Source: a virus
Virus record (IMG/VR): IMGVR_UViG_3300030328_000329
Location: 1 to 29,079 of that record
DNA: 29,079 bases
Direction: 5' to 3' (one strand)
The notes beneath the pieces were generated by a model, which ran no database searches, was not told the origin of the DNA, and was given only the letters and a program-made list of their open reading frames with translations. Of the stretch, positions 1-29,079 are shown one piece after another. Numbering within the stretch: the first letter of the stretch is position 1; each line of letters starts with the position of its first letter. Position numbers and translations under genes: made by a program.

Positions 1-1526
1 ACACTTGAACCATTAGATGCAGTAGCATCTCCTTCACTTATGTTTAGTTTTAAACCATTTAAATATATATCTACTAACCCTACAGTATAACTTGCACTAA
101 TTGTTTGTGTCCCAGCAGATGTAACCGTATGTGTAGTTACTGATCTTTGTGCAGCTTCGCCTGTTGTTGCCCAAGAAGAACCAGAATAAACATTTAGTTT
201 ATTTGTACTTGTATTAAAGTATAAATCACCTGCATCCAAAGAAGAAGTTGGTGCTGAAGATGCAACTCTGTATATTTTTGCAAAATCATTTATACCAGTT
301 AAATTATTTACAGCAGTATTTATTTGAGCAAGATTTGTATTTGTTCCAGATGTACTAGTTGTACCATCATAACCAGTAGCTAATGTTGAAATATTATTTA
401 AAACACCTGTAGCATTTAAATTTGTAATATTTGTATTAGCATTTGCTACAGTTTGAATATTATTAGTTGGACTTATTTGACCTGCTACTGTTCCAATATT
501 TGCAACAACTCCACTTGCATTTAAATTTGCCATGTGAGTAACAACAGTTGAGTCACCTAAATTGCCCATTGCTGTTACATTATCACTTGTAGCAAGTAAA
601 GCCATGTCAGTAACAATATCTGATGTTGCAAGTATATTTAAATCATCAACAATATTTGATGTTGCTAATGTATTTACGTCAGCAACAAAATCGGCTGTAA
701 CTAAAGACATATCGCTAACAAAATCAGCAGTTACCAAACCCATATCTGTAACAAAATCACTCGTAACTAAATTCATATCGGTTACAAAATCTGATGTTAC
801 CAAACTCATATCACTTGCAAAGTCAGATGTAATTAAACTTGCTTTACCAGCAACAGTTGTTACATTACTGTCTATTCCAGCTACAGTTGTAACATTACTT
901 TGTATTGCACTTACTTTTGTAATTGCATTTGTTGCTGAAGTACCATCTTGTATATGTGCTAATGTTGTTATATCTGCTGCTATTGCTCCTAATGCGTTAA
1001 TATTAGACGTAATAGAAGAAAGTGAACTTACATTTGCTATTGTTGGTCCAGCTTCTACTGCACCTGTTGTAGCGTTAAAACCAAGAACAGTACCTACTCT
1101 GCTTGCTTTTGCTGGTAGTGTCATAGTTGCTGCATCATCTGTATCAAGTAATCTTATTGATCTATCAATACGATCCTTACGATCATCAAACAAAGCAACC
1201 GTTCTATCTAATTCTGTGTTAAGTGTAGATATAGGAAAAGCACCAGAAGATGGAAAATCAGTTGTTCTGCTTAATGGTATTTCTCTATATATAATTACTG
1301 TACTTCCACCTGTTGCACCAGTAACTGACATAGTAACTGTGCCTGTAGAACCATCTCCACCACTTACTGTGTAGTGTGAAGTAATCGTTTTAGTAGTCCC
1401 ATCAACAACTACCTTTAAATCTGTTGTATCAAAAAATTCAAAAGGTACAGCAAAGCTAGTTGTTGTAGCTCCTTGTGACACCGAGTACGAAATTCGTGGT
1501 GCATTATCTGTTAAATCTATAGTCAT
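1..1526 (-). CDS. Tail fibre protein, N-terminal part (cut by window edge)
   Basis: About 508 residues are present; the frame is open to the window edge. Residues 1-150 look like the virion-attachment domain of T7-like tail fibres (T7 gp17 N-terminus): a start MTIDLTDNAPRISYSVSQGA, a beta-rich segment, then IIYREIPLSRTTDF near residues 75-95 and an LDRTVALFDDRKDRIDRSIR helix. From about residue 165 it becomes a repetitive Ser/Thr/Asn/Val-rich shaft with 11-12 residue units such as LVTSDFVTDMN, typical of trimeric fibres. ATG at 1526 is preceded by AGAAAGGG; an earlier out-of-frame ATG runs straight into a stop. It follows the internal virion protein genes in transcription order, as in T7. It probably mediates adsorption. 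The receptor-binding end is missing here; the segment at 28681-29079 may be its other end. Confidence 0.85.
   Translation of the reverse strand, partial: MTIDLTDNAPRISYSVSQGATTTSFAVPFEFFDTTDLKVVVDGTTKTITSHYTVSGGDGSTGTVTMSVTGATGGSTVIIYREIPLSRTTDFPSSGAFPISTLNTELDRTVALFDDRKDRIDRSIRLLDTDDAATMTLPAKASRVGTVLGFNATTGAVEAGPTIANVSSLSSITSNINALGAIAADITTLAHIQDGTSATNAITKVSAIQSNVTTVAGIDSNVTTVAGKASLITSDFASDMSLVTSDFVTDMNLVTSDFVTDMGLVTADFVSDMSLVTADFVADVNTLATSNIVDDLNILATSDIVTDMALLATSDNVTAMGNLGDSTVVTHMANLNASGVVANIGTVAGQISPTNNIQTVANANTNITNLNATGVLNNISTLATGYDGTTSTSGTNTNLAQINTAVNNLTGINDFAKIYRVASSAPTSSLDAGDLYFNTSTNKLNVYSGSSWATTGEAAQRSVTTHTVTSAGTQTISASYTVGLVDIYLNGLKLNISEGDATASNGSS
602..845 (-). repeat. 33-36 nt tandem repeats encoding tail fibre shaft
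   Basis: Within the tail fibre, roughly residues 227-308 consist of about seven imperfect units. On the minus strand these read LVTSDFVTDMN, LVTSDFVTDMG, LVTADFVSDMS, LVTADFVADVN, then 12-residue versions such as LATSDIVTDMA. The 11-residue period fits a hendecad coiled coil of a trimeric shaft (inference). Third codon positions differ between units, so the repeats are old or under protein-level selection. Confidence 0.8.
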
Positions 1527-1556
1527 GGCTGAATCATACCCTTTCTAAATATTTTT

Positions 1557-4500
1557 TCAATCAATTTTCGCGTCAAGTGCATTTGTCATCTCATTTACTG
1601 AATCTTTCCACCAATAAACTTTCATAAAAGGCAATGCGCGAATTAAGTCTTTTGCTCCAGCACCAGTATCTCCAACTAACATTTCTTTTAAAGCTTGTGC
1701 ATATGTAAACCCAATAGACGGTGCAGCACCAGTAATGCCTATAACGGCCTCTGAAGCTGTATCTCTATATTTTGGACCAATAATACCTAAACCTATATCT
1801 GGTCCATTGAAAGCGTTTATAGTATGCATAGAGGTATAATATATATCTGAATATAAAGCGGCTAAACCAGATTGATCAAATGACCTAGCAAACTTATCAC
1901 TATAACTCATTTTATCCCAAGCCCATTCTGGTGTTTTTATTTTCAATGACATATAAGCAAGTATCATAGCCATTGCCGCCGCAGTAGCTCTGTTCTTTGC
2001 AGTTCCATTTGCATATGCAAGTGTAATTTTATTAACTGCTGCAAAAGCATATGAGTAAAACTGTAGTGGCATAGCCAATATACCACTCTCTATTCTTGTA
2101 TATCCTTTAACTTGTGCATCTTCTACAGGATTTTTAAATCCAGCTTTACGCATTGTTTCTAATCTTACATAAACAATCCCATCCATCAATATTGGCTTAT
2201 CTGCTGGTGTACCCATAAGTATTGTATTCATTACACCACCATTTAATGCACGACGAAATGCAACAGTAGCATCTTGATCTTTCCATTTTTCTGTATTACC
2301 TACATACAAATCTCTATTACTTTTTTGAAAAGGTTGTTTAGCAATTCGTATTGCAAGGTCATCTGTTATACCAGCTTGTGCCATAAATTGTGCATCTTGA
2401 TCTGTTATCTTTTGTTTTTTAGATATCTTAACAGATAAATCAATTATTTTATGACTACGTGCAATAGAATCCCAAAACTTAAATGTATTTGTAATAGGTC
2501 CAAGTCCATTTAAAGCATAAAAAACATCACGTGCTTTGTCCCATATGCCATTTCTAAGAGGATTACCAACTTCTTCAGATACTTGACGCATATGCAAAGC
2601 ACCAAGAACTGTATCATTACCTTCTCCAGTAAAATCTAAGTCTTTTCTTGATATATTTTTTAAATTGCTATCAATCATATCAAACATACTTTTAAAAAAC
2701 ACTTTTGTTTCATGTTCCATTAGTATTTTTGATGGCTCTGATAATGCAGCTAATCCAGCAGAACCAAGAAAATTAGTTTCTGCAGCTCTTCTTAATATTA
2801 AAGCCATTTTATTATCTAAACGATCTGGATTCTTTATAAGTGTACCAACAATACGATCATAAAGATGTTTAAAATTCATTACATCTTCTTGTACTGATTC
2901 TATACTTTGCCCAACTCTTTCACCATGTCTTTCAATTTCAAATATTACCTCATCAATATCTTTTAAATCAAATTTCTTTTTAAATTCATACATTGGAGCA
3001 GTTCTTTGAACATAAGCAAACATAACTTTAGCTACATCAGTTTCTATAAACTCAGCTACAAGTTCATTTGGAATATCTAATTTTCTATGCTTTAAATGTT
3101 TTGATTTACCAGCACCAAAATAAGTATTATCTGGATTTGCAAAATCGTTTTCACCCAAAATAGAATCTATAATATTTTCAACACGTGCATTTACTTCAAT
3201 GTCATCTATTGATAATTCTTTTTGATTCCATCTAGTTTGCTCTAAACCTGTAAATTCATCTATTGCTGTATCTTCTGTCCATACTCTAGCATTAACATAA
3301 TCTAAAGAACCATCTTCTTTTAAGATTGGTTCCTGTATCCATTTTTTTAATATACCAGCAAGTTTTGCTCTATTTGCACGTATGTAATCTTTATTCCAAT
3401 ATCGAGGAAAAAATACTTCATCTAATACTTCACCTTTAATATTGCGTATTTTGTTGTCTGCTGCTTTAATACCAGTTTCATTTTTTAATAGTTCTTGTCT
3501 ATAATAACTTATTGATCTTGTTTTACTTATAAATGCACCACGTAATTTATCTCCTAATAATGGCAATAAATTTTCAAAATATATTTCAAAGTTTTCTGGT
3601 TGCAATCTTCTAAGATCAACTATGCCTTTTCTTTTTTTGTCATATCCTTTTTTTAATCTATTACGTAATTGTAAAATACTATCTGTTTGTTTAAACGGAA
3701 TATTATTTTCTTTTAATGCATTTATTATTATACTCTTTGGCATACGAAGAATATCTTCATTTGCCATTCCAACAAATTCCATAGCTTTGTCAGATAAATT
3801 GTATTTTGCAATTATTTTATTTAATAAATCTAATTCTTCTTTAAATGCTTTTTTACTTGTTAAACTATTAATGTATTTTTGATCTTTTGCTGCATCTGAT
3901 TCTAAAAATTCTAATATGTTATCACGTAATGCTTGTTGTTTTTCTGTAAGACCTCTTGTTTGAAATTGTTCTTCAAGTGAATCTAATATTTCTTTTTTCT
4001 TTGACATATTAGAAGATGCATAATTAGCAGTTTTTGATACACTTACAGCAATTTTATTTAATAATTCATCAATATCATTTTCTGTTCTTTTTATTTTTTC
4101 TTTAAATTTTTCAACTCTAAATTTCATTTCATGTAAATTACCAAGAATGCCTACTTCTTGTAACATACCATCCCATTCTTCAAAAAACTTTCTTACAAGT
4201 TCTACTGCTTTTGATTCTTCACGTGTTAAATCTTTAGATTTGCTTATATATTTATTACCAACTCTATCTAAAAACTCTTCAAAAAGTTCTTCTTTATTAC
4301 CAAATGGCATTATGTTTTTTACTTTTCTTGCTGCATTAGTTGCATTATAACCAAGTGTAAAATTACCAGAACCTTTTACCCATAAATCTGATAACTCTTT
4401 ATATAAAGCTACAACTTTACCTTGATGTATTTTAGAATCTAAATATACACTTCCGGTATCATTTTCATTTCCAAATTTAATTGCTGTTTTTTTAGTATGA

Positions 4501-5888
4501 GTTTCAAGCAATAAACCTTGATCCATAGCTAGTTTTAAACCATACAACTTAATTATTCTATTACTTGATTTATTTAACATAGCTTTTAATGGTCCAAAAT
4601 TAGTAATCTTTGCTAAAGCTTTTCCACCAATTTTTGGTGTAACTAATGTTAAATCTTCACCTTTTTCAAAAGAAACTCTTTTTATATAATCGGCTGTTGT
4701 TACCCAATCTAATTCTCTAGCTAATGGAAATATTTGTTGTTCATAATAATTTTCTGATGATTCTGAACCACCTCTTAATAAAGCACTTTCTTTATCAATT
4801 ACTTCATCTACTGCTTGTTTTTTTAAATTTACAATTTCTCCATCTAATTTTTTTATTTCATTAATTTGTTTTGTAAATTTACCACCAGGATTAGACAAAT
4901 CTATAGATTCTTCTAAATCTTTTTTAGTAGTTGATAATTCTTTTAATTTTATTTTAATATTTTTTGGGACATCTCTTGGTCTTAATCTATCAAAAGCTGT
5001 AATTCTTGCTACTGCACTTATTCTTTTTAAATAACCTTCAGCATTTTCTTCTTGTTTAATAAGCTTTTCAATATCTTTTTCTAATACAGCTTTTCTTTGT
5101 CTTAACCAATTTAAAGATTGATTTTTTATTTTTTCTGGTAAAAGATTATAACTCATTATTTGATCATATTCTTTTGTAACCATATTTATATTTTTAGAGT
5201 CAACTGTACTACTACCTCTAAATCTATCAGAAGTTTCTTTTATATTTGTAACAAGTTGATTTTCAGCTACAGCCCTTCTTGACATTGGTATTGATATTAA
5301 ACCACCAAGAATACCACCAGCTACTCCAGCACCAAATATATTAAATGCAACTTCTGTAGGTGTAGATAAAGGATCAAATGGATGTCTTAATGCTTCTGCT
5401 CCAGCTTGTAATGTTGCTGTCCCTAAACCAACTCTAAGTGCAGATCGACTAATACCTAAAGCTGGACCACCAAAAGGCAATGCAATAAAATTTATTGGAT
5501 CAAAAAATCCAGCAGCTAATTGACTAACCAAAGAAGAATCCATTAATGTTCTTCTTCTTTCAAATGAATCTTGTATATTTGTAATTATTTTTTTGTAGTG
5601 ATATTCATTATTAGCTTTATTTAAAGTATCACTAAAATCTACATACCTTTCGTAATCAGGCATTTCTGTAGGATTAAAGTTTTCATCAACTTCTTGTGCT
5701 TTATTATCAAAAAATAATTTAGCTCTTTCATAAAGTGGATCGTATGAATATGCAAATTGCGCTCCAAATGTTTCACCAAATGTTGGACCATCACGATAGG
5801 TTTGTGTTCTTCTATCATAATAAGAACGATACCTAATACCAGGTTGTACAATAGGTGGAGCTAAACTTCTTGGTATACTTTCATTCAT
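1557..5888 (-). CDS. Large internal virion protein (T7 gp16-like position)
   Basis: A 1443-residue protein, the largest in the window, directly upstream of the tail fibre in transcription order. This is the place and size of T7 gp16, the internal core protein that is ejected and helps DNA cross the envelope. Residues 122-201 include FFDPINFIALPFGG and a glycine-rich hydrophobic stretch (about 183-201) that could insert in a membrane. Charged coiled-coil segments rich in Lys and Glu lie around residues 240-365 and 580-720. The C-terminal third has a second hydrophobic stretch (MPLQFYSYAFAAVNKITLAY). I do not see the N-terminal lytic transglycosylase of T7 gp16, so peptidoglycan cleavage is not supported. 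Its start overlaps the stop of the upstream gene by 4 bp (ATGA), implying coupled translation. Confidence 0.75.
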   Translation of the reverse strand: MNESIPRSLAPPIVQPGIRYRSYYDRRTQTYRDGPTFGETFGAQFAYSYDPLYERAKLFFDNKAQEVDENFNPTEMPDYERYVDFSDTLNKANNEYHYKKIITNIQDSFERRRTLMDSSLVSQLAAGFFDPINFIALPFGGPALGISRSALRVGLGTATLQAGAEALRHPFDPLSTPTEVAFNIFGAGVAGGILGGLISIPMSRRAVAENQLVTNIKETSDRFRGSSTVDSKNINMVTKEYDQIMSYNLLPEKIKNQSLNWLRQRKAVLEKDIEKLIKQEENAEGYLKRISAVARITAFDRLRPRDVPKNIKIKLKELSTTKKDLEESIDLSNPGGKFTKQINEIKKLDGEIVNLKKQAVDEVIDKESALLRGGSESSENYYEQQIFPLARELDWVTTADYIKRVSFEKGEDLTLVTPKIGGKALAKITNFGPLKAMLNKSSNRIIKLYGLKLAMDQGLLLETHTKKTAIKFGNENDTGSVYLDSKIHQGKVVALYKELSDLWVKGSGNFTLGYNATNAARKVKNIMPFGNKEELFEEFLDRVGNKYISKSKDLTREESKAVELVRKFFEEWDGMLQEVGILGNLHEMKFRVEKFKEKIKRTENDIDELLNKIAVSVSKTANYASSNMSKKKEILDSLEEQFQTRGLTEKQQALRDNILEFLESDAAKDQKYINSLTSKKAFKEELDLLNKIIAKYNLSDKAMEFVGMANEDILRMPKSIIINALKENNIPFKQTDSILQLRNRLKKGYDKKRKGIVDLRRLQPENFEIYFENLLPLLGDKLRGAFISKTRSISYYRQELLKNETGIKAADNKIRNIKGEVLDEVFFPRYWNKDYIRANRAKLAGILKKWIQEPILKEDGSLDYVNARVWTEDTAIDEFTGLEQTRWNQKELSIDDIEVNARVENIIDSILGENDFANPDNTYFGAGKSKHLKHRKLDIPNELVAEFIETDVAKVMFAYVQRTAPMYEFKKKFDLKDIDEVIFEIERHGERVGQSIESVQEDVMNFKHLYDRIVGTLIKNPDRLDNKMALILRRAAETNFLGSAGLAALSEPSKILMEHETKVFFKSMFDMIDSNLKNISRKDLDFTGEGNDTVLGALHMRQVSEEVGNPLRNGIWDKARDVFYALNGLGPITNTFKFWDSIARSHKIIDLSVKISKKQKITDQDAQFMAQAGITDDLAIRIAKQPFQKSNRDLYVGNTEKWKDQDATVAFRRALNGGVMNTILMGTPADKPILMDGIVYVRLETMRKAGFKNPVEDAQVKGYTRIESGILAMPLQFYSYAFAAVNKITLAYANGTAKNRATAAAMAMILAYMSLKIKTPEWAWDKMSYSDKFARSFDQSGLAALYSDIYYTSMHTINAFNGPDIGLGIIGPKYRDTASEAVIGITGAAPSIGFTYAQALKEMLVGDTGAGAKDLIRALPFMKVYWWKDSVNEMTNALDAKID

Positions 5889-8842
5889 TTTATTTGCATT
5901 ATCATATTACTAACAGGATCAACATAAGATTTACTACCTGTGAAATCTTGTTCAACTTTTTCTGTTGTTTCTTTATAATCGTTTGGAGAAAATTGAACTG
6001 GTATTCCTTTTGGTTTACCATTTTCATCTACTTCTGGCAAAAGATAATAATCTTCACCTGTGTAATTTCTAACCATTATTCTATACTCAAAAGTATTTGA
6101 ATCAACATTAACAGGATATAACATAAAACTATGACCAATTTCTTTTGCTTTATCTTCTAACTTAAGTGCAGCTAAAACATTTAATTTAAATGATTTATGC
6201 ATATCTAATAAGTAATCTGCATTTACTAAAGCAACTGGTAAATTTAATAAAGTTGCACCTTTTGCAACATATTCTATGGTTTCACCAACCATATTAAAAA
6301 ATCCACCACGCATTAAATCTTTTTCTTTTTCAGCATTTATATCAAAAGAAGGAACAAAACCGTTATGATATTTTTCAAAATATTTTATATATTTTTCTGA
6401 AGTGTATTTTTTTTGAATAGCATTAATTGCTTTTAGTGCTTGCCTTTCACCTCCATAATGTAATATTGGTGATTGTTGGCTACGGTTATCTCTTTGTCTT
6501 AATGTTGGATCAAAAAGAACACCTAAATTTTCTGGAAAAACGTCATTAATAAATTTATCTATATCTCCATGAATAGCTTCAAATGAGTTTACAGTTTTAT
6601 TTAAAGGTGACAAAAGTAATCCTCTTGCTCTTGCTTTTACTACCTTTGTTATTAAACCAATATTAACAGGACTATATTTTTTTGATAAATAATCTGTTAC
6701 TAATGTTGTTAATTTATCATCTACTTTTTCAATTACATTTTGATCTGTAGGAGAAACATCAATCTTTCTTGCTAAAGATTGTGCAACAGTAACATCTGAA
6801 AAAGAAGCAACATAGTCGTCAAACATTGCATCTATTTCATTATCAGAATAACCTTTTTTAAATTCATGTATTTGTTCTAATGTAGCAAATGTATCTTCAT
6901 TTATTGGACCACCTTTATTTGCAAATCTAAGATGGACCTTACCATCTCCATAACTTTTTTCTCTTACTTGCCTATATATTTGCATAGCACCTTTAAGTTT
7001 TTCTCCACGATAAACACCATTTGCAAGGTTATTTAATATTGATTGTGTTGCAGTATTAATAGGTACATCTTGATTTACATTATAAAAATACTTTTGACTC
7101 TTTGAGAAATAATCTACATTACTAAGATAAAGTTCTTGTAAATCATCTTCATTTGCACCTTCTGGAAGTAATCCATCAGCTTGTGCCATTATTAATGCAT
7201 TTTGTGTTAACATTTTTCTATTATCAGATGTGTTTGAAACATCCTTACCAAACTTTAATCTTGTTTGTAAAACTGCTAATTTTCTTTGATTTTCAGTTAA
7301 TCTTTGATTTGCACCAATCGTTTTTTTCAAACCATATCTTTGTGCAAGACCATCAAATAAATTATATGTTGGCTCAAAAGAATCCATATAACCAAGACCT
7401 ACTAAATTAGTTTTTAAATTTGACATTTGATTTCTTAAATTAACTAAATTTAGTAATTTTGTTTTTGGCACTAGTTCACTAACAGTGTTTAAATAATCTT
7501 TTTCAGATACAGTAGGATCACTAGAAATAAATTTTATTGTAGCATCAAGCAATGATTGTGTAGACCTACCAGTTCTATAGATTGGTCCAAAAGCTTTTTC
7601 AAACTCGTTAAATAAAACTAAATTTATTCCCTCCCTTAATCTATCATCTCTAAAATCATTTGTAATATATGGTTTATTAAATATTTCTCTTATTTCATTT
7701 GAAAATTCATTAAAGTTATTAAATAAATTATTTGGATTACTTCTTACAGAACCAATAAATTCATTTAATTCAACACTTGCTTGATCTTCAGCAATTATTT
7801 GAAATTGTTCTCTACCATATTTTGATTCAATCTTAGTTTTTGTTATTGCATTTTTTTGTTTTACTGTTTGCCCTAATGCAAATATTTCATTATTAGTTAA
7901 ATCTTTTGTAAGTTTTTCTAATTCTCTACCATAAAAGTTTAATTTTTTATTTCCTTTTAAAGTTTGTATTGCATCACTTAAAGCTTCAGGACTATCTAAA
8001 GCGTAATTTAAAACTAATTTTAATAATTCACCATTTTCAATATCGCCTTGTTTCCCAAATAAATCATCAAAAACACTTTCATTATAAATTGTAGAAGAAA
8101 AAGAAACTGCTTTTGGTGCAATTTTATTTGTTTGTATTAATGCTCTTTCTTGTTTTTCGGTTATTAAGTTTTGTGAACGTAATTGTTTAATATCTTCTTC
8201 AATATCTTTTTGTAATGTCTGATACTTCTTTTGTGAAAAAACATCATTTATCTTAGCTAATGAAGTAACTGTATTTATTTTATCTTGAATGCCCTCAATA
8301 CTATCAACAACTAAATCTTGTCTTGCTTGTGCAGCAACTTGTCTTTCTATTGATTTTGCAGTTTGTGCTAAATAATCAGCACCATTAGTATCTATAAATT
8401 GTTTAGCCCACCCAACAGAATTTTCAGACATTGCTGAAAGTTTTGAATTAAATCTTGCTGTAAAAGCTTGTAGTCTATTTGGACTATTAAGTGTTTGTGT
8501 ATTAGATTCTTCTGCTGCAATTTTTATTTCTTTTACAATTTCAGACTTAAATCTTTTTTTTATAATATCGTTAAAGATTTGATTATCTATTTGAAAGTTA
8601 TCTTGTCTATAAGCTTTTGGTAATCCTGTTGCTGGATCAATACCTGTAATTAAATCTGTTTGAACAGCTTCAGCTTCTTCTTGACCTCTTCTAATAGCTT
8701 GTTCTTTTGCCAAAGGCTCTATAGTTTGTATTATTTGTTTTGCATTATTTGCAATTTGATTACCAATAATTTCACCAGCACGACTTGCTGGTGCAACACC
8801 AATCCTTCCAATGCCAAATTTATTTTGTTCCCTAACTGCCAT
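5885..8842 (-). CDS. Internal virion protein (T7 gp15-like position)
   Basis: A 985-residue protein between the gp14-like and gp16-like genes, matching T7 gp15 in order and roughly in size. The N-terminus (FGIGRIGVAPASRAGEIIGN, then QAIRRGQEEAEA) is of the kind found in internal core proteins of marine T7-like phages. The body is helical, rich in Asn, Lys and Glu, without signal peptide or clear membrane span. It probably assembles with its neighbours in the capsid core and is ejected into the cell with the DNA. It overlaps the next gene by 4 bp and shares one base with the upstream gene. The assignment rests mainly on gene order and size; no catalytic motif is visible. Confidence 0.72.
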   Translation of the reverse strand: MAVREQNKFGIGRIGVAPASRAGEIIGNQIANNAKQIIQTIEPLAKEQAIRRGQEEAEAVQTDLITGIDPATGLPKAYRQDNFQIDNQIFNDIIKKRFKSEIVKEIKIAAEESNTQTLNSPNRLQAFTARFNSKLSAMSENSVGWAKQFIDTNGADYLAQTAKSIERQVAAQARQDLVVDSIEGIQDKINTVTSLAKINDVFSQKKYQTLQKDIEEDIKQLRSQNLITEKQERALIQTNKIAPKAVSFSSTIYNESVFDDLFGKQGDIENGELLKLVLNYALDSPEALSDAIQTLKGNKKLNFYGRELEKLTKDLTNNEIFALGQTVKQKNAITKTKIESKYGREQFQIIAEDQASVELNEFIGSVRSNPNNLFNNFNEFSNEIREIFNKPYITNDFRDDRLREGINLVLFNEFEKAFGPIYRTGRSTQSLLDATIKFISSDPTVSEKDYLNTVSELVPKTKLLNLVNLRNQMSNLKTNLVGLGYMDSFEPTYNLFDGLAQRYGLKKTIGANQRLTENQRKLAVLQTRLKFGKDVSNTSDNRKMLTQNALIMAQADGLLPEGANEDDLQELYLSNVDYFSKSQKYFYNVNQDVPINTATQSILNNLANGVYRGEKLKGAMQIYRQVREKSYGDGKVHLRFANKGGPINEDTFATLEQIHEFKKGYSDNEIDAMFDDYVASFSDVTVAQSLARKIDVSPTDQNVIEKVDDKLTTLVTDYLSKKYSPVNIGLITKVVKARARGLLLSPLNKTVNSFEAIHGDIDKFINDVFPENLGVLFDPTLRQRDNRSQQSPILHYGGERQALKAINAIQKKYTSEKYIKYFEKYHNGFVPSFDINAEKEKDLMRGGFFNMVGETIEYVAKGATLLNLPVALVNADYLLDMHKSFKLNVLAALKLEDKAKEIGHSFMLYPVNVDSNTFEYRIMVRNYTGEDYYLLPEVDENGKPKGIPVQFSPNDYKETTEKVEQDFTGSKSYVDPVSNMIMQIK

Positions 8843-9288
8843 TATGCAAGCCTTCGATAATTATAATATCCTGTCCCAAGAGTTGTTCCAGCACCTAACA
8901 AGCCAGCTTCAAATAATGCTTGACCTTCAGAACGTGCAACCTCTTGTTTTTGTTTACTTACAACATCAGCCATAAATGCTGACAATTGTATTCCTCCAAT
9001 ATCTTCATCTACAGTAGCACTATTTGCATCTAAAAAAGTTTCAAAAGATTTATCATCTCTAACATTATATGCTTGTTTTGCAAGATTAGCTGACAATATA
9101 ATATTAGCTTGGTTTCTTCTTCTGTTTTCATTTTGCATTGCAATAAGTCTATCTTGTTCTGCTTGCATTTCTAAATTATAAGCTTCTTGTTCTTTTGCTT
9201 TTCTTGCTGAAACACCAGACCTATATTGACCATATGCTGATATACCAGCAAACAATAAACCTATAGCTGGAACGATTGGTATTGGCAT
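8842..9288 (-). CDS. Internal virion protein (T7 gp14-like position)
   Basis: A 148-residue protein. A hydrophobic N-terminal segment (IPIVPAIGLLFAGISAYGQY) is followed by a charged helix (about residues 25-65, KAKEQEAYNLEMQAEQDRL) and a glycine-rich end (GLLGAGTTLGTGYYNYRRL). A short protein with N-terminal hydrophobic helix and long amphipathic helix, lying between tail tubular B and the gp15-like gene, is the usual gp14 equivalent; in T7 gp14 forms the outer-membrane pore of the ejection channel. Start and stop share single bases with both neighbours, so it sits in one tightly coupled operon. Function is inferred from position and architecture. Confidence 0.7.
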   Translation of the reverse strand: MPIPIVPAIGLLFAGISAYGQYRSGVSARKAKEQEAYNLEMQAEQDRLIAMQNENRRRNQANIILSANLAKQAYNVRDDKSFETFLDANSATVDEDIGGIQLSAFMADVVSKQKQEVARSEGQALFEAGLLGAGTTLGTGYYNYRRLA

Positions 9289-11771
9289 TATATTTGTACC
9301 TCTGCTATTAAACTGTTAACTTGTATTGATAGTGGCGCACGTTGCGTTATAGACAACTGTGGATCACGACTATAACCTAGTAATCTTATTTCTTTCTTTC
9401 CTGTAATTGCAGTTCTTGGCAATGAAAAATCATCAGTAACACCTAATATCTCAATAGGTTTTGTATTTACTGATACAGATAATGTATTATTTAAATCAAG
9501 AATAACTCGACCTAATCCACGTAATAATCCTGTTGTTGGTCCATTTGCAGTTTGTGCATCTAATGGATTACTCTTTAACTCAATATCAAAACCAAATCCA
9601 ATTTCAGCATTTGTTAAAGAATCATCAACTGCTGATACATTTACTTGACCACTTGATACAGCAAATTGACCAAGATATTGTGTACCAGATACAACATCTA
9701 CTTTAGCACCGTTATCAAATTGACCAGAAGTTAATGTAAAAACACCACTACTACCATTTGTATAGGATACAGATTGATCTAAATTCATACCATCTGTCAT
9801 TTCCATAAGCACAAGTTTCTTAGTACCAGCACCTTTGTCATATTTACCAATCATAAAAACACGTTCATCTATTGTACAAACAGAATGGAATGTTGCAGAA
9901 GTTTCTGTATTAGTACCTTTCTTTCCTTTTGTAGTAAACTGTGTCCAGCCAGCACGTTTTTCAGAACGGTTAGAATTAAATACAGCCATAGTCCCATCAC
10001 TATTAACCATGAAAATATATGATTCCGGTCTTTCTATTGCAGCTTGCAATGATGTCATTTGAACTGGAGTAACAACCAAATGAGAAGATATTAATGATAC
10101 TGCATTAGCAACATATGCTGATTCTGTATCTGAAAATATAAATTCTCTTACAACAGTACCAGATCGTTGTACATATATTGTTGCACCATCAAACACAAAA
10201 GGTTTTACATCTGCAATACCATATGGAGTTTGTCTACGTATCATAGCATTAGTAGGTGTAACAGGTGTATTCTCAAATGCTGGAACAATAAACTCTGATG
10301 TAACTGTAAACACTTGTAAATCACGATTAGATACTAAATGTTTTATTTGATCCAATTCACCAACACTTGATGATAATTGTATAGATTCACTATCAAGTGC
10401 AGTGCCAATATTAAAATTAAAAAACTCACCAGATTGAGAAGCCCAAATACCGTCTGGTTGTGCTAATGTACCACCAAACCACAATCGACCTTCGTGAAAA
10501 CAAATGGCTGCTGGAAACCCACGAATAGCTGAATATGATTGTTCTTCCCAATCTGAGGTTGGTGCATTCGTTACAATACGAGGCGCACCACCACCATCAA
10601 TAGAAGCATTTGCTGTAGCACCAGCAGTTACGGTAAATGTATTATCATCAATAATTGATGTTATTGTTTTAGTTCCATTAATATTACTATTTGTTATACC
10701 AGCAATGGTATCTGATTCAGATATTGTAATACTGTCCCCAACTAAAAGATTATGAAGTGGCATTGTAAATTCTATTGTTGCACTATCTTTTATTGTTCTT
10801 ATTGCGTTAATACCTAGTTTTGTAAATAATGTATCAGCAATATCACCTGTTGCATGAGAACCAGAAGTTACACCTGTTATATCAATTTCTTGTTTTCTGT
10901 ATCTTAAAGTAATACCAACGTGCAAAGAATTACTATATCCACCACCATTTGTAGAACCATCATCAAAATATTTAACAGGATCAAAATGAGTTGTATCTGA
11001 AGCTGGAGCAGTAGATGATGAATTATCCCTAGTTGCTATTACTTTATATATTTGATTACTATGTGCAACAAAATCACCTATTGCATAAGCTGTAGTTGCA
11101 GCCCAATTACCTCTATCAGTTCCATCTGGTTTAACAATTAGAGTTACTCCACTTCCTGTAGTCGCTCCTGGTGTTAAAGTAAAACCAGTTTGATGAAAAT
11201 GATAATATGGTTGATATGTTTCTTTAGCATCACCTTTTAAATCAAATGAAAAAGTTGAAACTTGAAAGGTTATTAAAGATGTTCTTACTATTTTTAATGT
11301 ATTAAAAGCATTATGTGCCAAAAATAAAACATCACCAGATTGTGCATATGTTATCTTTTTTAATCTTGCTTCTGTAATTCTAGTATTTAATGATGTTCCA
11401 GTAGTGTCAGTAGTAAGAGTAGTTGCAGTTAAATTAGTAACTGCACCAGCAGAAGCATTTCCACTTGCATCAAAATCTAAAATAAATATTTCAATTTTGC
11501 CAGCAGACAAAGCAATTATATATCTTTCATCATCACTAAATATAAATGGAATAAGTCTTACTTGTTGCTCTACTGAATCATTTACAGTAGTTCCAAAATT
11601 ATGTAGATACTTTGTTCCTGATCTTTTAATAACACCACCTTCAGCACGTATTAAAAAGTTAGTAAGCTTTTGTGCTGAATTATTATATACTTGAGTATCA
11701 GTTCTACCTATAAGTGATGGACTAATTTCACCAAATTGAAAGTTAGTAAATGGTATTCTTACAATTTGCAT
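9288..11771 (-). CDS. Tail tubular protein B (T7 gp12-like nozzle)
   Basis: An 827-residue, beta-rich protein that begins with IPFTNFQFGEISPSLIGRTD followed by YNNSAQKLTNFLIRAEGGVI and RSGTKYLHNFG. This opening (gene product starting as a tail nozzle with few or no Met-Ala residues, then 'GG..KRPGT') is characteristic of T7 gp12-type proteins that form the hexameric tail nozzle. A middle segment (about residues 400-445, FPAAICFHEGRLWFGGTLAQ) carries the usual 'R/C..F...RLWFGGT' propeller strand of this family. It directly follows the tail tubular A gene with a one-base overlap. The family call is firm; the exact boundaries of inserted domains cannot be told by eye. Confidence 0.88.
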   Translation of the reverse strand: MQIVRIPFTNFQFGEISPSLIGRTDTQVYNNSAQKLTNFLIRAEGGVIKRSGTKYLHNFGTTVNDSVEQQVRLIPFIFSDDERYIIALSAGKIEIFILDFDASGNASAGAVTNLTATTLTTDTTGTSLNTRITEARLKKITYAQSGDVLFLAHNAFNTLKIVRTSLITFQVSTFSFDLKGDAKETYQPYYHFHQTGFTLTPGATTGSGVTLIVKPDGTDRGNWAATTAYAIGDFVAHSNQIYKVIATRDNSSSTAPASDTTHFDPVKYFDDGSTNGGGYSNSLHVGITLRYRKQEIDITGVTSGSHATGDIADTLFTKLGINAIRTIKDSATIEFTMPLHNLLVGDSITISESDTIAGITNSNINGTKTITSIIDDNTFTVTAGATANASIDGGGAPRIVTNAPTSDWEEQSYSAIRGFPAAICFHEGRLWFGGTLAQPDGIWASQSGEFFNFNIGTALDSESIQLSSSVGELDQIKHLVSNRDLQVFTVTSEFIVPAFENTPVTPTNAMIRRQTPYGIADVKPFVFDGATIYVQRSGTVVREFIFSDTESAYVANAVSLISSHLVVTPVQMTSLQAAIERPESYIFMVNSDGTMAVFNSNRSEKRAGWTQFTTKGKKGTNTETSATFHSVCTIDERVFMIGKYDKGAGTKKLVLMEMTDGMNLDQSVSYTNGSSGVFTLTSGQFDNGAKVDVVSGTQYLGQFAVSSGQVNVSAVDDSLTNAEIGFGFDIELKSNPLDAQTANGPTTGLLRGLGRVILDLNNTLSVSVNTKPIEILGVTDDFSLPRTAITGKKEIRLLGYSRDPQLSITQRAPLSIQVNSLIAEVQI

Positions 11772-12364
11772 TAGCTTCTTCTCGCAGTTAAGAACCTACT
11801 TGTTTCAAGTTTACGTGTTGTTTGTTGTTGTGAGTCTAATGTTCTTGCTTTTGCCATTGATAAATCTGATCTTTGAGTCATCAATGCCGCTAAGTTTGCA
11901 TCTCTTGCAATAGATGTAGCAAAGATTATAGCTAAAGAAAATTCTACAGCTAGTGTAAAGTATGAAGGGAAATCTATTTCGCTGGCTCTAAAGCTATAAT
12001 CTACTATTACTGTATCTGTTTCTGTAGTATCTGCATATAGTTTATCACCATAAACTTGATATTCAATTAAATTATTATTTACAGTAGCACCATGTAACAT
12101 AATTAAATCAGATGGTAATTGATATGCATAATCATATCTACCTGTAGGTTTATCTGTTAATCTATTTACTTCTTTTTGATTAGTAGCAAATCTCCATCTT
12201 GTATTTACTAAAGCAGATTGTACTACATCTTCATACATATTTACTGCTACTGTTGCTTCTGTTGTTCCATCATCAAAAGACGATATAGGCTCTGCACCTA
12301 TTAATATTAATGCCCTACTACAAATATCTAAAGGGGTATCGGCTGTCTTACTTGTTAAAGCCAT
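11771..12364 (-). CDS. Tail tubular protein A (T7 gp11-like adaptor)
   Basis: A 197-residue protein with the motif order of T7 gp11-type adaptors: DICSRALILIGAEPISSFDD, then EATVAVNMYEDVVQSALVNT and RWRFATNQKEVNRL near residues 40-70, and a C-terminal helix with Gln and Arg. In T7 the protein makes a ring between portal and nozzle. It is followed at once by tail tubular B. The start at 12364 lies 11 bases after a strong hairpin (12373-12395), with no clear Shine-Dalgarno between them, so the hairpin may influence its translation or transcription. Confidence 0.88.
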   Translation of the reverse strand: MALTSKTADTPLDICSRALILIGAEPISSFDDGTTEATVAVNMYEDVVQSALVNTRWRFATNQKEVNRLTDKPTGRYDYAYQLPSDLIMLHGATVNNNLIEYQVYGDKLYADTTETDTVIVDYSFRASEIDFPSYFTLAVEFSLAIIFATSIARDANLAALMTQRSDLSMAKARTLDSQQQTTRKLETSRFLTARRS

Positions 12365-12372
12365 ATATGATT

Positions 12373-12395
12373 ATGGGGGAGTATAACTCCCCCAT
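12373..12395 (-). terminator. 9-bp perfect hairpin between capsid and tail genes
   Basis: On the minus strand ATGGGGGAG pairs with CTCCCCCAT around a 5-base loop. It lies after the capsid and small beta-protein genes and just before tail tubular A, the same place as the T-phi terminator of T7 after gene 10. No T-run follows, so it may be a partial terminator, an attenuator or an RNA processing or stabilising stem that lets capsid mRNA exceed tail mRNA. The structure is certain; the role is inference. Confidence 0.6.
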
Positions 12396-12403
12396 CTCCT
12401 ATT

Positions 12404-12667
12404 TTAGTCACCATCTGTTTCAGCAATAGCTGTACCATCTGATACGTCTACAACTGAACCAGTATTGGATAGAACAGTTACATGATTAGTTGTTGGTGTG
12501 TTAGTATCTTTTACAAGAATAACATCACGAACTTTTAACATATTAGCTGAACTATTAAAATAACCAGCACTATTTACTGTAGCTATTGCATCTGTAGTTG
12601 TGTAAACCCAAGTGTTTCCATTTGAATCTCCACCCATTCTACAAAGTCCACTTGCTGCATAAGCCAT
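12404..12667 (-). CDS. Small beta-rich capsid-associated protein, possible decoration protein
   Basis: An 87-residue protein with NTWVYTTTDAIATVNSAGYF, then MLKVRDVILVKDTNTPTTNH and a C-terminal VVDVSDGTAIAETDGD. Small proteins with this 'Y.TTDA.ATVN..GYF..A...L..GD.I' pattern are commonly encoded beside capsid genes in marine and other podoviruses. A role as head decoration or head fibre protein is plausible from size, beta character and position, but unproven. A strong AGGAGG ribosome site precedes the ATG, only 14 bases after the capsid stop, which suits high expression. Confidence 0.65.
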   Translation of the reverse strand: MAYAASGLCRMGGDSNGNTWVYTTTDAIATVNSAGYFNSSANMLKVRDVILVKDTNTPTTNHVTVLSNTGSVVDVSDGTAIAETDGD

Positions 12668-12681
12668 ATTATTACCTCCTA

Positions 12682-13494
12682 TTAATTATTATCTAAGACT
12701 TCATAAACACCATTGTCATCAATAACAACAGCACCCATTGACATCATAGAGTTAGTTAAATGTGCAGCCCTTTCAGCAATATAATTTACTTCAGTTGAAA
12801 CATCTGCACCAATACCAAGTCCTACTGCTGATGTATGATAAGCAATATTCTTACCAGCAGTTATTGCTGATGTAGAAAAGATATTAAAACCTAAAAAGTT
12901 TTTCATAGTCATTCCACCAGCAAAAGGTAAATTCTGTTCACCAACAAAATCTGAACTTGCAAACTCAGTTATTAAAAATAAATCTGCAAAACCTTTTGGA
13001 TGCATAGCTAAATATCTTCCACCATCTTCTGGAATATTAGCAGTACCCATAGTTTCAAATAATGACAGTAAATCAGCTTTTGCTAACGCACTTCCTGTAT
13101 CATGAATCTGTGTACTATTAGCACCAGAGTCCATAGCAGTATACAGTATTTCGTCTGTTTTACGACCAAGAGCAGCAGCCGCACTTTTTGCAACAGCTTG
13201 TCTTTCGTCTATGTTTATTTTTAACTCATCCAATTTATCAATATACTCTGGAGCATAATAATCTTCCATAGTAGCTTCAACATTTGTATGAGCTAGTTCC
13301 ATTGGTGTTACTAAACCATTTCTTGATTTGGTGTTAGCACTACCTGTTCCTATTTTCTGAAAGCGAACAACACTTCCAGCAACATTGCCTACAGTTCTAA
13401 CTGTGTTTCTTAGCTTTGATCCCATTCTTTGATATGCTAAGTGAACGTCAGATTCAAACTGTTTGATAAAGGCTTGATCTATTGTATTAGCCAT
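12682..13494 (-). CDS. Major capsid protein
   Basis: A 270-residue protein beginning MANTIDQAFIKQFESDVHLA, with MEDYYAPEYIDKLDELKINI near residues 95-115 and AVAKSAAAALGRKTDEILYT after it. This pattern (short N-terminal helix, 'R..TLEDYE..DLID..D', 'YA.AAA.ALGR..D..I') marks a widespread family of HK97-fold phage capsid proteins in podoviruses. It sits downstream of scaffold and portal genes, as expected. The ribosome site GAGGTCGTA-ATG is good, and a candidate promoter lies upstream (13532-13559), consistent with separate high expression. No protease gene is seen and the N-terminus has no obvious cleavable scaffold domain. Confidence 0.88.
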   Translation of the reverse strand: MANTIDQAFIKQFESDVHLAYQRMGSKLRNTVRTVGNVAGSVVRFQKIGTGSANTKSRNGLVTPMELAHTNVEATMEDYYAPEYIDKLDELKINIDERQAVAKSAAAALGRKTDEILYTAMDSGANSTQIHDTGSALAKADLLSLFETMGTANIPEDGGRYLAMHPKGFADLFLITEFASSDFVGEQNLPFAGGMTMKNFLGFNIFSTSAITAGKNIAYHTSAVGLGIGADVSTEVNYIAERAAHLTNSMMSMGAVVIDDNGVYEVLDNN

Positions 13495-13518
13495 TACGAC
13501 CTCGTTTGTTAAAGTTTC

Positions 13519-13587
13519 ATCAATGTCATTGATTATCTGCTTTAACTACGTCAATGCAATTATCCATAAAGGGTTGCTAGTGCATTG
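13519..13587 (-). promoter_or_regulatory. Candidate capsid promoter with overlapping dyads
   Basis: The 118-base gap before the capsid gene is one of few untranslated stretches in the late region. On the minus strand TTGCAT (13559-13554), a 16-base spacer and GATAAT (13537-13532) resemble a sigma70 promoter. A 7-bp inverted repeat ATCAATG/CATTGAT with one central base (13519-13533) abuts and overlaps the -10. A second dyad, CAATGCA (13552-13558) with TGCATTG (13581-13587), covers the -35. These could be operators for a regulator, or stem structures in a longer transcript. Sequence match is moderate, so the promoter call is tentative. Confidence 0.45.
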
Positions 13588-13612
13588 CAGGTCTTGACAA
13601 TTCCTATATAAA

Positions 13613-14098
13613 CTAAATTTTTAAATGATTGCAACGAAAAAATTTATAGAATACTGAATTTTCAATAGCATAATTTTTATCTTCTAACTCAAAACCACAC
13701 CATTTAAGCCAATTTATCGTTTCAAAATGATGTTTTGGGACATAATTATATATCTTTTTATAGTCACCTTGTAATAATTTTATCACACCATGACACCCTT
13801 TTAAGAATGAAATCTTATATTTATCAATACCATGTGTCCCAAGCATCCAAACAATACCACAATCTTTTTCATATTGGCAATCACACACACCTAACATAGC
13901 AATAGGTATTTGTTCTACTGCTATTGTATATGAAATAGATTCTTTATCATATAATGCAGATTGAAAAACCTCTCTTGGATCAATGTTATGAAGCTTACAC
14001 TCTTCAATATCATTATCTCTTAAATATGGATAGATTAAGTCTATATCAGAAGAGCAAGCAAATCTTAATCTAAGATTTCCAGAGCTACTAACTTCCAT
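13613..14098 (-). CDS. GNAT-like acetyltransferase fold protein (T7 gp13-like)
   Basis: About 161 residues from the ATG at 14098. An ATG at 14125 adds nine residues but leaves only GGTAG right against the start, so I prefer 14098. The layout fits phage GNAT-like proteins: LRLRFACSSDIDLIYPYLRD at the start, a middle strand IAVEQIPIAMLGVCDCQYEK, the strand VWMLGTHGIDKYKISFLKGC, and a C-terminal YVPKHHFETINWLKWCGFEL. In T7-like phages gp13 and relatives share this fold and 'VWLLGT' segment and affect virion assembly. Its position between scaffold and capsid, rather than after tail genes, is unusual. It overlaps the scaffold stop by 11 bp. Enzymatic activity is unproven. Confidence 0.6.
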   Translation of the reverse strand: MEVSSSGNLRLRFACSSDIDLIYPYLRDNDIEECKLHNIDPREVFQSALYDKESISYTIAVEQIPIAMLGVCDCQYEKDCGIVWMLGTHGIDKYKISFLKGCHGVIKLLQGDYKKIYNYVPKHHFETINWLKWCGFELEDKNYAIENSVFYKFFRCNHLKI

Positions 14099-14840
14099 TA
14101 GGATACAATCTTCTGTATCCATCATCTACCATTTTAACAAAGTCTGCATCTCTTGTTACAGGATCATGGTATCTTGGGTCTTTTTGTAGTTCTCTTAATG
14201 ATTCTCTTGTAATTTTATTAGCTGGTTCAGATTGAACATTTGGTCTATCTTTCATTTGTTCCATAAAATGCTCAAGAACCATTATACCATCTGCTGTATC
14301 TGTTATAGCTTCTAATGATTGTTGTAAATTATTTGGAAAGAATTGCTTTGACCAAAGCTCTACTGCTTGTACTCTTTCTTCTCCATTATCACCAAGTCTT
14401 TTCATTTCAGTTTCTGGATCAGGTATATTAGCATTCACACCTTCAATATATTTTTCTATACCAACAGTAAATTCTTCTTGAGATTTTCCATTTTCAAAAG
14501 AATAATCAGCCCACCATTTTAACAAAGGATTATCTGCTGACAATGATTGGTCTATATTTTCTGGCAAAATATAATCACCAACCTTTTCTGGTCTGTCCTT
14601 ATAAGATTCTGCTTGTGATTCTTCTTCCCATTGTTTTTTTAAATCTTCTTCTTTCTGACTTTGTTTTTTTTCAAGATTACTATACGATTCCAACAAAGCT
14701 TCTGGTGATTTAAATTTTTCTGGCAACCATTCTGGTCTGTCAGTTATGTCAGTTGTGTCAGCACTCTCTTGTGCTTGGGAATAAGATTCTAATGTTGTTT
14801 CACGTGAAACATCTTCAGTTGTTTGATTTTCTTCAGCCAT
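14088..14840 (-). CDS. Scaffolding protein (T7 gp9-like)
   Basis: A 250-residue acidic, Gln/Glu-rich helical protein between the portal-side genes and the capsid gene. The N-terminal third contains RPEWLPEKFKSPEALLESYS followed by NLEKKQSQKEEDLKKQWEEE, the typical 'RPEWLPEKF..PE.LA.SY.ELEKK' opening of podovirus scaffolds. The middle has LLKWWADYSFENGKSQEEF, and the C-terminus is basic-acidic mixed (DFVKMVDDGYRRLYPNGS). It would shape the procapsid and then leave. Codons 11-15 (VSRET) coincide with a perfect parS-type palindrome (14796-14811). It overlaps its upstream gene by 8 bp. Confidence 0.82.
   Translation of the reverse strand: MAEENQTTEDVSRETTLESYSQAQESADTTDITDRPEWLPEKFKSPEALLESYSNLEKKQSQKEEDLKKQWEEESQAESYKDRPEKVGDYILPENIDQSLSADNPLLKWWADYSFENGKSQEEFTVGIEKYIEGVNANIPDPETEMKRLGDNGEERVQAVELWSKQFFPNNLQQSLEAITDTADGIMVLEHFMEQMKDRPNVQSEPANKITRESLRELQKDPRYHDPVTRDADFVKMVDDGYRRLYPNGS
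14796..14811. promoter_or_regulatory. Perfect match to bacterial parS consensus (ParB site)
   Basis: The 16-base palindrome TGTTTCACGTGAAACA is identical to the consensus bound by chromosomal ParB/Spo0J proteins across bacteria. It lies in the scaffold gene and encodes VSRET. A given 16-mer is expected far less than once in 29 kb. No ParB or ParA gene is seen in the window, so binding would be by a host protein. The sequence match is direct; function is inference. Confidence 0.6.
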
Positions 14841-15096
14841 TTGTTTTTAACCTCTTTGAATGTTTTATTCTATTTTCTATTATTGCAACTAAATATCTTT
14901 GACCTTCGTGATGCATAAGCTGGTTTGGATCAATAATTGGTCCATTAACACTTTCAATACTTATACTTCTAAGGTAATTCAATACTTCCTTTCCAGCAGG
15001 AGTATCAAAAATTGCACTAACATTTTTACTTATTATTTCATCTGATTCTTTTGTTCTTTGTATCCCATCAATACCAACATAACTACTGCGTTGCAA
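14833..15096 (-). CDS. Bbp19-like small phage protein
   Basis: About 87 residues, with IFDTPAGKEVLNYLRSISIE and IIDPNQLMHHEGQRYLVAII. This 'F.TP.GK.VL..L' and 'DP..L...EGQR..V..I' pattern is that of the Bbp19 family, common beside podovirus portal genes and of unknown role. The frame extends to a GTG at 15102, but that GTG overlaps the ribosome site AAGGAGG; a TTG at 15096 has a five-base spacing and is the likelier start. Either way initiation is non-ATG and translation is coupled to the end of the portal gene (14-20 bp overlap), suggesting low expression. Confidence 0.7.
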   Translation of the reverse strand: MQRSSYVGIDGIQRTKESDEIISKNVSAIFDTPAGKEVLNYLRSISIESVNGPIIDPNQLMHHEGQRYLVAIIENRIKHSKRLKTNG

Positions 15097-16657
15097 CTTC
15101 ACCTCCTTGTTGTTGTTGCATCATTTGCTGTTGCATTTGTGCTTGTTGCATTATTTCTACAAGCTGTTTTCTTTCTCCAGCATCTCTAATAAGACTATCT
15201 GGAACACCATACTTTTTAGCAAGATAAGCAGCAACTTCTTCACCACTTACTAATAAATTCATTATTTCTGGACCAAATCCTTGTTGAACAACTTGTAACC
15301 ATTGTGTTGTTGAACTTATATCTTGTCTCGATTGTGCTTGGCTAAGTGGAGAAGATGACCTTACTTTAACTTGTCTACCATTAACTGTTGGTATTTCAAT
15401 CCTACCTTGCTTTCTAAGTATATGAACAACTCTTTGCAAAACTGGTTGTACCATTTCTGATTGCAATCTACCAAATGCAGAACCAATTTGCCTAGATAAA
15501 TCAGCCATACGTTCTGCTATTTCAGTAGCAGTAGCTGGAGTTTTATTAGGATCACCAAGCATCTCATTATATAATGCTTTCTTAATATTCATTCTCATTT
15601 CAGAAAATATAAATTGACTTACATCAAAATTGCCAGCAGCTCTTATCGGTTGCAATCCAGCAGAGTTTGGTGCTTTAGGTATAACTGTACCGGGTACTAA
15701 ACTAATTGTATCTGGATTAACAATACCATCATCATCTAGTTGATAGATGCCAGATATAGCCATTTGTGCATTCTCTAACACAAGTTGCATGGTTAAATTT
15801 GTAGTCTTGATTGCAGATAATGCATTCATAAGTGGACCACGACCATAAACTTCACCAGCACAAGTAGACCAACGAAAGCAAATATAAGGATTAGAGCCAA
15901 CACCATTGAAAGAATTGTTTCTAATAAGCGTTCTACTCTCACAATCTATAACATAATCAAAGTGAGCATCTTGATTTAACTTAGTATAATCTTTACAAAT
16001 TACTTCTAAAATCTTTGTTTTAGCATCTGGTGTGTTTTTTATCTTATCAATTAACTGTTTAGAATAACTACCGTTAGGATACAGTAAAGGAATATGAGAA
16101 TAACGAACATTTCTTTCTCGGTAAACATGGTCTATTTTATTATCTGGACCAGTATCTAATACCACATGAGGAAGTGGTATGGCTGAGAATACAATAGGTT
16201 GAACTGCATCACCTTCAGTAACATGAAGAATACCAGTGCCTACCGCCAAATCCATAAATGATTCATGGACTTCTTGACCGAAGTTTGAGTTTTGTAATAT
16301 TTCAAAAACATATTCTGTTACCTCATCTAAATCATTATTTACTGATTCACGTTGTTCTTTAGGTACTTCTGATCCAGCTATAAAATCAGCCCATCTTGCA
16401 AAATTAGGAACTAAACCTTGTTGTAATCTTGATGCAAATTCTTGCACACCAACAACTGCTGTTTCATCAAATATCTTTTCATCTCTTCTTTGCCCTATTG
16501 CTTCTGTATAAAAAGATTCTCTTTGTGGCATTGAGTATTCGTAACATTCTTCAAACAAAGGAACAAATTGATCTCTTAAAGTTTTAGCTCTTTGGTACTT
16601 ATCTAAGTATTCCTTTGCAATAGCTTCTTCAGAAAGCTTATCACCTACTATTTGCAT
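15083..16657 (-). CDS. Portal (head-tail connector) protein
   Basis: A 524-residue protein with the order of motifs seen in T7 gp8-type portals: KEYLDKYQRAKTLRDQFVPL at the N-terminus, FEECYEYSMPQRESFYTEAI, DETAVVGVQEFASRLQQGLV, and in the middle NPYICFRWSTCAGEVYGRGP with a following helix MNALSAIKTTNLTMQLVLEN. The segment PATATEIAERMADLSRQIGS matches the stem/crown region of this family. The C-terminus is a Gln/Met-rich tail (about residues 500-520), common in marine podovirus portals. It forms the dodecameric channel through which DNA is packaged and ejected. It starts on the last base of the upstream gene's stop. Confidence 0.92.
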   Translation of the reverse strand: MQIVGDKLSEEAIAKEYLDKYQRAKTLRDQFVPLFEECYEYSMPQRESFYTEAIGQRRDEKIFDETAVVGVQEFASRLQQGLVPNFARWADFIAGSEVPKEQRESVNNDLDEVTEYVFEILQNSNFGQEVHESFMDLAVGTGILHVTEGDAVQPIVFSAIPLPHVVLDTGPDNKIDHVYRERNVRYSHIPLLYPNGSYSKQLIDKIKNTPDAKTKILEVICKDYTKLNQDAHFDYVIDCESRTLIRNNSFNGVGSNPYICFRWSTCAGEVYGRGPLMNALSAIKTTNLTMQLVLENAQMAISGIYQLDDDGIVNPDTISLVPGTVIPKAPNSAGLQPIRAAGNFDVSQFIFSEMRMNIKKALYNEMLGDPNKTPATATEIAERMADLSRQIGSAFGRLQSEMVQPVLQRVVHILRKQGRIEIPTVNGRQVKVRSSSPLSQAQSRQDISSTTQWLQVVQQGFGPEIMNLLVSGEEVAAYLAKKYGVPDSLIRDAGERKQLVEIMQQAQMQQQMMQQQQGGEVATQ

Positions 16658-17019
16658 TAGTAATTTCCTCTATTAAATCCCATTCCTGTTGATACTAATA
16701 GTGATCTTCTACCTCTAGCCCTTCTTCTTCTCATAAGTCTTGTCCCACTTGATCTTCTTTTCTGGAGATCAGATAAATCTTTTTCTAACCTAGCTGTTGT
16801 AGTATCTTCACCTTTTTCTTCTTCTGGCTTTCCCATTTTTTGTGGTGATGGTGATTGTATATACTGCACCAAAGGTTGAGATTTCTTTACTTGGCTTTCC
16901 GTTTGTTGGGTTTTAAGCTTGGTTTTCTCGGCTTCTTGGCGTTCACGTTCTGCTTTTTGGGCTGCTTCCGCTTCCAAATCCCTTGTAGGAGCAGAACTAC
17001 CCCCTCCAAATAAACACAT
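16657..17019 (-). CDS. Small phage protein between terminase and portal
   Basis: A 120-residue protein with a conserved-looking start MCLFGGGSSAPTRDLEAEAA, a long charged helix rich in Lys, Glu and Gln, and a basic end (LMRRRRARGRRSLLVSTGMG followed by FNRGNY). Proteins with an 'M(C)xxGGGS' start, a charged helical middle and a 'GRRSLLTG..G' tail are common just upstream of podovirus portal genes. Their role is not known to me; the Arg-rich tail suggests contact with DNA or with an acidic partner. It is flanked by terminase and portal with only one-base gaps or overlaps. Confidence 0.7.
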   Translation of the reverse strand: MCLFGGGSSAPTRDLEAEAAQKAERERQEAEKTKLKTQQTESQVKKSQPLVQYIQSPSPQKMGKPEEEKGEDTTTARLEKDLSDLQKRRSSGTRLMRRRRARGRRSLLVSTGMGFNRGNY

Positions 17020-17020
17020 A

Positions 17021-18541
17021 TTAACCTCCTAATCTTGCCCATATGCTTCTCTTCTTAAATGGTTTTCGTTTAAATATGTCATATTCACTCCTAGCATTAA
17101 ACGAAGAAAGGGGTTTTTGTCCAGCCATTAATTGCCTTCCTTCTCCAGCACCCAACATTAGGTACTGTAAAGCATCATGTATATGAGAATACATATTTTT
17201 TTCTGGTTTGTCATCATATCTTTCTCCTGACACTTGCATTCTCCTATATGCATACCCACCTTGAAACCCTTTTATCAACATTGGACACCTTCTGTCTATT
17301 AAAAAAGATGGCTTACCGTCTGACATTTTTGTTAACTGTGACGAAACTGACTCTAATCTAAGGTCTACACTATTAGATGGAGCTGGTATTGCCCTTAATC
17401 CAGCACCTCTTAATATCTGAAATGGAGTCGATTCATCTGTTTGCGCTCTAAAATCACCAGCTGGATCACCAATAATATTAACATCAAGACCAGCAAAACG
17501 TGTTGCTATCTCTTGTCTTAACAATTCTGCAAACCTAACTATACCCATATCAATTGCTACAATCTCTGATTGTATTAACCATCTACCTCTTACTTTCTGA
17601 CCAAAAACTGCGGCTGGAGTAAGTCCAAAGTCAATACCAATATACAAAGGTACACCTACAGCAATTGGTATTTCTTCTGTAGCTATATGTGTTTCACTTA
17701 CAAACTGTGGATAAACAGGTTTTCCTTCCTGTATTGCACCTAATCTATTCATTACGTAAACATCTATCCAGCTTTTAGTCTTACCACGAATTAGATTTGG
17801 ATAATAAGTAGCTAAAATGTTTGTACAGTTTTCAGCTTTCTTATTCATACTGTAATCTTTAACTTCACCACGATCATCTAATGCTTCTTTCATTGCTGGT
17901 GGTTGTGTAAAAAATCCCCAATTATCTGGCTTTATTAACATCTTAGCTTGCTCTTTTGGAATATGATCTGGTATCGGAACCTCACCAGCCATGATAGCCC
18001 ACCAATGATCTTCTTCTGGAGCATTCGTATCTGCAATAACACCAGACCAACTTGCACCACCTTCTCTCATAGATGGATAACGACCAACACGCATAGTACA
18101 CGCATCAATAATACTCTTTGGTATTTCCCTAGCTTCGTTAATCCAAACTCCAGTAAGTTCCAAAGAAAGAAGTTTCTTTACATCTTCTGGTCTGTCTAGT
18201 GCCAAAAATATAATTTCCATATCCAAATCATTCTTTTGAATATGATGCGTATAGGGTACTGACCAATGAAACTTCCCCCACACATCTTCTGGAAACCAAT
18301 CAAGCCAAGTCTTTATAGTAGTTGTTCTTAACTGTGGGTTTGTATTTCTTATTACAGCCCAACGAGATTTACGAATACCTTCTTTATTTTTCTTCTGTTC
18401 AAGACTTCTTCGAAATACTTCAACACAACAAGCAACAGACTTACCAGAACCAACAGGACCTCTCAAACCTCTAAAAAAATTAGAGTCCTTCATGAATAAT
18501 TTAAGAACTTCACCATCTGGTTTATAGTTAAAACTAGGCAC
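17021..18541 (-). CDS. terL: Terminase large subunit
   Basis: A 506-residue packaging motor. The ATPase domain has Walker A GPVGSGKS (residues 28-35), WAVIRNTNPQLRTTTIKTWL, and Walker B GVWINEAREI with the catalytic Glu near residue 136. The RNase H-like nuclease domain has YIGIDFGLTPAAVFG (Asp304), VNIIGDPAGD (Asp359) and YSHIHDALQYL (Asp456), the expected metal-binding acidic residues. It cuts and translocates DNA into the procapsid through the portal. The set of motifs and length are typical and no key residue is missing. It starts one base into the stop of the 64-residue gene upstream. Confidence 0.95.
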   Translation of the reverse strand: MPSFNYKPDGEVLKLFMKDSNFFRGLRGPVGSGKSVACCVEVFRRSLEQKKNKEGIRKSRWAVIRNTNPQLRTTTIKTWLDWFPEDVWGKFHWSVPYTHHIQKNDLDMEIIFLALDRPEDVKKLLSLELTGVWINEAREIPKSIIDACTMRVGRYPSMREGGASWSGVIADTNAPEEDHWWAIMAGEVPIPDHIPKEQAKMLIKPDNWGFFTQPPAMKEALDDRGEVKDYSMNKKAENCTNILATYYPNLIRGKTKSWIDVYVMNRLGAIQEGKPVYPQFVSETHIATEEIPIAVGVPLYIGIDFGLTPAAVFGQKVRGRWLIQSEIVAIDMGIVRFAELLRQEIATRFAGLDVNIIGDPAGDFRAQTDESTPFQILRGAGLRAIPAPSNSVDLRLESVSSQLTKMSDGKPSFLIDRRCPMLIKGFQGGYAYRRMQVSGERYDDKPEKNMYSHIHDALQYLMLGAGEGRQLMAGQKPLSSFNARSEYDIFKRKPFKKRSIWARLGG

Positions 18542-18735
18542 TATCTATCATCAATCTTATGGTCAAAAGCTACCTTCAGTAACTTTTCTACAGTTTCTGG
18601 ACCAATTACTGCAATCAATTTATCAGCTTCGTAATCAGTCGCATATTGCTTGGGAAAATGTTTAAGATGAACTGTCTTTACCACGTTCCTTAACATTCTT
18701 CTTTCTTTATTACTTAAGGTGTGTAAAAAACTCAT
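18541..18735 (-). CDS. Small conserved protein upstream of terminase
   Basis: A 64-residue protein with NKERRMLRNVVKTVHLKHFP and YEADKLIAVIGPETVEKLLK. Short proteins with this 'LRHIVKTVHLKHYP...YECDKLIA.IGPE..EK' pattern are, to my recollection, frequent directly upstream of terL in marine podoviruses, but have no assigned role. It is helical, mixed charge and without membrane segment. The ribosome site is AAAGGAAAG. It may assist packaging, given the fixed position, but this is a guess. Confidence 0.7.
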   Translation of the reverse strand: MSFLHTLSNKERRMLRNVVKTVHLKHFPKQYATDYEADKLIAVIGPETVEKLLKVAFDHKIDDR

Positions 18736-18753
18736 GTACGATACTTCTTTCCT

Positions 18754-18915
18754 TTACTCAAATAACTTTCTTGTTAATATCCATGTAACTTGTTTGTTTA
18801 CTTCTTCTTCACACAAATCAGCCATCTCTTGATCTGACATCTCATCTGATTTCAAAACTTCAACCTCTTTAGGGTTCTTACCTTCTTTTCTAGCCCAAGC
18901 TGGTGTTTTTGCCAT
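18754..18915 (-). CDS. Hypothetical 53-residue protein
   Basis: A short gene with a textbook ribosome site (TTAGGAGGTCGCT-ATG) and stop 18 bases before the next gene. The protein starts MAKTPAWARKEGKNPKEVEV and is acidic in the middle (SDEMSDQEMADLCEEEVN), ending LTRKLFE. The N-terminal 'MAKTPAW.RKEGKNP.GGL' opening is known from small phage proteins whose longer versions are hypothetical. No function can be read. The strong ribosome site and codon use like its neighbours support it as real. Confidence 0.65.
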   Translation of the reverse strand: MAKTPAWARKEGKNPKEVEVLKSDEMSDQEMADLCEEEVNKQVTWILTRKLFE

Positions 18916-18942
18916 AGCGACCTCCTAACTAACCATTAAATA

Positions 18943-18968
18943 TTTTTTAGAGCTTTTCAAGCTAAAAA
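18943..18968. repeat. A/T-flanked hairpin upstream of the 53-residue gene
   Basis: TTTTTTAG-A-GCTT, a three-base loop, AAGC-TAAAAA: an imperfect dyad with one bulge whose T-run and A-run pair with each other. It could end transcription from terS or protect the mRNA 5' end. It has no T-run beyond the stem on either strand. Confidence 0.4.
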
Positions 18969-19010
18969 TGTTTGAGTAGGACTACTTACCGTAACAGAGT
19001 CGCTATTTTT

Positions 19011-19032
19011 CCCCCCAGCCCCCCAGAGGGGG
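19011..19032. other. C/G tract with hairpin between terS and terL
   Basis: Two CCCCCCAG blocks in tandem, the second running into a GAGGGGG, so that CCCCC-AGA-GGGGG can pair (19020-19032). Such homopolymer runs are unique in this AT-rich window. Lying between the two terminase genes, it is a candidate packaging (cos or pac) site, but nothing proves it. The surrounding 18969-19157 holds no convincing gene; an in-frame, GC-type stretch without ATG (minus strand, GTG 19120 to stop 19043, 25 residues) is doubtful. Confidence 0.3.
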
Positions 19033-19118
19033 TACAGTTAGATTAAATTAATATGTAGCCAGATAACCCAATAATATAGTACGAGCTTGCGAGTTCCTTT
19101 TCGATAACTTCCCAACTC

Positions 19119-19148
19119 ACGGCTTCTTCACTTAGGTTACGAAGCCGT
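19119..19148. repeat. 8-bp perfect hairpin just after terS
   Basis: ACGGCTTC (19119-19126) and GAAGCCGT (19141-19148) around a 14-base loop, beginning ten bases downstream of the terS stop on the minus strand. No T-run follows. It could be a processing or stabilising stem, or part of a packaging signal. Confidence 0.4.
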
Positions 19149-19157
19149 TCGAAGGTC

Positions 19158-19547
19158 TTAGTCTAATGATATGGTTACTTTGATATCCCCTGCAACAAGA
19201 TGCTGGTGCTTGTCTGGAGCTTTGAACCCTGCTCGATCCAGTATATCCTTGCTAGCTTCTAGCTGAACGTACTCACTTCTAGCATCTTGTGAAAGCTGGA
19301 GGAGCCTATGACTAGCTTTCGTAGCATTTAGACCTATGCTTTCCGAAACCTGTAACATCAAGTAAGCTTGCACGTTTGGATTCTTGAGAGCCTTGCTAGC
19401 ACTGACTCTACCACTTTCTCCTTTGGCATATCCAGCTACCTCACTAGCTTTCTTGATGGTACATCCTGTAGCTACGAGTGTATCCACCAGCTTTCGTTGT
19501 TTTGAGGTGATCGTAGATTGCTCTGCGAGGTTCTTGAGTGTGTTCAT
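19158..19547 (-). CDS. terS: Terminase small subunit
   Basis: A 129-residue DNA-binding protein. Residues 13-65 (ITSKQRKLVDTLVATGCTIK then KASEVAGYAKGES and NPNVQAYL) have the 'T.KQ..FV..L..TG.....A..AGYA....R..AS..L.NP.V..YL' helix-turn-helix pattern of small terminases. The C-terminal half has QLSQDARSEYVQLEASKDIL and DRAGFKAPDKHQHLVAGDIK, typical for terS of marine podoviruses. It would recognise the packaging site. No Shine-Dalgarno is visible before the ATG at 19547. Its base composition is about half G+C (30 of 60 at 19201-19260), well above the late genes, so it and its surroundings may have a different origin. Confidence 0.82.
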   Translation of the reverse strand: MNTLKNLAEQSTITSKQRKLVDTLVATGCTIKKASEVAGYAKGESGRVSASKALKNPNVQAYLMLQVSESIGLNATKASHRLLQLSQDARSEYVQLEASKDILDRAGFKAPDKHQHLVAGDIKVTISLD

Positions 19548-19882
19548 GAGTTGTAGAAAACGCTATCTAATCCACCATGTCAATAGCGAAATGGGGATAG
19601 CTTTACTTAAACTGAGTGCGTGATGCTCGCATCACACACACTTATTATTGATCCCACCATCCCACCCAAAAGCCATCCCAACTGTCACGATTGTCTCGGT
19701 TGTTCTTCGCCCTTGTCTGGTTGTATCCTCTCCTAAGTGAATGGACTGCGCTAACCTAGCAAAATCTGGCTTCGGGGGATTCGGGCAAGCCGAACGCCCA
19801 AGCTATGTCAAATCGCGTAGGTTTGACATAGCTTCCAGATTTAGCGAGGTGATCCCATTCAATTAACATAGGAGTGAATACA
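19548..19882. promoter_or_regulatory. Divergent control region between late and early units
   Basis: The 335 bases between the terS start (minus) and the first early gene (plus) are the only divergent junction in the window, so promoters for both units should lie here. I find no convincing consensus promoter on either strand. It is GC-rich (29/60 at 19681-19740, 35/60 at 19741-19800), holds a GTGATG-CTCG-CATCAC dyad (19620-19635), CCATCCCA direct repeats (19657-19682) and the large dyad at 19739-19860. A minus-strand frame, 19645-19755, is open for 36 codons with protein-like content but has no start codon. Confidence 0.6.
19739..19860. repeat. Large nested inverted-repeat element (three-way junction)
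   Basis: A perfect 13-bp inverted repeat, AAGCTATGTCAAA (19800-19812) and TTTGACATAGCTT (19822-19834), has a 9-base loop. It is enclosed by a second pairing, AAAATCTGG side (19757-19769) with CCAGATTTAGCGAGG (19835-19849), and by GAATGG (19739-19744) with CCATTC (19855-19860). A smaller TTCGG-GCAAG-CCGAA stem sits in between. As RNA this makes a branched leader ending 22 bases before the first early ATG. As DNA it could be an operator, origin or packaging site. Confidence 0.65.
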
Positions 19883-20239
19883 ATGACAAAGACAAAGAAC
19901 AATTCAACAATCGCAACAGTTGGTATACCTTTCAGTATATTAGGTTTGAGTACCTTGAAAGGTATTTGTAATACCGTTTACGGTAGAATAGCTACCGCAG
20001 AGGGTAAGAAGTTACCAGACTTGAGAGCAAGCATGGATACTGAATCAGGTATCAATGGTGATGATAGTGCTTACTACAAAAAGATGGAAGATATCTACAA
20101 TGAGATTGAAGCTGATATTGCTACACTTCGTTCATACGTTGTACCGTTTGAAACAAAGTACAATGAAATGAACAGTATGATTGGTGATGGTAGAGCTTAT
20201 AAGTACCAACCATTCGTACCAATGGCAAAGGCTAGTTAA
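19883..20239 (+). CDS. First early protein, unknown function
   Basis: A 118-residue soluble protein starting MTKTKNNSTIATVGIPFSIL, with a helical middle (SAYYKKMEDIYNEIEADIAT) and ending KYQPFVPMAKAS. I recognise no family. The ATG at 19883 has AGGAG eight bases upstream; the frame also has a GTG at 19874, but that lies within the ribosome site. It is the first gene of the early unit, preceded by the large dyad element and closed by a strong terminator 12 bases after its stop, so it is probably transcribed alone. Such isolated first genes of phages often act on the host or regulate later genes, which is only an inference. Its G+C is a little higher than that of the genes to its right. Confidence 0.7.
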   Translation: MTKTKNNSTIATVGIPFSILGLSTLKGICNTVYGRIATAEGKKLPDLRASMDTESGINGDDSAYYKKMEDIYNEIEADIATLRSYVVPFETKYNEMNSMIGDGRAYKYQPFVPMAKAS

Positions 20240-20250
20240 TCTAGCCTATA

Positions 20251-20283
20251 CCTACAGGTCTTAATTGACCTGTAGGTTTCTTT
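20251..20283 (+). terminator. Intrinsic terminator after first early gene
   Basis: CCTACAGGTC pairs perfectly with GACCTGTAGG around TTAATT and is followed by TTTCTTT. A smaller stem GGCTAG/CTAGCC (20230-20246) covers the stop codon just before it. This is the best rho-independent terminator in the window. Confidence 0.88.
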
Positions 20284-20288
20284 ATAAC

Positions 20289-20316
20289 TTGACACTATGT
20301 CCTAGTGTGATACTAT
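20289..20316 (+). promoter_or_regulatory. Sigma70-type promoter with dyad operator
   Basis: TTGACA (20289-20294), 16-base spacer, TACTAT (20311-20316) with TG one base upstream (extended -10). Within the spacer, ACACTA (20292-20297) and TAGTGT (20303-20308) form a 6-bp inverted repeat overlapping the -35, a usual place for a repressor operator. It follows a terminator and precedes the gene at 20351. The XRE protein encoded at 21399 is a candidate ligand (inference). Confidence 0.75.
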
Positions 20317-20335
20317 TGGTAATTATAGCAAATGA

Positions 20336-20348
20336 AAGGGGATACACA
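20336..20348 (+). promoter_or_regulatory. Leader motif AAGGGGATACACA before gene at 20351
   Basis: An atypical ribosome site: GGGG nine bases before the ATG, followed by ATACACA. The same block, with small changes, precedes the genes at 20891, 21929, 23188, 24488 and 25023 but no late gene. Late genes use AGGAGG-like sites. Confidence 0.6.
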
Positions 20349-20350
20349 TT

Positions 20351-20584
20351 ATGGCTATACCACAACAAAAAAAATTATTTAGTTCAGCACATTATAACTG
20401 GTTCATTCAACACTTAGGTCCAGAAATTCCATTGAAGGTGGTGGGATTGATAGCAGATAAATTCGAAAGTATGGATAAAGATTTTAATAAAGAATGGTTC
20501 CTGTCTGAGATGTGGTTTGTGAATGAAGAACACAATCAACTTGTAGAAGAGTATGCCAACTACATGACAAAATGGAGGGTGTAG
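20351..20584 (+). CDS. Hypothetical early protein (77 residues)
   Basis: First gene after the promoter at 20289-20316, with the leader motif directly before its ATG. The protein, starting MAIPQQKKLFSSAHYNWFIQ, is helical with HLGPEIPLKVVGLIADKFES and ends EEYANYMTKWRV. It has no membrane segment and no motif I recognise. The next gene starts one base after its stop, so the two are coupled. Codon use is that of the neighbouring early genes. Confidence 0.65.
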   Translation: MAIPQQKKLFSSAHYNWFIQHLGPEIPLKVVGLIADKFESMDKDFNKEWFLSEMWFVNEEHNQLVEEYANYMTKWRV

Positions 20585-20585
20585 A

Positions 20586-20801
20586 ATGAGTTACGTAAAT
20601 AATAATTTAATACCAGAAATTGAAGCTGATCTTGGTGGACTCTCTGTAGAATACCATCAAGAGTTTGGTTCATTTCAAAATGTAAGTGAGGTTACTGATT
20701 GGGTAGCAAAAAAACTAAATCGTAATACTGAGTTTGAAAAGAATGTTATCCAAGAAGTTGTTGAACAACATTGGAATGAGTATTGGGCAGACTATCCATG
20801 A
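20586..20801 (+). CDS. Hypothetical early protein (71 residues)
   Basis: An acidic protein starting MSYVNNNLIPEIEADLGGLS and ending WNEYWADYP. The ribosome site is GGAGGG, seven bases before the ATG, inside the end of the previous gene. There is no recognisable motif. Its stop overlaps the start of a tiny membrane protein (ATGA). Position in the early operon suggests a host-directed accessory role, without further evidence. Confidence 0.6.
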   Translation: MSYVNNNLIPEIEADLGGLSVEYHQEFGSFQNVSEVTDWVAKKLNRNTEFEKNVIQEVVEQHWNEYWADYP

Positions 20802-20878
20802 TTAAGTATTACATCACTGAAGCAATGGCAGCACTCGCTGTCATTGCATTCGTTTCATTTATAATTTTCATTTCATAG
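20798..20878 (+). CDS. Tiny single-span membrane protein (26 residues)
   Basis: The ATG overlaps the previous stop (ATGA) and the frame ends 12 bases before the next ATG, so it fills the gap exactly. The peptide is MIKYYITEAMAALAVIAFVS plus FIIFIS: a short polar start and an 18-residue hydrophobic span. It may insert in the host membrane. The neat packing supports it, but the short length means chance cannot be excluded. Confidence 0.5.
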   Translation: MIKYYITEAMAALAVIAFVSFIIFIS

Positions 20879-20888
20879 AAGGGGTACA
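20879..20888 (+). promoter_or_regulatory. Leader motif variant before gene at 20891
   Basis: AAGGGGTACA, a shortened form of the AAGGGGATACACA block, with GGGG six bases before the ATG. Confidence 0.5.
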
Positions 20889-20890
20889 TT

Positions 20891-21175
20891 ATGCAATTAC
20901 TAACTAAGAAAATAGAAAGTCAACTGCGTGCTAACCATAAAGCTAACGCAGATGGCGAGAAAACATTTGCACCAATCGTTAAACTATTTAATCCATATGG
21001 TGTAGGTACTTGGTATCTATCAGAACTAAGTGACAGTAACATAGCATTTGGTTATTGCAATCTAGGTTATGAAACTGAGCTTGGGTTTGTAGATTTAGAT
21101 GAACTTAAGTCTATGACTTTCCAGTTTGGTGGTAAAATTGAACGTGATTTATATTGGAGTGGAGATATAAAATGA
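20891..21175 (+). CDS. DUF2958 family protein
   Basis: A 94-residue protein that follows the DUF2958 pattern: MQLLTKKIESQLRANHKANA at the start, PIVKLFNPYGVGTWYLSELS, then IAFGYCNLGYETELGFVDLD, ELKSM and a C-terminal IERDLYW. The family is common in plasmids and phages; its biochemical role is unknown. The length is that of the full domain. Its stop overlaps the next start (ATGA). Confidence 0.82.
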   Translation: MQLLTKKIESQLRANHKANADGEKTFAPIVKLFNPYGVGTWYLSELSDSNIAFGYCNLGYETELGFVDLDELKSMTFQFGGKIERDLYWSGDIK

Positions 21176-21399
21176 AGTATAGAACATATGAAATATGTGG
21201 AGAACTACGTCACTATTCTAAAGGTGATATGATACATACAAGAGGTCAAGCATGGGTGCTGGACCAAGATGAATATGATCCAGATGTATGGTGGGCTAGC
21301 AATAGTGATGGTGAAGAGATTGAATTTATACCAGGCACTGAAGATCATCATGAGCCATTCGATCAATCACACATCAAACAAAAACTAGGTTTGTATTGA
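21172..21399 (+). CDS. Hypothetical acidic early protein (75 residues)
   Basis: The start at 21172 overlaps the stop of the DUF2958 gene, which is the normal packing here; an in-frame ATG at 21154 lies deeper inside that gene and is less likely. The protein starts MKYRTYEICGELRHYSKGDM and contains RGQAWVLDQDEYDPDVWWAS followed by an acidic stretch. The beta-rich opening suggests a small barrel, but I do not recognise a family. It shares one base with the next start. Confidence 0.55.
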   Translation: MKYRTYEICGELRHYSKGDMIHTRGQAWVLDQDEYDPDVWWASNSDGEEIEFIPGTEDHHEPFDQSHIKQKLGLY

Positions 21400-21620
21400 T
21401 GAACGATTACAGAAGTATCATTAAAGTTTTACACCATGAAAGAATATATCATGGTGTAACTCAAGCTGATCTAGCACACAAGATAGGTGTATCAGAGTCA
21501 ACATTAAGTAAGTGGGAGCATGGATATAGAACTCCAAGCATACATAATCTGATGGCTTGGTGTGATTCACTAGATGTAAGAATTGTAACTGAACCATATC
21601 CGAAACCAAATGACAAATAA
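21399..21620 (+). CDS. XRE-family helix-turn-helix regulator
   Basis: A 73-residue protein with a helix-turn-helix at residues 21-41 (TQADLAHKIGVSESTLSKWE) followed by HGYRTPSIHNLMAWCDSLDV, the standard Cro/C1-type domain. There is no added oligomerisation domain, so it resembles Cro more than CI. The ATG at 21399 overlaps the preceding stop. It is the only clear transcription factor in the window and could bind dyads such as that in the 20289-20316 promoter, repressing early genes as others turn on. No integrase or second repressor is present, so a lysogenic switch is not supported. Confidence 0.88.
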   Translation: MNDYRSIIKVLHHERIYHGVTQADLAHKIGVSESTLSKWEHGYRTPSIHNLMAWCDSLDVRIVTEPYPKPNDK

Positions 21621-21951
21621 AAATAAAAGAAAAGGTACATACCATGAAAAATGGTTTGTAGATTGGTTAATAAAGCTAGGCATCAAAGCCAAGCGTCAAC
21701 CCCTATCGGGCAGTTTAGGTGGTGAGTATCGAGGTGATATAATTTTGTCCCCAAAGAACAAAAATTATATTGCCGAGGTAAAGTATCGAACCACCGATAA
21801 GTTTCCAAGTCCGTTCAAGGTACTAGATAAACGTGACATAGCCTTTTACAAAAGAAAAACTGGAGAACCACAAGTAGTAGTAATTATGTCAGCAAAAATA
21901 TTTGAAGAAATAATAAGGGATACACAAAATGAAACCAACGATACCTCTTGA
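21610..21951 (+). CDS. Holliday junction resolvase-like PD-(D/E)XK nuclease
   Basis: A 113-residue protein with the resolvase/endonuclease I-type fold motifs: an N-terminal helix with Glu13 (KGTYHEKWFVDWLIKLGIKA), QPLSGSLGGEYRGDIIL with Asp43, and YIAEVKYR with Glu56-x-Lys58. Short phage proteins of this pattern are annotated as Hjc-like resolvases or VRR-like nucleases. It probably resolves branched DNA made during recombination and replication, so that concatemers can be packaged. It overlaps the regulator gene by 11 bp and the next gene by 23 bp. Confidence 0.78.
   Translation: MTNKNKRKGTYHEKWFVDWLIKLGIKAKRQPLSGSLGGEYRGDIILSPKNKNYIAEVKYRTTDKFPSPFKVLDKRDIAFYKRKTGEPQVVVIMSAKIFEEIIRDTQNETNDTS
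21915..21926 (+). promoter_or_regulatory. Leader motif before gene at 21929
   Basis: AAGGGATACACA, with GGG nine bases before the ATG, lying inside the end of the resolvase gene. The motif is kept although it also has to code for protein. Confidence 0.6.
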
Positions 21952-22483
21952 TTATGTAGCTGAAGTACTCAATGAATCTGGTAAAAGATTTTATATATCA
22001 GAATATATATGGAGTAAACACGGTGGAGATTGCAAGTACCGTAAAGGTGAAGAAACCTATGAAGAAGATGCAAACAAATTTGTTCATGAAAAATTTAGTA
22101 AGTATAATTGGTGGCATAACAAACACTCAACCTATTGGGGATTTGTAGAAGATACCAATATAGAAACATTTGAAATAGAATGGAATAGAATTACTATTGA
22201 TGTAAAGATTAATCACTTTGGATTTTGTTTACAGAAGAATGGTGGATCACATCACCATGAATATTCTTATGAAGCTAGAGGTAATCAAGTAGAATTTGTA
22301 AAACAAAAGAATGGTATTTACAATGCAGTTGATACCATACAATTACCAACTACTAGCACTGGCTATCGTTCCGGTCATATACTTAAGAGAGATGCTAGTG
22401 AATATATCAAAGCCAATGAACTAAGAGATTATATACTTAGTGAACTTGGAGAACCACCAGCACAAGGAGATTTATTCTTATGA
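21929..22483 (+). CDS. Hypothetical early protein (184 residues)
   Basis: A soluble protein with many aromatic and His residues: HNKHSTYWGFVEDTNIETFE, VKINHFGFCLQKNGGSHHHE and a C-terminal ELGEPPAQGDLFL. The final QGDLF(L) resembles the QxxLF-type beta-clamp-binding motif of DNA-repair and replication proteins; a contact with the host sliding clamp is therefore possible, but this is inference from five residues at a C-terminus. No catalytic motif is recognised. It overlaps the next start by 4 bp. Confidence 0.6.
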   Translation: MKPTIPLDYVAEVLNESGKRFYISEYIWSKHGGDCKYRKGEETYEEDANKFVHEKFSKYNWWHNKHSTYWGFVEDTNIETFEIEWNRITIDVKINHFGFCLQKNGGSHHHEYSYEARGNQVEFVKQKNGIYNAVDTIQLPTTSTGYRSGHILKRDASEYIKANELRDYILSELGEPPAQGDLFL

Positions 22484-22773
22484 CACTTAAACAAAAATGG
22501 TGGGAATGGCACAAAGAAAACCCACACGTATGGAAATTATTTGCAAAGTATTCGTTGATTGCAGTTGAAGCTGGTCACAAAAAATGTTCTGCTTGGTTAA
22601 TAGTTAATCGTATTAGATGGGAAACAACTATTGTAACTAAGGGTACAGATTTTAAAATATCTAATGATTTCATAGCTTTATATGCAAGACTTTTTCATGT
22701 AAGATATCCAGAGCATGAAGGTTTTTTCAAAATAAAAAAGATGAATATGGATAGAGAATGGAGAGGTGACTAA
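22480..22773 (+). CDS. Conserved phage protein of unknown function (97 residues)
   Basis: The pattern WEWHKENPHVWKLFAKYSLI, AGHKKCSAWLIVNRIRWETT, then DFKISNDFIALYARLFHVRY and PEHEGFF is one I recognise as a widely shared phage protein family ('F...NP.VY.LF...A......G....SA..I..RIRW.T.......FKINN...A.YAR.F...P...GFF'). The function is unknown; it is often near replication genes, as here. The C-terminus is short and basic. Its start overlaps the preceding stop and its stop overlaps the next start. Confidence 0.75.
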   Translation: MTLKQKWWEWHKENPHVWKLFAKYSLIAVEAGHKKCSAWLIVNRIRWETTIVTKGTDFKISNDFIALYARLFHVRYPEHEGFFKIKKMNMDREWRGD

Positions 22774-23423
22774 TGAGTTTTAGTTTGATGGCTAAAGTAT
22801 GGAGTGATGATACCATTGATGATGGTATAAGTAAATTTATTTTACTTTGTCTTGCAGATTATGCAAACAATGAAACAGGTGAATGTTATCCAAGCTATAC
22901 ATCTATAGCAAAGAGAACAGGGTTTGCATTGCGTACAGTTAAAAGCAGAATTAAAATGCTTAATGAAAAAGGATATCTTAATATAGAATCTGGAAACAGT
23001 ATGAAGTCTAATAGATACTATCTGTATCCAAGTGAGACAAAGGTAGTGCATGACATGCACCACGTGGTGCAAGAGATGCACCCTAACCTATCAAGTAACC
23101 TAGATAACTCTATAAAAGAAGATTGGAAACCAAAAGAACAAACAATTAAATCGATTGATAGCAAACATGGAAAGGGGATACTCAATCATGACAATGAAAC
23201 ATATAAGTTTATCAACTACTATCTTGGGACAAACCCAAAGAAATACAAGGATTGGGAAAGAGCATACCACAATTGGTGTGCCAGAGAAGCTGAACGATCA
23301 GCAAATGTCACAAGCATTAAGAGCTTTAAAGCAAGTCGATCATCCAATTCTAACGGATCAGGCAATGGCTTGTATGCTGGACTCATTGCAGAGTTTTCCA
23401 ATGATCAAGAGAATCCGACGTAA
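22773..23423 (+). CDS. Replication initiator-like protein with helix-turn-helix
   Basis: A 216-residue protein. Residues 5-70 (AKVWSDDTIDDGISKFILLC, LADYANNETGECYPSYTSIA, KRTGFALRTVKSRIKMLNEK) form the winged-helix domain of HTH_36-type phage replication proteins. A linker with repeated His (VVHDMHHVVQEMHPNL, 91-106) is encoded by a cluster of palindromes (23046-23082). The C-terminal part has INYYLGTNPKKYKDWERAYH then NWCAREAERS, as in O-like or DnaD-like replication proteins. By analogy with lambda O it probably binds an origin inside its own gene and recruits host or phage helicase-loading factors. The start shares a base with the preceding stop. Its last 119-236 bases overlap the next gene in another frame. 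Confidence 0.75.
   Translation: MSFSLMAKVWSDDTIDDGISKFILLCLADYANNETGECYPSYTSIAKRTGFALRTVKSRIKMLNEKGYLNIESGNSMKSNRYYLYPSETKVVHDMHHVVQEMHPNLSSNLDNSIKEDWKPKEQTIKSIDSKHGKGILNHDNETYKFINYYLGTNPKKYKDWERAYHNWCAREAERSANVTSIKSFKASRSSNSNGSGNGLYAGLIAEFSNDQENPT
23046..23082. repeat. Overlapping palindromes in initiator gene, possible origin
   Basis: GTGCATG-A-CATGCAC (23046-23060) overlaps the perfect 16-bp palindrome TGCACCACGTGGTGCA (23056-23071); ATGCACC follows at 23076-23082. So TGCAC or its complement occurs four times in alternating orientation in 37 bp. Initiator genes of lambdoid phages carry iteron origins in such linker regions. The second palindrome shares the TG..CACGTG..CA skeleton of the parS-like site at 14796-14811. 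Confidence 0.5.
23172..23184 (+). promoter_or_regulatory. Leader motif inside initiator gene
   Basis: AAGGGGATACTCA, one base from the common block, with GGGG ten bases before the ATG at 23188. It lies within the initiator coding sequence and supports 23188 as a real start. Confidence 0.5.
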
Positions 23424-23811
23424 TGCATCAAGTGATTACATTGCAGCTTTAGAATTAGATGTTGAGTCAAAAGAAATCTTAGCAAGGGCAAAGAAAGAGG
23501 TTTTAAAATCTTTAGTTCCATTGCCAAAAGCTGATATAATTCAAAGACTTACGTGGTTAGCAAGCGTTGTTCAAACCAAAGGTGGTGTTGAAGATATGAC
23601 AGTTCGTATCAAAGCACTTGCACAAAATCTTGAAGATGTTCCAGCTGATATTACAATCTTTGTTATCAAACAAATATCAGAAGAAGAAGAGTGGTTCCCA
23701 AGTTGGGCTTCGTTCTATCAAAGATTAAAGCACAGAGTTGCAAACAGAAACTTATATTTAGATAAATTAAATATGGTATCTTTTAGTAAAAAGGAAATAA
23801 GAAATGAGTAA
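23188..23811 (+). CDS. Probable replication (helicase-loader-like) protein
   Basis: A helical protein of about 207 residues in a different frame from the initiator gene it overlaps. The C-terminal region has VRIKALAQNLEDVPADITIF and SEEEEWFPSWASFYQRLKHR, the 'L..LP.D.........W..FP.WA.L...L..R' pattern common in phage proteins grouped with helicase loaders or G39P-like factors. Two starts are possible: ATG 23188, with the leader motif of other early genes, giving a 236-bp overlap; or ATG 23305 (MSQALRALKQVDHPILTDQA), where the sequence looks more conserved but has no ribosome site, giving 119 bp. Its place after the initiator supports a role in replication start. The exact role is inference. 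Confidence 0.62.
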   Translation: MTMKHISLSTTILGQTQRNTRIGKEHTTIGVPEKLNDQQMSQALRALKQVDHPILTDQAMACMLDSLQSFPMIKRIRRNASSDYIAALELDVESKEILARAKKEVLKSLVPLPKADIIQRLTWLASVVQTKGGVEDMTVRIKALAQNLEDVPADITIFVIKQISEEEEWFPSWASFYQRLKHRVANRNLYLDKLNMVSFSKKEIRNE

Positions 23812-23974
23812 TGAAATAGATGATAGAGTTTGTTTGTTTTATGTAGCAAGCAGAATTGAAAGTATTTGGAAGTTGTTTCAAGAAGATGATGCACTTGGTT
23901 TGAAAGAACTTGATGCATTTAAGCGTGAATGTATTTATAATTTAGGTGTAAACGCAAGGTTAAAAAATGAATAA
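23804..23974 (+). CDS. Hypothetical small acidic protein (56 residues)
   Basis: ATG at 23804 overlaps the end of the preceding gene by 8 bp, with AAAAAGGAAATAAGAA before it, a good ribosome site. The protein (MSNEIDDRVCLFYVASRIES, then a Glu/Asp-rich helix, ending GVNARLKNE) is helical. It overlaps the next start by 8 bp. I recognise no family; packing and ribosome site support it. Confidence 0.6.
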   Translation: MSNEIDDRVCLFYVASRIESIWKLFQEDDALGLKELDAFKRECIYNLGVNARLKNE

Positions 23975-24152
23975 AATTATATTATATAGTTTATTAACTG
24001 TTATGCATTTTGATACTGAAGAAGCTTGCCAGATGTGGTCAGATAAAATCTATGGTGATGGATATAAGTGTCATAAGACATACAAGTATGAAGAGTTTTA
24101 TTTAGAGAAACCCCCACTGAAAAGACCAGAAAGTGAGTACTATGGATATTAA
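23967..24152 (+). CDS. Hypothetical small protein (61 residues)
   Basis: Begins MNKIILYSLLTVMHFDTEEA and continues CQMWSDKIYGDGYKCHKTYK, ending in a Pro/Tyr-rich tail. The FDTEEACQMWSDK stretch resembles small proteins in which a residue 'F.t...C....d' faces a short helix, but no family is named. The hydrophobic start (residues 3-14) is too short for a convincing signal peptide. It overlaps both neighbours. Confidence 0.5.
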   Translation: MNKIILYSLLTVMHFDTEEACQMWSDKIYGDGYKCHKTYKYEEFYLEKPPLKRPESEYYGY

Positions 24153-24318
24153 AAAATATACACATAAAGTAAAAGTGTTTCGTGATAGATGGCTTAAAGA
24201 CCCAAAAGAAGTTGACATAAGTCTACCATATGTTCCAAAGAACTTTACCAGACCAGATGAAATAGTTGAGTCATTTCATATTGATTGGGAAGAACAAAAG
24301 AATAAGGGTAGCAATTAA
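24142..24318 (+). CDS. Hypothetical small protein (58 residues)
   Basis: Starts MDIKKYTHKVKVFRDRWLKD and ends in the Glu/Lys-rich SFHIDWEEQKNKGSN. A GTG at 24133 is an alternative start in the same frame. The Trp- and Pro-containing middle (DISLPYVPKNFTRPDEIV) suggests a small folded protein of unknown role. It overlaps the preceding gene by 11 bp, and its stop lies within the loop of the terminator-like hairpin at 24304-24327. Confidence 0.5.
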   Translation: MDIKKYTHKVKVFRDRWLKDPKEVDISLPYVPKNFTRPDEIVESFHIDWEEQKNKGSN

Positions 24319-24327
24319 GCTACCCTT
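24304..24327 (+). terminator. Hairpin at end of second early operon
   Basis: AAGGGTAGC pairs with GCTACCCTT around AATTAA, which holds the stop codon. No long T-run follows, so termination may be partial. A promoter begins 50 bases further on, which fits an operon boundary. The remaining gap to 24488 holds this promoter and its leader only. Confidence 0.6.
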
Positions 24328-24377
24328 ATGGGAGTTTAAAAATATATGATATTAGTTTATAAATAAAATATTATTGC

Positions 24378-24406
24378 TTTACATTTCATGAGTCAAGTAA
24401 TATAAT
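24378..24406 (+). promoter_or_regulatory. Consensus sigma70 promoter for recombination genes
   Basis: TTTACA (24378-24383), a 17-base spacer and a perfect TATAAT (24401-24406). It is the best promoter match in the window and lies between a hairpin and the YqaJ gene. It implies transcription by host RNA polymerase. Confidence 0.85.
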
Positions 24407-24412
24407 TTTTAT

Positions 24413-24462
24413 TGACGGTTGTGCGTCATTTTGTAGGGTCAGCTTAGTCGCTCAAGCTGACC
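24413..24462 (+). promoter_or_regulatory. Leader with two dyads before YqaJ gene
   Basis: TGACG-GTTGTG-CGTCA (24413-24428) begins about where transcription should start and may be an operator. GGTCAGCTT (24437-24445) pairs perfectly with AAGCTGACC (24454-24462) around an 8-base loop, forming a 9-bp stem in the untranslated leader 15 bases before the leader motif. It may be an attenuator or a stabilising stem; there is no T-run. Confidence 0.55.
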
Positions 24463-24476
24463 TTGCCCAACAAAAA

Positions 24477-24488
24477 AAGGGATACACA
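24477..24488 (+). promoter_or_regulatory. Leader motif before YqaJ gene
   Basis: AAGGGATACACA; its final A is the A of the ATG, so GGG is six bases from the start codon. Confidence 0.6.
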
Positions 24489-25033
24489 TGAATCGCAAAG
24501 GCTTTATTGGTGGATCGGATTGTGCAAAGATTATGTCTGGAGATTGGCATGATCTATGGTTAGTCAAGACCGGTAAAAAAGAACCAGATGATTTATCTTT
24601 TAATCACCAGGTACAGATAGGTATTCTAACAGAAGAATATAATCTACTTGTGTTTCAAAAAGAATATGATGTTTCTCTTGAGAATTATCAAAAAGAATAC
24701 ATTATGAATTGGAATGGTGTACCATTGAAAGGTACAATAGATGCTGCAATAAAAGGTCAAGGTGCTATTGTTGAAGCGAAACATACAAGTTCTTTTAACA
24801 AACTGAATGTACAAATAGCTAGATACACACCACAAATACAGTTTTATATGTGGCTATCTAATACAAGCTATTGTTATTTCCCAAACTTTTTTGGTAATGG
24901 AAATGCATGGAGATGTGGGGTCATACAAAAAGATGGAGAGTATATTGATAGGCTCAAGGATATACTTCCTAAGTTTTGGTCACACGTAATAAATAATGTT
25001 GAGCCAGAAGAAGGGATACACAATGTCGAGTAA
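24488..25033 (+). CDS. YqaJ-type viral recombinase / exonuclease
   Basis: A 181-residue PD-(D/E)XK nuclease. GFIGGSDCAKIMSGD (residues 5-19) is the usual YqaJ opening; then Glu49-Glu50 in GILTEEYNL, GTIDAAI with Asp85, IVEAKHTSS with Glu96-x-Lys98 and TPQIQFYMWLS (Gln116, Gln118, Tyr120), the full set of catalytic elements. It is short for the family but seems complete. As a 5'-3' exonuclease it would make single-stranded ends for the annealing protein encoded next. The two genes overlap by 11 bp, a Red-like pair. It is driven by the promoter at 24378-24406. Confidence 0.88.
   Translation: MNRKGFIGGSDCAKIMSGDWHDLWLVKTGKKEPDDLSFNHQVQIGILTEEYNLLVFQKEYDVSLENYQKEYIMNWNGVPLKGTIDAAIKGQGAIVEAKHTSSFNKLNVQIARYTPQIQFYMWLSNTSYCYFPNFFGNGNAWRCGVIQKDGEYIDRLKDILPKFWSHVINNVEPEEGIHNVE
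25011..25022 (+). promoter_or_regulatory. Leader motif before annealing protein gene
   Basis: AAGGGATACACA immediately before the ATG at 25023, within the end of the YqaJ gene. It settles the start: an upstream in-frame ATG at 24996 has no ribosome site. Confidence 0.62.
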
Positions 25034-25475
25034 AAGAAACCCACAAGGTAATTTAAATTTATGGCTTACAGTTGAAAAAACTAATCCAGCACATACAAGA
25101 AAAGCACCAAGTAAGTTTGGTAAAACTATTAATACAATAGATGCTATGCATCAGATTAGAAATGTTACTGAACAGTTTGGTCCTGTTGGTAGTAAGTGGT
25201 CATACACTGTACAATATGATTACCCTACACTTGGAAATATTATGATGGTAATTGCAAAGGTTACTGTCACTACAGTATATGGATCATTTGGACCTGTTGC
25301 TGGAGCAAGAGCTATGATAAATCTTGATGCACCGAAAGCAAAAACAAATGATGATGCACCAAAGATGGCATTAACAGATGGTCTTACAAAAGCAATATCA
25401 CATCTAGGTTTTAATGCTGATGTGTTCTTAGGTAAGTTTGATGATAATAAATATGAGGATAATAAATCATGGTAG
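25023..25475 (+). CDS. Single-strand annealing protein (Rad52/ERF-like)
   Basis: A 150-residue protein. The C-terminal part, DDAPKMALTDGLTKAISHLG (residues 110-129) then FNADVFLGKFDDNKY, follows the 'D...KA.TDALTKALS.LGF.ADVF.G..DDNKY' signature of ERF/Sak-type annealing proteins. The N-terminal part has EKTNPAHTRKAPSKFGKTIN and a middle strand-rich core (VTEQFGPVGSKWSYTVQYDY). It would anneal complementary single strands made by the YqaJ nuclease and help form concatemers or repair ends. It overlaps the next gene by 7 bp. Confidence 0.85.
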   Translation: MSSKRNPQGNLNLWLTVEKTNPAHTRKAPSKFGKTINTIDAMHQIRNVTEQFGPVGSKWSYTVQYDYPTLGNIMMVIAKVTVTTVYGSFGPVAGARAMINLDAPKAKTNDDAPKMALTDGLTKAISHLGFNADVFLGKFDDNKYEDNKSW

Positions 25476-25885
25476 AACAATACGACAATACAAATAGTGG
25501 AGCTTGCTTCAAGCCTTACAATCAAGAGGATAGATTAATTTTAAGTGGAAAGGTTGATATCAATGGACAAGAACATAGAGTTGTTTGTATAAATGAAGAA
25601 ACAAAAACGGGTACAAAGGTTGTGCAAGTGTACACAAAGCTTTGTACTCTCTGGAATAATGATAAGACAAATGATAATCAGCCAGATAAAAGTGGACCGA
25701 TTGAAGAAAAATTTAATAAGGATACTCCACTAAAAATATCTGCATGGAGAAGAAAAGATAAAAATGGTAGTGATTATTTAAGTCTAAGTGTATCTGAAAA
25801 GATGCAAAAGAGAACTGAGTTTGATGGTGGCTATCAGCATATGGAAGAAAAGAAAACTCCCATAGATGATGATGTACCATTTTAG
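25469..25885 (+). CDS. SSB-like / DUF736-like single-strand DNA-binding protein
   Basis: A 138-residue protein ending in IDDDVPF, the acidic tail tip typical of single-strand binding proteins that dock partner proteins. The N-terminal NTNSGACFKPYNQEDRLILS, GKVDINGQEHRVVC resembles the small DUF736-type OB domain ('N.G.LFKN......P...G..NI.G.EY....W'). The second half, PLKISAWRRKDKNGSDYLSL SVSEK, repeats a similar strand. It completes the nuclease, annealing protein and SSB trio. It is the last gene before a 213-base non-coding gap. Confidence 0.7.
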   Translation: MVEQYDNTNSGACFKPYNQEDRLILSGKVDINGQEHRVVCINEETKTGTKVVQVYTKLCTLWNNDKTNDNQPDKSGPIEEKFNKDTPLKISAWRRKDKNGSDYLSLSVSEKMQKRTEFDGGYQHMEEKKTPIDDDVPF

Positions 25886-25888
25886 GAA

Positions 25889-25952
25889 TATACTAGAGTT
25901 GATTTATAACTATGAATAGATTCGGAACCATTCACCAATTAACTCTAGTATA
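25889..25952. repeat. 12-bp perfect inverted repeat, first of three
   Basis: TATACTAGAGTT (25889-25900) and AACTCTAGTATA (25941-25952); the pairing continues inward for four more positions, one of them G-U on the plus strand. The 32-base inner segment holds weak pairing only. It begins three bases after the SSB-like stop. No T-run follows. Confidence 0.75.
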
Positions 25953-25961
25953 ACATATAAC

Positions 25962-26004
25962 GTATGGCTATGGTTTGTGTATCCCAATTCCACCATAGCC
26001 ATAC
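25962..26004. repeat. 12-bp perfect inverted repeat, second of three
   Basis: GTATGGCTATGG (25962-25973) and CCATAGCCATAC (25993-26004) around a 19-base loop. It is 9 bases from the first repeat. The arm itself contains a near-repeat (TATGGCTATGG), so slipped pairing is possible. Confidence 0.75.
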
Positions 26005-26059
26005 ACCAGAATTTGGTTCAAAAACATAGGGGTTTATGAACTATTTTAGAAATGTCGTA

Positions 26060-26084
26060 GGTTATTAAATACGATTTAATAACC
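26060..26084. repeat. 11-bp perfect inverted repeat, third of three
   Basis: GGTTATTAAAT (26060-26070), ACG, ATTTAATAACC (26074-26084). In RNA this hairpin ends three bases before the AGGAG ribosome site of the gene at 26099. As DNA it is a 25-bp near-palindrome, a size that suits a dimeric regulator. Confidence 0.75.
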
Positions 26085-26098
26085 AACAGGAGATGTAA

Positions 26099-26380
26099 AT
26101 GACAAGAGCGCAATTCTTAAGAGAAGTTGGTGACACACTAGATAAAAGACAACACGTCTATGGCAATCCAAATGATAATCTTAGAGCCATAGCTAAGTGT
26201 TGGTCAGAATATAAAGGGATAGATTTTACATACCTTGATGTATGTATTATGATGATACTTACAAAAGCTATGAGATTAAAACAGCAACCTAATCATGAAG
26301 ATTCATATAAAGATATAGCTGGTTATTCTACATTAGCTATGGAGTTTATTGGGAAAGCTCGAAATGAGGACCATCAATAA
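26099..26380 (+). CDS. DUF6378 (MazG-like) protein
   Basis: A 93-residue protein with the pattern of DUF6378: MTRAQFLREVGDTLDKRQHV, YGNPNDNLRAIAKCWSEYKG, then FTYLDVCIMMILTKAMRLKQ, NHEDSYKDIAGYSTLAMEF. The all-helical 'YG.P..N.......W..Y......D....M.L.K..R......H.D...D..GY' layout is related to MazG-type nucleotide pyrophosphohydrolases, so a role in the nucleotide pool is possible, not shown. AGGAG precedes the ATG. It is alone between three inverted repeats and a terminator, and its 3' end overlaps the opposing endolysin gene by 35 bp. Confidence 0.78.
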   Translation: MTRAQFLREVGDTLDKRQHVYGNPNDNLRAIAKCWSEYKGIDFTYLDVCIMMILTKAMRLKQQPNHEDSYKDIAGYSTLAMEFIGKARNEDHQ

Positions 26381-26798
26381 AAGGTCTGCGACCTTGTCCT
26401 TTTCTTAGATCAATGTAATCATTCATTGCATCTTGCATTGAACCATCAAACTCTCTGATGTCTGGTATGTGCCAAGCACAACCCCAACGTATTCCAACAC
26501 CACATATCTCAGCTGATCTCTTCATTGCATCTGCAATGTTATCATAGAGAGTCAGCTCCCATGATGCCCTCGAACCAACATAAGCCATGAGGTCCACTGC
26601 ATCTCCTGTAAGATGTTTTGATTTGATTGTTTGACTTGCACCTTTAGCAACAAGTTCTTTCTGTTGTTCTAAAGTTCTGAGTCCTTGTATCACACCAAAA
26701 TCAATAGATGTATGTTCTATGGCTGTGGTCACTATAGCTACAAGTTCTGTTTTAACACCACTTAAATTATCTTTGCTTCTTTGTGATAGTTTATACAT
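26346..26798 (-). CDS. M15-family peptidase endolysin
   Basis: A 150-residue peptidase with the zinc site of the M15 (VanY / L-alanyl-D-glutamate peptidase) family: SKHLTGDAVDL (His62, Asp69) and DGPHFEL (catalytic Asp142, His145), plus IQGLRTLEQQKELVAKGAS near residues 37-55. It should cut the peptide part of peptidoglycan and lyse the host. No signal peptide is present, so it needs a holin to reach the wall; candidates lie just upstream. The start (GGAGGAG, ATG overlapping the previous stop as TAATG) is clear. It is the last gene of the leftward late unit. Confidence 0.9.
   Translation of the reverse strand: MYKLSQRSKDNLSGVKTELVAIVTTAIEHTSIDFGVIQGLRTLEQQKELVAKGASQTIKSKHLTGDAVDLMAYVGSRASWELTLYDNIADAMKRSAEICGVGIRWGCAWHIPDIREFDGSMQDAMNDYIDLRKGQGRRPFIDGPHFELSQ
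26381..26405 (+). terminator. Early-operon terminator inside endolysin gene
   Basis: Directly after the stop of the DUF6378 gene, AAGGTC-TGC-GACCTT forms a short stem and is followed by GTCCTTTTCTT. It would end rightward transcription. The same bases encode the last residues of the endolysin on the other strand (around RKGQGRRPF), so coding and terminator share sequence. Confidence 0.6.
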
Positions 26799-27550
26799 TA
26801 GGTATCTCCTCCAAATAAACTTCTTCCTTTATTGATTAGTGGGAAACTAGCTTCAACTTCTGCACCAGTTAAACGAAAATTATTGCTAAACAAAGTACCT
26901 GTTGATGTTGGTTTAAAACTGAATGATGCAGTTGGAACTGATGATGTTCCTAAATCTTTAGCTAAATTAAAAAAAGATGTTTGAGAAACACCTAACCTTT
27001 CATTAGATAATGAACCATATAAAAGTCTATTGGGTTCTGTAATGTAAAAAGAGGTTTCTGGTGGAGCATCAACTAAGTCTTTTAAACTTTGTACCTCTTC
27101 ATTATCATCACTAAATGGTGTATCAATATAAACATAAGTAACTTCTTGAGGTACAGTTGTGGACTTTGTTGTTGACTTTACATTACTACTTGTTTGTTTG
27201 GTTGTAGCTTTTGGAATACCACTACCACCTTGACCTGTTCCTGTACCTTCTGGATTTTTATAATACTTATCCCCTACAGTACCAGGTGAATTAGTTAGAT
27301 AAGTTTCTTCTTGTTGTCTGAATGCTATCTTCTGTGCAGCAGTAGGTTTGTCATCTTTAGTCGTACCATCTGGTCTTAGTTTTGGTCCAGCAGTCCCAAT
27401 AGATTTGGTCAGACTTTTTTTTTCACGTTCTCTAAAAGTTTTAGCTTTCTGCCTTCTGGTAGATTCTCTTATTTTATTTTGTTGTGCAGCTTTCTTCCCA
27501 GTATTAGATGTAAATTTACCTTTAACCCCATAGCCATCATTATAAGCCAT
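26798..27550 (-). CDS. Unknown low-complexity late protein (250 residues)
   Basis: The N-terminal 85 residues are strongly basic and helical (NKIRESTRRQKAKTFREREK), the middle is Gly/Thr/Ser/Lys-rich and probably disordered (residues 95-135), and the C-terminal 110 residues look folded (TYVYIDTPFSDDNEEVQSLK, ending INKGRSLFGGDT). No family is recognised. Lying between holin-like and endolysin genes in the late operon, it could be a minor virion or DNA-binding protein. It starts on the last base of the next upstream stop and its own stop overlaps the endolysin start. Confidence 0.6.
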   Translation of the reverse strand: MAYNDGYGVKGKFTSNTGKKAAQQNKIRESTRRQKAKTFREREKKSLTKSIGTAGPKLRPDGTTKDDKPTAAQKIAFRQQEETYLTNSPGTVGDKYYKNPEGTGTGQGGSGIPKATTKQTSSNVKSTTKSTTVPQEVTYVYIDTPFSDDNEEVQSLKDLVDAPPETSFYITEPNRLLYGSLSNERLGVSQTSFFNLAKDLGTSSVPTASFSFKPTSTGTLFSNNFRLTGAEVEASFPLINKGRSLFGGDT

Positions 27551-27906
27551 TATTTTCTACCTCCAAAAAATTTAGTTGCTGATCTTATACCAAAGGATGC
27601 AGCAATTACCACACCAAAAGAATATGTATACCATGCTGGAGCTTGCTCTAATGCTTGGAAACCAGCAAATGCCATTGCTCTTGTTTCATCAGAAATGAAG
27701 CACAACAAAAATGGTAGGCTTAATAAAACCGTTATCCATTCATCCTTCCAGCTAGATTGTGTAGCTTTGATAGCTTCTAAATCCCAATCAATTTCACCGG
27801 TCAGTTGTTTCTTTTGTATCTCTGCTTTTACTTTTTGTGTTTGTACCTTGCCATCTACATAACTAGATGCCAATGAACCTAAAGATTTAACAATTGTTAG
27901 TATCAT
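27550..27906 (-). CDS. Holin-like membrane protein (gene-transfer-release holin type)
   Basis: About 118 residues from ATG 27906, which has GGAGAAAG at good spacing; an in-frame ATG at 27921 has no such site. A Lys/Glu-rich amphipathic helix (DGKVQTQKVKAEIQKKQLTG) is followed by SWKDEWITVLLSLPFLLCFI, a first membrane span, then QAPAWYTYSFGVVIAASFGI, a second. The 'SWKDEW....L..P....F.......GF..L...P.WY' pattern is that of the three-span holin family named for release of gene transfer agents. It would permeabilise the inner membrane for the M15 endolysin encoded two genes downstream. Confidence 0.75.
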   Translation of the reverse strand: MILTIVKSLGSLASSYVDGKVQTQKVKAEIQKKQLTGEIDWDLEAIKATQSSWKDEWITVLLSLPFLLCFISDETRAMAFAGFQALEQAPAWYTYSFGVVIAASFGIRSATKFFGGRK

Positions 27907-28102
27907 TTTTTCTTTCTCCATTCATCCAGATTCCAAAGCAACCTGTTAATGCACCCATACAAACAGACACTAATCCACTTTGTTGTATCGTTGGATCATC
28001 TAATCCCATATACCAATGAACACTTTGATAAGTTAGGATAGTAACCACAAGCATCATAAGTCTTGGGAATATTTTATAATCATCTATAATTGTAGCTGGC
28101 AT
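27887..28102 (-). CDS. Small two-span membrane protein, possible second holin
   Basis: A 71-residue protein with two hydrophobic segments (about 13-31, PRLMMLVVTILTYQSVHWYM, and 41-60, QSGLVSVCMGALTGCFGIWM) joined by GLDDPTIQ, and a charged tail (NGERKNDTNNC). Small phage proteins of the type 'PR......Y....W.MGL.DP...Q...VS...G....WFG' occur beside lysis genes and are sometimes called holins. It precedes the holin-like gene with a 20-bp overlap. Holin, antiholin or pinholin roles cannot be separated by sequence. The ribosome site is GAGG. Confidence 0.65.
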   Translation of the reverse strand: MPATIIDDYKIFPRLMMLVVTILTYQSVHWYMGLDDPTIQQSGLVSVCMGALTGCFGIWMNGERKNDTNNC

Positions 28103-28108
28103 ATTACC

Positions 28109-28201
28109 TCACTTAATAAATAACCATTTTGGTTCATACCATGTACACCAAACATAAGATAAAAGAACTATCATTACAAATATAATATCTTTCTCAGACA
28201 T
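28109..28201 (-). CDS. Tiny single-span membrane protein (30 residues)
   Basis: ATG at 28201 overlaps the end of the upstream gene by 8 bp and its stop is 6 bases before the next start. The peptide is MSEKDIIFVMIVLLSYVWCT then WYEPKWLFIK: a polar start, one hydrophobic span and an aromatic tail. Perfect packing in a membrane-protein cluster supports it. It could be an accessory lysis peptide. Confidence 0.5.
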   Translation of the reverse strand: MSEKDIIFVMIVLLSYVWCTWYEPKWLFIK

Positions 28202-28679
28202 CTTGTTGCTTCTTTAACCAAATAACAAAGAAAATAAAACCAATAATGGTAGCTAATAACACACAAAGAAAGAATCCTTCAATGCATTTCTGTTGAAACT
28301 CTTGTCTTTTATAAACTAACTCTTGTCTTTGTTTACGAATAGTACCTTCCATCTTTAACAAATCATCCCAAGCTTTAACACCAAATTTAAATTTAACATA
28401 CTGTTGTAATTCATATCGTTGCTTTTCTAAAGTCTTTTGAGCAACTAAACTTTTCATTGCAGCTTCCTCAACAGAGTCACCACTTAACATCTTCTTATAA
28501 AAGGGAGGATTTTTACTAGACTTAACAGCTTGTTCTATATCTGAACTAGCTTTCATCCATCTTGATAGATCACCAGACATACCTTCCAGATCACGACCAA
28601 TAGCAAATGCTTTCTTTATGTTATTAAATGCAGCAGTAGATAGACTAACAGCAGTAGCTATTGACGCTGGATCGAACAT
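28194..28679 (-). CDS. Conserved late protein with C-terminal membrane anchor
   Basis: A 161-residue protein from ATG 28679, two bases after the tail fibre stop. The frame extends further upstream, but that part lies inside the fibre gene and is not protein-like. The body is helical: FNNIKKAFAIGRDLEGMSGD, SSDIEQAVKSSKNPPFYKKM and a charged coiled coil (EGTIRKQRQELVYKRQEFQQ), then a membrane span at about 134-154 ending KKQQDV. I recall this 'KNPP.FKK...G.S.EEEA' type protein as common after tail genes in marine phages, without a known role. Anchor plus coiled coil would suit an Rz-like or membrane-tethered lysis factor, which is a guess. Confidence 0.65.
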   Translation of the reverse strand: MFDPASIATAVSLSTAAFNNIKKAFAIGRDLEGMSGDLSRWMKASSDIEQAVKSSKNPPFYKKMLSGDSVEEAAMKSLVAQKTLEKQRYELQQYVKFKFGVKAWDDLLKMEGTIRKQRQELVYKRQEFQQKCIEGFFLCVLLATIIGFIFFVIWLKKQQDV

Positions 28680-28680
28680 T

Positions 28681-29079
28681 TTATGGAACACCTGCTCTTG
28701 GTGTAATTGTACCAACAGTGGTTGACATTGAGTGATTAAAACTAGAATTATCGACCAAAGAACCACTACTGTTTTGAGCAGTTAATAGTTTAGTATGAGA
28801 TGCAGTAATTGAAGTGTTCACATTTGTGGTGGAAGAATAAGTTCCACCAGTGGTGGTTAGTGGCCCAGTTGGTTTGGCAAAGTTACCTGTGTAAACACAA
28901 GTACCAATGACTAATCTGGCATCACTAACGTAATGCAGTAACCCAGTGTCAAGGTATCCACCACCACCATAGCCATTAAATCTAAATTGACTACCTGTAA
29001 GTGCGCTACTTGAACTCCCCGATCCAGCTTGAGTGCCATCTATATATACTTTTATTGAGGCTCCCGATCGTGCAATTGC
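28681..29079 (-). CDS. Tail fibre C-terminal part with LamG-like domain (cut by window edge)
   Basis: The last 132 residues of a protein whose start lies beyond the right window edge. IARSGASIKVYIDGTQAGS and the following FRFNGYGGGGYLDTGLL match the 'ia.sG..i..yvDG...g' strand pair of laminin-G / concanavalin-like domains, and VSDARLVIGTCVYTGNFAKP resembles the 'DE.RI..G.A.YT..F..P' end of such domains in phage fibres. A Ser/Thr-rich tail (SHTKLLTAQNSSGSLVDNSS) ends TPRAGVP. It is probably the receptor-binding end of the fibre whose N-terminus is at 1-1526. Joining the two window ends directly puts the frames out of register, so some sequence is missing. Confidence 0.7.
   Translation of the reverse strand, partial: AIARSGASIKVYIDGTQAGSGSSSSALTGSQFRFNGYGGGGYLDTGLLHYVSDARLVIGTCVYTGNFAKPTGPLTTTGGTYSSTTNVNTSITASHTKLLTAQNSSGSLVDNSSFNHSMSTTVGTITPRAGVP

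Follow-up and report, generated by a model that had tools for sequence, protein, structure and literature searches.

Phage-plasmids of the P1/N15 type encode their own ParA and ParB proteins together with the cognate sites, and the loading and spreading of ParB-CTP clamps belong to established biology. A survey of parS sites was reportedly made by Livny and colleagues in 2007. Two precedents are described in the literature. The parS mimics of SGI1 bind the ParB of IncC plasmids, use the plasmid ParABS for the stability of SGI1 and destabilise the plasmid (PMC10954446), and unstable plasmids are stabilised when chromosomal par genes are combined with just one parS (PMC7022226).

The locus described here lies in a viral stretch of DNA of 29,079 nt, which as a whole is referred to as the window, and it shares some features with each of these systems. 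As in SGI1 (PMC10954446), the carrier has no Par system of its own and bears a parS mimic that matches the ParB site of another replicon, which, given the SAR11 host proposed below, would be a resident one. Unlike in SGI1, where the ParB is that of the helper plasmid and the function was shown by experiment, the ParB here is presumed to be that of the host chromosome; moreover, the site is borne by a phage in which no integrase was detected, and it lies within structural genes. The 16-bp palindrome is identical to the chromosomal parS, both that of the SAR11 rsmG-parA-parB region, usually present once per genome, and the Caulobacter and B. subtilis consensus; unlike those sites, it belongs to a phage and has no parAB nearby, and its role in partition is putative. 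A centromere on a phage genome is likewise found in the P1/N15 phage-plasmids, whereas no own ParA or ParB was detected here. Finally, the gene that houses the site and its portal-scaffold-capsid synteny resemble the T7-like scaffolds of PF05396, although conservation within that family does not extend to the variable N-terminal segment with the parS. The parts are known, and what appears to be new is how they are combined, with a single parS of the host-chromosome type preserved codon by codon in phage structural genes; no report of a solitary host-type parS in phages was found in the openly licensed literature searched.

A chromosomal-type parS sequence in a probable phage scaffold gene

The features of the window that are relevant to the site are as follows.

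14796..14811, no strand: host-type parS TGTTTCACGTGAAACA, single copy, identical to the SAR11 chromosomal site
14088..14840, minus strand: scaffold gene (T7-like capsid assembly), assigned from weak PF05396 and phrog_1052 matches and synteny; the parS is in its poorly conserved N-terminal segment
14833..15102, minus strand: small gene between portal and scaffold
15083..16657, minus strand: portal or head-tail connector (phrog_332, E=1e-97; 59% identity to Hodr)
12682..13494, minus strand: major capsid (head) protein (phrog_3437, E=9e-55)
1557..5888, minus strand: large internal virion protein (phrog_342), a family that holds parS in the relatives G337/L401 and G355/L403
25469..25885, plus strand: SSB-like gene, the homologue of which in the relative G354/L402 holds an exact parS

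The perfect 16-nt palindrome TGTTTCACGTGAAACA at 14796-14811 agrees over all 16 bp with the chromosomal-type parS consensus TGTTNCACGTGAAACA, as taken from Table 1 of PMC7022226, and is the sole match in the 29,079-nt window even when up to three mismatches are allowed. The site occupies nucleotides 30-45 of the ORF 14840..14088 on the minus strand and encodes D-VSRET, which bears out the claim of an earlier note on this DNA that an exact parS consensus coding for VSRET is present inside a scaffold gene. The same note considered the palindrome improbable by chance. This holds for the exact parS: in 29 kb, 0.9-1.2e-5 copies of TGTTTCACGTGAAACA are expected, whether the sequence is modelled as iid or as a Markov chain of order 1 or 3. 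For palindromes of any sequence it does not hold, since chance should produce about one perfect 16-nt palindrome in the window. As a 16-nt palindrome alone is not unusual here, what carries weight is that the site matches the parS consensus exactly and that it is conserved. A chance origin of the parS match is rejected on the expectation of about 1e-5 and on the controls with shuffled and matched palindromes given below. The window also contains a second perfect 16-nt palindrome, TGCACCACGTGGTGCA, at 23056-23071 within the ORF 22773-23423, likewise with a CACGTG core, which is absent from every other locus compared.

The ORF 14088..14840 matches PF05396 weakly, with 26.1 bits against a gathering cut-off of 27.1 (E=1.3e-5), as well as phrog_1052 (head assembly, E=3e-4), and its neighbours on either side are the genes for the portal (phrog_332) and for the major head protein (phrog_3437). 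The weak matches and the portal-scaffold-capsid synteny together point to a homologue of the T7 capsid assembly or scaffold protein. The nearest isolate is the Pelagibacter phage Hodr, with identities of 65% in the terminase, about 60% in the portal and 36% in the scaffold, and because Hodr was grown on the SAR11 strain HTCC1062, a SAR11-like host is suggested for the window as well. The virus is a low-GC marine podovirus, and such a host is assigned to it from the homology to Hodr and the low GC content.

The SAR11 chromosomal site and the Par proteins

A parS with at most one mismatch is present in 121 of the 147 sampled SAR11 genomes, with very few exceptions as a single copy. Where genomes were inspected closely, the site is located at the 5′ end of rsmG, where it encodes part of the peptide NVSRETF, between mnmG and parA-parB, and the phage 16-mer is identical to this chromosomal site adjoining parA-parB. 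The SAR11 ParB is canonical, with ParB_N, HTH_ParB and ParB_C domains, and has the Caulobacter ParB as its nearest solved relative. Changes of the outermost base are tolerated in the phage and host sites alike. With the same site, occurring once per genome, and a canonical ParB in SAR11, the earlier prediction that a host ParB would bind the phage parS is well supported.

On the phage side, a ParB_N domain was found in none of 38 phage records, neither in the window nor in the relatives searched, and a ParA-type ATPase (AAA_31) in none of 22 records, the window included. The earlier statement that the window encodes no ParA or ParB is consistent with these searches, and a phage-encoded ParABS of the P1/N15 type is rejected for the records covered. 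A tyrosine integrase was likewise found in none of 20 phage records, which, as far as enzymes of this type go, argues against a prophage or an integrating lifestyle.

The identity with the host site might also be explained by neutral capture, in which fragments of the host rsmG with its parS would have been carried along functionless. While the reading frame and the codons are indeed the same as in the NVSRETF of the host rsmG, the phage flanks are unlike rsmG, the site has survived divergence that altered approximately 38% of the shared codons, and copies are found in more than one gene as well as in noncoding DNA, which makes such a neutral origin very improbable.

Conservation of the site at the DNA level

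The relatives used for comparison were in part retrieved by the motif itself and in other parts by homology blind to parS. In addition, all IMG/VR contigs were scanned independently of codon choice, using a codon-degenerate VSRET pattern whose distance to the conserved PEW motif downstream was confined to a fixed range. First, all 30 contigs with VSRET in the scaffold context use the codons GTT-TCA-CGT-GAA-ACA; the full 16-mer is present in 27 of them, and in the other three the outermost base alone is changed. Next, when the contigs are dereplicated into lineages less than 95% alike, each of the five VSRET codons is the same in 18 of 18 lineages, and across these same lineages the R, P, L, K, E and F codons of the neighbouring RPEWLPEKF motif vary. 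The probability of the observed set of VSRET codons, estimated from the codon usage of the same genes, is about 0.013 per lineage, although the product of these values is not a true p-value because the lineages share ancestry. Between lineages, a median of 38% of the shared scaffold residues differ in codon. Finally, the distance from the site to the ATG ranges from 23 to 65 nt across lineages, within a scaffold segment that is otherwise unconserved and rich in indels. In the clade of the window itself, all six members, close relatives by scaffold homology that are 83-88% identical, have the exact 16-mer, which alone proves little because the bases around the 16-mer are also kept.

Selection on the VSRET peptide in the scaffold, with the parS match stemming from coincidence or codon bias, would be compatible with the site being in frame in most of the relatives, and just two frames through parS are open, VSRET being one of them. 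Such selection does not account for zero synonymous variation in 18 lineages at a probability of about 0.013 each, for identical DNA in unrelated genes, for the noncoding parS copy of the relative L041 described below, or for the unconserved and indel-rich scaffold segment that flanks the site. On the codon invariance and the noncoding copy we reject peptide-level selection for this clade, barring a bias in the retrieval, and regard it as extremely improbable. The earlier note had proposed the synonymous bases of VSRET in relatives as a check on its reading, and with the exact codons kept in 18/18 lineages and 30/30 codon-free matches the outcome is in its favour. The parS sequence rather than the peptide is conserved and under selection, since it is also found in noncoding DNA and in unrelated genes and its distance from the start codon varies.

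Alternative locations of the site

In the relative L041 an exact parS is located in the noncoding gap between the portal gene and the small pre-scaffold gene, the homologue of 14833..15102. Three further relatives have no parS in the scaffold gene; two of these (G337/L401 and G355/L403) have an exact copy in the large internal virion protein instead, and in the third (G354/L402) the SSB-like gene contains one within its C-terminal linker. A control with the reversed pattern gave no matches in the relatives without a scaffold parS. The parS is usually present in one copy per phage genome, and nearly all of the phages considered here keep one. In a tree of 88 scaffolds the in-scaffold parS label requires at least two to three changes, and gains, losses or relocations of the scaffold parS must therefore have occurred.

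Several imperfect sites were also observed. G304 (L406) has, besides the exact scaffold site, a one-mismatch site near position 2793 (GTTTCACGTGAAAC core intact, last base C), which lies in the internal virion protein family where its relative L401 keeps an exact parS. A recurrent one-mismatch variant, TGTTTCACATGAAACA, which encodes VSHET, occurs near 15010 in L485, 6035 in L492, 6154 in L432 and 4021 in L204, in the N-terminal parts of scaffolds and at the C-terminus of homologues of the window gene 13613-14125. Two loci with one to two mismatches that encode DSRET and have a GC content of 0.45 (L404 and L405) were left out of the parS counts.

The varying location bears on whether the palindrome might instead be bound by some other DNA-binding protein, or serve the late operon of the phage in regulation, in packaging or as an RNA element. 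The usual position, early in the scaffold gene and flanked by the portal and capsid genes, would be in line with such an element, but the location varies (scaffold, upstream gap, internal virion protein, SSB-like gene), the ParB consensus is matched across the full 16 bp, and changes of the outermost base occur in phage and host sites alike; we therefore consider this explanation improbable. A promoter, a packaging signal or a local roadblock is unlikely because the site moves between genes, and the role as a roadblock, earlier put forward as a candidate, is disfavoured for a fixed element as the location varies among relatives. An RNA hairpin was considered as well and rejected as unremarkable (z=-0.64).

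Prevalence among phages

In a set of 80 loci (694 kb) chosen by terminase homology blind to parS, there are four exact parS sites, and nine sites when up to one mismatch is allowed. In the same loci, 60 shuffled control palindromes had no exact match, and 12 had none at one mismatch. All four of the exact sites are in the N-terminal part of the scaffold, and two belong to lineages that the other samples had not contained. Across all of IMG/VR, parS is found in at least 120 contigs versus 11 and 5 contigs for two dinucleotide-matched palindromes with the TCACGTGA core, and the excess over shuffled sequence in other phages, another check proposed for the site, is thus evident. Among the 120 parS matches listed, 103 loci have a single site, some of them in structural, packaging or lysis genes, and ParB_N is above the cut-off in 2 of 50 records among the single-site matches listed. 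Two of the 27 scaffold parS copies of the codon-free scan occur among the 120 matches listed, and the matches listed may therefore, as a rough guess, represent perhaps 5-10% of the IMG/VR total.

Single parS sites also occur in unrelated contexts, among them the gene for the small subunit of a terminase (L108) and a portal gene (L099). In a viral contig of 63% GC (L115), an exact parS is located near 13214, about 21 codons into the gene 12455-13291 of the head-scaffolding family phrog_3927, and this occurrence in a different scaffold family is possibly an independent case.

The parS is absent from most of 80 loci sampled by scaffold homology, records of more than 25 kb included, and absence is commoner at a GC content above 0.40. 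Out of 19 phage isolates, 17 lack anything close to parS, including HTVC010P, so that the site is no general requirement of SAR11 phages. The isolate Hodr has a version of parS, TGTTTCAAATGAAACA, with two mismatches and the central CG lost, which is likely a poor or non-binding site. HTVC027P (MN698241), a cultured SAR11 phage from another lineage, carries CGTTTCACGTGAAACA at 16412-16427, a noncoding site in the gene gap 16208-16498 with one mismatch at the outermost base. Scaffold homologues found in 4 of 297 SAR11 assemblies have no parS and resemble those of the HTVC011P/HTVC041P kind.

A model for the function of the phage parS

The 16-mer is likely a functional host-type parS under selection at the DNA level, that is, a solitary 'borrowed centromere' that would load the host ParB, and the virus would probably in this way recruit the chromosome-segregation protein of its host to its own DNA. 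In the model, host ParB with CTP would load at the phage parS and slide along the phage genome as clamps, and the benefit would come from ParB on the phage genome as a whole; an effect of this kind is suggested by the site having a nearly free position and yet being kept in about one copy. The payoff may, with chances that we put slightly short of even, lie in positioning, segregating or organising the replicating phage DNA through the host ParA/SMC. The main alternative payoff, rather less likely, would be the titration of ParB off the single host parS, perhaps as a side effect of positioning.

In the strict form of this alternative the phage copies would act as a decoy, stripping ParB from the single host parS and thereby blocking segregation and division, with the ParB on the phage DNA itself being useless. 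As the host usually has one parS, a few phage genomes would outnumber the host site, and Caulobacter cells are killed by a plasmid that bears two parS sites, while parS at ectopic positions damages their division (PMC5815017). A decoy would, however, be expected in several copies per genome, yet nearly all of the phages keep one, and we consider it unlikely as the primary function. The position independence of parS fits both a decoy and partition and discriminates neither.

The preferred reading, a parS that brings host ParB onto the phage genome, can tentatively be taken further. In apparently non-integrating phages of SAR11, the most abundant bacteria of the ocean, a single host centromere might serve as a cis-acting passport, with ParB clamps tying the phage genome to the host ParA/SMC for positioning or segregation, and this might recur independently in unrelated phages such as that of 63% GC; such an extended model is a possibility that we hold with less than even confidence. 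If it is true, infected or carrier-state cells would perhaps pass phage genomes to both daughters.

One synonymous recoding would remove the site and leave the protein unchanged, which offers a clean experimental handle. A borrowed parS of this kind could also explain the over-representation of isolated parS motifs in viral contigs without ParB. If the borrowed parS is functional, phages would exploit the chromosome segregation of their host in cis with as few as 16 bp, kept under purifying selection in essential genes, and the borrowed-centromere idea of SGI1 would then cover SAR11 phages as well, and possibly a large number of phages unrelated to them.
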